Shown in pieces: positions 1-59,320 of a stretch of 59,320 bases of DNA. The number at the start of each line of letters is the position of its first letter. Within the stretch, counting starts at the first letter, position 1. Under the pieces are notes generated by a model. It made no database searches. It was not told where the DNA came from and worked only from the letters and a program-made list of their open reading frames with translations. Origin of the DNA: Actinomycetota bacterium (lineage in GTDB: Bacteria > Actinomycetota > Actinomycetes > Streptosporangiales > Streptosporangiaceae); the NCBI GenBank assembly GCA_027314515.1, contig DAHVAR010000147.1, positions 1-59,320 on the forward strand, read 5' to 3'. The position numbers were made by a program, and so were the translations under genes.

Positions 1-470
1 ACCAGCACGGCGATCAGCGCGACCGCGGCGGCCAGGGCCACCATGATGCCCCGCGCGGTGCGAGTCTCACGGCCCTGCCGGTGGATGCGCAGGTGATCGG
101 TCAGCAGGCCGCTGGCTGCGGCCTCGTGCTCCAGCTTGTACAGGTCGGTGGCATGCCACCAGGCCAGGACCCGGCCCGCGGTGCGGAACACGCCGACGAC
201 CGCCCAGGCGAGGGCGAGCACGATGTACCTCGGCGAGCGGACGCCGTGGTAGGCGGCCGAGTGCGCGTGGCGGATGCCCAGGTGCGTCAGGTGCCGTCGT
301 ACCCCGCGCCACAGGCCAGCCAGGCCGTCGCCTTCGCGCAGGTGCGCCGGGATGACCGGCTTGCGGTGCGCGGTGCCGTCGCTCAGGTCGACGTACGCGG
401 GTGCGCTCGACTCGGCGAGGCGTACCTCAGTGCCGGCATCAGCGGCCGGCAGCGCCTTCTGATCTGTCAT
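1..470 (-). CDS. FtsK/SpoIIIE-family (TraB-like) conjugative DNA translocase, N-terminal part only
   Basis: Only the first 156 codons lie in the window; the gene continues past position 1. The protein starts MTDQKALPAADAG. At about residues 38-44 it has 'KPVIPAH', followed by an 'AAYHGVRSPRYIVLALAW' membrane-proximal stretch (about 70-90) and a second hydrophobic segment near residues 143-156. This N-terminus is characteristic of the FtsK-like proteins of AICEs, which move double-stranded DNA between mycelial cells as a hexameric ATPase; the Walker motifs would lie outside the window. The ATG at 470 is preceded by GGAGA. It lies 79 bases downstream of the DUF2637 gene and is probably in the same operon. 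Family assignment rests on the N-terminus alone. Confidence 0.7.
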   Translation of the reverse strand, partial: MTDQKALPAADAGTEVRLAESSAPAYVDLSDGTAHRKPVIPAHLREGDGLAGLWRGVRRHLTHLGIRHAHSAAYHGVRSPRYIVLALAWAVVGVFRTAGRVLAWWHATDLYKLEHEAAASGLLTDHLRIHRQGRETRTARGIMVALAAAVALIAVL

Positions 471-549
471 GATGCTGTCTCCGATCTGAGAGGGTTGGAG
501 ACCGGCGCCGGGCGACTCTTGCGGGGTTGCACCCGGCGCCGGGGCATTT

Positions 550-1206
550 CTAGGTCGTGGCCGCGTTGGTGGCGTGTCCGTTCAGTCGTGACAGCATCCG
601 CTGGCCGGTGCGCGGCGACGCGCCTATCAGCCGTCCGAGTTCGGCGCCGGACAGGTCCGGCTGTCGCGCCAGCTCGGCCAGCGCCCGCGCCTCGCTGTCC
701 GCGTCACTGGCGCGCTGCCGTGTCGCGGTCTTGCGTCGTGTCGCCTGTCGTGTCGCTGTCGCCTGTCGTGTCGCGTCAGCGGCCGGTGCAGGTACGGTCC
801 GCCGGGTACGCCGCGACATGCCGATAGCGGTCTCCGCGGACAGGATGAACGCGACCGCTGGCCAGCCGGACAGCAGCGCGCCAGGCAGCCCGTGCGCCAG
901 CCCGTAGCCCACATTGCAGGCGACGGTGGCAGCGACTGACAGGACCAGGCCGGTGCGGGCCAGCCACGGCGACGACAGCCCCGCCCGCGCCGAGCGCAGC
1001 ATTGTCAGGCTCGACACCGCCACCGTGCCGTCGATCGACACCGGCAGCAGGAACGCGGCCAGGCGCGGCTGCCCGTACCGGACCGCGAGCGATTCGATGT
1101 GGACGAACGACACCGCGGCGGCGATCACCGCCACCAGCAGCACCGCCGCGACGGTCATCGTCCGGTAGGCGTCCCGGCGCGGGCTGGCGGGCGTCTTGCC
1201 GGTCAC
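550..1206 (-). CDS. DUF2637 membrane protein with C-terminal winged/helix-turn-helix segment
   Basis: A 218-residue protein with a short basic N-terminus and four hydrophobic helices between about residues 17 and 128, typical of DUF2637. A basic linker with repeated 'ATRQATRRKT'-like units follows at about 140-165, then a helix-turn-helix-like tail (about 172-212, 'QPDLSGAELGRLIGASPRTG'). DUF2637 proteins are frequent on actinomycete plasmids and AICEs next to the translocase gene and are thought to act at the membrane during intramycelial spread; the role is not proven. The GTG start overlaps the upstream stop (GTGA), implying translational coupling. The HTH tail could link membrane state to DNA or to a partner, which is inference. 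Confidence 0.8.
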   Translation of the reverse strand: MTGKTPASPRRDAYRTMTVAAVLLVAVIAAAVSFVHIESLAVRYGQPRLAAFLLPVSIDGTVAVSSLTMLRSARAGLSSPWLARTGLVLSVAATVACNVGYGLAHGLPGALLSGWPAVAFILSAETAIGMSRRTRRTVPAPAADATRQATATRQATRRKTATRQRASDADSEARALAELARQPDLSGAELGRLIGASPRTGQRMLSRLNGHATNAATT

Positions 1207-1403
1207 TGCTTACCGCCTGGTATCAGCCGCAGGTCCGCGGCGCGGCCAGCTCGTGCCACCGCGGGAGGCGTGGTGTCGGCGATCTCCCGCTGCAGCAGTT
1301 CCATCTGCCGGGCGAGGCGGGCAGCGGCCAGCGTGAGCGCTTCCACGGTGTCAGCGAGCGACTGCGCTTCCATCGCCAGCCACAGCGCATCCTGGCGGCT
1401 CAT
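1203..1403 (-). CDS. Small helical protein of the conjugative element
   Basis: A 66-residue protein starting MSRQDALWLAMEAQ. Most of it is predicted helix rich in Leu, Ala and Gln (residues 5-42), with heptad-like spacing suggesting a coiled coil, and a polar tail. A longer reading from 1514 exists, but the ATG at 1403 is preferred because it overlaps the stop of the upstream HTH gene (ATGA) and the stretch before it reads as Arg-rich out-of-frame sequence. Its own stop overlaps the GTG of the DUF2637 gene. No family is recognised; the context suggests an element maintenance or spread function. Confidence 0.6.
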   Translation of the reverse strand: MSRQDALWLAMEAQSLADTVEALTLAAARLARQMELLQREIADTTPPAVARAGRAADLRLIPGGKQ

Positions 1404-1783
1404 GACAGCCACCGCCAGGTGCGCCCGTTCACGATGTCGCCGATGGTGGCGGGTGAGACGCCGTACTCGGCGGCCAGTTCCCGCTGGGTCACGCCGGCGT
1501 ACCCGCCTGCCCACATGTCACGGATGTCGCGGACCTGAGCGTCGGTCAGCTTCCGCCGCGGCGGCGGCAGCGCTTCGCCGTCGTAGCCGACCGTCCCGGA
1601 GACGAGCTGGTCCACTAGCGCGGCTTCCCACGAACCGGGCCGGCCGATGGTCAGCTCGTCCGCCGAGCCGAGCTGCCCGGCGACGCGGGCGAGCACCTGA
1701 GCCAGCCAGCCGGCGAAGTCGTGTTCGGTGCGAGCGGCGCGGAGCAGTGCCTCGACCGCCCGGTCAGTGTTGGCGGCGCTCAT
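1400..1783 (-). CDS. Helix-turn-helix protein of the conjugative element
   Basis: A 127-residue protein. The first 70 residues are helical and acidic. Residues about 80-125 form a homeodomain-like HTH: 'KLTDAQVRDIRDMW' is followed by 'TQRELAAEYGVSPATIGDIV' and then 'NGRTW'. That arrangement occurs in HTH segments of phage and AICE regulators and of HNH-associated DNA-binding modules. It starts with ATG at 1783 overlapping the previous stop (ATGA) and ends overlapping the next ATG. A role in controlling the element's own genes is plausible, but no target site is identified. Confidence 0.7.
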   Translation of the reverse strand: MSAANTDRAVEALLRAARTEHDFAGWLAQVLARVAGQLGSADELTIGRPGSWEAALVDQLVSGTVGYDGEALPPPRRKLTDAQVRDIRDMWAGGYAGVTQRELAAEYGVSPATIGDIVNGRTWRWLS

Positions 1784-1968
1784 GCCGCACCGCCGCGGAT
1801 CACTCGCAGTTGCGGCCGCTCATCTTCGGCCATGCGGCACGGGATCCCCGCCGCCGCTGCCGCCTGGCGCATCACGTCGACCATCTCGGCGATCCGTTCT
1901 TCCTGCGCGCCGACCCGGTACCGCAGGACTGCGACCTCGGCTGCCAGGCGCCGCCGCCGCCGCATCAC
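1780..1968 (-). CDS. Short coiled-coil protein of the conjugative element
   Basis: A 62-residue protein starting with GTG at 1968 (GTGA overlap with the upstream stop). An Arg-rich N-terminus (RRRRR) leads into a helix of about 30 residues ('AAEVAVLRYRVGAQEERIAE'), followed by a short polar tail. No family is recognised. The reading frame is supported mainly by its place in a chain of genes each sharing four bases with its neighbour, from 2249 down to 550. Confidence 0.55.
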   Translation of the reverse strand: MMRRRRRLAAEVAVLRYRVGAQEERIAEMVDVMRQAAAAAGIPCRMAEDERPQLRVIRGGAA

Positions 1969-2249
1969 GCGGTCACCGCCCGGATCAACTCGATCATGTT
2001 CGCGAGGTGGACCTCGGCGAGGCCGAGCAGATAGGCCGGCCGGAAGCCGTCAGGCGCCTGCATCTCGTTGTCGAGGCTGAGCAAGAACAGTTCAGCCTGA
2101 TCGAGTCTGAGCGCGGCGCTGCGGGTCAGTGCGGGCCGGTCAGGCGCGGGCAGCGGTGCGGGCTGAGGCCGGCCGTCTGCGGCGTGCCTGCCGCCGACAG
2201 CGGCCAGGTGCCGGGTGCGCCGGCGCGGATCGGGGATAGTAGTTGCCAT
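1965..2249 (-). CDS. Hypothetical protein, first gene of the coupled AICE operon
   Basis: A 94-residue protein beginning MATTIPDPRRRTRHLAA. The N-terminal 45 residues are basic and Pro-rich, while residues 45-94 ('ALRLDQAELFLLSLDNEMQA...') look like a compact helical domain. It has the best ribosome-binding site of the operon (AGGAGGTACC before the ATG at 2249), suggesting that translation of the whole overlapping cassette is set here. No family is recognised. Confidence 0.6.
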   Translation of the reverse strand: MATTIPDPRRRTRHLAAVGGRHAADGRPQPAPLPAPDRPALTRSAALRLDQAELFLLSLDNEMQAPDGFRPAYLLGLAEVHLANMIELIRAVTA

Positions 2250-2281
2250 GGTCGGTACCTCCTAGACAGGTGCTGGACCTA

Positions 2282-2316
2282 GCCCCGGTTCGCGTGTGAC
2301 GGCACGCGTCCGGGGC
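2282..2316. terminator. GC-rich hairpin in the leader of the AICE operon
   Basis: GCCCCGG (2282-2288) and CCGGGGC (2310-2316) pair around a loop that itself pairs (CGCGTG with CACGCG-type bases). Read rightward it is followed by GCTTTCGTT, resembling a terminator that protects the tRNA side. Read leftward it sits in the untranslated leader of the small-gene operon and could attenuate it. Confidence 0.45.
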
Positions 2317-2376
2317 GCTTTCGTTCACGGGGCATGACGGATGCCCTGTTGCGGGCATGTCTGAACTCGCGGACTC

Positions 2377-2457
2377 CGTACGGACTCCGCTGGCTGCAGC
2401 AAGCAGCGATTCGAAGCGAATCGAGAGAAGTTCGCGCTGGTCAGTGCCAGTGCGATG
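2377..2457. other. Repeat-rich putative attachment-site flank
   Basis: Between the AICE operon and the tRNA 3' end are a direct repeat of GGACTCCG at about 2379-2386 and 2388-2396 (spaced by TAC-type bases), an exact inverted repeat CGATTCG (2407-2413) / CGAATCG (2417-2423), and tandem CAGTGC copies just before the tRNA CCA end. Short direct and inverted repeats next to a tRNA 3' end are what tyrosine-integrase arm sites look like. Assignment as att flank is inference. Confidence 0.4.
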
Positions 2458-2533
2458 TGGAGCCGGTGAGCGGGATCGAACCGCTGACCTGCCGTTTACA
2501 AGACGGCCGCTCTGCCAACTGAGCTACACCGGC
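2458..2533 (-). tRNA. tRNA-Thr (anticodon TGT)
   Basis: A complete cloverleaf is visible on the minus strand. Acceptor arm GCCGGTG/CACCGGC, D-arm with AGCTCAGTTGGCAGAGC, anticodon stem GCCGT/ACGGC around loop CTTGTAA (anticodon TGT, threonine), T-arm with GGTTCGATCCC, discriminator T and an encoded CCA end. An integrated element lies immediately 3' of it. A protein reading through it in the opposite direction is an artefact. Confidence 0.95.
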
Positions 2534-2544
2534 GGGACTTGCTG

Positions 2545-2550
2545 ATGGTA
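2545..2550 (-). promoter_or_regulatory. Candidate -10 box of tRNA-Thr
   Basis: On the minus strand TACCAT lies 12 bases upstream of the mature tRNA 5' end, matching TANNNT. No convincing -35 hexamer is seen, so it is tentative. Confidence 0.4.
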
Positions 2551-2616
2551 GCCGAAATTACGAGCCGGCCACCCGCGCACGCCGACGAGCACGCCGGCGG
2601 CAACGGAGCAGGACCG

Positions 2617-4059
2617 TCATGTCGGCAACGTGAGAGTGCTGGGGTTCTGGCCATCAAGTGATCGCGCGGCCCTGGCAAGATCGGGCAGCGAGCGGACGAT
2701 CTGCAATGCCTCAACGCTGTCCCGGTTCTCGATCTTGGCACTGACTCGCCGGCCGGCCACGTCTACGTGCACGGTCGCAAGGCCGAGCCTGCGCTGGAGC
2801 GGACCCTGCACCCAGCGGACGCTCTGCACCTTCGCGAGCGGAACCCAGGTGGTCTTCCGGCAGACCCGGCCGCGGGCAGCCACGACATACCGGTCGTCTG
2901 TGCTCCAGCTCAGGAAGTGGTAACTAAGGGGGGCCTTCCACCAGGCCCGCAGCGGCGCCGGCATGGCCGGCAGCGGCGGACTCGCCATTAGTTCCCCGAG
3001 CAGCAGATCAGCCTCGGCGCGCGTCCCGACCGGGATGACGGCACGCAACTGCTGGCCCTCGGACCGGTTCTCCCCGCGCTGCCGGGCGCCAGCGACGTCG
3101 ATCTCCAGCCGGCACCAGCCGAACGCCCGCCAGACCAGCGGCTCAGCCAGCCGGACCGCCTGGATCCGGCCTGGCCGGATGGTTTCGGCTGTGGTCTCGA
3201 TGAGTCCAGATCGCAGCCGGATTCCGTCCCTGGCGGCGACGACCGTCGTGCCGTACTCGCCGTTGAACTGGCGCCACAGCTTTGCCGCGACGCCAGCGAC
3301 AACGGGCAGGAACGGCGCAATTGCCCCAACTGGCCCGATGAACTGCGCGGATAGCCAGGCTCCGGCCACGACGACAAGCGCGGTGGCTCCTGCGCTGGTC
3401 AGCAGGATGGCGACCGGGAGCCGGGGAGTGCGCACCCGGAACAGCATGCGCGCCGGCTGACCCGCGAGGTCGGGCAAGCTTTGCCGGCTGATTGTCATTG
3501 CCGCCGCGGGCGCGGAAGGACCGCTTGCCGGGCCGATGTTGAGCGTAAGCAACTGGCGGCGTAGCTGCTCGGCGTCGGCGAGCCGAAGGCAGGCCAGGCG
3601 GCCGCCCCGGGCCGAGTCTCCGCCCGCTACCCGGAGCTGCAGCTCGGCTAGCCCGAGCAGCCTGGCCAGCCCGCTCTGCACCACGTCGACGGCCTGGACC
3701 TGTGCCAACGGGAAGCGCCGGGAGTCCCGCCGGAGTAGGCCCGTGTCGACGTGCAGCACGCCGTCGGCAATCTGCCATCGAGTCACGAGCCAGCTGACGA
3801 ACCCGCCGGCTAGCGCAATCGCGACCACCACCAGGTCGCCAACCAGGTCGCCCACCTGCCGCTGGTTGAGCACCGCGACGCCGACCAGGACCGCGAGCAG
3901 GCTCATTACCCGGCGGCCCGCCCGGACGAGCGGCGAGAGCGGATGCAACCGGTGCCAGCCGGCGTTATGCCGCGGCCGAGGTGGCTCCGCCGGGACCACG
4001 GGAGCCGTCCGGCCCGGCAGCGGGCCTTCTGGCCCCCCGATCGCGACTGGCTCGGTCAC
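2617..4059 (-). CDS. Multi-PH-domain membrane protein (YdbT/DUF304 family)
   Basis: A 480-residue protein with a Pro-rich cytoplasmic N-terminus, a pair of hydrophobic helices at about residues 52-92, a second pair at about 215-255, and three bacterial PH-like (bPH_2) modules at about 92-175, 275-350 and 385-470. Each module carries the family pattern of a basic/aromatic strand, then 'RFPLAQVQAVDVVQS', 'IRPGRIQAVRLAEP' or 'VPLAKVQSVRWVQG', then 'LGLAxLxxxVAG'. The YdbS/YdbT family is membrane-bound; in Bacillus the pair affects resistance to antibiotics made by competitors, but the biochemical role is unknown. The start overlaps the stop of the next PH gene by four bases, so the two proteins are probably made together. 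Confidence 0.85.
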   Translation of the reverse strand: MTEPVAIGGPEGPLPGRTAPVVPAEPPRPRHNAGWHRLHPLSPLVRAGRRVMSLLAVLVGVAVLNQRQVGDLVGDLVVVAIALAGGFVSWLVTRWQIADGVLHVDTGLLRRDSRRFPLAQVQAVDVVQSGLARLLGLAELQLRVAGGDSARGGRLACLRLADAEQLRRQLLTLNIGPASGPSAPAAAMTISRQSLPDLAGQPARMLFRVRTPRLPVAILLTSAGATALVVVAGAWLSAQFIGPVGAIAPFLPVVAGVAAKLWRQFNGEYGTTVVAARDGIRLRSGLIETTAETIRPGRIQAVRLAEPLVWRAFGWCRLEIDVAGARQRGENRSEGQQLRAVIPVGTRAEADLLLGELMASPPLPAMPAPLRAWWKAPLSYHFLSWSTDDRYVVAARGRVCRKTTWVPLAKVQSVRWVQGPLQRRLGLATVHVDVAGRRVSAKIENRDSVEALQIVRSLPDLARAARSLDGQNPSTLTLPT

Positions 4060-4604
4060 AGCCCGGCTGCCTGCGCTTCGCCTAGCGCCGCAAGCTGATC
4101 GCGTAGCGCGGCGGCGGCGGCGGCGTCCAGGCCGGGGATGCGTGCATCACTGGCCGCCGCCGCGGTGTGCATGCGCAGCGTTGCCAGGCCGAGGGACCGT
4201 TCGAGCGGACCAGCGGTGACGTCGATGAACTGCATGCGGCCGTAGGGAATGACCGACAGCCGCCGGATCAGCACTCCGCGGCGGACCATCAAGTCGTCGT
4301 TGCGCTCCGCATACCCCCATGACGCGACCCGGCGGGCCAGGATCCGCTCCGCGACCAGGCCGGCCAGCACGAGAGCGACCCCAATCACGATGCCCGCCGT
4401 AGCCGAGGCGAACTGTCCGGCCAGCCCGCCGATGATGGCGGCCGGAACGGTCACGGCAGCAACCTCGATGCGCCGCGCCCTGAGCAGCAGCGGAGATGGG
4501 CGAAGCCAGCGGACCTCCGGCTCGCCGGGTCCCGGCCCGGCGAGCGGGCTGCCGACAGCACCACCCGGATCGGTCATCGAATCATCCAGTTCATCCGCGG
4601 ACAC
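4056..4604 (-). CDS. PH-domain membrane protein (YdbS/DUF304 family)
   Basis: A 182-residue partner of the larger downstream PH protein. Two hydrophobic helices (about residues 50-90) are followed by one bPH_2 module (about 95-165) with 'LIRRLSVIPYGRMQFIDV', 'GPLERSLGLATLRMHTA' and a C-terminal helix. A second in-frame Met at residue 10 could also be the start. The stop overlaps the next start (ATGA). This small-plus-large DUF304 arrangement matches Bacillus ydbS-ydbT. The upstream region is shared with the divergent carbonic-anhydrase-like gene, only about 60 bases away. Confidence 0.85.
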   Translation of the reverse strand: MSADELDDSMTDPGGAVGSPLAGPGPGEPEVRWLRPSPLLLRARRIEVAAVTVPAAIIGGLAGQFASATAGIVIGVALVLAGLVAERILARRVASWGYAERNDDLMVRRGVLIRRLSVIPYGRMQFIDVTAGPLERSLGLATLRMHTAAAASDARIPGLDAAAAAALRDQLAALGEAQAAGL

Positions 4605-4663
4605 CCGCTACCCACAGGTTACTGGTCAATCCGGGTATCAACGGCAGATGCGATCATTACCAG

Positions 4664-5197
4664 ATGCCACTTTTCGCGTTCGAGGGCCGGGAACCTGCCG
4701 TCAGCCGCACTGCCTGGATAGCGCCAACGGCTACGCTCGTCGGCGATGTCCGAGTCGAGGACGAAGCATCCGTCTGGTACGGCGCTGTGCTGCGCGCGGA
4801 CTTCGGCCCGATCATCGTGCGGCGCGGCGCGAACATCCAGGATGGCTCGGTACTGCACGGCGGCGAGGACCCGGTAACCGAGATTGGCGAGGGGGTAACC
4901 GTCGGCCATCTGTGTGTCGTTCACGGCGCGGTCATCGGAGCCGAGGCGCTGATCGGCAATGGCGCGACCATCCTGGACGGCGCTGTCATCGGCCGCCGCG
5001 CGCTGGTCGCCGCCGGATCTGTCGTCCCGCCCGGCATGAGCGTGCCGGACGGGATGCTCGCAGTCGGCACTCCGGCAAGAGTCGCGCGGGCGGTCAGCGG
5101 CAGCGCCAGGGAGTGGGTAGACACGAACCCGGAAACCTATCGCGCACTGGCCCGCCGTCACTCGGCAGGCATCCGGCCAGTGCACGATCGCGCATGA
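4664..5197 (+). CDS. Gamma-class carbonic anhydrase family protein
   Basis: A 177-residue left-handed beta-helix protein. The three zinc-ligand histidines expected in the family are visible as H65 (GSVLH), H82 (VTVGH) and H87 (CVVHG), within hexapeptide repeats of the type 'GNGATILDGAVIG' and the closing 'GTPARVARAV'. It belongs to the short YrdA/PaaY-like group, which binds metal and is trimeric; carbonic anhydrase activity varies between members, so reversible CO2 hydration is likely but not certain. The ATG at 4664 is chosen because homology begins directly there; upstream in-frame sequence is not protein-like. Confidence 0.85.
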   Translation: MPLFAFEGREPAVSRTAWIAPTATLVGDVRVEDEASVWYGAVLRADFGPIIVRRGANIQDGSVLHGGEDPVTEIGEGVTVGHLCVVHGAVIGAEALIGNGATILDGAVIGRRALVAAGSVVPPGMSVPDGMLAVGTPARVARAVSGSAREWVDTNPETYRALARRHSAGIRPVHDRA

Positions 5198-5226
5198 CCC
5201 CCGCTGGACTGGGGGACGACCCCCCA
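5198..5226 (+). terminator. GC hairpin after the carbonic-anhydrase-like gene
   Basis: CCCCC (5198-5202) pairs with GGGGG (5211-5215), directly after the stop codon, and a further CCCCCC run follows at 5220-5225. It lies between convergent genes and could end transcription, although no T-run follows. Confidence 0.35.
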
Positions 5227-5274
5227 ACCCACACGCCGACGACCGGTCACCGTGCGGCAGCGAATCCGGGGGCG

Positions 5275-6291
5275 CTAGCGCCAGCTCCTGGCTACCTCGC
5301 GGAGCTGATCATGAATATCGTCCATGACTGGCCGGGCGCCACCCGGCAGCCAGGCCTTGCGCAGCTTCGCGACCGAGGTGTAGTTCGTGTCGACCACGTT
5401 TGCCAGCGGCGCTTCGACCGCCTGGCTGACGAACTGGTAGGCATCCAGCATTGACAGCCCGGTGTGCCCGGCCACCCAGCCAACCAGGTCGGCCTGCGCG
5501 ACCCTGAAGGCATCCTCGAGCGGCCGGGCGGATCCGGCAGACATGATGTGGGTGTCTGACTCCAGCCGCGGCCATGGCGTCGCCAGGCCCTTCAGCAACT
5601 CGACCACGACGACCGAGTTCATCGCGCACTCGACGGCCACGCCGCAGGTCTCGCCTTCCCCTTGGCGCGCATGCCCGTCCCCGATCGACAGCAGCGCGCC
5701 GGGGACGTTGACACCCAGGTAGCACGTGACGCCCGCGCGCATCTCCGGGGTGTCCAGGTTGCCGCCAAACGCATCCGGCACCAGTGCAGAGCGGACCTCC
5801 ATGTTCGCCGGCGCGACACCCACCGTGCCATGCATCGGCTCCATCGGCAGGTCGGCGGTCAGCTCACTGTCCCTGGCGGTGAACCTGCATAGCCGCGCCG
5901 ACCGGTCAAGCTCCCAGATCCACACCAGCTCAGGCAGCGGGTCCTGCAAGGTGGCAGTCAGATGCGTCGACGTCAGCGCGCCGAATAGCGGGACTGTGGT
6001 CGACGCCGCCCAGTCACGGGCAGGTTCGACCGAGACGAAATGGACCGCGACCGTGTCGCCGGGCTCCGCGCCTTCGACATAGAACGGCCCGGTCTGGGGA
6101 TTCAGGTACGGGCCCTCGCATACCCGCGACACTAGGTCGTCCGGGCCGCGCACCCGGCCCGCGAAGCAATCCTCGGTCCACAATTCGAGGATCGTGCCCG
6201 GCCGGATCCGGGCGACCGGTGGTACCCCGCCGAAGGTCCAGGCGAACTCACCGGCAGACGGCCGGTATGACAGAACCTGCGGATCTCCCAT
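5275..6291 (-). CDS. Acetamidase/formamidase family hydrolase
   Basis: A 338-residue protein of the FmdA/AmdA family, which hydrolyses short amides to acid and ammonia in the cytoplasm. Family features include 'RIRPGTILELWTEDCFAG', 'GPFYVEGAEPGDTVAVHF', 'EPMHGTVGVAP', 'GGNLDTPEMRAGVTCYLGVNVPGALLS' (described here by its ends), 'GDGHARQGEGE' and the closing 'YTSVAKLRKAWLP'. The ATG at 6291 (MGDPQVLSY) is preferred because the family begins here; an in-frame Met at 6342 adds 17 unconserved residues. The gene stands alone. The natural substrate is not evident. Confidence 0.85.
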   Translation of the reverse strand: MGDPQVLSYRPSAGEFAWTFGGVPPVARIRPGTILELWTEDCFAGRVRGPDDLVSRVCEGPYLNPQTGPFYVEGAEPGDTVAVHFVSVEPARDWAASTTVPLFGALTSTHLTATLQDPLPELVWIWELDRSARLCRFTARDSELTADLPMEPMHGTVGVAPANMEVRSALVPDAFGGNLDTPEMRAGVTCYLGVNVPGALLSIGDGHARQGEGETCGVAVECAMNSVVVVELLKGLATPWPRLESDTHIMSAGSARPLEDAFRVAQADLVGWVAGHTGLSMLDAYQFVSQAVEAPLANVVDTNYTSVAKLRKAWLPGGARPVMDDIHDQLREVARSWR

Positions 6292-6398
6292 GACCGGCAA
6301 CTTTATCCGTACTCCGGCTGCTCTGCCGGCATCGCGCCCCATCGCCCGAGACCGGGGCAGGGCCGACGGGCGGGCGCGTCTTGCCAGTACCGGCCTGG

Positions 6399-7109
6399 TC
6401 AGTTCCCGAACGGGATGTTGCTGCCGCTCAGTCGCCCGACGACTCCGGCGGCGGTGACCTGGACATTGTTGATGGCGAGCCCGAGCGGCAGCTTGGGTAT
6501 CTGCAGGGTGATGTCCTGGATCGACCCGAGCAGCGACGACGGCAGGCCACTGCTGTCCACCAGATGGACGTTCAGCCGGTTGCCGCTCAGCGGCGTCACC
6601 TGCCAGGTGGCTGATCCGGACATGACCAGCAGGTTCAGGGTTGCCCTGACCTCGTTCTGGCCGGCCGCCGTGAGGTCCAGCCCCGCTCCGTTCAACAGCA
6701 CTCCGAGCGGGCCGATTTCCTGCGTTAGCGTGTTGCCGAGCGAGGAGAAGCTGATCAGCGCTGTGCCGGAAAGCGAACCAATCGTGCCGCTGGAGAACGC
6801 ATAGGAGTTCAGCCTGACATCGCGCGCCGTGGCCTCGATGCTGGTGATCGTGACCGGCCCGTCGGTCTGGTCGACAGCGGTGAAGTTGACCTGCTGGAAG
6901 TTCCTGCCCGCGGCCTGGGTCAGGAACGGGAAGCCATCGATCGTCACACTCGGCTTGTGCTGCAGCCCCTTAGCCTCGATCTTGGCCGCGATCACGTTCT
7001 CGGCCGCTACCCTGGCGGCGAAGTCGAGCCCGACCAGGATCACGATGGTGATCACGATCCCGACGATGTACCGCCGTGCGCGGCGGCGGCCGGATCTAGG
7101 CCCGGCCAT
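6399..7109 (-). CDS. LmeA-like phospholipid-binding protein (DUF2993)
   Basis: A 236-residue protein with an N-terminal Arg cluster and one hydrophobic anchor/signal helix (residues 15-32, 'YIVGIVITIVILVGLDFAA'), then a DUF2993 domain. Family marks are 'KIEAKGLQHKPSVTIDGFPFLTQAAGRNF' (starting near residue 44) and the repeated amphipathic strand pattern. Mycobacterial LmeA is a periplasmic phospholipid-binding protein that supports mannan elongation of lipomannan; the same localisation fits here, but the specific role in this organism is inferred. It begins with ATG at 7109 and is a single-gene unit. Confidence 0.8.
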   Translation of the reverse strand: MAGPRSGRRRARRYIVGIVITIVILVGLDFAARVAAENVIAAKIEAKGLQHKPSVTIDGFPFLTQAAGRNFQQVNFTAVDQTDGPVTITSIEATARDVRLNSYAFSSGTIGSLSGTALISFSSLGNTLTQEIGPLGVLLNGAGLDLTAAGQNEVRATLNLLVMSGSATWQVTPLSGNRLNVHLVDSSGLPSSLLGSIQDITLQIPKLPLGLAINNVQVTAAGVVGRLSGSNIPFGN

Positions 7110-7228
7110 GCTGCGCGTAGCCGAGCGTGGCCGGGGTTATCGCCGCACTCCCCACCAGCCCGATGCTACGGCAATACCAGTGGTGATAGGGCCGCACGCC
7201 GGCCACCCAGCCAGCGACCAGATGGCCC

Positions 7229-7292
7229 CAGGTCTAGCTGGCTGCAGGTCTAGCTGGCTGCAGGTCGAGCCGGCTACAGGTCGAGCCGGCTA
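7229..7292. repeat. Four tandem 16-bp units overlapping a stop codon
   Basis: Units at 7229-7244, 7245-7260, 7261-7276 and 7277-7292. The first two are identical (CAGGTCTAGCTGGCTG) and the last two are identical to each other (CAGGTCGAGCCGGCTA). The final unit contains the TAG stop of the ABC ATPase gene on the minus strand, so the array forms the start of its 3' untranslated region. Confidence 0.9.
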
Positions 7293-8084
7293 CAGGCGCC
7301 CGGCATCGACGATCCGGCGCAGGAAGCGGCGGGTGCGGTCGTCTCGCGGCTCGGTGAACAGCTCAGACGGCGGTCCCTCTTCGATGATCCGGCCTTCTTC
7401 CAGGAAGCAGACTCGGCTCGCGATGTCCCTGGCGAAGCCCATTTCATGCGTAGCGATCAGCATGGTCATCCCGCCATCAGCCAGTTCCCTGATGACATCG
7501 AGCACCTCGGCGACGAGCTCGGGATCGAGTGCGCTCGTCACCTCATCCAGCAGCATGACCTGCGGTTGCATGGCCAGGGCCCGGACTATGGCGACGCGTT
7601 GCTGCTGGCCGCCCGACAGCCGGTCCGGGTACTCTGACCGCTTGTCCGCCAGTCCGAACCGGGTCAGCAGCTCGGTCGCCGCCTCCTCGGCCTGCGCCTT
7701 AGGCATCCGCAGCGCCTTCATGGGCGCCAGCGTCACGTTCCGCAGCACGGTCATGTGCGGGAACAGGTTGTAGGACTGGAATACGATGCCGACCCGCCGC
7801 CGGACCGCGTTGGCGTCCACGCCCGGGCTGCTGACATCCTCGCCGAGCAGCACGATGCGGCCCGCGTCGATGGGCTCCAGCAGGTTGACGCACCGCAGCA
7901 GCGTCGACTTGCCCGAGCCCGAGGCACCGATCAGGCAGATTACCTCGTGCGCAGCAACAGCCAGGCTAATCCCGCTGAGCACCTCATTCGGCCCGAAGGA
8001 CTTGTGCACCTCCTCGAGTCCGATGGCCGGCTCGCCCGCTCGAAGCGCAGCCGGCCCCGGTGGGCCCAGCCCGGCCGCCGTCAT
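7290..8084 (-). CDS. Polar amino-acid ABC transporter ATP-binding protein (GlnQ-like)
   Basis: A 264-residue ATPase with Walker A 'GASGSGKS' (about residues 52-59), Q-loop region 'VFQSYNLFPHMTV', signature 'LSGGQQQRVAI', Walker B 'VMLLDEVTSALDPE' and switch histidine 'IATHEMGF'. 'HEMGFAR' and 'SELFTEPRDDRTRRFL' are typical of the PAAT importers for glutamine, glutamate or other polar amino acids. The ATG overlaps the stop of the permease gene (ATGA). No substrate-binding protein gene is visible next to it. Because the permease frame is broken, the importer may be non-functional in this assembly. Confidence 0.9.
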   Translation of the reverse strand: MTAAGLGPPGPAALRAGEPAIGLEEVHKSFGPNEVLSGISLAVAAHEVICLIGASGSGKSTLLRCVNLLEPIDAGRIVLLGEDVSSPGVDANAVRRRVGIVFQSYNLFPHMTVLRNVTLAPMKALRMPKAQAEEAATELLTRFGLADKRSEYPDRLSGGQQQRVAIVRALAMQPQVMLLDEVTSALDPELVAEVLDVIRELADGGMTMLIATHEMGFARDIASRVCFLEEGRIIEEGPPSELFTEPRDDRTRRFLRRIVDAGRL

Positions 8085-8807
8085 CTGACGCCTCCGGCCA
8101 GCCGCCGCCGCCGATCCCGCTCGATCAGCCGGTCGGTAAATCTCGCCAGCGGAATAGTCAGTATCAGGAACAAGATCGCGGCCACCGTCAGGCTGGAGTA
8201 ATTGAACACGGTGCTGCCGTAAATCTGCGCGGCCTGGTTGGCCTCAATCGCGCCGAGCACGCCGACCAGCGCAGTGTCCTTTTGCAAGCTGATGAAGTCG
8301 TTCAGCAAGGGCGGAACGACGTTGCGGATCGCCTGCGGAAGGATCACATACCGCAGCGCCGTGCCTTGCGTCAGTCCCAGCGACCGGGCCGCCGCCACCT
8401 GGCTCTGGTGCACCGAGTTCAGGCCCGCCCGGTAGACCTCGCTGACATAGGCGGAGTAGGACAACGTGAGCGCTATGACACCGTAAACCGCATAGGACTG
8501 ATCTGACACGAGTGACAACCGCAAGGCCGGCAGGCCGAACCCGATCGCGTAGACGACAAGCAGCAGCGGCACGCCCCCGGAAGAAGTCGACGTAGATCAT
8601 GGCCAGGACGCGCAACGGGAACAGCACGGCTGAAGTGGACTGCCTGATCAGCGCGATCATCAGCGCTAGCAGCAGGATCAGCACCTCAGCGGCCAGGAAC
8701 ATCCGGATGTTGAGCCAGATGGCCTCGCCGACCGAGTAGTAGCCCTTCTTCGGATCCCCGACGAATGACTGCCACATGTCACGCGGGTCGAAGAAGGTAT
8801 GCCGCAC
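8081..8807 (-). pseudogene. Polar amino-acid ABC transporter permease, disrupted by a one-base frameshift
   Basis: The N-terminal part reads from a GTG at 8807 (MRHTFFDPRDMWQSF... to IYVDFFRG) and the rest continues in another frame (PLLLVVYAIGFGLPAL... to the stop at 8081). The expected junction is 'FFRGVPLLLV'. The minus strand has five G where four would keep the frame (plus-strand C-run 8574-8578). Both halves carry good HisM/GlnP-type features, including the EAA loop 'AARSLGLTQGTALRYVILPQ'. A single extra base in a homopolymer may be a real inactivating mutation or a sequencing error; all other positions look intact, which favours either a very recent mutation or an error. Confidence 0.85.
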
Positions 8808-9017
8808 CTGGCTGCTGCCGGGCGCGGCTTATCGGTCGTTCAGGCAGGAATCTGCCGGTCCCGGCCAAACCACGACGGGCAGGCTCGTTTGCCACCGGCC
8901 CGACCGGGCGCTCGGCCGCCTGCCGCAAGGTGTGCGGCCCCAGGGCGGGGGTATCTACCGCAGGACGTTCATAGCGGCTGCCGCACTGCGGCGGCGATCG
9001 CGGGAACGGAGGTAGCA

Positions 9018-9260
9018 GTGAGCGTTGTCGAAAAGGTAAGGGATAAGGCGGCCGACGTCTACGGGCAGGCCAGGGCCCGGTACGCCGACAGCAGCGCCAA
9101 GCATCGGGCCGGGCACCAAGCGGGTCACATGACCAGCCGGATCCGGGACCTGTCCGGCAAGGCCACCTCCAGCCCGCTGGCAGCCAAACTCCGCGACGCA
9201 TCCGGCAAGGCCAGCGCTGCGGTCAAGGACGCCCGAGCCCGCCGGCACTCCCACCAGTGA
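9018..9260 (+). CDS. Small basic Ala/Lys/His-rich protein coupled to polyphosphate kinase
   Basis: An 80-residue protein starting with GTG at 9018, preceded by GGAGG at a good distance. It is predicted almost entirely helical, with repeated Lys/Arg-Ala-Ala segments ('VRDKAADVYGQARARYADSS', 'LRDASGKASAAVKDARARRH') and several histidines ('KHRAGHQAGHM' and a 'RRHSHQ' end). Its stop shares four bases with the GTG of the PPK2 gene, so the two are translationally coupled. No family is recognised. Basic Lys/His-rich proteins can bind polyphosphate or DNA, which together with the coupling suggests, as inference only, a polyphosphate-related role. Confidence 0.65.
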   Translation: MSVVEKVRDKAADVYGQARARYADSSAKHRAGHQAGHMTSRIRDLSGKATSSPLAAKLRDASGKASAAVKDARARRHSHQ

Positions 9261-10228
9261 CGACGCTGGCCACCCGGCCGGCCGCGGCTCCCGCTGTGCC
9301 TGGCAAGCGGGACGACATGCGCGTCGGTGGCTTGCTCGACGATCTGGCGGCACAGCTGGGCCTGCGGATCAGGCCGGGCAAGAACGGCGCGGACCTGGTC
9401 CAGCACGACGGCAAGGTCGCGGAGACCTGGCGCCAGGACTTTCCTTACGACGAACGCCTGTCCCGGAAGAAGTACGACAGGGAGAAGAGCCGCCTGCAGA
9501 TCGAGCTCCTCAAGCTGCAACGGCACATCAAGACGGTGGGCGGTCGCCTGGTCATCGTGTTCGAAGGCCGGGACGCCGCGGGCAAGGGCGGCACGATCAG
9601 GCGCTTCACCGAGAATCTGAACCCGCGCGGCGCGCGGGTAGTGGCCCTGGAGAAGCCAACCGATCGCGAGCAGACCGAGTGGTACCTGCAGCGTTACATC
9701 ACGCACTTGCCCGCTGCCGGGGAGATCGTGCTGTTCGACCGGTCCTGGTACAACCGGGCCGGCGTCGAGCGAGTCATGGGATTCTGCGACCCGCAAGAGA
9801 GCCTGGATTTCCTCCGCGAGGCCCCCGAGTTCGAGCGGATGCTTGCCAGGGACGGCATCACGCTGATCAAGTTCTGGTTCTCGGTGACCAGGGCCGAGCA
9901 GCTCAGGCGCTTCGTCAACCGTCAGCTTGACCCGGTCAAGCGATGGAAGCTCAGCCCGATCGACCTTGCCTCGCTGGACAGGTGGGACGACTACACCGAG
10001 GCCAGGGAAGCGATGTTCTTCTTCACCGACCTGGCCGATGCTCCCTGGACCGTGGTCAAGAGCAACGACAAGAAACGGGCGCGGCTCGAGGCAATGCGGT
10101 ACGTACTGCGGCAGGTTGACTACGAGGGCAGGAACGACGACGTCGTCGGTCAGCCGGACCCGCTGATCGTCGGTTCGCCGCCGCTGCTGCGCGAGACCGG
10201 CGAGCAGCCGGTCAGGCGGGCCAGCTGA
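9257..10228 (+). CDS. Polyphosphate kinase 2 (PPK2) family protein
   Basis: A 323-residue cytoplasmic kinase. The Walker A-like loop 'GRDAAGKGG' is at residues 104-112, the lid/Walker B region has 'FDRSWYNRAGVE' (160-171), and 'DPVKRWKLSPIDL' and 'KSNDKKRARL' are typical of the family. PPK2 enzymes transfer phosphate between polyphosphate and nucleotides; class I members such as this length favour making ADP/GDP into triphosphates, but class cannot be fixed by eye. The GTG start overlaps the stop of the small basic protein. The N-terminal 25 residues are variable. Confidence 0.9.
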   Translation: MTTLATRPAAAPAVPGKRDDMRVGGLLDDLAAQLGLRIRPGKNGADLVQHDGKVAETWRQDFPYDERLSRKKYDREKSRLQIELLKLQRHIKTVGGRLVIVFEGRDAAGKGGTIRRFTENLNPRGARVVALEKPTDREQTEWYLQRYITHLPAAGEIVLFDRSWYNRAGVERVMGFCDPQESLDFLREAPEFERMLARDGITLIKFWFSVTRAEQLRRFVNRQLDPVKRWKLSPIDLASLDRWDDYTEAREAMFFFTDLADAPWTVVKSNDKKRARLEAMRYVLRQVDYEGRNDDVVGQPDPLIVGSPPLLRETGEQPVRRAS

Positions 10229-10264
10229 GCACGGCAGGCTAACCAGACGGCGCGTCACCAGGAA

Positions 10265-11389
10265 CTACCGGATCACCGACGCACGCCGCCGGGACACCGC
10301 GTACAGGGCGACGCTCGCGGCGATGCCCGCGTTCAGCGACTCGGCCGGCCCGCTGATCGGGATCCGGGCCAGCACGTCGCACCGTTCCGCTACCAGCCGT
10401 GACAGGCCCTTGCCCTCCGAGCCGACCACCAGCACCAGCGGCGAGTCGGCCAGTTCCAGCTCGCCGACGTCGGCGGAGCCGCCGGCGGCCAGGCCGGCTA
10501 CGAACAACCCCGCCTCCTGGTAGCTGGCCAGCGCCCTGGCGAGATTGGCGGTCTGCGCCACCGCAACGCTGGCCAGGGTTCCGGCGGACGCCTTCCACGC
10601 ACCCGCGGTCACGCCCGCGGAGCGCCGCGCGGGTACCAGGATTCCGTGCCCGCCGAACGCCGCGACCGACCTCGCCACCGCGCCGAGGTTGCGCGGGTCG
10701 GTTACGCCGTCAAGCGCGACGATCAGCGGCGGCGCCCCGGCCCGCCGGGCCGCCTCGATGAGCTCGGCAGGATCGGCGTAGCTGTAGCGCTTGATCCGCA
10801 GCGCGAGTCCCTGATGGATGGCGCCGCCGGTGATCCGGTCCAGCTCGGCCCGACCAGCCTCCACCACGGGAACGCCCGCTTCGGCGGCCAGCGTGACAGC
10901 CTGGCCGATCCGCTCGTCGGCGTCCAGCCGGGGGCCGACGTGCAGCGCGGTTGCCGGGACGCGCGCGCGCAGGGCCTCCAGCACCGCATTCCGCCCGGCC
11001 ACCAGTTCGGCTGCCGCGGTCCCGGCGCCACGGGATCGCGATGCGCGGCCGCTAGCGGAATCGCCGCGCCCGGCGCCACTTCTGGTCGCGTCGGTGCGCG
11101 CCGAACCGCCAGACCAAGCAGACCGAGCGCCACCAGTGGTCTTGCCCTGGCCCGGACTCGTCCCCTGCGCCCCGGCCGGCTTCGCCTGCGCGGCGGCCCG
11201 GCGCGCAGCAGGGTGACCGGTCCGCATCTCGGCTGGCGGCGTCGGCCCCTTGCCCTCGAGTTTCCGCTTGCCGTACCCGCCGGTCCCCGGCCGCGGCTTG
11301 CCCGTCTTGGACCGGCCGCCACCGCCTGCTGCCCGGCCGCCCGCTGCCCGGCCGCCCGCTGCCGGACCTCGTGCTGACTGGCCCGTCAC
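10265..11389 (-). CDS. rlmB: 23S rRNA (guanosine-2'-O-)-methyltransferase RlmB
   Basis: A 374-residue SPOUT enzyme. Residues 1-125 are a low-complexity basic tail rich in Gly, Arg and Ala, longer than in the E. coli protein but common in actinomycetes. A substrate-binding domain (about 127-200, '[20 protein letters not shown]') and the TrmH domain follow with motif 1 '[15 protein letters not shown]', motif 2 '[15 protein letters not shown]' and motif 3 '[13 protein letters not shown]'. It methylates a guanosine of 23S rRNA (G2251 in E. coli numbering). It begins with an ATG overlapping the stop of cysS, as is usual in actinobacteria. Confidence 0.92.
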
Positions 11390-12789
11390 CGGCGCAGTTC
11401 CCAGCGTGGGCCCCGCGGGGTGTCCTCAACCAGCACGCCACTCGCCAGCAGTTGATCGCGGATCGCGTCGGCCGCGGCGAAGTCTTTCCGGGCCCTGGCT
11501 GCTTCCCGCTGCCCGAGGGCGACCCCGATCAGGGCATCGACGACGGTACGCAGGTCGCCGCCTGACTGGCTGCCAGCCCACGATGCCGCGAGCGGATCGA
11601 GGCCGAGCACCGAGAGCATGGCCCTAGTCTCGCCGAGGCGCTTGGCGGTACCGCTCGCATCGCCGGCCGCCAAGGCCGCGTTCCCGTCCCGAACGCAGTC
11701 GTGCACGATCGCCAGGGCCTGCGGAACGCCCAGATCGTCGTCCATCGCCGCGCTGAACGCGGCGGGCAGCGATGAGCTGCCGGCCGGGTCGGCCTCCCCG
11801 CCGGTCAACTCCGCTGCCCTGGTCACGAAACCCTCGATCCGGCGGTAGGCGGTGGCGGCTTCGGCGAGCGCGGCCGACGTGTAGTCAATCGGCGACCGGT
11901 AGTGTGCCTGGCCCAGGTAGTAGCGCAGCTCGACCGGCCGGATCGTAGTGATAATCTCGTCGATCAGCAGCGAGTTGCCGAGCGATTTGCTCATCTTCTC
12001 GCCGCCGATGCGCACCAGGCCGTTGTGCATCCAGTACCGCGCGAAGCCGTCGCCGGCGGCATGGGACTGGGCTTGCTCGTTCTCATGATGCGGGAACAGC
12101 AGGTCGAGTCCGCCACCGTGGATGTCGAACGTGGCGCCGAGGTACTTCGTCGACATGGCCGAGCACTCCAGGTGCCAGCCCGGGCGGCCGGGGCCCCACG
12201 GAGTCGGCCAGGTCGGCTCGCCCGGCTTGGCGCCCTTCCAGAGTGCGAAGTCACGCGGGTCGCGCTTGGCGCCGGAATCGTCGGTGTCGCCGGCTGGCCG
12301 CATGTGCTCGAGCCGCTGACCCGACAGGGATCCGTAGCTTTGCAGCGTGCGGACATCGAAGTAGACGTCGCCGCCAGATGCGTAGGCATGGCCGCGGTCA
12401 ATCAGCCGCTGCATCAGCGTGATCATCTCGGGAACGTGGCCGGTCGCCCGCGGTTCGACGTCCGGCGGCAGGCAGCCCAGGGCGTCATAGGCCCTGGTAA
12501 ACGCTCGCTGATTCCGGTCAGCTACCGCCCACCACGGCACTTCCTCCTGCATGGCGGCCCGCAAGATCTTGTCATCGATGTCGGTGACATTGCGGCAGTA
12601 GACGACCTGATAATGAGAGGCCCGCAGCCAGCGGACCAGGATGTCGAAGTCGACACCGGACCTGATATGTCCGATATGCGGTGGCGCCTGCACGGTTGCG
12701 CCACACAGGTACAGCGAGACTTTTCCCGGATGAAGCGGGACGAACTCGCGTACCGCGCGTGCGGCGGTGTCGTAGAGGCGTAGCGTCAC
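11386..12789 (-). CDS. cysS: Cysteinyl-tRNA synthetase
   Basis: A 467-residue class I synthetase charging tRNA-Cys. The signature 'PHIGH' is at residues 37-41 and 'KMSKS' at 265-269. Zinc ligands C29, C209, H234 and E238 match the E. coli positions almost exactly. The C-terminal DALR region ends in 'GPRWELRR'. It is translationally coupled to rlmB. In many actinobacteria the gene follows ispF; here about 7.5 kb of other genes intervene. No T-box leader is visible in the 146 bases upstream. Confidence 0.95.
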
Positions 12790-12935
12790 TCCCCAAGGTT
12801 ACGGGATGCGCGCACACCGGCGCTGCCGGTGCCCGCTCCCGGCCCCGGCCCCGCTGGCCGGCGCGGTTCACTGCGGCGACCCGGCGCCAGCACTGCGCGG
12901 ACGCATCGCCGACATTGTCCCGTACGGTTGAGGTC

Positions 12936-13784
12936 ATGAGCAGGCCAGTCGAGCGGCTACGGCGGGGCCGCCTCGGTACCCGGCTTTCCGGCATGTCGCG
13001 CCGGCGTCGCGCGCTCAGCATCGCCGTCACCGCTGCCCTCGTCGCCGCCGCCGCAGTGGGCATTGCGGTCGGCGCGGCCCGTAGTGGCGGCTCTGGCCAG
13101 GCCGACGGCGCAATCCGGGCGCCGGCGCAGAACCAGCCGGGCACGGTTCTGCTGGTCCCCGGCTACGGCGGCAGCACTAGCTCACTGGACTCGCTGGCCA
13201 GCCAGATCCGGGCAACGGGCCGGACAGCGATCGTCTTGCACCTGCCGGGCACCGGCACGGGCAGCCTGGTCACCGACGCCGCGGTGCTCAACTCCGCGGT
13301 CACCAGCGCGATCGCGAACGGGGCGCCGTCGGTGGACATCGTCGGTTACTCGGCGGGCGGCGTCGTCGCCCTGATCTGGGCCAGGCGCGATGACGGCTAC
13401 GAGCGGGCCCGGCGGATCATCACGCTTGGCTCGCCGTTCCACGGCACGTCGCTAGCCGCGGCAGCGCAGGCATTCGTGCCCGGCGCCTGCCCGATCGCCT
13501 GCCAGCAGCTCATCCCCGGCAGCTCGCTGCTCACAAGCCTGGATGTGGCCAGCCCCGCAGGGCTGCCGCGCTGGCTGTCCCTGTGGACAACTGATGATCA
13601 GGTCGTCAATCCGCCTGACTCAGCCCGGCTGCCGGGCGCCATCGACGTGCCGGTCCAGTCGGTCTGCCCGTCGGCCAGCATCACTCACTCCCAGCTGCCG
13701 ACCAACCCCGACGTCACCGCGATCGTGCTGCAGGCGCTGAGCGCGGCGCCGCTGCGGCCGCCGACCTCGGCAGACTGCCGCTGA
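12936..13784 (+). CDS. Secreted lipase-like alpha/beta hydrolase
   Basis: A 282-residue protein with an Arg-rich N-terminus and a hydrophobic signal/anchor helix (residues 26-47), then an alpha/beta-hydrolase core. The nucleophile elbow 'GYSAGG' places Ser139; the likely acid is D220/D221 ('WTTDDQVV') and the base H251 ('SITHSQLP'), so the catalytic triad looks complete. 'VLLVPGYGGS' and 'LGSPFHGTS' place it with the class-2 (EstA/LipA) lipases. Two cysteine pairs (C184/C189 and C244/C281) could form disulfides outside the cell. The ATG at 12936 follows GGTTGAGG; the in-frame upstream reading overlaps the cysS promoter and is not protein-like. Confidence 0.8.
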   Translation: MSRPVERLRRGRLGTRLSGMSRRRRALSIAVTAALVAAAAVGIAVGAARSGGSGQADGAIRAPAQNQPGTVLLVPGYGGSTSSLDSLASQIRATGRTAIVLHLPGTGTGSLVTDAAVLNSAVTSAIANGAPSVDIVGYSAGGVVALIWARRDDGYERARRIITLGSPFHGTSLAAAAQAFVPGACPIACQQLIPGSSLLTSLDVASPAGLPRWLSLWTTDDQVVNPPDSARLPGAIDVPVQSVCPSASITHSQLPTNPDVTAIVLQALSAAPLRPPTSADCR

Positions 13785-13846
13785 GTCAAGAACAACGCCG
13801 GCGACGTCCCGGCCGTCCCCGGCCAGGACGCCTAGCCGCAGGCGGC

Positions 13847-14695
13847 TCAGCTAGTGACGTCCTTGCTGGCGAAATTCGCCCACGCGGCACCGAGGAAGAC
13901 CACGACATAGACGGCCTGGATCGCGAAGCCGCGGTCGATGTCGCGCCACAGGATCGGCTGCCGGAAGAAGTCGATCCAGGACAGCCAGTACCTGGTCGGC
14001 AGGTAGGGGCTGATGGATGCGGCCGAATTGAGCGCGACCAGAACCGCGCTCGCGATCAGCGCAGCGAGCGCACCAAGCGCCGCGCCCAGCGAGGAGTCGG
14101 TCAGCGTGGACAGGAACAGCGCGATCGCCCCGACGCCCAGCATCGACACCGCGATGAACGCGACCGCCCCCGCGGTCCGCAGCAGCACGTCCGCGGGCGT
14201 CATACCGGTCCCGGAGAGCGAGTTCGCGATGACGCCCGAGGTGGAGACGCTCCCGGAGCTGAGCGCGGCCGGCGGCTTGTCGCCGAACAGCAGGATCCCG
14301 GTCACATACGACGTGACAGCGACGGCAATGACCGCGACGAGCACGTAGGCGATGAGGGCGACGAGCTTGGCGACAAGGAGCCGGGTGCGGCCCACCGGCC
14401 TGGCCAGCAGGTAGCGCAGCATCCCCGAACTGGCCTCACCCGCGATCGCGTCCCCGGCGACGACAGCGACCGAGATCGGCAGGAAGACCGGCAGCACGAT
14501 CGCCAGCGCGGCAGCCGGGAAGAGCGACCCGCTGGACAGCACCGCGGACAACAGCGCCGGGCCCTGGCCCGGCGGCGGCGCCACGTGCGTGACCGCGACG
14601 AAGATCGCCACCACTACCGGCAGCAGGCACAGCAGCGCGATCGCCACCCAGCTTCGCGGCCTGCGGGCTAGCTTCACGAGTTCGACGCGGATCAC
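13847..14695 (-). CDS. ABC-2 type transporter permease
   Basis: A 282-residue integral membrane protein with six hydrophobic segments (roughly residues 16-35, 58-80, 104-130, 176-200, 205-225 and 258-276). It contains 'GDAIAGEASSGMLRYLLARPVGRTRLLVAK' (from about residue 80), the usual cytoplasmic motif of ABC-2 permeases that follow a CcmA-type ATPase. The GTG start overlaps the ATPase stop (GTGA). Probably an exporter subunit; the substrate is unknown, and the LolA-like protein upstream hints at a lipid or lipoprotein-related cargo. Confidence 0.85.
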   Translation of the reverse strand: MIRVELVKLARRPRSWVAIALLCLLPVVVAIFVAVTHVAPPPGQGPALLSAVLSSGSLFPAAALAIVLPVFLPISVAVVAGDAIAGEASSGMLRYLLARPVGRTRLLVAKLVALIAYVLVAVIAVAVTSYVTGILLFGDKPPAALSSGSVSTSGVIANSLSGTGMTPADVLLRTAGAVAFIAVSMLGVGAIALFLSTLTDSSLGAALGALAALIASAVLVALNSAASISPYLPTRYWLSWIDFFRQPILWRDIDRGFAIQAVYVVVFLGAAWANFASKDVTS

Positions 14696-15699
14696 TGGCT
14701 GCTCCCCCCGGCGTCAGCATCCGATGCCGCCCGGTTGCCGTCGGCGACCAGGGCCTGGCTTCCGGGTGCTCCGGCAGACCGGGCCGCTGCCCGGCCGAAC
14801 CGGTCCGAGCCGGAACCGGTCACCGACAGCACGAGGTCCTCGAGCGAGCGCCGTTCCGGCCCGATCTCGGTTACGCGCATTCCGGCATCGACCAGCTGCG
14901 CGTTGACCCGCGCCACGTCGGCATCGGCGACGATCAGCCGGTCATCGTCGCGATGGACGACGCTGCCACCGAGCAGTGCGGCAGCCTGCCCGGCGTCGGG
15001 GCTGCGGACAAGCACCCGCCCCGTCGGCCCGCGCAGCGCAGCCAGGTCGTCCTGCAACACCAGCCTGCCCCGGTCCACGACGCCGATCCTGGTGCACAGC
15101 TGCTCAACCTCGGACAGCTGATGGCTGGACAGGAAGATGGTGGTCCCTGCCGCGTTCAGCTCGGCGAGCAGGGTGCGGATCTCCCGGATGCCCTGCGGAT
15201 CGAGTCCGTTCGTCGGCTCGTCCAGCACCAGCAGCCGCGGCGCGCGCAGCAGGGCGGCGGCCAGCCCGAGGCGCTGGCGCATGCCGAGCGAGTACTTCCT
15301 GACGGCCCGGTCATCGACGCTGCCGAGCCCCACCCGCTCGAGTGCTTCGGCGACTCGTCGCCGGCGCCCCGAGCGGCCGCCGCGCGGCCGCGGGCCGGCG
15401 GCATCGATCAGCATGAGGTTGGCGCGGCCGGACAAGTGCCCGTAGGCCGACGGTGCCTCTATCAGCGCCCCGATGCGCGGCAGCACCGCGGAAACCTGCT
15501 GCGGCACCGGTACGCCCAGCACCTCGATGGCGCCGCTGGTCGGATACACAAGGCCAAGCAGCATGCGCACGACCGTCGTCTTGCCTGACCCGTTCGGGCC
15601 GAGGAAGCCGTACCGGTCGCCCTCGCTCACCTGCAGGTCCACATGATCGACCGCGAGTACCTGGCCGAAGCGCTTGGTTAGACTGCTGGTAGCGATCAC
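14692..15699 (-). CDS. ABC transporter ATP-binding protein (CcmA/ABC-2 type)
   Basis: A 335-residue ATPase. Walker A 'GPNGSGKT' is at residues 34-41, signature 'SLGMRQRLGLA', Walker B 'LLVLDEPTNGLDP' and H-loop 'SSHQLSEVEQL'. An Arg/Gly-rich insertion ('GPRPRGGRSGRRRR') sits in the helical domain, and residues beyond about 215 form the long C-terminal extension typical of bacitracin-type exporter ATPases. The GTG at 15699 is chosen because it overlaps the upstream stop and homology begins at 'VIATSSLTKRFG'; the longer open frame contains no family sequence. It forms an operon with the permease. Confidence 0.88.
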   Translation of the reverse strand: MIATSSLTKRFGQVLAVDHVDLQVSEGDRYGFLGPNGSGKTTVVRMLLGLVYPTSGAIEVLGVPVPQQVSAVLPRIGALIEAPSAYGHLSGRANLMLIDAAGPRPRGGRSGRRRRVAEALERVGLGSVDDRAVRKYSLGMRQRLGLAAALLRAPRLLVLDEPTNGLDPQGIREIRTLLAELNAAGTTIFLSSHQLSEVEQLCTRIGVVDRGRLVLQDDLAALRGPTGRVLVRSPDAGQAAALLGGSVVHRDDDRLIVADADVARVNAQLVDAGMRVTEIGPERRSLEDLVLSVTGSGSDRFGRAAARSAGAPGSQALVADGNRAASDADAGGSSQ

Positions 15700-16802
15700 T
15701 GCGATTCCAGCAATTGGGTGGCTGCGTACTCCAGGCGGCTCGCGGTCACCGTGCCAGTCAGCAGGTACACCTGCCCGTCCGGTGAGCGGGCCAGCAGTAT
15801 GGCGATGAGCGGCGTCTGCACTACGACCGCAGTGCCAGCACCGAGCGTAACCGTCAGGCCCGCCGAGCTTGCCGCCGAGAGAGCCGCATCGCCGGCCCTG
15901 GCCGGCAATGGCACCACCGCAAACCGGGAGAAACCAGCGCCGTACGCAGCCACGTCGGACAGGCCAGCCGGGTTGGCGACGCGCTCGATCCATCCGAGCT
16001 GGGCCGGCAGCGGAGGCCCGAACCCGTTCAGGACTCCCTCCGCGTCCGGCAGCGTCGTGGTAGCGAGGTCGATGCCCGGACCGGGTTGCGGCGTGAGAGT
16101 AGCCGCTGCCGGAGTGGTCTCGCTGAGGTCAAGGAAGCGGCTCACCAGTAGCGGCGCGGCGTCGCCCGCGCCGAATACCTCCACCTGCACTGGCAATCCG
16201 GTCCGGGGATCGGCCCAGATCTCGACCTGGCTGATCGTGGACGCGGAGTCGACCGGTACCAGCCGCAGCCCGGCCGCATCGACCCCCGCGATGCGCTGGG
16301 CGGGGAGCCTGGTGAACCTGGTGGCCCGGCTGGCGAGGCCGACCAGCCTGCGGGCCAGGTCTGGCGGGAGCAGGTCAGGGGCCTGCGGCAGGCGCACCGG
16401 CTGCGCGCCGACGACCCTGGTGAGCTCGTTGTTCGTGTAGTTCCACTGATAAGTGCCGCGGCTGGTCTGGTAGATGTCGTTCTCGCCGGCCGCAGTGAGC
16501 TGGTCGGCGCGCCACTGGCCCGGCGAGCGATACCAGACGTACTGGTCCGTGCTGCCGTCGAGCAGCGAGATCACGTTGCCGAGGTCGGGCAGGCTCGGCA
16601 AGCCCAGGTCGACGTAGGACTGGGCATAGCCCTGGTAGGAGACCGTCGCTGACGCTGCGATGCGCGCACGCAGCTGCGCCGCGGTCAGCTCGGACCCCGG
16701 CACTGGAAGGGCAGCGACCACTGCGGGCAGGCCGCACAAGATCCCTACCCCGGCTGCCACGACCGCCCAGCGACGGACTGCCCGGCGCGTCAGGACGCGC
16801 AT
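15696..16802 (-). CDS. Secreted LolA/RseB-like protein heading an ABC-2 operon
   Basis: A 368-residue protein starting MRVLTRRAVRRWAVVAAG, with a twin-Arg-containing basic N-terminus and hydrophobic signal helix (about residues 12-33). The body resembles the LolA/LppX/RseB open beta-barrel used by actinomycete lipoprotein-carrier-like proteins ('DQYVWYRSPGQWRADQLT', 'IAGVDAAGLRLVPVD', 'VEIWADPRTGLPVQVEVFG'). There is no lipobox cysteine, so it is exported but soluble or anchored by the helix. It overlaps the ATPase gene by four bases. The transporter and this protein therefore probably act on the same hydrophobic substrate, which is inference. An in-frame ATG at 16901 would add 33 unconserved residues. 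Confidence 0.75.
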   Translation of the reverse strand: MRVLTRRAVRRWAVVAAGVGILCGLPAVVAALPVPGSELTAAQLRARIAASATVSYQGYAQSYVDLGLPSLPDLGNVISLLDGSTDQYVWYRSPGQWRADQLTAAGENDIYQTSRGTYQWNYTNNELTRVVGAQPVRLPQAPDLLPPDLARRLVGLASRATRFTRLPAQRIAGVDAAGLRLVPVDSASTISQVEIWADPRTGLPVQVEVFGAGDAAPLLVSRFLDLSETTPAAATLTPQPGPGIDLATTTLPDAEGVLNGFGPPLPAQLGWIERVANPAGLSDVAAYGAGFSRFAVVPLPARAGDAALSAASSAGLTVTLGAGTAVVVQTPLIAILLARSPDGQVYLLTGTVTASRLEYAATQLLESQ

Positions 16803-16902
16803 CCAGGGCTGCGGAGGTGGGCTGCCACCAACCCAGATTACGTCCGCCTGCTGGCAGAGCTTCCGCGGCCTGGCAGTGGGCGGACGGCCGCCGGTAAACA
16901 TT

Positions 16903-16935
16903 TTGATAGCTAAGCATTTGTAATCTAAGCTTATT
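16903..16935. promoter_or_regulatory. AT-rich divergent promoter region with repeats
   Basis: A rare AT-rich island between two divergent genes. It contains two direct copies of CTAAGC at 16910-16915 and 16925-16930 and a dyad TAAGC (16911-16915) / GCTTA (16929-16933). The spacing of the direct copies is 15 bases. It could be an operator for a regulator of the LolA/ABC operon, the SDR gene or both. Confidence 0.45.
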
Positions 16936-17000
16936 GCCGAGCCAGGTCACCGTGACTGGCCGCGGGCCGGCCGGTCCTAACCCGACAAAGGGAAGTGCAG

Positions 17001-17804
17001 ATGGACGAGATGACGGCGCACGCGGGCACCGCTCCGGCGCACCATGGCAGCTACCCCGGACTGGCCGGGAAAGTGGTGATCGTCACCGGCGGGTCGCGCG
17101 GCATCGGCGCGGCTACCGCGGCCGCGTTCGCCGCTAACGGTGCCCGCGTCGCGGTGGTCGGCCGCGATGAGGCTTCGCTGGCCGCCGTCAGGGACGGGAT
17201 TCGCGAGCAGGGCGGGCGGGCGATCTGGATTGCCGCTGACTGCACGATGCCTGCCGAGCTCGCCCGGATGGCCGCGACTGTCACCAGCGAGCTAGGGCCG
17301 CCCGGCATCCTGGCGGCGTTCGCCGGCGGTAGTGGCATGCCGGTGCCAACCGAACGGGAAACGCCGGAGCACTGGCGGGACATCATCGAGACCGACTTGA
17401 ACTCGGTGTTCTACACCGTGCACGCGGTGCTGCCGGCGATGCTCAGGCGCGGCGGCGGCGCGATCGTGCTGATGTCATCAGCGGCCGCGAGACAGGCCGC
17501 GAAGTCCGCGGCGGGCTACGCCGCAGCAAAGGCCGGGGTGATCGCGTTCGGCCGGCATCTGGCCGGGGAGCTCGGCCCGCGCGGGATCCGGGTCAACTGC
17601 GTCGCGCCGTCGGCGACCGAGAACGACAAGATGCGCGCCTGGATGTCCGCGGCTCAGCGAGCCGAGCTCGGCGCCAGCTTCCCGCTCGGCCGGCTCGGCC
17701 AGCCCGGCGACGTCGCGGCCGCCGCGCTCTTCCTCGCATCGGACGCGGCAGCCTGGATTACCGGGTCGACGCTCGACGTGGCCGACGGAAAGATCATGCT
17801 GTAA
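17001..17804 (+). CDS. Short-chain dehydrogenase/reductase (SDR) family oxidoreductase
   Basis: A 267-residue classical SDR. The dinucleotide-binding motif 'TGGSRGIG' is at residues 29-36 and the catalytic YxxxK is Y172/K176 with S158/S159 as the serine. The usual NNAG is replaced by 'AFAGG'. R46-type residues after the second strand ('VVGRDE') would allow NADP use. The ATG at 17001 follows AAGGGA; a GTG six bases earlier is possible. Substrate unknown. It lies head-to-tail against the dioxygenase-like gene on the other strand. Confidence 0.85.
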   Translation: MDEMTAHAGTAPAHHGSYPGLAGKVVIVTGGSRGIGAATAAAFAANGARVAVVGRDEASLAAVRDGIREQGGRAIWIAADCTMPAELARMAATVTSELGPPGILAAFAGGSGMPVPTERETPEHWRDIIETDLNSVFYTVHAVLPAMLRRGGGAIVLMSSAAARQAAKSAAGYAAAKAGVIAFGRHLAGELGPRGIRVNCVAPSATENDKMRAWMSAAQRAELGASFPLGRLGQPGDVAAAALFLASDAAAWITGSTLDVADGKIML

Positions 17805-17849
17805 GCCGCCCGGAAGCCGTCAGTTACCGGCCGCCGCGGGAGAGAGAGC

Positions 17850-19097
17850 TCAGAATGCGGGCCCGCGGTCGGGCCGGCCGCCGGCCTGGCCGGCCTGCTG
17901 GCGGCCGGCCCGGCCGCGTGCGCCAGCGGCCCAGCTCCAGGCGTACTCAGGATCCTCTGCCTGACCAGCTGGCTCGGCGAGCAGCAGCGGCCGGAAAGTG
18001 TCGATCATGACCGCTGTCTCGTCGGTCGAGGTCTTGCCCTCAGCCAGTCCGTCGATGACCGCCTCGACCGCGCCCGGCTGCGGTCCGTGAGTGAAGCCGG
18101 AAGGATGCAGCGTGATCGAGCCGAGTCCCACTCCCGAGCCCTTGCGCGCGGAGTAGTCACCGGCCACGTAGTACATCATCTCGTCGGAGTCGACGTTGTG
18201 ATGGTTGTACGGGATCGGCACCGCCTCGGGGTCGAAGTCCAGCGGCCGGGGACAGAACGAGCAGATGACGAAGTTCGGCCCCTCGAAGGTCTGGTGCACC
18301 GGCGGCGGAGCGTGCGTGCGCTTCACGATCGGCTCGAAGTCGGCGATGTTGAATGCGTACGGGTAGAGGCAGCCGTCCCAGCCCACCACGTCGAACGGGT
18401 GGTAAACGTAGGTCAGCCTGGTCAGCCCGGCGGAGTTGCGCACGATCACGGGAACGTCCTCGCCGTCAGCCAGCAGCGGGCCGGCCGGGCCGCGCAGGTC
18501 CCGCTCGCAGTAGGGCGCGTGCTCCAGGAACTGGCCGTACTGCGACAGGTACCGTCGCGGCGGACGGATGTGCCCGCGCGCCTCGACCACCAGTGCATGC
18601 ACGCCGCCCGGCGCAGGCCGCCAGCGGTGGATGGTGCCGCGCGGCACTATGACGTAGTCGCCGGCAACCGCCTCGATGCTGCCGTATACCGACTCGAAAG
18701 TAGCCGAGCCTGACCGCAGGTACACGGCCTCGTCGCCGGAGGAGTTCCGGTAGAGGTCGGTGGCTGCGTCGGCGGCCGCGAACGAGATGCGGACGTCATC
18801 GTTGGCCATCATGAGATGGCGGCCGAGAACCAGGTCACCGCCCGCCGGCAGGTCCTGGGTCCGGTAGTGGCGCGGCAGCAGCGGGTAGTTGGGACGGATC
18901 ACCGCTTCCGCGGCGATGTCCCGCAGTCCCTCGCTCTTGACGATCGCCGTCGGCGGGTGCCGGTGGTACAGCAGCGAGGAGTCGGATACGAACCCCTCCT
19001 CGCCCATCAGCTCCTCGGCGTAAAGGTGACCGGCCGCGTCACGGAAACGGGTGTGGCGCTTCCGCGGAACCTCCCCTGTCATCCGGTAGTACGGCAT
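17850..19097 (-). CDS. Homogentisate 1,2-dioxygenase-like enzyme
   Basis: A 415-residue double cupin. The iron ligands of homogentisate dioxygenases are conserved: H300, E306 ('HNVDSDE') and H337 ('FTHGPQ'). The N-terminal 'GEVPRKRHTRFR' and 'GFVSDSSLLYH' blocks also match the bacterial HmgA-like group. Ring cleavage of homogentisate to maleylacetoacetate is the expected reaction, but no fumarylacetoacetase, isomerase or HPPD gene is nearby, and distant homologues may use other substrates. The ATG at 19097 has a clear AGAAGGAGA ribosome-binding site. The C-terminal 30 residues are Gly/Ala/Arg-rich and variable. Confidence 0.8.
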   Translation of the reverse strand: MPYYRMTGEVPRKRHTRFRDAAGHLYAEELMGEEGFVSDSSLLYHRHPPTAIVKSEGLRDIAAEAVIRPNYPLLPRHYRTQDLPAGGDLVLGRHLMMANDDVRISFAAADAATDLYRNSSGDEAVYLRSGSATFESVYGSIEAVAGDYVIVPRGTIHRWRPAPGGVHALVVEARGHIRPPRRYLSQYGQFLEHAPYCERDLRGPAGPLLADGEDVPVIVRNSAGLTRLTYVYHPFDVVGWDGCLYPYAFNIADFEPIVKRTHAPPPVHQTFEGPNFVICSFCPRPLDFDPEAVPIPYNHHNVDSDEMMYYVAGDYSARKGSGVGLGSITLHPSGFTHGPQPGAVEAVIDGLAEGKTSTDETAVMIDTFRPLLLAEPAGQAEDPEYAWSWAAGARGRAGRQQAGQAGGRPDRGPAF

Positions 19098-19214
19098 TTC
19101 GTCTCCTTCTGACCGGCTCGTCATCGAGCGGGCGGGCACACGCACTGGGCGGGTTCGCGAAGATTCCCGCCAGCGTGCCGCGACGCGCCAAACGCCCGGT
19201 TACCGCCTGCTTGC

Positions 19215-19243
19215 TTGCAGCACCGCCCGTTCCTGACTATAAG
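19215..19243 (+). promoter_or_regulatory. Sigma-70-like promoter of the DUF2637 gene
   Basis: TTGCAG (19215-19220) and TATAAG (19238-19243) are spaced by exactly 17 bases and lie about 45 bases upstream of the GGAGGAAGG ribosome-binding site. This is one of the clearest promoter matches in the window. Confidence 0.6.
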
Positions 19244-19289
19244 GGGAACGCGGTCAGCCGACATCGCGGAGGAAGGACCTGGCACGCCC

Positions 19290-20315
19290 ATGAGCGCCGA
19301 AACGACCAGCAGCCAGCTACTGCGTCCTGGCACAGCCCAGCCGGAGCCGGCGCCCCGTGGCCTCCGGATACTGGCCCTTACTGCCGTCGGCATCGGCGTG
19401 GCGGCGCTCTGCGCGGCGACGTTCGTGCTGTCCTATGCCGGCATCCACGACCTGGCCCTGCATGCGGGCATCGCCCCACGGCTTGCTCGCGGTTATCCGC
19501 TGCTGATCGATGCGATGCTGGTGATAGTGCTGGCCGCCGTGCTGGCGCTGCGCGGGGCAGGCCTGCCGAGCCGGGCGCTCGCCTGGGTAACGCTGCTGGC
19601 CGTGCTAGCCGCCGCGGCGGGCGCCGACGCACTGCACGCGGTCGGCCGCAAGCTGCCGCATCATGTCGCCGCTGTGACCGCCGCGGTGCTCCCCTGGGTA
19701 CTGGTATTCGTGGCGTTCACGCTGCTGCTGGCGATGCTCAGGCACGCCAGGCTGCGCAGGCTGGCTGCGCCGCAGCCGACTAGTTCCGCCGTTGCTCCAG
19801 TCACGACCGGCCTGGACTTGTTCGTCCGGCAGCCACCGCAGGCTGCGCCAGCGCTGCCGCTCACGCCGGAACCGGAGGCCAGGCCGGAACCGGAGGCCAG
19901 GCCGGGCGCCGCGGGCCCGGCCTGGCCCGAGCCGGAACCAGCCGTTGATGGCGAGCCGGGGCAGGCAGCCGACACCGGGTTCCCCGACACCGAGTTCCCC
20001 GACACCGAGCTAGCCGACACCGAGTTCCCCGACACCGAGCCCGAACTGGCAGTCGATGCCGAGCCCGGACCGGACGACCCGAGCAGCGATGAGGCGATAC
20101 CCCGCCAGGAAGAAGCATTCGAGCAGGGTGAGACGGCACAGCCGGCTGGCACCGAGGCTCCCGGCACCGAGTCAACCGACGCGGCCGGCACCGACGCACC
20201 CGACGCAGCCGGGCAAGACGAGTACCAAGACGGCCCAGATGACCCGGATATGCCGGTGTTCCACCGAATGCGGAGTTCGCCGACACCGCCTGAGCCGCCA
20301 GAGCCGCAGGCCTGA
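19290..20315 (+). CDS. DUF2637 membrane protein with long acidic repetitive tail
   Basis: A 341-residue protein. Residues 24-155 hold four hydrophobic helices with the DUF2637 pattern ('LSYAGIHDLALHAGIAPRLA', 'LIDAMLVIVLAAVLALRGAG'). The remainder is a disordered, acidic, Pro/Glu/Asp-rich cytoplasmic tail containing a tandem 'PEARPE' duplication and five 'DTEF/LPDTE'-type units, then 'TEAPGTESTDAAGTDAPDAA'. Chromosomal DUF2637 proteins occur in many actinomycetes; the function is unknown. It is preceded by its own strong promoter. Codon use and GC are like its neighbours. The tail is a likely source of length variation between strains. Confidence 0.75.
   Translation: MSAETTSSQLLRPGTAQPEPAPRGLRILALTAVGIGVAALCAATFVLSYAGIHDLALHAGIAPRLARGYPLLIDAMLVIVLAAVLALRGAGLPSRALAWVTLLAVLAAAAGADALHAVGRKLPHHVAAVTAAVLPWVLVFVAFTLLLAMLRHARLRRLAAPQPTSSAVAPVTTGLDLFVRQPPQAAPALPLTPEPEARPEPEARPGAAGPAWPEPEPAVDGEPGQAADTGFPDTEFPDTELADTEFPDTEPELAVDAEPGPDDPSSDEAIPRQEEAFEQGETAQPAGTEAPGTESTDAAGTDAPDAAGQDEYQDGPDDPDMPVFHRMRSSPTPPEPPEPQA
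19866..19901. repeat. Two 18-bp coding repeats
   Basis: Unit CCGGAACCGGAGGCCAGG occurs twice in tandem (19866-19883, 19884-19901) inside the DUF2637 tail and encodes a duplicated 'PEPEAR' block. Confidence 0.9.
19971..20040. repeat. 15-bp coding tandem repeat (about 4.7 copies)
   Basis: Units of the type GACACCGAGTTCCCC start at 19971, 19986, 20001, 20016 and 20031. They encode repeats of Asp-Thr-Glu-Phe-Pro, with one copy reading Glu-Leu-Ala. The in-frame length means copy-number changes would not break the gene. Confidence 0.9.
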
Positions 20316-20349
20316 GCGGTCGGCCCAGGGCACCGCTGGCGGGCCGCCG

Positions 20350-20835
20350 CTAACCAGACCGGGCCACCAGCGCGGTCGCGATCGCGGCGATTCCCTCGCC
20401 GCGGCCGGTCAAGCCCAGCCCGTCAGTCGTAGTAGCGGACAGGCTGACCGCCGCGCCGTGCAGAGCGGCCGACAACACCCGTTCCGCTTCAGCCCGCCGC
20501 AGGGAGATCCGGGGCCGATTACAGATGACCTGTACAGCCACGTTCCCGATGTGAAACCCGGCGGCAGCGGTCAGCCGGACGGTTTCCTGCAGGAGCGCCG
20601 CTCCGGGCGCGCCCGCCCACTCAGTCCGGTCGGTGCCGAACTGGCTGCCGAGATCCCCGATGCCAGCAGCGGAGAGCACGGCACTGCAGGCAGCATGCGC
20701 CGCGACGTCGCCGTCGGAATGCCCGCTCAGGCCGTCCTCGCCAGGCCAGAGCAAACCGGCCAGATACAGCGGCCGACCGGCCGTGATCGGATGAACGTCA
20801 ACGCCGATGCCGACCCGCGGCAGCAAGTCCGGCAC
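20350..20835 (-). CDS. ispF: 2-C-methyl-D-erythritol 2,4-cyclodiphosphate synthase
   Basis: A 161-residue enzyme of the MEP isoprenoid pathway, forming the cyclic diphosphate with release of CMP; it acts as a homotrimer. Zinc ligands D13 and H15 ('GVDVH') and the downstream '[12 protein letters not shown]' histidine are present, as is the C-terminal '[14 protein letters not shown]' motif. It starts five bases after the carD stop. In many actinobacteria ispD lies between carD and ispF; here it does not. Confidence 0.93.
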
Positions 20836-20840
20836 GACCG

Positions 20841-21323
20841 TCAGGACGCGAGAATCTCGTCTAGCAGTGCCTCGGCCTTGTCCTCGTTAGTCTTCTCGGC
20901 GAGCGCCAGCTCGCTGACCAGGATCTGCCTGGCCTTCGCCAGCATCCGCTTCTCGCCGGCCGACAGGCCCCGCTCCCGGTCGCGGCGCCAAAGATCGCGC
21001 ACTACCTCGGCGACTTTGTTGACGTCGCCGGAAGCCAGCTTCTCCAGGTTGGCCTTGTACCGCCGGGACCAGTTGGTCGGCTCCTCGGTGTAGGGGGCGC
21101 GCAGCACCTCGAATACGCGCTCAAGCCCCTCCTGCCCGACGACATCGCGAACGCCCACTAGCTCAGCGTTATCCGCGGGAACACGCACAGTCAGGTCGCC
21201 CTTGTCGACCTTCAGCACCAGGTAGGTTCTATCCTCACCCTTGATCACACGGATTTCGATTTCCTCGATCCGAGCAGCCCCATGATGGGGGTAGACGACG
21301 GTGTCGCCGACCTTGAATGACAT
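20841..21323 (-). CDS. carD: CarD-family RNA polymerase-binding transcription factor
   Basis: A 160-residue protein. The N-terminal Tudor-like RNA-polymerase-interaction domain (residues 1-60) begins '[20 protein letters not shown]'. The helical DNA-binding domain follows, with the conserved '[17 protein letters not shown]' and its key Trp, and ends '[15 protein letters not shown]'. CarD stabilises the open promoter complex, notably at rRNA promoters, and is essential in mycobacteria. The ATG at 21323 fits the conserved N-terminus. It probably forms a two-gene unit with ispF. Confidence 0.93.
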
Positions 21324-21351
21324 GTGGCATGTACCCCTTCCGCAGAACCTC

Positions 21352-21357
21352 ATCTTA
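21352..21357 (-). promoter_or_regulatory. Candidate -10 box of carD-ispF
   Basis: TAAGAT on the minus strand fits TANNNT and would place the start of transcription about 20 bases before the carD ATG. The -35 region is not distinctive. Confidence 0.4.
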
Positions 21358-21572
21358 CCACGTTCAGCGCCGGCGATTCTCCGTCGTTCGCGGCAAAGGT
21401 GCAGGTCAATGGCGCAGTTGGCGGCGCGGCAAATTGCCTGCGCGCAAGCGCGCGCCGCCGACGGCGGCCAGCGGTGGGACGCGATGGGCGCTACCTCGGG
21501 GCAGGCGGTGTCGTGATGGCCGTCGCGGGCTCATACTGAAAGAAGACGTTCGCTCCCTGTCGAGAGGTAGTC

Positions 21573-22493
21573 GTGAACTCAGGCGGCGAACCGGAACGGG
21601 ACGACACAGGCCTGCCACCGGTCGACATTGAGATTCCCGACGATGCGCGGGAACTCGATCGTGACGTGCAGGCATACCACCGGGAGCTGCGGGCGGAACG
21701 CCGCCGGATGCGCCGCGGCCGGCTGCACGGATCCCTCGCCAGGGAGGGCGTCGTGCTGCCGGTGCTGGCCTGCTGCCTGATCCTTGCCCTCATCGCCGGC
21801 ACGCTGCTGACGATCTTCACCGCGACGTCCGACCAGTACCTGAGCCGGGTTCCCGGCAACGGCACAAGCCCTGGCGGGCCGCGCACCGGCGGCTCCGCCG
21901 TCAGCAGTTCCGCCGCCAGCAGGCCGGCCGTCAGCAGGCCGGCCACCGGCAAGCCCAGCGCCAGCGCGCCGGCGTCCGGCGGCCCGTCCTCTGCTACCGC
22001 GCCGGCGTCACGCAGCCGCGCCGCCGGGAGCGGAGCCAGCGCCAGTGCGATGGCACCTAGCCCGGTCGTCGTGCCGACAGGGCGGCCGCTGCCGGCCGGC
22101 ACCCTCACGCTCACCGCGAACCACAACCCGGTCCCGCTGCACGGCCTGAGCGAGAGCGTGCTGGTGCTCGTGCCGCCCGGCTGCCGATGCGGCGCGGCGG
22201 TCAGGTGGCTGGCAGTGATCGGATCGAGCCGAGACGTGCCGACCTACCTCGTCGGCACCCCGCAGACGATCGGTGAGGTCGAGCAACTGCACTCGCGGCT
22301 GAGGGCGAGCCTGCGGACCGCCGTGGCGGTGGCTCTCGACAAGCGAAGCGTACTGGCGAGCTACTACCCGGTTCGGGGATTGACTGCCGTTCTGGTGGCT
22401 GCCCGCCTAGACCTTGGCCAGTCTGCTGCCTATTCGCAGAACCTCAGCGCGAAGGACGACCCGGCACCGCTGGTTCAGGTCCTCAGCAGCTGA
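21573..22493 (+). CDS. Single-pass membrane protein with Ser/Ala-rich extracytoplasmic linker
   Basis: A 306-residue protein. A charged cytoplasmic N-terminus (about 55 residues, 'DIEIPDDARELDRDVQAYHR') leads to one membrane helix (about 60-84, 'VVLPVLACCLILALIAGTLL'), a low-complexity Ser/Ala/Pro/Gly region (about 92-168), and an ordered C-terminal domain of about 130 residues containing a CxC ('PPGCRCGAA'). This domain loosely recalls a redox or periplasmic fold, but no family is recognised. It is followed 120 bases later by a lipoprotein gene with the same orientation, and both lie between carD and regX3. Confidence 0.7.
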   Translation: MNSGGEPERDDTGLPPVDIEIPDDARELDRDVQAYHRELRAERRRMRRGRLHGSLAREGVVLPVLACCLILALIAGTLLTIFTATSDQYLSRVPGNGTSPGGPRTGGSAVSSSAASRPAVSRPATGKPSASAPASGGPSSATAPASRSRAAGSGASASAMAPSPVVVPTGRPLPAGTLTLTANHNPVPLHGLSESVLVLVPPGCRCGAAVRWLAVIGSSRDVPTYLVGTPQTIGEVEQLHSRLRASLRTAVAVALDKRSVLASYYPVRGLTAVLVAARLDLGQSAAYSQNLSAKDDPAPLVQVLSS

Positions 22494-22616
22494 CAGGCAA
22501 TCTCCCGGAGTCCGTGACGCGGCCGGAACGGGCGGGGCCGGCGCCGGCCCCGGCACGCCTGGTGACTACGCTTTCCGACGTCTGTCGGACTTCCTCATGA
22601 CAGAGGGGAGCAAGCT

Positions 22617-23231
22617 GTGATCCGGAGCGGCTGGAGAACCGCGCTGCCGCGTCGGCTGGTGCTCGGGGCAGCTGCAGTGCTGCTTCCGGTGCTGGCCGGT
22701 TGCGAGGCCGGCAACAATGCCCCGACGCTGCAGTTTCACTACCCGACGGACACGGCCGGCACCGTCGTCGGAGACCTCTCCATCAGGAACGTCTTCGTGC
22801 TCGGTGCCCCGCTCGGCTCGAACTTGCACAAGGGCCAGTCGGCCAGCCTGTTCCTGGCCGTCGTGACTGACGGCGCACCCGACAAGCTGCTGGCCATCGC
22901 CGCGCCGGGAACTGCCGCCTCGGTGACGCTGCCGGGCGGCGGTGTGCCTATCACCTACCAGCACCCGGTGTTTCTGTCCGGCCCCAAGCCTCAGCTTGTG
23001 CTCGTCGACCTGACCCGGACTGTCACCAGCGGCTCGACGATCAAGCTGCAACTGACTTTCCAGAAGGCAGGAGTCGTCACACTGCTGGTCCCGGTGATGC
23101 CGCGCGCGGAGCGCTACCAGACCTACGCTCCGCCGCAGCCGGGCATAGCGGCGGTGACGCCCGGCGCTACGCCAGCGCACACGGCTAAGCCCGGTAACAC
23201 GGCTTCGCCGAAGCCGTCAAAGTCCGGGTAG
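22617..23231 (+). CDS. Predicted lipoprotein
   Basis: A 204-residue protein with a signal peptide ending in a lipobox (LAGC, lipidated Cys at residue 29). The body has an immunoglobulin-like or copper-chaperone-like beta-sandwich pattern ('DLSIRNVFVLGAP', 'SLFLAVVTDGAPDKLLAIAA', 'GGVPITYQHPVFLSGPKPQL') and a disordered Ala/Pro/Thr/Lys tail. Similar lipoproteins are found next to senX3-regX3 in other actinomycetes and resemble the PCu(A)C/DUF461 group, but the H(M)X10MX21HXM copper motif is not evident. GTG start with GAGGGGAG upstream. Confidence 0.7.
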   Translation: MIRSGWRTALPRRLVLGAAAVLLPVLAGCEAGNNAPTLQFHYPTDTAGTVVGDLSIRNVFVLGAPLGSNLHKGQSASLFLAVVTDGAPDKLLAIAAPGTAASVTLPGGGVPITYQHPVFLSGPKPQLVLVDLTRTVTSGSTIKLQLTFQKAGVVTLLVPVMPRAERYQTYAPPQPGIAAVTPGATPAHTAKPGNTASPKPSKSG

Positions 23232-23246
23232 TCGTCGCGGCGGGGT

Positions 23247-23287
23247 AGCCGGCTGGCGCGACCGTGCGCCTCGTCAGCCAGCCGGCT
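23247..23287. terminator. Bidirectional hairpin between the lipoprotein gene and regX3
   Basis: An exact 11-base inverted repeat, AGCCGGCTGGC (23247-23257) and GCCAGCCGGCT (23277-23287), with a 19-base loop. It overlaps the last codons of regX3 and lies between convergent genes, so it probably ends transcription from both sides. No T-run is present. Confidence 0.65.
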
Positions 23288-23960
23288 CGAACTTGTAGCC
23301 CAGGCCCCGCACCGTCACGATGTGCCGGGGTTTGGTCGGCTCAGTCTCGATCTTGGTCCGCAGCCGCTTCACGTGCACATCCAGCGTCTTGGTGTCCCCG
23401 ACATAGTCGGCGCCCCAGACCCGGTCGATCAGCTGCATGCGGGTGAGCACTCGTCCCGGGTTCCGCAGCAGTACCTCAAGCAGCTCGAACTCCTTGAGCG
23501 GGAGTTGTACTTGCTGGCTCCGAACGGTCACCACGTGCCGGTCCACGTCCATCCGCACCGGGCCGGCCTCCATGATCGAGCTGACCGGCTCGTCCGCGTC
23601 GCCCCGGCGGCGCAACACCGCGCGCATCCTGGCCACCAGTTCGCGGGACGAGAACGGCTTGGTCACATAGTCGTCGGCACCGAGCTCGAGTCCGACAACC
23701 TTGTCGATCTCGCTGTCCTTGGCCGTCAGCATGATCACCGGAACGTTGGACCGCTCGCGCAGGGTCCGGCAAACCTCGCTGCCCGGCAGGCCCGGCAGCA
23801 TCAGGTCGAGCAGGACCAGGTCGGCCCCGGTGCGATCGAACGTCTCGAGCGCGTCCGGACCGGTGGGACAGACCGCGACCTCGAACCCTTCCTTGCGGAG
23901 CATGTACGACAGCGCGTCGCTGAAGGATTCTTCGTCCTCGACGACGAGCACCCGAGTCAC
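23274..23960 (-). CDS. regX3: Response regulator RegX3 (OmpR/PhoB family)
   Basis: A 228-residue two-component regulator. Receiver domain (residues 1-115) with phosphoacceptor D52 ('LLDLMLPG'), acidic pair D9/E10 and the conserved Lys in 'LTAKDSE'. A winged-helix DNA-binding domain (about 130-226) ends 'RGLGYKFEP'. RegX3/PhoP controls the phosphate-starvation response in actinobacteria. It starts with an ATG overlapping the senX3 stop by four bases. Confidence 0.93.
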   Translation of the reverse strand: MTRVLVVEDEESFSDALSYMLRKEGFEVAVCPTGPDALETFDRTGADLVLLDLMLPGLPGSEVCRTLRERSNVPVIMLTAKDSEIDKVVGLELGADDYVTKPFSSRELVARMRAVLRRRGDADEPVSSIMEAGPVRMDVDRHVVTVRSQQVQLPLKEFELLEVLLRNPGRVLTRMQLIDRVWGADYVGDTKTLDVHVKRLRTKIETEPTKPRHIVTVRGLGYKFEPAG

Positions 23961-25126
23961 TTAACTGCCTCCCTGACAGATCGCGCGGCCCGGTGGTCCG
24001 CTCGCGTTCCTGGTTGGTCCGTACCACCGACCGGCATCCCGCGCCGTGGGCGCAGCGGAAGCCGGAGCGTGAAGGTGGAGCCGTGCCCCTCCTGGCTCCA
24101 GACTGTGACGTTGCCCCCGTGCGCTGCCGTAACGTGCTTGACGATGGCCAGGCCAAGTCCAGTCCCGCCGGTCGCCCGCGACCGCGCTGGGTCGACCCGG
24201 TAGAAGCGCTCGAAGATCCGCTCGCGGTCCCGCTCGGGGATCCCGATGCCCTGGTCGGTGACGCTGACCTCAGCCAGCAAGCTGGACGCGGTCCTGGCGG
24301 TGATCACCACCCGCGTCTTGTCCGGACTGTAGGCGACCGCGTTCTCTAGCAGGTTCCTCAGCGCGGTGACCAGCAGGTCCTCGTCACCGAGGATCTGCAC
24401 GCCACGCTCTCCGGTCACCTCGAGAGAGATGCCGCGGGCCGTCGCGCGCATCCGGCACCTGTCCACCGCTTCGGCGACCACGTCATCGAGCACCACCGGA
24501 CTGGGATCCGGCACCGGCTCGGCCGCCTGAATCCGGGACAGCATGATCAGGTCCTGCACCAGGTCAGTGAGCCGGGATGCCTCCTGGCGCATCCGCCCGG
24601 CGAACCGGAGCACTGCCTCCGGGTCGTCGGCAGCCTCCTCGACCGTCTCGGCTAGCAGGGCCAGCGCCCCGACCGGGGTCTTCAGCTCGTGACTGATGTT
24701 GGCCACGAAGTCCCGTCGTACCTCGTCCACCCGCCGGCTCTCGGTCTGGTCCTCGGCCAGCAGCAGGATCAGGCCGCCGTCGCCGACTTCCGGTCCGAGC
24801 GGCGCCACGCGGACGGCGAAGCTCGTCGCCCGCCCATTGAACCTGGTGGTCATGATGTCGAGCTCGCCCTCGCGCGGCAGGCCCTCGCGGCGGACTTGCC
24901 TGGCCAGCGCCAGCAGCTCGCCGACCACCAGCCGATCGGCGTCGACGAGGCCGAACTCACGCGCGGCGGCACTGGAGCTGAGCACCCGGTCGTCGCTGTC
25001 GAGCACCACCGCTGACGACAGGAGGACCGCCAGCACCGAGCTCACGCCTGCGGGCAGCTTGCTCTCCTGCGGCAGGCCCGAGTCTGACATGTCCGAAGAC
25101 ATGAGTGCTTGCACCCCCATCTCCAC
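23957..25126 (-). CDS. senX3: SenX3/PhoR-like histidine kinase without a visible membrane anchor
   Basis: A 389-residue kinase. PAS-like domain about residues 25-120 ('LPAGVSSVLAVLLSSAVVLD...'), H-box 'NISHELKTPVGALALL' with phosphoacceptor H146, N-box 'NLLENAVAYSPD', G1 'DQGIGIPE', F-box 'FERFYR' and G2 'GGTGLGLAIVKH'. Streptomyces PhoR and mycobacterial SenX3 carry one or two membrane helices before the PAS domain; here only about 24 polar residues precede it, and an in-frame stop lies about 30 bases upstream of the GTG. It may therefore be cytosolic, or depend on another anchor. It is coupled to regX3. No phoU gene is adjacent. Confidence 0.88.
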   Translation of the reverse strand: MEMGVQALMSSDMSDSGLPQESKLPAGVSSVLAVLLSSAVVLDSDDRVLSSSAAAREFGLVDADRLVVGELLALARQVRREGLPREGELDIMTTRFNGRATSFAVRVAPLGPEVGDGGLILLLAEDQTESRRVDEVRRDFVANISHELKTPVGALALLAETVEEAADDPEAVLRFAGRMRQEASRLTDLVQDLIMLSRIQAAEPVPDPSPVVLDDVVAEAVDRCRMRATARGISLEVTGERGVQILGDEDLLVTALRNLLENAVAYSPDKTRVVITARTASSLLAEVSVTDQGIGIPERDRERIFERFYRVDPARSRATGGTGLGLAIVKHVTAAHGGNVTVWSQEGHGSTFTLRLPLRPRRGMPVGGTDQPGTRADHRAARSVREAVK

Positions 25127-25315
25127 GCCTCGATGGTAAGCGTCTGGCCCGGTTCAGCCCACTGCCCGGAGGCTGCAGCCGCGGCTATTCGCGAAGTGTT
25201 CACGGCCGCGAAAGCTGCCGTCCATGTTGATTGTGCCTGCTGGGCACCAGTGCTGTGACCGGACGATCACCTGGCGACAGCAGCTCGCCGCTCGCTGAGC
25301 GTGCCGCACCGCGAG

Positions 25316-25380
25316 CTGCGCCGCCGGCTGGTCTGCGCCGCCGGCTGGTCTGCGCCGCCGGCTGGTCTGCGCCGCCGGCG
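25316..25380. repeat. 17-bp intergenic tandem repeat (about 3.7 copies)
   Basis: Units CTGCGCCGCCGGCTGGT start at 25316, 25333 and 25350, with a partial fourth from 25367. They lie just downstream of the gpmA stop codon, in the 240 bases between gpmA and senX3 (both on the minus strand). Confidence 0.9.
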
Positions 25381-25394
25381 CAGGGCCGGTCAGC

Positions 25395-26138
25395 TCACCG
25401 GCCCTGGGCCCGCACCGCCGCCGCGGCCCGCGCCGCTGCCTCCGGATCCAGGTACTGGCCGCCGGGCTGCACCGGGCGGAAGGTCTCATCCAGCTCGTAC
25501 ACCAGCGGCATGCCGGTCGGGATGTTGAGCTCGGCGATGTCAGCATCGCTGATCCCGTCCAGGTGCTTGGCCACAGCCCGCAGCGAGTTGCCGTGCGCGA
25601 TGACGAGCGTGACCCGGCCAGCGGCCAGGTCGGGAATGATTGCGTCGTACCAGTACGGCAGCATCCGCAGCACCACGTCACGCAGGCACTCCGTCCGCGG
25701 CAGCAGCTCGGGCGGTAGCAGCGCATAGCGCGCGTCACGAGCTTGCGACAGCGGGTCGTCGTCGGGAAGCGGCGGCGGCGGCACATCGTAGGACCTGCGC
25801 CACAGCATGAACTGCTCGTCGCCGTACTGCTCCCTGGTCGCTGCCTTATCCTTGCCCTGCAGCGCGCCGTAGTGCCGCTCGTTCAGCCGCCACGACCGGC
25901 GCACCGGCAGCCAGCTCAGATCGGCGACGTCCAGCGCGATGCTGGCGGTCTCGATAGCCCGGCTCAGCACCGAGGTGTGCACCGTGTCCGGCCGCAACCC
26001 GGCACCGGTCAGTAGCTGGCCGGCCCGCGCGGCCTCGGTCCGGCCGCGATCCGACAGCCGGACGTCGACCCAGCCGGTGAACAGGCCCTTCTCGTTCCAC
26101 TCGCTTTCGCCGTGCCTGATCAAGATGAGCGTGCTCAT
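25395..26138 (-). CDS. gpmA: 2,3-bisphosphoglycerate-dependent phosphoglycerate mutase
   Basis: A 247-residue glycolytic enzyme interconverting 3- and 2-phosphoglycerate. Phospho-histidine H9 is in '[10 protein letters not shown]'. Other marks are '[15 protein letters not shown]', '[15 protein letters not shown]', and '[19 protein letters not shown]' with the second catalytic His. ATG at 26138 begins the conserved sequence; a longer open frame upstream is not protein-like. Its position next to senX3-regX3 and mshA matches the mycobacterial arrangement. Confidence 0.93.
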
Positions 26139-26287
26139 GGCCAGAATCCTAGCCCGCCCGCTTTCGCCGGGATCCGCGCCGACCGGGAACGCGGATAAGG
26201 CGAGCCAGCGTTCCCGTACCGCCGGCGTAAAACGGCGGGAATCTGGCGGGCGGTCGCAGAGTTGACCTGATCCGGAGGTGAGAGCCT

Positions 26288-27556
26288 GTGCCGCGACGCT
26301 CTCCACGGCGGATCGCGACCGTCAGCGTTCACACGTCACCGCTAGAGCAGCCGGGGACGGGAGACGCGGGCGGACTCAACGTCTACGTCGTCGAGGTCGC
26401 CAAGCGGCTGGCCGACCGAGGCGTCGAGGTCGACATCTTCACCAGGGCGGTTTCCCGCGATCAGCCGCAGGTTGCGGAGCTGGCACCCGGCGTGCTGGTG
26501 CGCCACCTGGCGGCTGGCCCGTTCGAGGACCTGGACAAGGCCGACCTGCCTGGCCAGCTTTGCCAGTTCACCTTTGAACTGCTCCGCACCGAGGCGGCGC
26601 ACGCGCCGGGACGGTACGACCTCGTGCACGGTCATTACTGGTTGTCCGGCCAGGTGGGCGCGGTAGCCAAGGAACGCTGGGGCGTCCCGCTCATCCAGTC
26701 CATGCACACCCTCGGCAAGGTCAAGAATGCCGCGCTGGCAGCCGGCGACACCGCCGAGCCTGACGTCCGGCTGCGCGGCGAGGCTGAGGTAGTGGCGTCG
26801 GCCGACCGGCTCGTGGCCAACACCGACGACGAGGCTCAGCAACTGATCGGGCACTATGGCGCCGATCCGGCCAGGGTGAGCATCATCAATCCCGGCGTGG
26901 ACCTGTCAGTATTCCGGCCAGGTTCCCAGCTCGAAGCGCGCCGGAAGCTCGGCTTGCACGAGGACGGCGTCGTACTGGTCTTCGCCGGCCGGGTGCAGCC
27001 GCTGAAGGCGCCCGACATCGTCCTGCACGCGGCTGCGCAGCTGATAGCCGACGATCCAGGGCTGGCGGGCAAGCTTACGCTCGCCTTCGTCGGCGGCCCG
27101 AGCGGTGCGGGGCGGCAGGACCCGGACGGGCTTGAGCAGCTGGCCGCCCGGCTCGGGCTATCCGGCCTCGTGCGGCTGGAGCCACCGTGCCCGCAGCCGG
27201 AACTCGCTCAGTGGTACCGGGCCGCCACCCTCGTCATGGTGCCGTCGTACTCGGAGTCATTCGGCCTGGTAGCGATGGAAGCCCAGGCATGCGGAACGCC
27301 GGTGGTGGCGGCCGCTGTCGGCGGGCTGCGCATCGCGGTCCGGCACGGGTACTCCGGGGTGCTGGTCGACTCCCGCGATCCCGGCCACTACGCCAGGGCG
27401 GTACGTGACCTGATCAGCGCGCCGGCGAGCCTGGCCAGGCTCGCGCGAGGCGCTCGCGAGCACGCATCAAGGTTCGGCTGGTCCGCGACGGTCGACTCGC
27501 TGTTGCAGCTGTACGCCGGCGTGACCGCCGAAACGGCCGCAGCGGTCGACGCGTGA
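26288..27556 (+). CDS. mshA: D-inositol-3-phosphate glycosyltransferase MshA (mycothiol synthesis)
   Basis: A 422-residue GT4-family glycosyltransferase that joins GlcNAc from UDP-GlcNAc to inositol 3-phosphate, the first step of mycothiol synthesis. N-terminal acceptor domain with '[19 protein letters not shown]' and 'HGHYWLSG'; C-terminal nucleotide-sugar domain with '[15 protein letters not shown]' and '[20 protein letters not shown]' (the E-x7-E retaining signature). A GTG start is preceded by GGAGGTGAG. Divergent from gpmA and coupled to the YbjN gene. Confidence 0.93.
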
Positions 27557-28086
27557 GCCAGCCGCCGGATTACGACGCGGCCCTCGCGGCGGCGCTCGGT
27601 GCCCTGGACGTCGGCTACGAATCACCCCGGCCCGGCAGCTACCTGGTCACGCTGCCGGGGCAGCACAAGCTGAAGACGATGACATGGCTGATCGCAGGCA
27701 CGCACAGCCTGCTCGTTGAGGCCTTCTTCTGCCGCCAGCCGGACGAGAACCACGCCGAGTTCTATCGCTTCCTGCTCGAGCGGAACGCCCGGATGTACGG
27801 GGTGCACTTCGCGCTCGACCCCGTCGGGGACGTCTATCTCGCCGGCCGGCTCCCGCTGCGCGCGATCAGCCCGGCCGAGGTCGACCGGCTGCTCGGGTGC
27901 GTGCTCAGCTATGCCGACGACACCTTCGATCGGGCCCTGATGATCGGCTTCGCGTCGGCGATCAGGAAGGAGTACGCCTGGCGGGTGAAGCGCGGTGAGA
28001 GCCTGGCGAACCTGCAGGCGTTCGGCCGGATCACGCAGCAGGGGCAAGGCGCCAGCGGGCCGCGGTTCGGCGAGCAGTCCGGCTGA
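27553..28086 (+). CDS. YbjN-domain protein
   Basis: A 177-residue cytoplasmic protein of the YbjN/type III secretion chaperone-like fold ('HNLLVEAFFCRQPDENHAEFYRFLLERN'-like core in residues 50-80, 'FALDPVGDVYLAGRLPLRA'). The GTG start overlaps the mshA stop (GTGA). The mshA-YbjN pair is conserved in actinobacteria (Rv0486-Rv0487 in M. tuberculosis). The function is not established; coupling suggests a chaperone-like role with MshA or mycothiol metabolism, which is inference. Confidence 0.85.
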   Translation: MSQPPDYDAALAAALGALDVGYESPRPGSYLVTLPGQHKLKTMTWLIAGTHSLLVEAFFCRQPDENHAEFYRFLLERNARMYGVHFALDPVGDVYLAGRLPLRAISPAEVDRLLGCVLSYADDTFDRALMIGFASAIRKEYAWRVKRGESLANLQAFGRITQQGQGASGPRFGEQSG

Positions 28087-28205
28087 CCCGTCCGCGCAGC
28101 CACATTGCATCCGAAACGGGCGCCGCGATTCGGCCATACCTGGACATTATTGGTCCTGCGGACGGACGCTTGGCGTGCTAAGTGGGTCTGCGGGCGGGCG
28201 AGTCA

Positions 28206-28487
28206 TCAGGATCTGACTAGCCTGGCAACGGCCTCAGCCGCCTCCTTGACCTTCGCCTTGGCTTCCGGGCCGCCTCGCTCGACGGCCTGGGCCACGCAGT
28301 GCCCGAGATGGTCTTCCAGCAAGCCGATGGCTACCGCCTGGAGCGCACGGGTGGCCGCCGAGATCTGAGTGAGCACATCAATGCAGTAGACGTCCTCGTC
28401 AACCATTCGCTGCAGGCCGCGGATCTGGCCCTCGATCCTGCTCAGCCGCTTGAGGTAAGCGTCTTTCTCCGGCGTGTACCCGTGCAT
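28206..28487 (-). CDS. CsoR-family metal-sensing repressor
   Basis: A 93-residue all-helical DUF156 protein. The Cu(I)-type ligand set is visible as C35, H60 and C64 (C-x24-H-x3-C), so copper (or, less likely, nickel/cobalt) is the expected ligand. Metal binding releases DNA. The start at MHGYTPEKDAY is preferred over an in-frame ATG at 28538 whose extra 17 residues are Cys-rich but unconserved. No copper ATPase or chaperone gene is adjacent, so the repressor may control itself and distant genes. Confidence 0.85.
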   Translation of the reverse strand: MHGYTPEKDAYLKRLSRIEGQIRGLQRMVDEDVYCIDVLTQISAATRALQAVAIGLLEDHLGHCVAQAVERGGPEAKAKVKEAAEAVARLVRS

Positions 28488-28536
28488 AGTGCAGACCGTA
28501 CACGGCGCCGGACCAGACCGGCAGGACGCGCAGCAC

Positions 28537-28554
28537 ATTACCCCCTAAATCGGG
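28537..28554. promoter_or_regulatory. Possible CsoR operator
   Basis: ATTACCCCCTAAATCGGG lies about 50 bases upstream of the CsoR-type gene start. It resembles the TACCC-centred G/C-run operators of CsoR proteins but is only a partial dyad. Inference from position and composition. Confidence 0.3.
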
Positions 28555-28559
28555 CAGAC

Positions 28560-28744
28560 TGCCGCCAGTCGCCGCCGGGACGTGTACCGACGCCAATACC
28601 GCTAGCACTGCCGCCATCGTCCGCGGTGCGGCTGCGCCGGACTGGCTGCATGACATCGGCCTGCCGGCCCGGCTGGTGCGGCACGACGGGACGGTAGCGA
28701 CGACCGCCGGCTGGCCGCGCGACGATCCCGACGACGCCGCCTGA
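28560..28744 (+). pseudogene. Orphan coding-like segment without a start codon
   Basis: An open frame ending at the TGA at 28742-28744 reads protein-like over its last 50 codons ('PDWLHDIGLPARLVRHDGTV' then 'TTAGWPRDDPDDAA'). No ATG, GTG or TTG with a ribosome-binding site precedes it in frame; the only in-frame GTG is internal. It may be the 3' remnant of a deleted gene. The family is not recognised. Confidence 0.3.
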
Positions 28745-28894
28745 CCACGCCGGGCTCGCCGGCGCCATCGTCGTCACGTCATCGACGCCGACGCTGCGGG
28801 GTCGCCCTGGGAAGCGGGCTACTATCACGCTAGACCGGGCGACGCGGGCAAACCGTCCGGGTCGGCGCCAGCGGTAAATCGGAGGACATGAGCG

Positions 28895-30031
28895 ATGGGC
28901 CCACTCAGCGGCGTGCGGGTGATCGAGATTGCCAGCCTGGCTCCCGCGCCCTTCGGCTGCATGATCCTGGCTGATCTCGGCGCCGATGTGCTGCGCGTCG
29001 ACCGGGCGGAGCGGTGCGGTCCGCAGGCACCGCAGCCGAACGATCCGCTGAGCCGGGGCCGCCGCTCGATCGGCCTGAACCTCAAGGATCCGGCTGCGAT
29101 CGACGTGCTGCTCCAGCTCACCGAGACTGCCGACGTGCTGGTCGAGGGCTTCAGGCCGGGGGTGGCCGAGCGACTCGGGTTCGGCCCGCAGGTGTGCGCG
29201 GCGCGCAATCCGGGCCTCGTCTTCGCCCGGATGACCGGATGGGGCCAGGACGGCCCGCTGGCGCCGACAGCCGGGCATGACATCGATTACATCGCCATCT
29301 CGGGCGCGCTGAGCATGATCGGCCGGGCCGGGGAGTCGCCGGTGCCGCCAGTGAACCTGCTCGGCGACTTTGGCGGCGGCGGCATGCTGCTGGCCCTCGG
29401 CATCCTCGCTGCCCTGCTCGAGCGGACCCGCTCCGGACTCGGCCAGGTAGTGGACGCCGCCATGGTGGACGGCTCGGCGCTGCTCACCTCGTTTGCCTAC
29501 GGCATGCGCGCGTCGGGAGCCTGGCAGGACAAGCGCGGCAGCAACCTGCTGGACGGCGGCGCGCCGTTCTACGACACCTATGCCACCGCGGACGGGCAGT
29601 ACGTTGCCGTCGGCGCGCTAGAGCCGCAGTTCTACGCCGCGCTGCTGGCCGGGCTCGGGCTGGCCGACGCGGACCTGCCGCACCAGCACGACAAAGACAA
29701 CTGGCCGGTGCTGCGACAGCGATTCACCGCGGCCTTCGCAGCCCGCACCAGGGCCGAGTGGGAGCGCGTCTTCGCCGGCACCGACGCTTGCGTCGCGCCG
29801 GTGCTGACCATGGCGGAGGCGCCCGCGCACCAGCACGCGACAGCCAGGAACGCGTTCGTCGAGATCGGCGGGGTCACTGAGCCGGCGCCGGCGCCGCGGT
29901 TCGGCCGGACGGCGGCGGCCATGCCGGCGCCGCCACCGCGCCCAGGACGGGACACCGACGAGGTGCTGGCCGGGCTGGGCCTGGCGGCCGCTGCCATCGC
30001 GGACCTGCGGGCCGGGGGCGTGGTTGGCTGA
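28895..30031 (+). CDS. CaiB/BaiF family CoA-transferase, alpha-methylacyl-CoA racemase-like
   Basis: A 378-residue family III CoA-transferase. The racemase-type catalytic pair is recognisable as H128 with D129 ('AGHDIDYIAISG') and the Asp of 'GDFGGGGMLLALG'. 'RVIEIASLAPAPFGCMILAD' and 'GFRPGVAERLGFGP' are typical. Likely reaction: epimerisation at the alpha-methyl carbon of branched acyl-CoA esters during fatty-acid or sterol side-chain breakdown. ATG at 28895 with GGAGG nine bases upstream. A TACTAT candidate -10 box sits at 28820-28825. The stop overlaps the MATE gene. Confidence 0.85.
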   Translation: MGPLSGVRVIEIASLAPAPFGCMILADLGADVLRVDRAERCGPQAPQPNDPLSRGRRSIGLNLKDPAAIDVLLQLTETADVLVEGFRPGVAERLGFGPQVCAARNPGLVFARMTGWGQDGPLAPTAGHDIDYIAISGALSMIGRAGESPVPPVNLLGDFGGGGMLLALGILAALLERTRSGLGQVVDAAMVDGSALLTSFAYGMRASGAWQDKRGSNLLDGGAPFYDTYATADGQYVAVGALEPQFYAALLAGLGLADADLPHQHDKDNWPVLRQRFTAAFAARTRAEWERVFAGTDACVAPVLTMAEAPAHQHATARNAFVEIGGVTEPAPAPRFGRTAAAMPAPPPRPGRDTDEVLAGLGLAAAAIADLRAGGVVG

Positions 30032-31409
30032 CGGCGGCCAGCCAGGCCGCGCGCCGGTCGCCGGCGGCGGTCAGCGCAACCGAGCCGGGCTGCTCGCAGG
30101 GCTGCGCAGCCCGCACGACGGGGAGATAGTGCGGCTTGCCGTTCCGGCGTTCGGCGCGCTGGTCGCGGAGCCGCTGTTCCTGCTCGCTGACTCGGCGATC
30201 GTCGGCCGGCTTGGCACGGTCCCGCTCGGCGGCCTCGGCGTCGCCAGCCAGGTGCTGGCCACCCTCGTCGGCGTGTCGATCTTCCTCGCCTACGGCACGA
30301 CGGCGGCGGTATCCCGCCAGCTCGGGGCCGGCCGCCGCGATGTCGCGATCCGGCACGGCATCGACGGCCTGTGGCTGGCGGCAGCGATCGGCGCCGTCGT
30401 CCTCGCGGCCGGCTGGCCGCTCGCCCCCCGGATCGTCGCCGCGTTCGGCGGCACCCCGGCAGTAAGCCATCAGGCAGTCATTTACCTGCGGATCAGCCTG
30501 CTCGGGGCGCCCTCGATGCTCGCCGTGCTGGCGGGCACCGGGGTCCTGCGCGGGCTGCAGGACACCAGGTCACCGCTGCTGGTCGCGGTCGTAGCGAATG
30601 CCGTCAACATCGCGCTCAACGCGACCTTCGTGCTCGGCCTGCACTGGGGGATCGCCGGCTCGGCCGCCGGCACGGCCGTGGCCCAGACCGGGGCCGGCGC
30701 CGCGTACCTCGTCGTCGTCGGCCGCGGCGCCCGGCGAGCGGGCATCCCGCTCCGGCCCGACCGCCGCGGCGTCACGACGGCCGCCGTCGCCGGGGCCTCG
30801 CTTGTCCTCCGCACGCTCGCGCTGCAAGCGGTCCTGGTCCTGATGACCGCCATCGCGGCACGGCAGTCGGATGCCGCTATCGCCGCTAGCCAGGTCGCCA
30901 TGCGGGTCTGGAACCTGTTCGTGTACGCGCTGGACGCGATAGCCATCGCCGCGCAGGCAATCACCGGCCGCTATCTCGGGGCCGGCGACGTGTCCGGCGC
31001 GAGAGCCGCGACCCGGCGGATGATTGGCTGGGGGGCCGGGTACGGCGTGCTCTTCTCGCTGCTGCTGCTCGCCCTCCGGCCCGCCATACCCGGCTTGTTC
31101 GGGGTCACGCCGACGGTACGCGGCCTGCTGCTTGCGGTGCTGCTGGTGGTCGTCGTCCAGCAGCCGGTCGCCGGCGTGGTGTTCGTGCTCGACGGAGTGC
31201 TGATCGGCGCGGGCGACCAGGATTACCTGGCGCTCGCCGGGCTGGTGACGCTGGTGGTGTTCGGCGCGGCAGCCGCGGTCGTGGTCCGGGCAGGCGCGGG
31301 CCTGGTCGCGCTCTGGCTCGCCTACACCGCCTGGATGCTGGCAAGGTTCGCCACGCTGACCCTGCGCAGCCGGACATCACGCTGGCTGGTCACCGGCGCG
31401 GTGCGCTAG
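30024..31409 (+). CDS. MATE family efflux transporter (DinF-like)
   Basis: A 461-residue protein with twelve hydrophobic helices and the N-terminal family block 'EIVRLAVPAFGALVAEPLFLLADSAIVGRLG' (from about residue 32), followed by 'SIFLAYGTTAAVSRQLGAG' and 'GVLRGLQDTRSPL'. DinF-branch MATE proteins export cationic drugs or metabolites using a proton or sodium gradient. The TTG start at 30024 overlaps the racemase stop; other start codons would truncate the first helix, so the start is moderately sure. The neighbouring genes do not reveal the substrate. Confidence 0.88.
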   Translation: MADGGQPGRAPVAGGGQRNRAGLLAGLRSPHDGEIVRLAVPAFGALVAEPLFLLADSAIVGRLGTVPLGGLGVASQVLATLVGVSIFLAYGTTAAVSRQLGAGRRDVAIRHGIDGLWLAAAIGAVVLAAGWPLAPRIVAAFGGTPAVSHQAVIYLRISLLGAPSMLAVLAGTGVLRGLQDTRSPLLVAVVANAVNIALNATFVLGLHWGIAGSAAGTAVAQTGAGAAYLVVVGRGARRAGIPLRPDRRGVTTAAVAGASLVLRTLALQAVLVLMTAIAARQSDAAIAASQVAMRVWNLFVYALDAIAIAAQAITGRYLGAGDVSGARAATRRMIGWGAGYGVLFSLLLLALRPAIPGLFGVTPTVRGLLLAVLLVVVVQQPVAGVVFVLDGVLIGAGDQDYLALAGLVTLVVFGAAAAVVVRAGAGLVALWLAYTAWMLARFATLTLRSRTSRWLVTGAVR

Positions 31410-31449
31410 CCCGCCGTTGCCCGCGCCGTCCCCGGCCGGCAAGCGGACC

Positions 31450-33171
31450 TCAGTGCCCCATCGCTACTTCGACGATGCGGACCACCACGGCACCCATCGC
31501 GATAACCAGGTAGATCCACATTCCGGTCAGGGCGAGCCGCCGGCCGACGGACATCTGCACCGGGGCGAGCATGGCCAGGGCCGGCATCCGCCAGTTTTCC
31601 TTGCTCATGGCCTCCGGCCGGGACAGCCGGTCAGGTTCGGCTTCACCGGCCTCAGGGGCCTGGTCAGGGGCGGCCGGCCGACGGCCGACGGCCATGACGA
31701 CGGCGACCGTGACCAGCGCGACGCCCGCGAATCCGATCATGATCAGCAGAATCTGCCCCGAGCTGATGTGCGGGAACGTCACCGACGCCACCAGGATCAG
31801 CGACAGCATGATCAGCAGGGCGATCACCGAGCCGGTGAAGGCGTTGGTGAACCGCCCGTTCACCCACGGCCCTAGTACCGCCTTGTCGTTGCACAACAGC
31901 AGCAGGAAGACCGTCGCGCTCGGCAGCACGACGCCCGCCAGCACCTGGACTCCCTCGGTGAACAGGCCGAGCGGTGAGCCGGGGATGAGCACGATTGTCG
32001 CGGCGCCGGCGACCAGCCCGCCGTACATGACGTAGAAGCCCTTGGCCTGCCGCACGCCCCGGTGCAGCGAGTGCTTGAGGCCGAGTACGTCACCGAGCGC
32101 GTAGGCGGTGGAGAGCGAGACCGCGAAGGCGCCGATCATGGCCGCATCCAGCAAGGCAACGGCGAACAGCGCGCCGGCCGCCTGGCCGGCCGATGCGGCG
32201 ATCCCGGCGGCCAGCCCGGCCGCGTCGGTGTAGTGGCCTGCGGCCGACGTCCCGGCGAAGGCCGCCGCCGCCGCGCCCATCAGCGCCGCGCCGCCCACGA
32301 TGACGACGCCGATCCCGATGGCCAGGTCCGCCTTCTCGTACGGGATGAACCGCGGGGTGATGCGCTTGTCGATCACGTAGGACTGCTGGAAGAAAAGCTG
32401 CCACGGCGCGACCGTGGTGCCGACGATCCCGATGATCAGCAGCATGACCGTGCTCAGCTGCCCGGCCCCGCCGGGCATGTTCGGCACCACGAACCCGGTC
32501 GCGACCTGGCCAGCAGCCGGGTGAGACAGCACGTAAAGCGGGATCAGCAGCAGCGACCCCGCGCAAAAGACCATGGCGATCCGCTCGAACCTGCGGAAGC
32601 TCCCGGTCATGGCAGAAGCCACGATGACCAGCGCGGCCAGCAGCACGGCGACGATCTTGGGCACCCCGAGGTAGCCGGCCGCGAGCGTGATCCCGATGAA
32701 CTCGGTGATGATGGTCAGCGCGTTGAGCAGGAACAAGTCGATGACGCTGAACGCGCCCCAGAACCTGCCGAACCGCTCCAGGATCAGCCGGGCGTGCCCG
32801 ACCCCCGACACGGCGCCCAGCCTGAGCACCATCTCCTGGTTCACGTACAGGACCGGGATCAGCAGCACGAACGTCCAGAGCAGATGCGTGCCATAGTTCT
32901 GGCCTGCCTGGCCGTAGGTGGAGAACGCGCCCGCATCGTTATCGCCGACCATCACGATCAGCCCTGGACCGACAATCGCCAGCAGCGTCTTGAGCTTGGC
33001 GCTCGCCGACTTGCGCGCGGCGATGTCGTCGACGGCGATCGTGCCGAGCGCGCCGCGGATGTCGCCGACGTGCGCGGTGTCGAGCGCCGCCCCGTGGTCA
33101 GCTGCGGCGCGGTCGGCTAGGGCACTGTGGCCAGGCACCGCACGGCGGAGGCCGGAAGTCGCTGAGGTCAC
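31450..33171 (-). CDS. Nramp-related transporter with altered metal-site motifs, under M-box control
   Basis: A 573-residue membrane protein with an unusual polar N-terminus (about 60 residues) and about eleven hydrophobic helices. In canonical Nramp transporters TM1 carries DPGN and TM6 carries MPH; here TM1 reads 'MVGDNDAG' (residues 74-81) and TM6 reads 'GTTVAPWQ' (251-258), so the manganese/iron-selecting Asn and Met are gone. Nramp-related magnesium transporters (NrmtA of Clostridium) also lack the canonical set and are controlled by M-box riboswitches. An M-box lies in this gene's leader (33476-33634). Magnesium import is therefore the favoured role; divalent-metal transport in general is well supported. 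The GTG at 33171 follows a weak GGGGTGA. Confidence 0.85.
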   Translation of the reverse strand: MTSATSGLRRAVPGHSALADRAAADHGAALDTAHVGDIRGALGTIAVDDIAARKSASAKLKTLLAIVGPGLIVMVGDNDAGAFSTYGQAGQNYGTHLLWTFVLLIPVLYVNQEMVLRLGAVSGVGHARLILERFGRFWGAFSVIDLFLLNALTIITEFIGITLAAGYLGVPKIVAVLLAALVIVASAMTGSFRRFERIAMVFCAGSLLLIPLYVLSHPAAGQVATGFVVPNMPGGAGQLSTVMLLIIGIVGTTVAPWQLFFQQSYVIDKRITPRFIPYEKADLAIGIGVVIVGGAALMGAAAAAFAGTSAAGHYTDAAGLAAGIAASAGQAAGALFAVALLDAAMIGAFAVSLSTAYALGDVLGLKHSLHRGVRQAKGFYVMYGGLVAGAATIVLIPGSPLGLFTEGVQVLAGVVLPSATVFLLLLCNDKAVLGPWVNGRFTNAFTGSVIALLIMLSLILVASVTFPHISSGQILLIMIGFAGVALVTVAVVMAVGRRPAAPDQAPEAGEAEPDRLSRPEAMSKENWRMPALAMLAPVQMSVGRRLALTGMWIYLVIAMGAVVVRIVEVAMGH

Positions 33172-33180
33172 GGCGGATCA

Positions 33181-33209
33181 CCCCGTTCACCGCCGTTTCC
33201 ACGGCGGGG
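33181..33209 (-). promoter_or_regulatory. Hairpin that can hide the Nramp-like ribosome-binding site
   Basis: On the transcript the GGGG of the ribosome-binding site (33184-33181) can pair with CCCC (33209-33206), around an inner stem GCCGT/ACGGC with a GGAA loop. It sits between the leader ORF stop and the transporter start. Translation of the leader ORF could affect its folding; that link is inferred. Confidence 0.4.
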
Positions 33210-33249
33210 TCAGGGGGCACGCACGACCCGGTCGGGCAGCCTCAGGCTG

Positions 33250-33345
33250 TCAGGCTGCGGCCGATGGCAGGTTCACGTGTACGTGCCCGGGGCAGGCAGT
33301 ATTGGCGGCGAGGGGCCATTTTCGGCCCGGACTATCAGAGTCCAT
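33250..33345 (-). CDS. 31-residue leader ORF between the M-box and the transporter gene
   Basis: ATG at 33345 is preceded by GGAAGGAGG at a good distance, the strongest ribosome-binding site in this leader. It encodes MDSDSPGRKWPLAANTACPG followed by HVHVNLPSAAA and ends at TGA 33250-33252, 78 bases before the transporter GTG. It has no known family. Short ORFs act as magnesium-responsive leaders in mgtA-type systems (MgtL), so a regulatory peptide is plausible. It contains two prolines near its end and a His-Val-His-Val segment. Confidence 0.5.
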   Translation of the reverse strand: MDSDSPGRKWPLAANTACPGHVHVNLPSAAA

Positions 33346-33388
33346 TGCTCGCCTCCTTCCCGCCGCGGCCCGGCCGCGTCATGCCCTG

Positions 33389-33410
33389 CTGCCCGCCAGG
33401 CGGCGGGCAG
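33389..33410. other. Perfect 9-bp hairpin after the M-box
   Basis: CTGCCCGCC (33389-33397) and GGCGGGCAG (33402-33410) with loop AGGC. It lies between the M-box and the leader ORF's ribosome-binding site on the minus-strand transcript. No T-run follows, so it is not a classical terminator; it could be part of the riboswitch expression platform or a Rho-dependent site. Confidence 0.5.
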
Positions 33411-33475
33411 GCCCGTAGTCAGGCACCTCACGAGACAGCGTCCACCGGGCGGGAATCCGCCACGGCGAGGCACCC

Positions 33476-33634
33476 CCTCGTTAGAGCTTTGGCACTTCAC
33501 GGCGTAGCGCGCCCGAAGGGTGCGCAGCCACCTGGCCTCACCCCTTACTCCGGGGAGAGGTGTCCTGATCCGGAGCGTCTCTCGACGGGTGGGATCAGTG
33601 GCCTGTGTCCGTGAAGACGCCTCACCGAACAAGG
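33476..33634 (-). ncRNA. M-box (ykoK) magnesium riboswitch
   Basis: Read on the minus strand, the element opens with CCTTGTTCGGTGAGGCG and closes with AGTGCCAAAGCTCTAACGAGG, which match the conserved 5' GTGAGGC and 3' GTGCTAAAGCTCT blocks of the family. The P1 ends CCTTGTT (33634-33628) and AACGAGG (33482-33476) pair fully. The central GTCGAGAGACGC loop is also present. M-box RNAs fold compactly at high magnesium and usually turn off magnesium-transport genes. The gene downstream in this direction is the Nramp-related transporter. Confidence 0.85.
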
Positions 33635-33838
33635 TGTCCGTATTACACAGCTTCTTGAGCATGCCTGCCCGGGCGGGCCTATGTCAAGCTGACGGACATC
33701 TCGGGCAGGCGGTTATTCCCGTTACCCTTGATGCGGCACCGACGGGCAGGATGCGGCACCGCCCGGCCTCCGGCCATGCGCCGCCGCAATGGTATGAAGG
33801 CCACGTCAGGTGCTGTCAGAAGGGGAGGGCGCTGCAGC

Positions 33839-36376
33839 GTGGCCATACGACGAGCTGTCGGCAGGCTGACGCGGCGAGGCGACCTGGCTGACGGGCTCGG
33901 CTACACCCTGAAGCGCAAGCTGCTCGGCAAGCCGCTCATCAACGAGCAGCTAGGCGAGCAGCGGCTGACCAAGACGCTGGCGCTTGGCGTGCTGTCGCCG
34001 GACGGCATCTCCTCGTCGGCCTACGGCACCGAGGAAATCCTGATCGAGCTGATGCTCGGCGGCCTGGGCGTTAGCGCGTTCACGGTGCTGCTCCCGATCA
34101 CTGGCGTTGTCCTGTTCGTCATGGTGCTCGTGGTGCTGTCTTACCGCGAAGTCGTCATGGTTTACACCAGGGCCGGCGGCTCCTACGTTGTCGCCAGGGA
34201 CAACTTCGGCCCGCGGGTCGCCCAGATAGCAGCTCTGGCGCTGTTGGTGGACTATGTCGTCACCGTCGCGGTGCAGATCGCCGCCGGGACGGCGGCCGTG
34301 GCGTCGGCGTTCCCGAGACAGCTGAGCAGCCCGGCAACGCTGACGCTGATCTCCATCGGCGTCGTGCTGCTGATGCTCTTCGGCAACCTGCGCGGCATCC
34401 GGGAGGCCGGCAAGGCCTTCGCCGTGCCCACGTACCTGTTCTCGGCGGTGATGATCATCACGATCGCCGCCGGCCTGGTGCGGGAGTTCTTCTTCTCCCT
34501 GCCGCAGTGGCACGTGCACTGCCCGCCGGGCATCGTGCACTGCACCTACGAGCAGGCGGCCGCGCCGAACCACAGCGGCTTGATCACCTTCGGGCTGATC
34601 TTCGTGATGCTGCGGGCATTCGCCAATGGCGGGTCATCGCTCACCGGCATCGAGGCGGTATCGAATGCGGTGAGCGCGTTCAAGCCGCCCGAGGGCATCA
34701 ACGCGCGCCGGATCCTGGTGTACGAGGGCGCGATCCTCGGCACCCTGGTGGCCGGCATCTCGTGGCTGGCGCACGTGACGCACGCCCAGCCCTACACCAC
34801 CGGCGTGCCGACGGTCATCTCCCAGGAAGCCCAGCTGGTCTTCGGGACATCGGTCTTCGGGCATGTCATGTATGCCGTCGTGCAGGCCGCAACCGCGCTC
34901 ATCCTCTACACCGGCGGCAATACCAGCTTCAACGGCTTCCCGTTCCTGGCCAGCTTCGTCGCCGAGGACGCATTCCTGCCCCGGTGGCTGACCAAGCGCG
35001 GGCACCGGCTGGTGTTCTCCAGCGGCATCATCGTGCTGGCGACCGTGTCGATCACCCTGCTCGCGGTGGTCGGATCGAACGTCAACAGGCTGGTGCCGTT
35101 CTACGCGCTCGGCGTGTTCACCGCCTTCACCATGGCCGGCTTCGGCATGGCCAAGTACCACCACCGGATGCGCGAGCCGGGCTGGAAGCGCAAGCTGGTG
35201 ATTAACTTCTCCGCTGGCGTCACGTCCCTGTTCGTGGTGCTGATCTTCGCGATCGTCAAGTTCACCGAGGGCGCCTGGCTAGTCGTGGTGCTGTTCATCG
35301 TCGGCGTCCCGGCGCTGATCCGGCTGAACCGCCAGTACCGGATGGAGGCCACGGTCCTCGAGAACATCGAAAGCCGCGGCAAGCCCTCTGAGCCGCCCAC
35401 GTACTCCCGGCGCAGCGTTCTCGTCTTCATCGACGACTTCGACCTGGCCACGATCGCCGCGCTACGGTACGCGCGCAGCCTGCGGCCCACCTCGCTGCGC
35501 GCCGTGCACTTCGTCATCGACAATGTCCAGGCTGACAAGCTCCGGCAGGACTGGGTGCGGGCCAATACCGGCATCCCGCTCGATTTCGTCGACTGCCCGG
35601 ACCGCCGTCTGACCACCGCGGCAGCCACCCTGGTCAGCGCCGACGCGGCGCTGCCCGGCGTGGGCGTGACCGCGATCCTGCCGCGCCGCAGCTTCGCGCC
35701 CATCATCGGCCGCCTGCTGCACGACCGCACCGCGGACAAGATGGCCGCGGTGATCAGCCGGATTCCGCACGCCGCCGCCACGATCGTGCCCTTCGACGTG
35801 CGCAGCAGGGTAGAGAGCCTGGCCCGGCGCGGTCAGCCAGCCAGGCCCGGAGCCGATGGCGCCGGGCCCGAGCCGCAGGCCGAGAGCCAGGCCGGCCTGC
35901 CGGGGGCTGCCCCGCCAGCGGCGCCACCGCCGCGCGGCCGCCGGTCGCGAGCCGGGGCGGAGCAGCCGGTCGCCGCGGACCTCACCGGTCCGGCGGGCGA
36001 TGAGTACAGCCGCCCGGTGCCGCGGCCGGGCGTGACGCCGATCGGCTCGCTGCGGCGGCCCGGCCGGGCTGTCGCCGAAGGACGGGTACATGCGGTCGAG
36101 ATCCGCCCCGTCGAGCGCAACACCGTGCTGGCCTGCGACGTAGAAGATTCCACCGGGCAGCTGACCGCGCTGTTTTACGGCCGCTCGAACATTCCCGGCC
36201 TGCGGCCGGGCTCCAAGGTCCGGCTGCGGGGCCAGGTCGGCATCCGGGACGGCAGGCCTGTCATGATCAACCCCGCTTATGAGCTGCTCGCCCCCGGCGC
36301 GGCGAGCACGGACGACCCCGAACCCGGCGCGCAGCCCGGTACCGGCCAGGACTCGCGGGACGAACCGGGACGATGA
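33839..36376 (+). CDS. KimA-like potassium transporter fused to USP-like and OB-fold domains
   Basis: An 845-residue three-part protein. Residues about 15-500 are an APC-superfamily transporter with the KimA/YdaO start ('LKRKLLGKPLINEQLGEQRL', 'LSPDGISSSAYGTEEIL', 'ALLVDYVVTVAVQIAAGTAA'); Bacillus KimA is a high-affinity potassium-proton symporter. Residues about 523-665 resemble a universal-stress-protein-like cytoplasmic domain ('SVLVFIDDFDLATIAALRYA'). After a Pro/Gly/Ala-rich linker, residues about 742-815 form an OB-fold ('GRVHAVEIRPVERNTVLACD', 'PGSKVRLRGQVGIRDGRP'). In mycobacteria an OB-fold protein is encoded near a related permease as a separate gene. The GTG at 33839 follows AGGGGAGGG; upstream in-frame Mets are possible starts. 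Confidence 0.8.
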   Translation: MAIRRAVGRLTRRGDLADGLGYTLKRKLLGKPLINEQLGEQRLTKTLALGVLSPDGISSSAYGTEEILIELMLGGLGVSAFTVLLPITGVVLFVMVLVVLSYREVVMVYTRAGGSYVVARDNFGPRVAQIAALALLVDYVVTVAVQIAAGTAAVASAFPRQLSSPATLTLISIGVVLLMLFGNLRGIREAGKAFAVPTYLFSAVMIITIAAGLVREFFFSLPQWHVHCPPGIVHCTYEQAAAPNHSGLITFGLIFVMLRAFANGGSSLTGIEAVSNAVSAFKPPEGINARRILVYEGAILGTLVAGISWLAHVTHAQPYTTGVPTVISQEAQLVFGTSVFGHVMYAVVQAATALILYTGGNTSFNGFPFLASFVAEDAFLPRWLTKRGHRLVFSSGIIVLATVSITLLAVVGSNVNRLVPFYALGVFTAFTMAGFGMAKYHHRMREPGWKRKLVINFSAGVTSLFVVLIFAIVKFTEGAWLVVVLFIVGVPALIRLNRQYRMEATVLENIESRGKPSEPPTYSRRSVLVFIDDFDLATIAALRYARSLRPTSLRAVHFVIDNVQADKLRQDWVRANTGIPLDFVDCPDRRLTTAAATLVSADAALPGVGVTAILPRRSFAPIIGRLLHDRTADKMAAVISRIPHAAATIVPFDVRSRVESLARRGQPARPGADGAGPEPQAESQAGLPGAAPPAAPPPRGRRSRAGAEQPVAADLTGPAGDEYSRPVPRPGVTPIGSLRRPGRAVAEGRVHAVEIRPVERNTVLACDVEDSTGQLTALFYGRSNIPGLRPGSKVRLRGQVGIRDGRPVMINPAYELLAPGAASTDDPEPGAQPGTGQDSRDEPGR

Positions 36377-37479
36377 ACAGCGCCCAGCCGCCCGGCCGCG
36401 ATCAGACCCCGGATCACGGCAGGGAACCCCCGACACCGCACCCTGGCGCCGCGTCAGAGCGCGACGAGTCGATCACGCACAGCGACAGCAACCAGCGCGC
36501 GCCCGAGTGCCGCCGGCCCGTCGCCCCGCAGGCCGGCAGGCGCGACAGTGACGGCCGGCGGCACGGGCACCACACGCACGGCGGCGGCCAGACCGTGACC
36601 GGCGGCTACCGCCGCGCCCTGACCGTCGTACTGCTGATCAGCCTGGGGATCGCCGCGGCCGAGGTGATCGGCGGGGTGCTCACCGGCGCGCTGGTGCTCT
36701 TCGCCGACGCCGCGCACATGGCCGCTGACGCGGGCGGCATCGCATTGTCGCTGCTGGCGGCCTGGTTCGCGGCCCGCCCGGCTACCGACCGGCGTACCTT
36801 CGGCTACGCCAGGGCCGAGATCCTGGCCGCGATGGCCAACGCCCTGCTGCTGCTGGGCATGACCGCGCTGATCATCACCACGGCGATCCGGCGGCTGTCC
36901 GCACCGCCGGCCGTGAGCTCCGGACTGCTGATCGCGTTCGGCATCGGCGCACTGGCGGCCAACGCCTGCTCACTGCTCGTCCTGCGGCACGGGCAGGCCG
37001 AGAGCCTGAACGTACGCAGCGCGTTCCTGGAAGTAGCCGCCGATACCCTGGGCGCCGCCGCGGTGATCGTGACCGGGATCATCATCAGCGCGACCGGCTA
37101 CCTGCTAGCCGACCCGGTGGCCTCGCTCGCGGTCGGCGCGGCGATCCTGCCGCGCACCTGGCGGTTGCTCAGGGAGGCTGTCGACATCCTGCTCGAGGCC
37201 AGCCCCGAGGGCATTGACCTGGCCCAGATCCGCGAGCACCTCGCCGCCGTTCCCGGCATCCGCGAGGTGCACGAACTGCACGTCTGGACGATCACCTCCG
37301 GGCTGCCGGTTTTCTCGGCGCACGTCGTGGTCGACCCGGCCGTCATCGAGCGCGGCCAGACCGCGATCATGCTAGACAGGCTGCAAGAGTGCCTGCGCGG
37401 GCACTTCGACGTGGACCACTCGACATTCCAGCTCGAGCCGGCCGGGCATGCCGACCACGAGCAGCCCATGCACGAATAG
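36373..37479 (+). CDS. Cation diffusion facilitator (CDF) metal exporter
   Basis: A 368-residue protein. Polar N-terminus with a His cluster ('GRRHGHHTHGGG', residues 61-72), six hydrophobic helices, and a cytoplasmic ferredoxin-like C-terminal domain from about 275 ('VHELHVWTITSGLPVFSAHV'). TM2 carries the HxxxD metal site (H115/D119). TM5 reads 'LEVAAD', with Glu where zinc-selective CDFs often have His. Export of Zn, Co or Cd against protons is likely; selectivity cannot be read. The ATG overlaps the KimA-like gene stop (ATGA), suggesting co-translation of a potassium importer and a divalent metal exporter. Confidence 0.88.
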   Translation: MNSAQPPGRDQTPDHGREPPTPHPGAASERDESITHSDSNQRAPECRRPVAPQAGRRDSDGRRHGHHTHGGGQTVTGGYRRALTVVLLISLGIAAAEVIGGVLTGALVLFADAAHMAADAGGIALSLLAAWFAARPATDRRTFGYARAEILAAMANALLLLGMTALIITTAIRRLSAPPAVSSGLLIAFGIGALAANACSLLVLRHGQAESLNVRSAFLEVAADTLGAAAVIVTGIIISATGYLLADPVASLAVGAAILPRTWRLLREAVDILLEASPEGIDLAQIREHLAAVPGIREVHELHVWTITSGLPVFSAHVVVDPAVIERGQTAIMLDRLQECLRGHFDVDHSTFQLEPAGHADHEQPMHE

Positions 37480-37502
37480 GGCCGGCTGGCCCGATGCCGC
37501 CG

Positions 37503-38828
37503 CTAGGACGCCGGGTCAGCGCCGAAGTAATTCGGGTTGGCGACGGCGAGCCGGGCCGCAACCGCGTCCGCAAGGCCCGTTTCCGCAGGGAACGGGCCAA
37601 GTTCAAGTTCCCGTGCCACCACGGCCAGCACGCCCGCGGCAACCCGGGCGTGGAACGCGACCTGCCCGGTAGTGGCAGGCAGCACGCTGCCCATCAGGTA
37701 CTCACGGACTGCCTCCAGCAGTTCGCTCGCCGTCGGGCGCCCGTAGGGCGCGGGCGCCGCGGCCGCAACCCCCGACGGCCGCGGCCGGCTGGCGGCAGCG
37801 GCCGCCGCCTCCTCCGGCCGCAGCAACGCCAGCAGGTCCCACTCTTGCTCGCAGACCCGGCGGCCGATGGCGGCCAGTTCGACGGAGCGATGCGCACCGG
37901 ACAGGTGCGCCGCCGCCTGGGCCAGGCAGATCACTCCCCAGCGCAGCGTTCCCAGCACCTCCCACCAGCGCAGCTCTTCGAGGCTGAGGTCGGCACCGCC
38001 GGCGGCCGCGTAGGCAGCCAGCAGCTCTTCCCGGCTGCCCAGGCCTGCCGCCGGCTGGCCGGCCCCGAAGCGCCAGGCCTTGACGCAGAGCCAGCCCAGG
38101 TCCTCGGCCGGGTTGCCGGCGTGGGTGAGTTCCCAGTCCAGCACCGCCCGCAGCCCTTCCGGGCCGACGATGAGGTTGCCCAGCCGGAAGTCGCCGTGCA
38201 GCAGCACCGGCTCGCGGGGAGGCGGCCGGTCCCGGTCAAGCTCGGCCAGCGCCAGGTCGAACACCGCGCTCGGGCGGCCGAAGGACTCGATCTGCTCCCT
38301 GAGGCCAGCCAGCGGATCGGGCTCGGGCAGGAGAGCCGGCACCGGCAGCGCATGCAAGCGGGCCGCGAACTCGCCAAGCTCGCCGACCAGAACCCGCCGG
38401 GCCGTGGCGTATTCAGGATCGCGGAGTATCCGCCGGGCGATCGTTTCGCCGTCGACGCGTCGCATCACCATGCCCGCGGTGCCAAGACCCGGGCCGTGGG
38501 AGCAGAAGAGCATCTCGGGCACCGGCAGGCCCGCCTGGTGCGCCAGGCTGATCACCGCCGCTTCCCGGTCGAGCGCACCGGGCTCACCGGGCCTGCCGGG
38601 CGGATCCCGGCGCAGGATCAGGCCCGTGCGGCTGCCGTCCCCGGCCACCGCGTCGAACGACCAGGTTTCCTTCGAGGCGCCGCCGGACAGCCTGGTCAGC
38701 GCTTGCACGGTCACCGGGCCGAGCCAGCGTCGCAGTGGCCGCGCCAACTCGGTCGCGTCCGGGATACCGCTGCCGGGGCTTGCCCCGTTCCCGCCCGGAA
38801 GTCGGTCTTGGTCGGGGGTTTGGGGCAT
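37503..38828 (-). CDS. APH-type phosphotransferase (acyl-CoA dehydrogenase-associated)
   Basis: A 441-residue protein with an aminoglycoside-phosphotransferase-like kinase fold: 'LSGGASKETWSFD' nucleotide loop, 'HGDFRLGN' catalytic loop (Asp base) and 'LDWELTHAGNPAEDLG' metal-binding motif. Residues from about 340 form an extra helical domain (DUF6285-like, 'GRPTASELLEAVREYLMGSV'). Such kinases are often encoded with acyl-CoA dehydrogenases, and fused to one in eukaryotic ACAD10/11, where they phosphorylate hydroxyacyl-CoA intermediates. The ATG overlaps the dehydrogenase stop (TGATG), so the pair is co-translated. Confidence 0.85.
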   Translation of the reverse strand: MPQTPDQDRLPGGNGASPGSGIPDATELARPLRRWLGPVTVQALTRLSGGASKETWSFDAVAGDGSRTGLILRRDPPGRPGEPGALDREAAVISLAHQAGLPVPEMLFCSHGPGLGTAGMVMRRVDGETIARRILRDPEYATARRVLVGELGEFAARLHALPVPALLPEPDPLAGLREQIESFGRPSAVFDLALAELDRDRPPPREPVLLHGDFRLGNLIVGPEGLRAVLDWELTHAGNPAEDLGWLCVKAWRFGAGQPAAGLGSREELLAAYAAAGGADLSLEELRWWEVLGTLRWGVICLAQAAAHLSGAHRSVELAAIGRRVCEQEWDLLALLRPEEAAAAAASRPRPSGVAAAAPAPYGRPTASELLEAVREYLMGSVLPATTGQVAFHARVAAGVLAVVARELELGPFPAETGLADAVAARLAVANPNYFGADPAS

Positions 38829-40099
38829 CAGCTCTCGGTCACTCCCTTGGGTGCGCGCTGGTGCATGAAACCGAACAGGTAGCCGGCCACCCGGCGCATC
38901 TGGATCTCCTCGGCGCCTTCGGTGATCCGGTACCTGCGGTGGTGTCGGTAGATGTGCTCGAACGGCTTGTGCCGGGAGTAACCAAGCCCGCCGTGCACCT
39001 GCATCGCGCGATCAGCAGCCTCGCAGCACAGCCGGTTGGCCCAGTAGTTGCACATGGAGACCTTGTCGGAGACGGAGAACGGGCCGTCGCGATCCATCAG
39101 CCAGGCCGTCTTGTGGATCAGCGCGCGCAGCATCTCGCACTGCGTCTGCAACTCGACCAGCGGGAACTGGACGGCCTGGTTGCTGGCCAGCGACTTGCCG
39201 AACGGCTTGCGCTGCAGCGCATAGGCCACCGACTCGTTGATGCAGTACTGTGCCGCGCCCAGGCTGGAGGCTGCCTGCCTGATCCGGTTCTCGTTGAAGA
39301 AGTGCTGCACGACCTGCAAGCCGCGGCCTTCGCCGCCGAACACCGCGCTGGCCGGCACCCGGACACTGGCCAGCGTGATGTGAGCATGGTCGGTCGGCAT
39401 GTTGAATGTCCACAGGTATTCGTCAACCCTGAATCCGGGTGCCGTGACCGGGGTCAGGAATGCCGTGATGCCGTCGGCGTCGCCCGGCTTGCCGCTGGTG
39501 CGGGCAAAGATCAGGTCGTGCGATGCGACGTGCACGCCGGTGTTCCAGGTCTTCTCACCGCTGATGACCCAGTCTTCGCCGTCGCGCACCGCGGTGGTTT
39601 CCATGAATGTGGCGTCGGAGCCGTGCGCGGGCTCGGTGATGCCGAACGCGAAGCCCGCGCGACCGGCGGCCAGCTTGTCCACCCAGTCAGCTCGCTGTTC
39701 CGGGCTGCCGTAGCTGAGCATCAGCATCAGGCCGACGTTGTTGCCGACGATCATGTGCTCGTTCTGCAGGTCACAGTGCAGTCCGAGGCCCTTGGCGGCA
39801 AGGTGCTCGCGGATGACGGCCATCCCGAGGTTGGTGCCATCCCGCCCGCCGTACGCCGCCGGGAACGCGTACCGGTAATGACCGGCCGCATCAGCGCGGC
39901 GCTTGGCCTCCGCCAGCAACGCCTCCCACTCCCGGTTCGGCAGCCCGTTGCGGTCCCAGTCGGTCCGCGCGTCCTCGCGGCGGTGGTCGAAGAACCGGAT
40001 GTTGTCGTTCTCGCGCTCCAGCGGACGGATCTGCGCCTCGATGAACTCATCCAGCTCGGCCAGGTAGGCGGTCAGGTCCGCGGGAATGTCGAAGTCCAT
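38828..40099 (-). CDS. Acyl-CoA dehydrogenase family flavoprotein
   Basis: A 423-residue FAD enzyme. Features: 'FGITEPAHGSDATFMETTAV' FAD/substrate region, 'ISGEKTWNTGVH', the C-terminal 'RALIHKTAWLMDRDGPFS', and 'QVHGGLGYSRHKPFEHIYRH' with a catalytic-loop region followed by 'ITEGAEEIQMRRVAG'. It is of the long-chain/ACAD10-11-like group, consistent with the coupled phosphotransferase. Likely role: fatty-acid or hydroxy-fatty-acid beta-oxidation in the cytoplasm. It starts with ATG at 40099 and is divergent from the diiron protein gene. Confidence 0.9.
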   Translation of the reverse strand: MDFDIPADLTAYLAELDEFIEAQIRPLERENDNIRFFDHRREDARTDWDRNGLPNREWEALLAEAKRRADAAGHYRYAFPAAYGGRDGTNLGMAVIREHLAAKGLGLHCDLQNEHMIVGNNVGLMLMLSYGSPEQRADWVDKLAAGRAGFAFGITEPAHGSDATFMETTAVRDGEDWVISGEKTWNTGVHVASHDLIFARTSGKPGDADGITAFLTPVTAPGFRVDEYLWTFNMPTDHAHITLASVRVPASAVFGGEGRGLQVVQHFFNENRIRQAASSLGAAQYCINESVAYALQRKPFGKSLASNQAVQFPLVELQTQCEMLRALIHKTAWLMDRDGPFSVSDKVSMCNYWANRLCCEAADRAMQVHGGLGYSRHKPFEHIYRHHRRYRITEGAEEIQMRRVAGYLFGFMHQRAPKGVTES

Positions 40100-40196
40100 G
40101 GTCGCTGCCTACCATGGCGGGCGCGGCCGACACTAGAGCAACTCCGTACTGGCGAGTAATGTCGAGACAACGCCGCTGCTGATCGAGGGGGCCGCC

Positions 40197-41300
40197 ATGA
40201 GCACCTACGACCACTACACCACCGGCGTCGAGCCGGGTACCTGGGACATCCCGGCGGCTGGATCGGCCCGGTTCAGCTGGGAATACGACTCTGGCCGCAG
40301 TCGGCTGCTTGACCTGTACCAGCGCGGCAAGGACAAGCAGTGGGACGCCAGCAAGCGCATCGACTGGTCGATTCCGGTCAACCCGTGCAACGTCATGGAA
40401 CAGACCGATGACCTCAATCCGATCTACGGCTCCCGGCAGTGGAACGTGCTGAACCAGAAGGAGCGGGACGAACTCGATCATCACCTGTCGGCCTGGCTGT
40501 TCAGCCAGTTCCTGCACGGTGAGCAGGGCGCGCTGACGGTCGCCGCGCGGATCGTGGAATCGGTGCCGGACATGGATTCCAAGTTCTACGCGGCCACCCA
40601 GGCCATGGACGAGGCGCGGCACGTGGAGCTGTACGCGAGGTTCATGCGGGAGAAGATCGGGCTCTACTACCCGGTGAACCCGGACCTCGCTCAGTTGCTG
40701 TCCGACGCGCTGTCCGACTCCCGGTGGGACATGCCTTACCTCGGCATGCAGGTGCTGATCGAGGGACTCGCGCTGGCCGCCTTCGGCGTGCACCGGGACC
40801 TGTCGAACAACGCGCTGGTGACCCAGCTGCTCGCGTACGTGATGCAGGACGAGGCCCGGCATGTCGCGTTCGGCCGGCTGGCGCTGCGCGATTACTACAA
40901 GGAGCTGACCTCGGCGGAGCTAGCCGACCGGGAGGAGTTCGTGGTCGAGGGCTGCTACCTGATGCGCAACAGGTTCATCGCGCGCGAGGTGTGGGAGCGC
41001 ATGGGCTTCGACGTCGATGAGTGCGTCGCGTTCACCGAGCAGTCACCGGTGCAGCAGGCGTTCCGCACCCTGCTGTTCTCCCGGATCGTGCCGTGCGTGA
41101 AGGACATCGGGCTGTGGGGCCCCAAGGTGCAGCACGCCTACGCCGACCTCGGCGTCATCGATGCCGCGGACGCCGACCTGGAAGTGCTCATGCGGGCAGA
41201 CGAGGAGCTGGCGGAGAAGATCGACCGGGAGAAGTTCGCGGCCGAGCTGGCAGCCCGCAAAGGCGAGGTGGACGAGGCCATCGGCCTGGCTGCCGACTAG
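40197..41300 (+). CDS. Ferritin-like diiron protein (oxygenase/R2-like)
   Basis: A 367-residue four-helix-bundle protein with a complete set of diiron ligands: E in 'FLHGEQGA', ExxH in 'MDEARHVELY', E in 'VLIEGLALAA' and ExxH in 'MQDEARHVAFG'. The order E...ExxH...E...ExxH matches ribonucleotide-reductase R2-like and N-oxygenase/fatty-acid-oxidising diiron proteins. No R2 tyrosine signature or R1 gene is seen. Its divergence from an acyl-CoA dehydrogenase suggests lipid oxidation, as inference. ATG at 40197 with GAGGGGG upstream. Confidence 0.8.
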   Translation: MSTYDHYTTGVEPGTWDIPAAGSARFSWEYDSGRSRLLDLYQRGKDKQWDASKRIDWSIPVNPCNVMEQTDDLNPIYGSRQWNVLNQKERDELDHHLSAWLFSQFLHGEQGALTVAARIVESVPDMDSKFYAATQAMDEARHVELYARFMREKIGLYYPVNPDLAQLLSDALSDSRWDMPYLGMQVLIEGLALAAFGVHRDLSNNALVTQLLAYVMQDEARHVAFGRLALRDYYKELTSAELADREEFVVEGCYLMRNRFIAREVWERMGFDVDECVAFTEQSPVQQAFRTLLFSRIVPCVKDIGLWGPKVQHAYADLGVIDAADADLEVLMRADEELAEKIDREKFAAELAARKGEVDEAIGLAAD

Positions 41301-41349
41301 CCAGCCGCCAGCCGCCGTCCGCCGTCCGCGGCTTAGCCGCGATCGGCCC

Positions 41350-41529
41350 TCACCACAGGTCGCCGCCGGTCAGTACGTACAGGAACGGGACGAGCGGGAT
41401 CAGGCAGAAGATTGCCCAGGTCAGCTTGGCCACGGTGCCGATGTCGCTGCGGCTGAGCAAGTCGATCCAGGCCAGCACGACTGCGACCGGGTGCAGGAAG
41501 CAGACCAGCAGCTCGAGAATCTTCTTCAT
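41350..41529 (-). CDS. 59-residue membrane protein (PLDc_N-like)
   Basis: A short ORF starting MKKILELLVCFLHPVAVVLA at 41529 and ending LYVLTGGDLW. It has two hydrophobic helices (about residues 3-21 and 36-54) separated by a polar loop. The second helix with 'FCLIPLVPFLYVL' resembles the PLDc_N segment found at the start of cardiolipin synthases and as free small proteins. It lies four bases beyond the next gene's stop, downstream in the same orientation. Function unknown. Confidence 0.6.
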   Translation of the reverse strand: MKKILELLVCFLHPVAVVLAWIDLLSRSDIGTVAKLTWAIFCLIPLVPFLYVLTGGDLW

Positions 41530-41533
41530 CGCC

Positions 41534-42982
41534 TTACGGTACCCCGCTCGCCCCGGCCGGCTCGAGGTGCAGGTCGCGCAGGGCAGCGCGGGCCGCCCAC
41601 AGGCCGCACATGCCGTGCACGCCAGCGCCGGGCGGGGTGGACGCGGAGCACAGGTACACCCCGGCCAGCGGCGTCCGGTAGGGGTTCCAGCGCAGCACCG
41701 GCCGGGCGATCACCTGGCGCAGCGTGCTCGCGCCGGCTGCGATGTCCCCGCCCACGTATCCGGGGTTCGCCCTCGCCATGTCCGCTGCGGTCTTGACCGA
41801 CCTGGCCAGGATGAGGCGGCGGAAGCCGGGCGCGAATCGCTCGATCTGGGCCTCGATACGGCTGCTCATGTCCGCTTCCGAGCCGGACGGCACATGACAG
41901 TAGCCCCACAGTGCCTGCCGGCCGCCGGGCGCCCTGCTGCCGTCGACCACGCCGGGCTGCACCACCAGGCAGAACGGACGGTCCGGATGCCGCCCCGCGG
42001 TCACCTCGGCCTCACTGCGCGCGATCTCGGCGATGGTGCCGCCGACATGCACCGTGCCGGCGCCGCGGCAGCTTTCGTATTGCCAGGGAACGGGGCCATC
42101 CAGCGCCCAGTCGACCTTGCACACTCCGGGACCGTACCTGAAGCGGCGCATCGCCCGGCGGTAGCCAGCCGGCAGCCGGTCGCCTGCCATCGTGAGGAAC
42201 TGCCGCGGAGTCACGTCGAGCAGGACCGCTTTGGCTCGCGGCAATTGCCCGAGCCGGTCGATCCACGCGCCCGTGGTCACGGTGCCGCCCAGGGCCGCTA
42301 GTTCAGCGGTCATCGCGGCGACCAGGCGCCCGCTGCCACCCTGGACCAGCGGCCACCCGGTGGTGTGCGCAGCCACCATCAGGACAAGCCCGAACGCGCC
42401 GGTCAGCGGCGCCGACAGCGGGCGCAGCGAGTGCGCGGCCGCCCCGGCGAGCAGCGCGCGGCCCGCTGCCGTGCGCAGCCGCCCGGCCAGCAACCGGGCG
42501 GGCAGCAGGCCCTGCACCCCGAACCTGGCCGCCGGGATCAGCTCGCCGGGAACCGATCGCAACGGCGCGAGCGCGAGCGCCATGATGGCGTCACTGTCGC
42601 GCACCAGCGGTTCCATCAGCCGCCGGTAAGCGCTGGCGTCGGCGCCCAGCCGGCTGGCCGTCTGCTCCACCGAGCCGCCGATCGCACTCCCGCGGCCCCC
42701 GTCCAGCGGGTGCGCGACGGCAACCTCCGGCGTCAGCAGCGCCGCGCCGCGGCTAGCCAGGTCCAGGCTGCGGAAGAACGGCGAGATCGCGGCGAACGGA
42801 TGCACGGCGGCGCACACGTCGTGCGCGAAGCCGGGCAACGTGAGGGCGGCGGTGCGGCAACCGCCGCCTGGTTCGGGCGCGCCCTCGAAGACCGCTACCG
42901 TCAGCCCTGCCCTGGCCAGCGTCAGCGCGGCGGCCAGGCCGTTAGGCCCCGATCCCACGACGACGGCGTCTGCCTCACTCAC
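41534..42982 (-). CDS. Phytoene-desaturase-family FAD oxidoreductase
   Basis: A 482-residue flavoprotein starting with GTG at 42982. The dinucleotide-binding motif 'VVGSGPNGLAAALTLARAGL' is at residues 8-27 and the second FAD-binding region 'NPGYVGGDIAAG' and 'YLCSASTPPGAGVHGMCG' at the C-terminus is typical of CrtI/retinol-saturase-like proteins. Substrate unknown; no carotenoid genes are nearby. An upstream in-frame ATG at 43054 adds 24 Arg/Gly-rich residues and is disfavoured because the FAD motif normally lies within the first 10-15 residues. Confidence 0.85.
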   Translation of the reverse strand: MSEADAVVVGSGPNGLAAALTLARAGLTVAVFEGAPEPGGGCRTAALTLPGFAHDVCAAVHPFAAISPFFRSLDLASRGAALLTPEVAVAHPLDGGRGSAIGGSVEQTASRLGADASAYRRLMEPLVRDSDAIMALALAPLRSVPGELIPAARFGVQGLLPARLLAGRLRTAAGRALLAGAAAHSLRPLSAPLTGAFGLVLMVAAHTTGWPLVQGGSGRLVAAMTAELAALGGTVTTGAWIDRLGQLPRAKAVLLDVTPRQFLTMAGDRLPAGYRRAMRRFRYGPGVCKVDWALDGPVPWQYESCRGAGTVHVGGTIAEIARSEAEVTAGRHPDRPFCLVVQPGVVDGSRAPGGRQALWGYCHVPSGSEADMSSRIEAQIERFAPGFRRLILARSVKTAADMARANPGYVGGDIAAGASTLRQVIARPVLRWNPYRTPLAGVYLCSASTPPGAGVHGMCGLWAARAALRDLHLEPAGASGVP

Positions 42983-43156
42983 AAAGCCGATCCTCTCGCC
43001 GCCGCGGCCCCGGCTTCGACCGGGCTGGCAGCTTCGCGCGGCTGGCACGGGCACGCACTGCCGGCCTGGGCAAAAGCGGGCGGCCCGTCGTGCGGGCGGC
43101 CGGTCGTGCGGGCGGCCCGTGGAACCACGGCAACAGTGCCACCGCTGTTGCTAGAC

Positions 43157-43182
43157 CCACAGCGCCAGCCCTCCTGCTGTGG
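43157..43182. promoter_or_regulatory. Inverted repeat upstream of the GH1 gene
   Basis: CCACAGC (43157-43163) and GCTGTGG (43176-43182) with a 12-base spacer lie 60 bases before the GH1 start codon. It could be an operator for a sugar-responsive repressor or a transcript hairpin. The 259-base region around it also holds two copies of GTCGTGCGGGCGGCC near 43087-43118. Confidence 0.35.
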
Positions 43183-43241
43183 ATCCGGACGGGCGCTACG
43201 CGGGGTAGGTGGGGTACGCGGGGTACGGCTACGATCGCAGC

Positions 43242-44618
43242 GTGAGCGATCTTGAATTTCCGGCGTTTCCGCCCGGCTTCTGCTGGGGCGTCGCCACGGC
43301 TTCCTATCAGATCGAGGGCGCGGTGGCCGACGACGGTCGCGGTGACTCGGTCTGGGACACGTTCTGCCGCCGGCCCGGCGCCATCCGTGACGGGCAGACC
43401 GGCGACGTCGCCGTAGACCACTACCACCGCTGGCCCGAAGACGTCGAGCTCATGGCCGGGCTGGGCATCGGGACATACCGCTTCTCCCTGGCGTGGCCGC
43501 GGATCCAGCCGGCCGGAGCGGGCGCGGTCAACGCGGCGGGACTTGACTTCTACGACCGGCTGACCGACGCGCTGCTGGCCGCGGGCATCACGCCGATGCC
43601 GACGCTCTACCACTGGGACCTGCCGCAGCCGCTGGAGGACGCAGGCGGCTGGATGACACGCGACACCGCCTACCGGTTTGCCGAGTATGCGGCCATCGCG
43701 GCGGAGCGGCTAGCCGACCGCATCCCGACATGGATCACGCTGAACGAGCCGTTTGTCGTCACCGCTTACGGGTACGCGCTCGGCATCCACGCGCCCGGCA
43801 AGGCGCTGCTGCTGGATGCGCTTGCCACCGCGCATCATCAGTTGCTCGGGCACGGCCTGGCCACCTCGGCGCTGCGGGCGGCCGGGGCCGGCGAAGTCGC
43901 GATCACCAACAACTACTCGCCCGCCTGGACCGCATCAGATGACCCACGGGACGTAGCGGCCACGACTGCATACGACGCGCTGCACAACCGGATGTTCACC
44001 GACCCGATCGTGCTCGGCAGCTACCCGGCGGCACTGTCGGCGTTCGGAGTCGGCCCGGACGGCCCCGATTGCGTGCGCGACGGCGACCTCGAAATCATCT
44101 CCGCGCCGCTCGACGCACTCGGCGTCAACTACTACAACCCGAGCCGCATCTCGGCCCCGGCCGAGACGACAGCGGCGGGATCCCCGCTGCCCTTCGAGCT
44201 TCAGCCGATCACCGGCTACCCGGTCACCGCGTTCGGCTGGCCGGTCGTCCCGGCCGGCCTTACCGAGATGCTGACGATCCTGGCCGGCCGCTACGGCGAC
44301 AGGCTGCCGCCGGTGTACATCACCGAGAACGGCTGCTCGGTCGCCGACCAGCCCGATGACCGCGGCGAGATCGATGACCAGCCCCGGATCAGCTACCTGG
44401 ACGGCCACATCCGTGCGGTCGCGGACGCGATCGCGGCCGGCGTCGACGTGCGCGGCTACCTGGTCTGGACGCTGATGGACAACTTCGAGTGGGCCGAGGG
44501 GTTTCACCAGCGGTTCGGCCTGGTTCATGTCGACTTCGAGACCCAGCGGCGCACGCCCAAGGCGTCGTTCGGCTGGTATCGCGACCTGATCGCTGCACAG
44601 GCGGGTCGGCGCCGCTGA
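43242..44618 (+). CDS. Glycoside hydrolase family 1 beta-glucosidase
   Basis: A 458-residue (beta/alpha)8 enzyme with retaining mechanism. Acid/base E169 ('TLNEP') and nucleophile E362 ('ITENG') are both present, with 'FCWGVATASYQIEGA', 'YRFSLAWPRIQP' and 'FEWAEGFHQRFGLVHVD' shaping the glycone site. Likely cleaves beta-glucosides or related disaccharides. There is no signal peptide, so it acts in the cytoplasm. GTG at 43242 begins the conserved 'FPAFPPGFCWG' region. No sugar transporter is adjacent. Confidence 0.92.
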   Translation: MSDLEFPAFPPGFCWGVATASYQIEGAVADDGRGDSVWDTFCRRPGAIRDGQTGDVAVDHYHRWPEDVELMAGLGIGTYRFSLAWPRIQPAGAGAVNAAGLDFYDRLTDALLAAGITPMPTLYHWDLPQPLEDAGGWMTRDTAYRFAEYAAIAAERLADRIPTWITLNEPFVVTAYGYALGIHAPGKALLLDALATAHHQLLGHGLATSALRAAGAGEVAITNNYSPAWTASDDPRDVAATTAYDALHNRMFTDPIVLGSYPAALSAFGVGPDGPDCVRDGDLEIISAPLDALGVNYYNPSRISAPAETTAAGSPLPFELQPITGYPVTAFGWPVVPAGLTEMLTILAGRYGDRLPPVYITENGCSVADQPDDRGEIDDQPRISYLDGHIRAVADAIAAGVDVRGYLVWTLMDNFEWAEGFHQRFGLVHVDFETQRRTPKASFGWYRDLIAAQAGRRR

Positions 44619-44654
44619 GCGCAGCGGGAGTCCGCGCGCCGCGGGCCGCGCCGG

Positions 44655-45039
44655 GTGCAGCACGGAACCGACCTCAACTGCCTCAATATCCTCAGCTGCA
44701 GCGGCCAGCTGACGGTCGGCGAGCTGACGATCGGCGAGCTGACGGTCGGCGAGCTGGCAACGGCGACCGGGCTGACCACAGCTTCGATCGCCGGCGCCGT
44801 CGACCGGCTGGAGCAGGCCGGGCTTCGTCCGGCGCGAGCGGGACGCACAAGACCGGCGGCGCGAGGTCATTCATCTGGACGTGCAGCGCACGCTCGGCAC
44901 GATCTTCGGCCCGCTGACGGGCGCCTGGCAACGACGGGCCGGCCAGTACGCCGACGACGAGGTGCGACTAATCGTCGAGTTCTATACCTAGCTGGACGAT
45001 ATCGTCCGGGACCACCTGACCCGGCTGCGCCAGCCGTGA
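44655..45039 (+). pseudogene. MarR-family regulator remnant
   Basis: From 44655 the frame reads 'GTDLNCLNILS' and then the MarR HTH 'ATGLTTASIAGAVDRLEQAG'. The wing continues in another frame as 'FVRRERDAQDRRREVIHLD' because of an extra G in the run at 44820-44822. That second frame then has a premature TAG (44989-44991) before its natural end at 45037-45039. The N-terminal dimerisation helix is missing, and a 15-bp unit is triplicated ahead of the HTH. Four independent defects make this a true pseudogene. Confidence 0.8.
44706..44750. repeat. Three 15-bp units in the MarR remnant
   Basis: Units of GAGCTGACGGTCGGC type at 44706-44720, 44721-44735 and 44736-44750 encode repeated 'GELTVGELTIGELTVG'. 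A working MarR protein has one such 'GELA' helix start here, so this is an in-frame expansion. Confidence 0.9.
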
Positions 45040-45153
45040 CCGGTACGCGGTGCCACGACACGGGGCAGCAAGATTTCCGGCGCCGGGCTGTCGATTTCCC
45101 GGCTCGTGGTTCGTCTTAGTGCGTGACTATCTGGTCGTGACGAGGAGGAAGCG

Positions 45154-45501
45154 ATGAAGTACATCATGCTGATCTATCAGGGTGCCGCGCTGGAGCGACA
45201 GGCCGCGCTGCCCGACGCAGAGCAGAGGCAGGTCTACGCCGACTACCAGGGGATCAATCAGAACCCGGGCGTCACGCCCGGGCTGCCGATGGGCCTGCCC
45301 GAGAACGCGACCACCGTGCGGGTCGAAGGCGGCAAGACCCTGACAACGGACGGCCCGTTCGCTGCGATGAAGGAAGCCGTCGGCGGCTGGTTCATCCTCG
45401 AGGCCGACGATCTCGACGCCGCCATCGAGGTGGCCGCCCGCGTTCCTGCCGCACGCTATGGTGGCGCCGTCGAGATCCGCCCCTCGGAGGTGTATTGGTA
45501 G
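45154..45501 (+). CDS. YCII/DGPF-domain protein
   Basis: A 115-residue ferredoxin-like protein of the YciI superfamily. Marks: '[12 protein letters not shown]', '[20 protein letters not shown]' (the DGPF motif) and '[17 protein letters not shown]'. It has a strong GAGGAGG ribosome-binding site and overlaps the following sigma-factor gene. In the ECF42 group of sigma factors a DGPF protein is the usual partner gene and a suspected signal component; its biochemical activity is unknown. Confidence 0.9.
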
Positions 45502-46682
45502 CGACGCTGGAGCAGGTCTTCCAAGAGGAATGGGGCCGCGTCCTGGCCACCCTGATCGGCTTCCTCGGCGACTTTGACCTCGCCGAGGAAGCCGCGCAGG
45601 AGGCGTTCGCGCTGGCCGCCGATCGATGGCCACGCGACGGCGTCCCGAATAACCCGCGCGCCTGGCTGATGACGACGGCCAGGAACCGGGCGACGGATCG
45701 CATCCGCCGCGACCAGACCCTCGCGACCAAGCTCGGCCTGCTCGTGGCTGGCAATCGCGGCGAGGTGCCGATGAAGACCACCACGTTTCCGGACGAGCGC
45801 CTGGAGCTGATCTTCACCTGCTGTCACCCCGCGCTCGCGGTCGACGCGCAGGTGGCACTCACCCTGCGCACTCTCGGCGGGCTCAGCACCGGTGAGATCG
45901 CCCGTGCCTTCCTGGTACCGGATGCCGCGATGGCGCAGCGGCTGGTGCGGGCCAAGCGGAAGATCAAAGCTGCCAGGATCCCGTTTCGCGTGCCACCGGT
46001 TCATCTGCTCCGCGAGCGTCTCGACGCCGTCCTCGCCGTCGTTTACCTGATCTTCAACGAGGGCTACGGCGGTCGCGACGAGCTGGCCGCGGAGGCAATC
46101 TGGCTGGGGCGCGCGCTGGCCGGACTGCTCCCGGACGAGCCCGAGGTGCACGGGCTGCTCGCGATGATGCTCTTGCACGACTCCCGTCGCGAGGCGCGAT
46201 TTAACGACGGCGAGCTCGTGCTGCTCAGCGATCAGGACCGGTCCCGCTGGAACACCGCGCAAATCGCCGCCGGTCGCGCCGCGCTCGACCGCGCGCTCGC
46301 CCTGCGCGGCTGCGGGCACTATGTTCTGCAAGCCGCCATCGCTTCGCTGCACGCCGAGGTGCCGTGCGACTGGGCGCAGATAGCGGCGCTGTACGGCGAA
46401 CTCGCCCGCCTGACCGGCTCGCCCGTCGTAGAGCTCAACCGCGCCATCGCCATCGCCGAGACCGACGGCCCCGAGGCCGGCCTGCGCATAGTCGACCAAC
46501 TCGGTCTCGACGACTTCCGCTACCTGCATTCGACCAGGGCCGAGTTGTTGCGACGCCTCGGCCGCACCGATGAGGCGCGGGCCGCCTATCGGCGAGCCAG
46601 GCAACTCACTGGCGACGGCGCCGAACGGCGCTTCCTCGAACGCCGGCTCACGGAACTCGCGGGCACGACAGGGTTGGGTTAG
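45495..46682 (+). CDS. ECF42-type sigma factor with C-terminal TPR-like extension
   Basis: A 395-residue protein. Sigma region 2 at about residues 5-75 ('[20 protein letters not shown]', '[19 protein letters not shown]') and region 4 at about 110-165 ('[20 protein letters not shown]'). Beyond 175 a long helical TPR-like extension (DUF6596-like, '[11 protein letters not shown]'-type block) runs to the end. This layout plus the upstream DGPF gene matches the ECF42 group, which lacks a classical anti-sigma factor. The start is TTG at 45495, four to five bases after GGAGG; no closer alternative exists. Confidence 0.88.
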
Positions 46683-46728
46683 GCCGTCGTTGTGTCCGGC
46701 GGCCGGCTTCCCGGTACGTTCTGGTGAC

Positions 46729-47223
<495 letters not shown>

Positions 47224-47272
47224 CGACGGTACGGCAGCGACGGTACGGCAGCGACGGACAGGCCGGCCGGGA

Positions 47273-47310
47273 GACTCGCCCTGGCGAGTCTGATGTCCCG
47301 CCAGGGCGAG
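47273..47310 (+). terminator. Two alternative hairpins after rnhA
   Basis: GACTCGCC (47273-47280) pairs with GGCGAGTC (47283-47290) around CT. Alternatively CTCGCCCTGGCG (47275-47286) pairs over 12 bases with CGCCAGGGCGAG (47299-47310). The structures are mutually exclusive. Just upstream lie direct copies of GACGGTACGGCAGC. Most likely the rnhA 3' end. Confidence 0.5.
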
Positions 47311-47540
47311 CCCGATGACCGGTCCCCCGGTTTCATCTGAGCGGGTCCCCCACCGCACAGGATGACATGCCGTCACTGTCCGTGCTCGCGTGGGTCCCCG
47401 AATTGCCAGGGCCAGGCCGCCTCCTGGCAGCCTGGCCCGCGCGCGAGCCCCGCTACGCTGGCGTGGCTGACCAGGTCCGGCAGCAGCCGGGTGCGCAGGC
47501 ATCACGTGCGTGCGTCGCAGCCTTAGCTCTGGAGCGGTTC

Positions 47541-48791
47541 GTGGCCTCAGCGGAACGCCGCGCCGTTGGCGTCACGTTCTTCGCCAACGGAGTCGTGAGC
47601 GGCACGTTCGCCTCCCGCCTGCCGTGGATCGCCGCGCGGCTGCACCTGAGCGGCGGAACGCTCGGGCTTGTCGGCCTGGCGACGAGCGTCGGCGCGCTCG
47701 CCACGATGCCCTTCGCGGCCCAGTTCGTGCACCGGTACGGCCCTAAGGCGACGACCAGGGTGCTGATCGTCGCCTCCAGCGTCGCGCTCGTCCTGCCGGC
47801 GGTCGCTCCGGACCTGCTGATGCTCGCGGCCATGATGCTGATCTTCGGCGCGCTCGCCGGCGTCAACGACAACGCGATGAACGCGCAGGCCGTCGAGGCG
47901 GAGCAGCGGATCGGCCGATCGATCATGTCCGGCCTGCACGGACTGTGGAGTCTCGGCGTCCTGGGCGGCGCGCTCATCGGCTCGCTGGCTGCGCGCGCGC
48001 ACCTGAATCCGGTCATGCAGTTCGCGGCCGTAGCCATCGCGGCGGCCATGGCCGGGGCCGTCGCGTCAGCCTGGTTCGCCGGACAGGCGCCGGCAGGCAC
48101 GGCGGCCGGGCAGCAGGTGCCACGGTTCGCCTGGCCGCACGGCAGGCTCTTGCTCATCGGGCTTGTCGGCTTCGCGGCCATCTTCGTGGAGTTCGCCGCG
48201 AATGACTGGTCGGCGGTCTTCATGCACTGGGACTTGCACTCCAGCCAGGCAGCAGCGGCGATCGCCACCGGCGCGTTCGCCGCGTCGATGGCCGCCGGGA
48301 GGCTGAGCGGCGACCTCGCAGTCCGGCGCATCGGCCCCGCGCTCAGCGTCCGCGCGTGCGGCGTGCTCGGCACGGCTGGCTGCGTGCTGGTCGCGGTGAG
48401 CCCGGATGCGCCCGCCGCGCTGATCGGATTCATCCTGATCGGCCTCGGCGTCTCGGTCGTTGTGCCGCTGGTATTCGCCGCAGCCGGGCGCTCTGGCCCG
48501 AGCCCGGCGATCGGCGTCGCCGGCGTGGCCACGGTGAGCTATGGCGCGGGCATGGCCGCGCCCAGCGTGATGGGCGGAGTCGCCGACATCTCCTCACTGC
48601 GGCTCGCCTTCGCGGTGGCCGCACTGCTTGCTGCCGGCGTCGGCGCCGGCGCGGGGCTCTTCGGCCGGAAGTACCCGGACCGGCGTGGTGCCGCCGGGCC
48701 GGCTGCCGTGGCCGGCGACAGCCTGGCCGGCGGCGGTGTAGCTGGCGGCGGTGTGGCTGCTGGCGAGCCGGAGGGCCGCGCAACGCGGTGA
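47541..48791 (+). CDS. Major facilitator superfamily transporter
   Basis: A 416-residue membrane protein with twelve hydrophobic helices. The N-half motifs 'ANGVVSGTFASRLPWIAARL' and 'GALAGVNDNAMNAQAVEAEQ' are typical of the YbjJ-like branch, whose substrates are mostly unknown (sugars or export of metabolites). The GTG at 47541 follows GGAG; a longer frame from 47367 contains no membrane or family sequence. The Gly/Val-rich C-terminal tail ('GGGVAGGGVAAG') is low complexity. Confidence 0.85.
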   Translation: MASAERRAVGVTFFANGVVSGTFASRLPWIAARLHLSGGTLGLVGLATSVGALATMPFAAQFVHRYGPKATTRVLIVASSVALVLPAVAPDLLMLAAMMLIFGALAGVNDNAMNAQAVEAEQRIGRSIMSGLHGLWSLGVLGGALIGSLAARAHLNPVMQFAAVAIAAAMAGAVASAWFAGQAPAGTAAGQQVPRFAWPHGRLLLIGLVGFAAIFVEFAANDWSAVFMHWDLHSSQAAAAIATGAFAASMAAGRLSGDLAVRRIGPALSVRACGVLGTAGCVLVAVSPDAPAALIGFILIGLGVSVVVPLVFAAAGRSGPSPAIGVAGVATVSYGAGMAAPSVMGGVADISSLRLAFAVAALLAAGVGAGAGLFGRKYPDRRGAAGPAAVAGDSLAGGGVAGGGVAAGEPEGRATR

Positions 48792-48828
48792 CTGAGCGCG
48801 GCAGTCCCTGGCCGGCGATGTCAGCCGT

Positions 48829-49614
48829 TCAGACGCCGATCAGCTTGACTGCCGAGATGACGCCGATCAGGACGACGAAAGCCCGCAGCGCCCAGGGCGG
48901 CAGCCGACGGCCGAACTTGGCGCCGAGAAAGCCGCCGAGGGTAGAGCCAGCCGCGATGAGCAGCACGATGAGCCAGGCCACATGCGCGAAGATGATGTAC
49001 ACCACCGCGGCGGTGCCGTTCACCACTGCCGCCAGCGCGTTCTTGGCACCGTTCACGCGCTGCACGGTCTCGTCCAGGAACGTCCCCATCAGGCCGATGA
49101 TCAGCACTCCCAGGGCGGCGCCGAAGTAGCCGCCGTAGGCAGCCGAGCCGAAGACCCCCGCCCCGAGCAACGGGCTGATCCGCTCGCGGCCGGTCGCCAC
49201 CGCGCCCTCCCGCGCCGCCCGCCGGTTCCGGCTGGCTGCAACCCGGCCGCTGAGCCACGGCTGGATCACCACGAGCACGCAGGCGATGAGGATCAGCGCG
49301 GGCACGATCACCTTGAACAAACTCGGCGGCAGGGCCAGCAGCGCAACCGCGCCGGCCAGCGAGCCGACCGCGGCGACGGCGCCCAGCCAGGTGAGCCTGC
49401 GCCGCTGACCCGCTAGCTCGCGCCGGTAGCCGACTGTGCCGCTGATGTTTCCCGGCACCAGGCCAACGTTGTTCGACACGTTCGCCAGCACTGGCGGGAA
49501 GCCAAAGGCGAGCAAGGTGGGAAACGTGATCAGCGAGCCGGATCCGACTACGGCATTGGCCGCGCCTGCGGCGGCGCCCGCCGCGAAGATCGCGAGCGCC
49601 TCAGCCGGGCCCAC
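48829..49614 (-). CDS. TauE/SafE family permease
   Basis: A 261-residue protein with eight hydrophobic helices. The family motif appears twice in relaxed form: 'GAANAVVGSGSLITFPTLLA' near the N-terminus and 'GSAAYGGYFGAALGVLIIGL' in the second half. These proteins export sulfite, sulfoacetate or similar organosulfur anions; the substrate is not clear here. GTG at 49614 follows GAGGATTTC; a longer frame to 49767 is Pro/Arg-rich non-family sequence. Confidence 0.88.
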   Translation of the reverse strand: MGPAEALAIFAAGAAAGAANAVVGSGSLITFPTLLAFGFPPVLANVSNNVGLVPGNISGTVGYRRELAGQRRRLTWLGAVAAVGSLAGAVALLALPPSLFKVIVPALILIACVLVVIQPWLSGRVAASRNRRAAREGAVATGRERISPLLGAGVFGSAAYGGYFGAALGVLIIGLMGTFLDETVQRVNGAKNALAAVVNGTAAVVYIIFAHVAWLIVLLIAAGSTLGGFLGAKFGRRLPPWALRAFVVLIGVISAVKLIGV

Positions 49615-49779
49615 GAAATCCTCGCATGAGCTTGATCGTAGGCGAACCGGACAGAGCGCACCGGACGGAGCGGACCAGGCGGGCGGCAGCGCGCGTGAGC
49701 AGCTCCATATCCTCAGCGAGCCTGGCGCGAGCACCCGTCCGGGCCGCGGCAGCCGGCCAGCCGCCATCCAGGCCGCGGG

Positions 49780-50574
49780 TCAGGGGAACGGCACGGCTCG
49801 CGCCGACCAGCGCGCTGCCCGGCGCTCGACCTGCAGCGGTACGCCGAAGCACCGGGACAAGTTCCGCTCGGTGAACACCTCGGGCAACGGGCCCGCCGCA
49901 AGAACGGCGCCCTTGCGCATCAGCATCGCGTGCGTGAAGCCTTCCGGCACTTCTTCCACGTGATGGGTGACCAGCACCATCATCGGCGATCGCGGGTCGC
50001 GCAGCAGCGCGGCGATCCGCTGCAGCAGGTCCTCGCGACCGCCGAGGTCGAGGCCCGCGGCCGGCTCGTCGAGCAGCAGCAGTTCCGGGTCTGCCATCAG
50101 CGATCTGGCGATCTGGACCCGCTTGCGCTCGCCTTCGGACAGCGAGCTGAATCGCCGCCGGATCAGGTGCGCGCAGCCGAGTGCATCCAGCAGCTCGACC
50201 GCCCTGGTCACGTCGAAGGAGTCGTAGTCCTCCGCGGTCCGGCCGAGTATGCCGTAGGACGCGGTCAGCACCAGGTCGATGACCTTCTCCTGCAGCGGCA
50301 CCTGGTCCGCGATCACCGAGCTCGACATGCCGATCCTGGTACGCAGATCGGCAATGTCGGCCTCGGCGAGCGGCTGGCCCATGATCTCCACGCTCCCGTG
50401 GGTCGGCGCGAGCAGCGTCGCGGCCACTTGCAGCAGCGTGGTCTTCCCGGCCCCGTTCGGTCCGATGATCACCCAGCTCTCGTCGCTGCGCGCGGTCCAG
50501 TTGACGTCGCGCAGCAGCATCGACCTGTCAAACCTGACCCCAACGCCGCGCAGCCGCAGTACCTCAGCCGCCAT
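49780..50574 (-). CDS. Stand-alone ABC ATPase adjacent to serB
   Basis: A 264-residue soluble ATPase. Walker A 'GPNGAGKTTLL', signature 'LSEGERKRVQIARSL', Walker B 'LLLLDEPAAGLDL' and H-loop 'VTHHVEEVPEGF'. It resembles ModF/YlmA-type single-domain ATPases; no permease is nearby. The same pairing with serB is found in M. tuberculosis (Rv3041c-Rv3042c), so it is conserved, but its job is unknown. ATG at 50574 follows GAAGGGA; the ATG eight codons earlier has no such site. Confidence 0.85.
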   Translation of the reverse strand: MAAEVLRLRGVGVRFDRSMLLRDVNWTARSDESWVIIGPNGAGKTTLLQVAATLLAPTHGSVEIMGQPLAEADIADLRTRIGMSSSVIADQVPLQEKVIDLVLTASYGILGRTAEDYDSFDVTRAVELLDALGCAHLIRRRFSSLSEGERKRVQIARSLMADPELLLLDEPAAGLDLGGREDLLQRIAALLRDPRSPMMVLVTHHVEEVPEGFTHAMLMRKGAVLAAGPLPEVFTERNLSRCFGVPLQVERRAARWSARAVPFP

Positions 50575-50722
50575 CCGGTTCCCTTCGACCGCCGCCATCT
50601 CAGCTTGAACTTACGGCATGGCGCCACCACCACGACCCGCACCTGGCACTAGGCCGTTGACAGGCACCTCCGGCTGCCCTGATGGCACCGCACCAGCCGG
50701 AAGTGGATAGCGTTACAGCACT

Positions 50723-51958
50723 ATGTCCGGTCCGCAGATCACGTTGCTGGTTACGCTCACCGGCCGGGACCGGCCAGGAGTGACGGCCCGGCTGTTTACC
50801 ACGCTGTCGGCGCACGACCTCACCGTCGTCGACGTCGAGCAGGTGGTGATCCGCGGACGGCTCGTGCTGGGAGTGCTGCTGGCCGGGGACAAATCGCCCG
50901 ACCTGACCGCCATCCACCACCAGGTCACCTCGCTCGCGGCCAACATGGGCATGGACGTCGAGATCACCCTGGGTTCCGGAGAGCCATCCCGGCGTACGCC
51001 AGGGCGCCTGCACGTCACATTGCTCGGGCGACCGCTGCTGCCGTCGGCGGTGGCCTCGATCGCTGGTCGCATCGCCGCCCACGGGGCGAATATCGACCGT
51101 ATTGGCCGGCTCGCCGGAAAGCCCGTTACCTGCATTGAATTCGAGGTGTCCGGAGCCGACCCGGCCGCGCTGCGGACCGCGCTGACCCGCGAGTCAGTCG
51201 AACTCGGCGCCGACGTCGCCGTGCAGCCAGGGGGCCTGCACCGGCGGGCGATGCGGCTGGTGGTCATGGACGTCGACTCCACGCTGCTGCGGGACGAGGC
51301 GATCGAGCTGCTTGCCGCCCGGGCGGGCTGCGCCGGCCAGGTGCGCGAGATAACCGCCGCGGCGATGCGTGGCGATCTCGAGTTCGCCGACGCGCTGCAC
51401 CGGCGGGTCGGGCTGCTGGCCGGGCTGGACGCGGCCGTGATCGATGACGTGCTGGCCGGCGCGCGGTTGATGCCCGGCGCTCGCACGCTGATCAGGACCC
51501 TTAAGCGGCTCGGCTACCGGTGCGGCGTGGTAAGCGGCGGGTTCACCCAGTTCACCGACTGGCTGACGGCAGAGCTGGGGCTTGACTTCGCCGAGGCCAA
51601 CACCCTGGAGATAGCGGCCGGTAAGCTCACCGGGCGGCTCAGCGGGCCGGTCATCGACCGCCCTGGCAAGGAGCGCGCGCTCCGGCGCTTCGCCGCCAGC
51701 GCCGGGGTGCCGCTCAGCCAGACGGTAGCGGTCGGCGACGGCGCGAACGACCTGGACATGATCTCCGCCGCCGGGCTCGGCATCGCCTTCAACGCCAAGC
51801 CCGCTGTCCGCGATGCGGCCGATACCTCGCTCAGCGTTCCGCACCTGGACGCGATCTTGTACCTGCTGGGGATCTCCCGCGACGATGTCGATGCGGCCGA
51901 TGCGGCCGATCCCGCGCTGGCCGCCGACGGGCAGGCCCTGCGCCCGGGCGAGGCCTAA
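50723..51958 (+). CDS. serB: Phosphoserine phosphatase SerB with two ACT domains
   Basis: A 411-residue enzyme making the last step of serine synthesis. Two N-terminal ACT domains (about residues 4-80 and 95-165) precede a HAD phosphatase with nucleophile D183 and acid D185 ('MDVDSTLL'), 'VVSGGFTQFTDWL' motif II and 'VGDGANDLDMISAAGLGIAF' motif III. The tandem ACT arrangement is as in mycobacterial SerB2, where it mediates serine inhibition and oligomer changes. The Asp/Ala-rich tail is short. Its 3' end overlaps the convergent phosphatase gene. Confidence 0.93.
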   Translation: MSGPQITLLVTLTGRDRPGVTARLFTTLSAHDLTVVDVEQVVIRGRLVLGVLLAGDKSPDLTAIHHQVTSLAANMGMDVEITLGSGEPSRRTPGRLHVTLLGRPLLPSAVASIAGRIAAHGANIDRIGRLAGKPVTCIEFEVSGADPAALRTALTRESVELGADVAVQPGGLHRRAMRLVVMDVDSTLLRDEAIELLAARAGCAGQVREITAAAMRGDLEFADALHRRVGLLAGLDAAVIDDVLAGARLMPGARTLIRTLKRLGYRCGVVSGGFTQFTDWLTAELGLDFAEANTLEIAAGKLTGRLSGPVIDRPGKERALRRFAASAGVPLSQTVAVGDGANDLDMISAAGLGIAFNAKPAVRDAADTSLSVPHLDAILYLLGISRDDVDAADAADPALAADGQALRPGEA

Positions 51959-52455
51959 TGCCCGGAGCCGGGTGACCAGGATGCCACGAGCTCACCGGTC
52001 CCGGCGGCCAGATCCGGCCACTCAGTTGCCGGCGCGATGACCGCGATCGCGGCGGTGGAAAGCACGATCTCCGTCCCCGTCAGCACGCTGGCCAGCTCGG
52101 CAGCGGCCGGGTTGTGCCCGATGTAGAGCAACGTCGCGACCGTCGCCGGGGTCAGCCTGATGATCTCCATCAGGTCGTCGCAGCCCGCCTGGTACAGGCC
52201 CTGCTCCACGGTGAACTCAGGATCGCCGCGGAGCGCTGGCGCGACGTGCTGCCAGGTCTGCCTGGTCCGCCTCGCCGGCGAGCAGATGACCAGGTCTGGC
52301 CGGAATCCGCGGGAGGCCAGCCAGTTCCCGGCGGCAGCGCTGTCCCGCTGGCCACGCGGCCGCAGCGCTCGCTCAGCGTCCGGGCCGCCCGGCAGCTCGC
52401 CTGCCTTCGCGTGCCGCATCACGATCAGCCTGTGCCTGTCCTGCATGGCATCCAT
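51955..52455 (-). CDS. SixA-like histidine phosphatase
   Basis: A 166-residue protein of the histidine-phosphatase superfamily. The RHG-type motif is 'VMRHAKAGE' with the nucleophilic His, the second Arg is in 'CSPARRTRQTW' and the late His in 'YIGHNPAAAELA'. SixA removes phosphate from phosphohistidine; actinobacterial members may act on other phosphoesters. The gene converges on serB with a 4-base overlap of stop codons. Confidence 0.88.
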   Translation of the reverse strand: MDAMQDRHRLIVMRHAKAGELPGGPDAERALRPRGQRDSAAAGNWLASRGFRPDLVICSPARRTRQTWQHVAPALRGDPEFTVEQGLYQAGCDDLMEIIRLTPATVATLLYIGHNPAAAELASVLTGTEIVLSTAAIAVIAPATEWPDLAAGTGELVASWSPGSGH

Positions 52456-52480
52456 CGTCGGGCACCGGCTGCCGCACTGC

Positions 52481-52504
52481 GCGGCCGGCCCGCGGGCCGG
52501 CCGC
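52481..52504. other. Perfect 24-base palindrome
   Basis: GCGGCCGGCCCG (52481-52492) is followed immediately by its exact reverse complement. It lies upstream of the SixA-like gene and downstream of hppA. It could form a cruciform or bind a dimeric protein; there is no direct evidence for either. Confidence 0.6.
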
Positions 52505-52560
52505 GGCTTCGCTTCCGGGCGGACCGGTCAGCAGCGCAACCCGCCACGCAAGCGCAGATA

Positions 52561-52601
52561 CGGCGGGGCGGGTGCCGTCTCGCCGGACACCCGCCCCGCC
52601 G
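52561..52601 (-). terminator. Strong hairpin after hppA
   Basis: An exact 14-base stem, CGGCGGGGCGGGTG (52561-52574) and CACCCGCCCCGCCG (52588-52601), begins 15 bases beyond the hppA stop. It lacks a T-run, like many high-GC actinomycete terminators. Confidence 0.7.
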
Positions 52602-52616
52602 CGCCGCTGGTGACCG

Positions 52617-54917
52617 TCAGGCGTGCACCTCGCTGGCCGGGGTCTTCGCCTCGGCATCGCCTGCCGAGATGCTCGTCGACCGGCGCTTGGAAATGATGAC
52701 GGCGGTCGCGACGATGGCCACGGCCACGATCGCCACCGCGGCCCGCAGGCCGAGGTTGCCGCTGTATTCCACGACGCTGGTCGCGATCAGCAGGGAAACC
52801 AGGTTCATAACCTTGATCAGCGGGTTGATAGCCGGCCCGGCGGTGTCCTTGAACGGGTCGCCGACCGTGTCGCCGATGACCGTGGCAGCGTGCGCCTCCG
52901 AGCCCTTCCCGCCGTAGTGACCGTCCTCGACCAGCTTCTTGGCGTTGTCCCAGGCCCCGCCGGAGTTCGCCAGGAACACCGCCATCAGGGCGCCGGCCGC
53001 GATCGCGCCCGCCAGGTAGGAGCCAAGTGGCGCGTAGCCGAAGGCGAACCCGACCGTAATCGGCATCAGTACCGCCAGCAAGCCGGGCGTAGCCAGCTCG
53101 CGAAGCGAATCCCTGGTGCAGATGTCGACCACCCTGCCGTATTCCGGCTTTTCGGTGAAGTCCATGATGCCGGGGTGGTTACGGAACTGGTCGCGAACCT
53201 CAACGACGACCCGGCCTGCTGCCCGGCCCACCGCCATGATCAGCAGCCCGGCGAAGAAGAATACCACCGCGGCGCCGATCATGAGGCCGAACAGGTTATT
53301 TGGTGAGTCGATACCCAGGTTGAAGCTGCCTAGGTGCTTGGCCAGCAGTTCAGCCGTGACCTGCGTGCGGAATGCGCCGAACAGCGCGGTGGCGGCCAGC
53401 ACGGCGGTCGCTATCGCGATTCCCTTGGTGATCGCCTTGGTGGTGTTGCCGACAGCGTCCAGGCGGGTGAGCACCTGCGCGGCCTCGCCTTCGACTTCAC
53501 CGGACATCTCGGCGATGCCCTGAGCGTTGTCGGAGACAGGACCGAAGGTGTCCATCGACACGATGACGCCCACCGTGGTCAGCAGGCCGGTGCCGGCCAG
53601 CGCGACGGCGAACAGGGCGATGGTGGCGTTACCGGTGCCGAGCAGGAAGGCGCAGTAGACCGCGCCGCCGATCAGCAGCGCCGAGTAAACGGCCGACTCC
53701 AGGCCGACCGAGATCCCGGACAGGATCACGGTGGCCGGGCCGGTCGTCGAGCTCTGGCCGATCTCCCTGACCGGCTTGCGGTTCGTCTCGGTGAAGTAGC
53801 CAGTCAGCAGCTGGATCGCGCTGGCCAGGATCAGGCCGACGACGACGGCACCGATGGCCAGCAGCCGCGGATCGCCGCTGTGGTGGAGGATAGCGGCGTC
53901 GGTCACGCCCTTCAGCGCGCTGAACTTGCTCGGCAGGTAGACGAACGCAGCAATCACCACCAGCACCAGCGAGATGGCCGCGGAGGCGAAGAAACCGCGG
54001 TTGATCGCCGTCATGCCGCTGCGGTCCCGCTTGCGCGGAGCGACCAGGAAGATGCCGAACATCGCGGTGATCACGCCGATCATCGGCACGATCAGCGGGA
54101 AGACCAGGCCGTCTGAGCCGAATGCGGCCTTGCCCAGGATCAGCGCCGCGACCAGCGTCACCGAGTAGGACTCGAACAGGTCGGCCGCCATGCCGGCGCA
54201 GTCCCCGACGTTGTCGCCCACGTTATCGGCGATCGTCGCCGCATTGCGGGGATCGTCCTCCGGGATGTGCTTCTCAACCTTGCCGACCAGGTCCGCGCCC
54301 ACGTCGGCGGCCTTCGTGAAGATGCCACCGCCGACCCGCATGAACATGGCCAGCAACGCGGCACCGAAGCCGAAGCCCTCCAGCACTCCGGACGCGTTCG
54401 CCTTGTAGACCAGGACCACGAAAGCCGCGCCGAGGAGGCCGAGGCCGACGGTCAGCATGCCCACGACGCCGCCGGTGCGGAAAGCGATGCGCATGGCCGG
54501 CCGCTCACCTGCCTCCTTCGCGGCCGCAGCGACGCGGACGTTGCCGCGGACTGCAAGCGACATACCCGCAAATCCGACGAAAGCGGAGAAAAGAGCACCC
54601 ACGAGGAAGAAGATCGACCGGCCCCATAGCACCGACTCTCCGGCCGCGGGGAGCAGCAGCAGCACAAAGAAGATCACGACCACGAAGATGCCGAGAGTCT
54701 TAAACTGCCGCCGCAGGTAGGCTGCCGCGCCTTCCTGGACAGCCCTGGCGATCTCCTGCATCTTCGGCGTGCCAGGGCTGGCGGCCAGCACTTCCCTGAC
54801 CAGCCAGACCGCGACAACGAGCGCCATCGCGGCAATGACAGCCACCACGACTACCCAGGTCAGGTTCGCCCCGGCTACCGTGGGCAAGCCTCCCCCTTGG
54901 GCGAGGTAGTGCAACAT
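52617..54917 (-). CDS. hppA: Membrane-bound proton-translocating pyrophosphatase (K+-independent type)
   Basis: A 766-residue protein with about 16 membrane helices that couples pyrophosphate hydrolysis to proton pumping. Catalytic motifs: 'ADVGADLVGKVE', 'ADNVGDNVGDCAGMAADLFE' and 'IGDTVGDPFKDTAGPAINPL'. 'GNTTKAITKG' carries Lys at the position that distinguishes potassium-independent from potassium-dependent enzymes (Ala). It starts with ATG at 54917 after AAGGAGGACGG. In Streptomyces the orthologue lies beside the bldG operon, as here. Confidence 0.95.
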   Translation of the reverse strand: MLHYLAQGGGLPTVAGANLTWVVVVAVIAAMALVVAVWLVREVLAASPGTPKMQEIARAVQEGAAAYLRRQFKTLGIFVVVIFFVLLLLPAAGESVLWGRSIFFLVGALFSAFVGFAGMSLAVRGNVRVAAAAKEAGERPAMRIAFRTGGVVGMLTVGLGLLGAAFVVLVYKANASGVLEGFGFGAALLAMFMRVGGGIFTKAADVGADLVGKVEKHIPEDDPRNAATIADNVGDNVGDCAGMAADLFESYSVTLVAALILGKAAFGSDGLVFPLIVPMIGVITAMFGIFLVAPRKRDRSGMTAINRGFFASAAISLVLVVIAAFVYLPSKFSALKGVTDAAILHHSGDPRLLAIGAVVVGLILASAIQLLTGYFTETNRKPVREIGQSSTTGPATVILSGISVGLESAVYSALLIGGAVYCAFLLGTGNATIALFAVALAGTGLLTTVGVIVSMDTFGPVSDNAQGIAEMSGEVEGEAAQVLTRLDAVGNTTKAITKGIAIATAVLAATALFGAFRTQVTAELLAKHLGSFNLGIDSPNNLFGLMIGAAVVFFFAGLLIMAVGRAAGRVVVEVRDQFRNHPGIMDFTEKPEYGRVVDICTRDSLRELATPGLLAVLMPITVGFAFGYAPLGSYLAGAIAAGALMAVFLANSGGAWDNAKKLVEDGHYGGKGSEAHAATVIGDTVGDPFKDTAGPAINPLIKVMNLVSLLIATSVVEYSGNLGLRAAVAIVAVAIVATAVIISKRRSTSISAGDAEAKTPASEVHA

Positions 54918-55067
54918 CCGTCCTCCTTGACAGGGGAATACAAGCTAGTACCGAGCCCATGCGCGCGGGCACCGTCCCGGTGGCTTATACGCAGCGGACC
55001 GGCCACGCCTGCCGGCGGACGGCAGGCCGAACCTGACGCGTGGCGTGCCGGGAGTCTACGCATCTGC

Positions 55068-55097
55068 GTAAGCGGATGGTAAATCGGGTGCGCTTAC
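55068..55097. promoter_or_regulatory. Dyad in the hppA upstream region
   Basis: GTAAGCG (55068-55074) and CGCTTAC (55091-55097) form an exact inverted repeat with a 16-base spacer. It lies about 150 bases upstream of the hppA start, in the 254-base gap after the anti-sigma gene. Its size suits an operator for a dimeric regulator. Confidence 0.45.
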
Positions 55098-55171
55098 ATG
55101 CGCGGCCGCGACAGCTTCGTGACGTAACCGTACTCGGATCGAAACCTTCTCCGCCAGCGCGGCTGATCCGG

Positions 55172-55630
55172 CTACCGGCTACCGCCGGCGGACGGCCAGC
55201 TCATCCTGATTCTGGTGCCAGCGGCAGTCTCGCTGATCTGCACCTCGTCCGCCAGGCCCTCGATGACCGCGATGCCGAGACCGTCCGGGACTCTGGCCCC
55301 CGCACCGGCCGGGCTGCCGGCCGGATCGGCCCCTGGCCGATCCGCGACAGCGCCCGGGCCGCCTGATGAGCGGGCGAACGGCGCGCACGTGTCGGTGACC
55401 TCGACCTCGAACCGGCCGGCCAGGTCGGTGAGCGACAGCCGGACCGGCTCAGCCGGGCAGTACAACTGGTGCCCCTCGACCGCGCGGGAGCACGCCTCCC
55501 CGACCGCCAGCCGGACCTCGTCTAGCAGGGACTCGTCAACGCCGCTGCGCCTGGCAACGGCCGTCGCAACCAGCCTCGCGGTCCGCACGTGCGCGGGAAG
55601 CGCAGTGAAGCTCAGCTCGACAGTTGCCAT
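55172..55630 (-). CDS. Anti-sigma factor/serine-kinase-like ATP-binding protein with altered N-box
   Basis: A 152-residue HATPase_c_2 protein encoded just downstream of bldG, as is the BldG-partner anti-sigma gene in Streptomyces. The N-box reads 'GEACSRAVEGH', with Arg where RsbW-type kinases have the magnesium-binding Asn, and the G1 box 'VTDTCAPF' lacks the usual glycines. A Gly/Ala/Pro-rich insertion (about residues 88-115) separates it from 'DGLGIAVIEGLADEV'. Partner-switching binding to BldG is likely; kinase activity is doubtful on these residues. ATG at 55630, 44 bases after bldG. Confidence 0.8.
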   Translation of the reverse strand: MATVELSFTALPAHVRTARLVATAVARRSGVDESLLDEVRLAVGEACSRAVEGHQLYCPAEPVRLSLTDLAGRFEVEVTDTCAPFARSSGGPGAVADRPGADPAGSPAGAGARVPDGLGIAVIEGLADEVQISETAAGTRIRMSWPSAGGSR

Positions 55631-55674
55631 AGATGTGCCGCCCGTCCGAAGGCGAAGCCATCGTGTCCGGCCCG

Positions 55675-56025
55675 CTACTTCTCCGCTCGCCGAGCCGCAA
55701 TGGCCTCGTCAACGGTGTCGTGGATGCCGAATACCTTGGTCAGCCCGGTAATCCGGAATATCTTCAGGATCCGCTCCTGGGTGCAGACCAGGTCCAGGGA
55801 CCCGTCGTGAGCGCGAACCCGCTTCAGCCCGCCGACCAGGACGCCGAGCCCGGTAGAGTCCAGGAACTCGACCTTCTCCATGTTCACGACGAGCTGGTAA
55901 AAACGGTTGTTTACCAGCTCGATCAGCAGTTCACGCAAGCGCGGAGCCGTGTAGACGTCGATCTCGCCCTCTACATCGACGATCTCGATCCCATCCTTGC
56001 CGTGGTGGTCCAGCTTCAGGTCCAC
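55675..56025 (-). CDS. bldG: Anti-anti-sigma factor BldG (STAS domain)
   Basis: A 116-residue STAS protein. The phosphorylatable serine is S57 in '[16 protein letters not shown]', the same position as in Streptomyces BldG, and '[15 protein letters not shown]' is almost identical to that protein from memory. BldG sequesters anti-sigma factors when unphosphorylated and is needed for aerial hyphae and antibiotic production in Streptomyces. Here it precedes an anti-sigma-like gene and hppA in the same order as the Streptomyces locus. Divergent from the helicase gene with a 197-base gap. Confidence 0.92.
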
Positions 56026-56222
56026 ATATCCTCCAGCGCCTTACGGCGGTCAATGTCCGGCAATGGCCGCGCTTGTCCGGTTACCCGTGGCCGGTCAGGA
56101 ATGGCCGGCCTCGGTAACGCGCGGCAGGCATGCCCTGCCGCGCATTCAACCACGCTCCACCGTCATTCCTATACCAGATCGCGGTCGCAGGCATCTTGCG
56201 CCATGCGCGACACTGAGATCTG

Positions 56223-58571
56223 ATGCCTCTGGTACCCCCGGCCGACTCCGTTGCCAGCCCGCGGCCGGCGCTGAAGCCGGGAGCGGCTGCGGTGCTGCGG
56301 GCTGGCGCGCAGGCCGGCCAGCTGACGTACGTGACACAGCTGCCGGGCCGCGAGGGCCAGCACGCGAACTGGCCGGCCTGGGTACCGCCGGAACTCATCG
56401 CTGCCCTGGCCGCACACGGGGTAGCCGCGCCCTGGCTGCATCAGGCAACGGCCGCCGAGCTGGCTGCGAGCGGGCAGAGCGTCATAATCTCGACCGGCAC
56501 CGCATCAGGGAAGTCGCTGGGATACCTGCTGCCTGCCCTGGCCGGCACCCTGGCCGGCGGCACGGCGCTGTATATCGCGCCGACCAGAGCGCTGGCGGCG
56601 GACCAGGCCAGGCTGGTGAGCTCCCTGCGCCTGCGCGGCATCAGAGCGACCGCGGTCGACGGCGATACGCCCTGGGCCGAGCGGACCAGGGCCAGGTCGC
56701 AGGCCAACTACCTGCTCACAACACCGGACATGCTGCATCAGTCCCTGCTCCCCGGCCATGCCAGGTGGAACGGCTTCTTCCGGCGGCTGCGCTACGTCAT
56801 CGTCGACGAGTGCCACACCTACCGCGGCGTGTTCGGCTCTCACGTGGCGCATGTACTGCGCCGGCTGAGGCGCGTTGCCTGCCACCACAGCGCCGCCGAG
56901 CCGGTCTTCATCCTGGCGTCGGCCACCATTTCCGAGCCGGCCAGATGCGGCATGCAGCTCACCGGCCGCCCGGTCGTGCCGGTCGACGCGGACGGCGCGC
57001 CGCGCGCGCCGCTGACGTTCGGGCTCTGGGAGCCGCCGCTGACAGGTGCCAGCGGGGAGGCGGGTGCTCCCGTCCGCCGGGCTGCCACCTCGGAGGCGGC
57101 CCGGCTGCTCGCCGAGCTGGTCCGCAGCGACGTGGCGGCACTGGTATTCGTCCGGTCCAGGCGCGGCGCGGAGGCAGTGGCGCAAGCGGCGCGCGCTCAC
57201 CTGGCCGGGGCGGGGGCGGACGAGCTGGCCGTCCGGGTCGCTGCGTACCGGTCTGGCTACCTGCCGCAGGAGCGGCGGGCGCTGGAGGATGCGCTGCGGT
57301 CCGGCGTAATCAGCGGGCTGGCTACGACCACAGCGCTCGAGCTTGGCGTCAACGTGCCCGGCCTCGACGCCGTGCTGATGGCCGGGTGGCCGGGCACCAG
57401 GGCCGCGCTCTGGCAGCAGGCGGGGCGGGCCGGCCGCGACGGCCGCGACGCCGTGGCGGTGCTCATCGCCCACGACGACCCGCTCGACACCTACCTGGTC
57501 CATCACCCGCAGGCACTGTTCGGCGCCCCGGTCGAGGCGACGGTGCTGGACCCGGATAATCCCTACGTCCTCACGCCGCATCTGTGTGCCGCAGCTGCCG
57601 AGCTCCCCCTCAGCTCGCACGACCTCGCCTCGTTCAGCCCCGCGGCGCCGCCGCTCGTCGCCCAGATGGCCGCGGACAGGCTGCTCCGCGCTCGGGGCGG
57701 GCGGTGGTTCTGCACCCGGCAGGGGCTCGCCACGCGGACCGGGCTGCGCGGTACGGGCGGCTGGCCGGTGCGGATCGTCGAGCTTTCGACCGGACGGCTA
57801 GTCGGCACCGTGGACGAGCCGTCGGCCCACTTCCTCGCCCACTCCGGCGCCGTCTACCGCCATCAGGGCGAGACGTACCTGGTCAGCACGCTCGATCTGG
57901 AGGAACGCGTCGCACTGGTGGAATTGCGCGATCCGGGGTATGCGACCGCTGCCATCCAGATCACCAGCATTGAGGTAACGGGCGAACTCCAGCGGGCCGA
58001 TTGGAACGCGGCGGCGGTGTCCTTCGGCAACGTCCTGGTCAGCAGGCAAGTGGTCGGGTACTCCAGGCGCAGCACGCAGACCGGGCTGATCCTCGGCGAG
58101 GACAGCCTGGACCTGCCCGAGCGCAAACTGCCGACCAGGGCCGTATGGTGGACGATCGCGGCAGCTCAGCGTGCCGCACTTGCTGCCGCGGGGACCGACC
58201 TGCCGGGAGCGGCGCACGCCGCCGAGCACGCGTCGATCGGCTTGCTGCCGCTCGTCGCGGCCTGCGACAGGTGGGACGTGGGCGGCGTGTCGGCCGATCT
58301 GCATCCGGCGACCGGCAAGCTCACCGTCTTCGTCTATGACGGCCAGGCCGGCGGCGCCGGGTTCGCCGAGCGAGGTTTCGCGGCGGCGCGATACTGGCTG
58401 TCGGCAACGGCCGAGGCGATCGCCAGTTGTGAATGCGCGGCCGGCTGCCCGGCGTGCATTCAATCGCCCAAATGCGGGACTGGCAATCACCCGCTGGCCA
58501 AGCACGATGCGGTCGTGCTGCTGCGCTGCCTGCTGGCGGGCGCGCCGGACGGGGAACCACGCACTTGCTGA
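56223..58571 (+). CDS. MrfA-like DEAD/DEAH helicase with C-terminal zinc domain (DUF1998)
   Basis: A 782-residue superfamily 2 helicase. Walker A 'GTASGKS' is at residues 92-98, DECH box at 195-198, and the second RecA domain has 'TTALELGVNVPGLDAVLMAG' and 'QQAGRAGRDGRDA'. The C-terminal DUF1998 region carries a four-Cys cluster ('CECAAGCPACIQSPKCG', from residue 735) that binds zinc. Bacillus MrfA acts in mitomycin-lesion excision repair; the actinobacterial members are often annotated as such without proof. ATG at 56223. The gene is divergent from bldG, again as in Streptomyces. Confidence 0.9.
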   Translation: MPLVPPADSVASPRPALKPGAAAVLRAGAQAGQLTYVTQLPGREGQHANWPAWVPPELIAALAAHGVAAPWLHQATAAELAASGQSVIISTGTASGKSLGYLLPALAGTLAGGTALYIAPTRALAADQARLVSSLRLRGIRATAVDGDTPWAERTRARSQANYLLTTPDMLHQSLLPGHARWNGFFRRLRYVIVDECHTYRGVFGSHVAHVLRRLRRVACHHSAAEPVFILASATISEPARCGMQLTGRPVVPVDADGAPRAPLTFGLWEPPLTGASGEAGAPVRRAATSEAARLLAELVRSDVAALVFVRSRRGAEAVAQAARAHLAGAGADELAVRVAAYRSGYLPQERRALEDALRSGVISGLATTTALELGVNVPGLDAVLMAGWPGTRAALWQQAGRAGRDGRDAVAVLIAHDDPLDTYLVHHPQALFGAPVEATVLDPDNPYVLTPHLCAAAAELPLSSHDLASFSPAAPPLVAQMAADRLLRARGGRWFCTRQGLATRTGLRGTGGWPVRIVELSTGRLVGTVDEPSAHFLAHSGAVYRHQGETYLVSTLDLEERVALVELRDPGYATAAIQITSIEVTGELQRADWNAAAVSFGNVLVSRQVVGYSRRSTQTGLILGEDSLDLPERKLPTRAVWWTIAAAQRAALAAAGTDLPGAAHAAEHASIGLLPLVAACDRWDVGGVSADLHPATGKLTVFVYDGQAGGAGFAERGFAAARYWLSATAEAIASCECAAGCPACIQSPKCGTGNHPLAKHDAVVLLRCLLAGAPDGEPRTC

Positions 58572-59150
58572 CCGCCCAGCCGCGTCCGGGCTGCTGGGCC
58601 AGGGCGGCTGTGCCGGGGCGGCTGTGCCAGGGCGCCCAAGCGCTACCTGAGCCAGGAAAGGGGCGACCCCCGTCGGGGGGGAGAACGGGGGTCGCCATAC
58701 GGTCCGGCTCCGGGGGGGCAGAGCCGGTTCCGTTACCCAAGAAAGCCTAGTTCTAATCCCCGCAAGTTACCAGTTGGTCAGGGCGACCGGCAAAGGATCT
58801 GCTGCATCTTTATGCTGCCGTACCGCGGGCACATCCGTCGAGAGTGCGCGGACGACCACTGCCGCTTTCTCCGGCTCTCGGCAAGACGATCACTGGCCGC
58901 CGCTCGAGCAGCCGGACAGTGCTGGCCTTCAGCCGGGCACGTGTGCTGGACAAGCTGTCACGAATGCTCCCAGCCCGCCGGAAAGGGCCAGCCCGCTGCG
59001 GGCATGTGACGAAGGTTACCCATCAAGATCACGAATTGATCACGCCCAAGGGCTTTTCATGCGGACGGGATCCAAGTAGAAAGGAACTGCGGACACAGTC
59101 CGTGCACGTCAGCCGGGTACCCACGCGCGACCAGCCGCGGGAGGCGTGCC
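58572..59150. other. Non-coding stretch downstream of the helicase
   Basis: No convincing gene is visible in these 580 bases. The first part holds the two strong hairpins described separately. The rest (58740-59150) is less GC-biased than neighbouring genes, with stop codons in all frames; the longer apparent ORFs are Arg/Ser/Pro-rich. A direct repeat GATCACG occurs at about 59025 and 59036. It may contain the promoter of the small ORF that follows. Confidence 0.6.
58662..58727 (+). terminator. Tandem hairpins after the helicase gene
   Basis: First stem: GGCGACCCCCGT (58662-58673) with ACGGGGGTCGCC (58685-58696), 12 exact pairs. Second stem: CCGGCTC (58704-58710) with GAGCCGG (58721-58727). 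Both loops are G-runs (CGGGGGGG). They probably end helicase transcription; the G-rich loops could also stack as quadruplex-like structures, which is speculative. Confidence 0.7.
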
Positions 59151-59252
59151 GTGGCAGGCGAATTCGGTCGCAGGTGCGCCGATGACGAAGCGGCGCAGGC
59201 GGAGTACGCCTACCACGGCAGTGATAGTTGCACGCTTGGTAACCCGGCTTGA
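59151..59252 (+). CDS. Candidate 33-residue small protein
   Basis: GTG at 59151 is preceded by GGGAGG at a suitable distance. It encodes MAGEFGRRCADDEAAQAEYA followed by YHGSDSCTLGNPA, and the stop is followed ten bases later by a textbook terminator. No membrane helix or family is recognised; 'AEYA' recalls pilin-like DUF4244/TadE starts but the expected helix does not follow. The ribosome-binding site plus terminator support a real short transcript. Confidence 0.4.
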   Translation: MAGEFGRRCADDEAAQAEYAYHGSDSCTLGNPA

Positions 59253-59261
59253 CGTGCCTGT

Positions 59262-59290
59262 AACGGCGCCTCGTCAGGGGCGCCGTTTTT
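59262..59290 (+). terminator. Intrinsic terminator
   Basis: AACGGCGCC (59262-59270) pairs exactly with GGCGCCGTT (59279-59287) around an eight-base loop, and the stem runs into TTTTT at 59286-59290. This is the only hairpin in the window with a proper T-run. Confidence 0.9.
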
Positions 59291-59320
59291 CGCGCCCCAC
59301 CTGCCCGCTGCCATTGCCCT

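Follow-up and report, generated by a model that had tools for sequence, protein, structure and literature searches.

A leader ORF between M-box and Nramp-type transporter gene in Actinomycetota as a probable second level of regulation

Control of genes by riboswitches and control by leader ORFs are usually studied apart. The locus described here carries two candidate Mg2+ layers in one leader, and it raises the question of what a short ORF does between an M-box and the transporter gene behind it. Leader ORFs of Mg2+ transporter genes are known from enterobacteria. In Salmonella mgtQ, acidic codons and alternative helices open the ribosome-binding site (RBS) of a Mg2+ transporter, according to the accessible text of PMC8092293, and in E. 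coli ribosomes are reported to drop off MgtL at its EPDP sequence in low Mg2+ (PMC11282234, accessible text). For M. tuberculosis, the accessible part of the report by D'Halluin et al. (RNA 2026, PMC12810186) describes an M-box that controls translation of a conserved uORF2 (Rv1805A), acting together with Rho; the peptide is presented there as mycobacteria-specific and its role is left unexplained. The preliminary description of the present locus had taken an M-box combined with a leader ORF to be undescribed in actinomycetes, which this mycobacterial case contradicts. Already known are hence the M-box with a conserved uORF in mycobacteria and the Mg2+ leader ORFs of enterobacteria. New are the spread of the uORF beyond mycobacteria, its persistence without an M-box, a covarying helix linking it to the RBS of the transporter and the finding that amino-acid selection is weak. 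In the literature that we searched, which included few subscription journals, we found no report of the leader ORF outside mycobacteria, and none of its separability from the M-box, of the covarying helix at the transporter RBS or of the weak amino-acid selection.

The window is the whole stretch of 59,320 nucleotides that was analysed (contig DAHVAR010000147.1 of an Actinomycetota bacterium). The arrangement first proposed for it, a 31-codon ORF between an M-box and a transporter gene, was confirmed in all three parts (see the table): the RF00380 match is full length with 132.4 bits against a gathering score of 44 bits (cmscan), the ORF is led by a Shine-Dalgarno (SD) sequence and the gene behind it is of the Nramp type. 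The M-box is the only copy detected in the genome. The uORF starts 121 nt past the cmscan match, or 131 nt past the end of the profile used for all leaders, with a spacing of 6 nt between GGAAGGAGG and its ATG (33345), and 78 nt separate its stop from the GTG of the transporter. Its RBS is indeed the best of the leader, since within the 280 nt past the aptamer the sole other start with an SD match of at least 5 is a GTG behind GAGGG. The start of the transporter gene was likewise correctly called weak; its GTG behind GGGG is the first ATG, GTG or TTG that follows an in-frame stop. The protein belongs to the Nramp family (PF01566, E 1.3e-71) and scores 87.8 bits with the MntH model, under the cut-off of 430 bits. 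The closest sequence with a solved structure is 7qia (E 5.8e-46), which we take to be an NRMT.

Features of the leader and of the transporter gene in the window
Feature	Position	Strand	Basis
M-box (ykoK) Mg2+ riboswitch aptamer	33467..33640	-	cmscan RF00380, 132.4 bits, model 1-169
Shine-Dalgarno GGAAGGAGG of the leader ORF (uORF)	33352..33360	-	sequence; GGAGG there in most relatives
uORF, 31 codons + TGA, product MDSDSPGRKWPLAANTACPGHVHVNLPSAAA	33250..33345	-	TGA at 33252-33250
Hairpin h1, GGACT-loop-AGTCC, overlaps uORF start codon	33329..33343	-	conserved pairing and window MFE
Hairpin h2, GGGCC-loop-GGCCC, within uORF	33313..33328	-	conserved pairing
Long-range helix PA, 5' strand GGGCACGTAC, in uORF 3' half	33279..33288	-	own-arm pairing test
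Helix PA, 3' strand GTGCGTGCCC, before the candidate anti-SD of the transporter	33215..33224	-	10/10 pairs, covariation tests
GACCCCGC, candidate anti-SD of the transporter	33204..33211	-	SD-class matching in 45/55 leaders
GGGG, weak transporter SD	33181..33184	-	sequence
Nramp-type, probable Mg2+ transporter (NrmT-like), GTG start at 33171	31450..33171	-	Pfam Nramp; PDB 7qia; M-box upstream

A chance ORF is ruled out by recurrence. Of 136 unique M-box leaders, 126 have an ORF of 10 to 60 codons with an SD match of at least 6 and a start 50 to 180 nt downstream of the aptamer, while 6.7 are expected from dinucleotide shuffles; the antisense strand gave 12 of 136 and the region upstream of the aptamer 3 of 131. 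With an SD match of at least 5 the numbers are 130 leaders against 20.3 by shuffling, and with at least 7 they are 110 against 1.8. The leaders stem from 182 loci, which were collected from searches of relatives, class and family together with 80 named Nramp-type loci and 40 extra regions. RF00380 was present in 16 of 60 relatives, 26 of 394 class genomes, 57 of 341 family genomes and 34 of 396 phylum genomes. The aptamer profile matched in 140 of the 182 loci; two weak or short matches were dropped and two loci have two aptamers, which again gives 140 aptamers, and removal of one leader with an N, one truncated leader and two duplicates left the 136. A candidate ORF follows 133 of the 140 aptamers and carries the N-terminal motif in 128. 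The 126 unique motif-bearing ORFs have a median length of 24 codons, the median distance from the profile end to their start is 97 nt, and the genes behind the uORF in this set encode Nramp, MgtE, MgtC and other proteins. Five of the ten leaders that lack a motif-bearing ORF have an SD-led candidate failing the motif filter, which is omitted from the motif counts, and five have none. When the pattern of RBS, ATG and conserved codons was searched in 60 related genomes it occurred in seven, at a single locus each, and all seven are M-box leaders; read backwards it had no match in the same genomes. All p values given in this text are descriptive, as the shared ancestry of the leaders is uncorrected. 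Two of the genomes (G007 and G008, loci L010, L013, L017 and L018) hold two M-box Nramp-type loci each, with uORFs of differing style.

Leaders that keep the M-box and not the ORF had been named as a sign against the idea. In the main set these are only the ten of 136, but among 23 additional loci from the phylum search 14 are without the ORF. The other nine pass the rule of an SD match of at least 6, and three of them (L185, L190 and L200) begin in the acidic/Pro style; to these outside-class loci L183 was added by eye. The association of M-box and uORF is thus tight inside the class and not outside it. A T-run occurs within the first 200 nt in 12 of the 23 loci. L183, L185 and L190 show the order M-box, T-run, uORF (MDSEPGS, MESDPGHR and MESDPGSR, respectively) and Nramp-type gene.

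Judged from the alignments, the SD, the start codon and the first 11 or so codons recur across leaders, and frame and stop usually do so too. The N-termini are MDCSSSSPGHSRPHPRLSSHSSGTR in the Streptomyces type, MDSDSPGR in the window type and MSPGDSPY or MSSSDSPGRSP in mycobacteria-like ORFs. Codon 2 is acidic, written GAC, GAT or GAA, in 44 of 52 canonical ORFs. An acidic residue stands at positions 2 to 7 in 82% of the 126 ORFs, against about 36% in shuffles, and in 90% of 29 others, which are hand-picked ORFs without an M-box or from outside the class (four of them, L183, L185, L190 and L200, have an M-box and one, L078, a fragment). Pro is found among the first residues in 87% of the 126, a figure biased upward by the uORF picker, which favoured a Pro-containing motif. 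The window uORF combines both features in D2, D4 and P6. Most lineages retain AGT as a Ser codon once or twice within codons 3 to 7 (36 to 37 of 52 canonical ORFs, and Proteobacteria too). It often yields an out-of-frame TAG, and the TAG in 'AGTAG' is a conceivable stop of an overlapping uORF1.

At the protein level this conservation leaves little trace. The ratio pN/pS is 0.96 over the 52 canonical ORFs and ranges in frame from 0.77 to 1.28 over six groups, and no excess of changes at third positions is clear; conservation there is much the same as at the other two codon positions, and the uORF block is therefore conserved largely as nucleotides. Only the 14 window-type ORFs lie below both off-frames (0.80-0.82 in frame and 0.87-1.09 off-frame). 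The 26 mycobacteria-like ORFs gave 0.77-0.83 in frame and 0.74-0.94 off-frame, and nine SRPGH/SKPGH ORFs point in the opposite direction with 1.28 in frame. Amino-acid selection on the peptide was thus largely set aside, since among the six groups only the window-type ORFs gave a signal, and a weak one. Amino-acid selection on the uORF appears weak or absent. The pattern of synonymous and nonsynonymous changes, which had been put forward as a test, speaks against a specific peptide and leaves translation as such untouched.

The end of the uORF is tied to the helix that we call PA. The distance from the start codon to PA is a multiple of three in 53 of 61 NrmT-type leaders with a recognised element (77 were examined, 16 of them without the element), and in 52 of 63 leaders a stop triplet directly follows the 5' strand of PA (TAA 35, TGA 10, TAG 7). 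Part of the length variation in threes consists of AGT/AGC repeats, which are able to shift by three nucleotides without selection. In the window and in L012, L017 and L018 the strand lies at 58 nt and not at the usual 60 nt, so that the common ending ..GTR-stop is lost; the uORFs have 31, 34, 24 and 32 codons, respectively. Phase also deviates in L014, L144, L146 and L160. The lineage of the window has thus lost the ancestral frame in the 3' half of the uORF, ahead of PA, and reaches the stop only about 27 nt past the helix. In the sister species L012 there is a further shift close to the uORF end (34 compared with 31 amino acids). Start, SD and MDSDSPGR are intact in the window's copy. Of the features that had been proposed for comparison across relatives, start and first codons are hence conserved and the frame usually is, but the length is not, since the 3' half is out of the ancestral frame in this lineage.

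The region from the uORF to the transporter gene contains several conserved pairings. Over 63 aligned leaders 92.7% of the cells are paired in h2, and two pairs show two-sided changes; none of 500 shuffles was as high on paired cells and 18 reached the number of two-sided pairs. Covariation is weaker in h1 (78.3% of cells paired over 63 leaders, score reached by 61 of 500 shuffles), which is part of the window MFE. In PA, GGCACGCGG from the end of the ORF pairs with CCGCGTGCC, which stands ahead of the transporter RBS. Variants are GGCACACGC with GCGTGTGCC, GGCATGCGG with GCATGCC (three of six cases) and, in the window, GGGCACGTAC with GTGCGTGCCC, where the helix is intact with 10 of 10 pairs and one G-U. 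Pairing with the leader's own arm exceeds the average for the arms of other leaders in 57 of 63 cases (descriptive p = 5e-10) and that for shuffled regions in 61 of 63. Where the arm is of a minority type (39 leaders), it outperforms the majority arm 24 times, does worse 12 times and ties 3 times (descriptive p = 0.005). Anchored without the 5' arm, in the best of five registers, 91% of the cells pair and five of eight pairs show two-sided changes. Among 500 whole-arm shuffles, the 13 two-sided cells of this test were attained once, the count of two-sided pairs 32 times and the pair types 47 times. The underlying list of PA positions has some wrong best matches, for instance in the coding region, whose influence the later tests limit and do not remove. 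By eye, the PA strands fit less well in L055 and L048.

Next to PA lies the candidate anti-SD. The transporter SD is of class GGAGG or GGGG, and in 45 of 55 leaders its class matches the anti-SD lying upstream more closely than the alternative class would (descriptive p = 1e-5); in 35 of 55 this fit exceeds that with shuffled sequence (descriptive p = 0.001). PA and the anti-SD overlap by two or three bases in some leaders (e.g. L002, GTGCCTCCC..GGGAGG). Masking the 5' strand of PA in silico led to no consistent change in the accessibility of the transporter SD (up in 16 and down in 17 of the 48 leaders with an assigned start, p = 0.71; the other 15 of the 63 lack one). At the other end of the leader the predicted SD of the uORF is more accessible when the 3' strand of P1 is free, up in 49 and down in 22 of 126 leaders (descriptive p = 1.5e-4), and in the window the in silico values are 0.87 with and 0.32 without a free strand. 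This predicted effect fits an OFF switch. An intrinsic-terminator-like site was not found in the leader. RNAalifold on the uORF alignment returned just three pairs, none with two-sided changes. A GCGAG/CTCGC helix from the SD2 flank to about codon 17 was rejected; 88% of its cells pair, but its number of two-sided pairs was reached by 258 of 500 shuffles.

The uORF also occurs where the riboswitch is gone. The uORF INDEPENDENCE from the M-box is kept in Streptomyces (L048, L052, L054 and L055), Actinocrispum (L085) and Amycolatopsis (L088), and at none of these six loci did cmscan find RF00380 at the gathering score or at E<=1. In L048 and L055, both Nramp-type loci, only a 3' remnant of the aptamer is left, and in L052, L054 and L088 none is seen by eye. 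L085 has no sense-strand aptamer; an M-box-like relic, fragmentary and on the other strand, lies upstream of its uORF (locus position about 2570-2625). L078 has only a 5' fragment of the M-box. A pattern scan independent of the M-box, over 246 genomes of one genus, returned 22 distinct sites in 13 genomes; the genus is probably Streptomyces, because two of its ORFs recur unchanged in named Streptomyces (L224 and L074, L220 and L064). By the profile, 12 sites have a full M-box, two a fragment and eight none, and RF00380 was absent from the ten sites without a full M-box also at E<=0.1 (cmscan). The genes behind the 22 sites are 11 Nramp, seven MgtE-like, one MgtC and three unassigned; Pfam confirmed three of the seven MgtE-like calls and the MgtC gene, and the other four rest on sequence likeness. 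Thus, the uORF is evolutionarily separable from the M-box. Among 41 Nramp-type loci without a profile match, 25 have an SD-led short ORF, a number that refers to a span of about 410 start positions and has no shuffle baseline. In Pseudomonas, Aquitalea, Paludibacterium and some Alphaproteobacteria, too, short ORFs of the acidic/Pro kind lie ahead of Nramp-type genes and resemble the actinobacterial uORF, and neither profile nor cmscan found an M-box at the proteobacterial Nramp-type loci. The proteobacterial leaders with short ORFs are L071, L081, L082, L121, L099, L124, L094, L103, L116 and L111; their ORFs start with MDPWP/MDPYP, MDPSSSRP, MNDGPSR or MEPGPSS, and most of them contain an AGT codon.

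In our view the uORF is probably a leader ORF whose translation serves regulation, and it would form a second level of control that stands between M-box and Nramp-type Mg2+ transporter. The two-layer control suggested for the locus stands in that the uORF is real, recurs with its SD, start and N-terminal codons and is separable from the M-box, but the claim of novelty attached to it does not. With known Mg2+ leaders the locus shares the anatomy of a gate, an ORF with acidic/Pro start, a strand at the ORF end, an anti-SD and an SD. By analogy, at high Mg2+ the folded aptamer would hide the uORF SD and the bare leader would be terminated, probably by Rho as in mycobacteria. At low Mg2+ the uORF would be initiated, and the position of the ribosome would decide between formation of PA and closing of the anti-SD on the transporter SD. 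The most economical direction, following mgtQ, would be that ribosomes lost early at the acidic/Pro N-terminus leave PA unobstructed and the transporter SD accessible, whereas those arriving at the uORF stop would cover PA and so allow the transporter SD to be closed. In the window's copy a terminating ribosome would not cover PA, since the stop lies beyond it, and only passing ribosomes would disturb the helix. Should PA stay free when the uORF is untranslated, the OFF state at high Mg2+ would depend on Rho, whose part is assumed here. We infer the direction of the switch and Mg2+ sensing by the uORF rather than take them from folding or experiment; folding does not support the direction, because masking of PA left SD accessibility without consistent change. 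It is possible, though on the whole doubtful, that the ribosome itself acts as a second Mg2+ sensor, destabilised at the acidic/Pro N-terminus and wired by PA to the transporter RBS, and that this arrangement is Actinomycetota-wide and predates the M-box that it usually follows or outlasts it, with similar acidic/Pro ORFs ahead of Nramp-type genes in Proteobacteria that lack an M-box.

A simpler account would make the uORF the proximal target of the riboswitch, whose translation keeps Rho off the leader, with peptide, PA and ribosomal Mg2+ sensing irrelevant. This is the published model for the pe20 M-box, in the accessible text of PMC12810186, and it agrees with the small amount of amino-acid selection, the response of the uORF SD to the P1 strand in silico and the leader without an intrinsic-terminator-like site. 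However, the uORF is retained where the M-box was lost, PA covaries and is followed by a conserved stop, and the N-terminus is acidic and Pro-containing, and we regard protection from Rho as the whole function as rather unlikely. The conserved block could also be an RNA structure or an extended expression platform in which the ORF is incidental. The even conservation of the three codon positions and the covariation of h2 and PA would suit such a platform, but 126 of 136 leaders have SD and start, the stop is maintained through three different triplets, 53 of 61 leaders are in phase and the acidic codon 2 is written in three ways in 44 of 52 ORFs, so that we give this explanation little credence.

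Even less probable, in our opinion, is a functional small protein, such as a partner of the transporter, which the discoverers suggested for Rv1805A. The N-terminal residues do look conserved, a paralogue outside M-boxes is reported for M. tuberculosis (PMC12810186, accessible text) and the 14 window-type ORFs give the weak signal mentioned above. Against it, pN/pS is 0.96 over the 52 canonical ORFs and, in the other five groups, not consistently below both off-frames, and the C-termini are variable, shifted even in the sister species L012. The regulatory leader ORF that we favour gives the mycobacterial uORF a wider family in tractable hosts and a testable role, namely translation itself and not the peptide.

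The closest known relative is the pe20 M-box with uORF2, which in the accessible text of PMC12810186 has the same M-box, a strong conserved SD, a short ORF past the aptamer and a Pro in the conserved N-terminus. This Pro is residue 6 in the window and residue 7 in the Rv1805A-type N-terminus; the mycobacteria-like loci read MSSSDSPGRSP and were compared without Rv1805A itself. The mycobacterial peptide precedes pe/ppe, metal-transporter or unknown genes (same source), whereas the actinobacterial uORFs described here precede Nramp-type, MgtE and MgtC genes, with or without an M-box, and carry PA. With mgtQ, as far as the accessible text of PMC8092293 goes, the locus shares a short ORF with a strong SD, acidic codons, an anti-SD on the transporter RBS and alternative pairing with the ORF. 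In contrast, mgtQ there has eight codons, is intergenic, has no M-box and has an experimentally proven ribosome effect, which for our locus is inferred. MgtL is likewise a Mg2+ transporter leader peptide with an acidic/Pro N-terminus, drop-off being MgtL's own feature; unlike the uORF it governs access to a Rho site and, in the accessible text of PMC11282234, has no M-box, and the likeness is one of N-terminal style. An M-box upstream of an Nramp-related Mg2+ transporter is also found for NrmT of Clostridium acetobutylicum, but the switch is drawn there with an intrinsic terminator, and the accessible portion of PMC4072509 mentions no leader ORF. In M. tuberculosis metE/ppe2, uORF translation modulates a riboswitch-controlled gene as well; its ligand is B12, however, and ppe2 works by an overlapping stop/start with termination and reinitiation (PMC11260477, accessible text). 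The natural deletions of the riboswitch amount to a separation experiment that has already been done. If ribosome drop-off holds true, an enterobacterial principle of Mg2+ sensing would extend to another phylum.

Some further observations concern the transporter start and the rest of the window. In both L017 and L018 the codon homologous to position 33171 is ATT, and their transporter genes have no in-frame ATG, GTG or TTG ahead of the first conserved motif; this suggests that these transporters use an AUU start. At 33728-36376 (+) of the window a divergent ORF of 882 codons encodes an APC-type permease with an OB-fold-like C-terminal tail, as judged by eye, and a 6C RNA (RF01066, 61.2 bits) lies at 58658-58734 (-).
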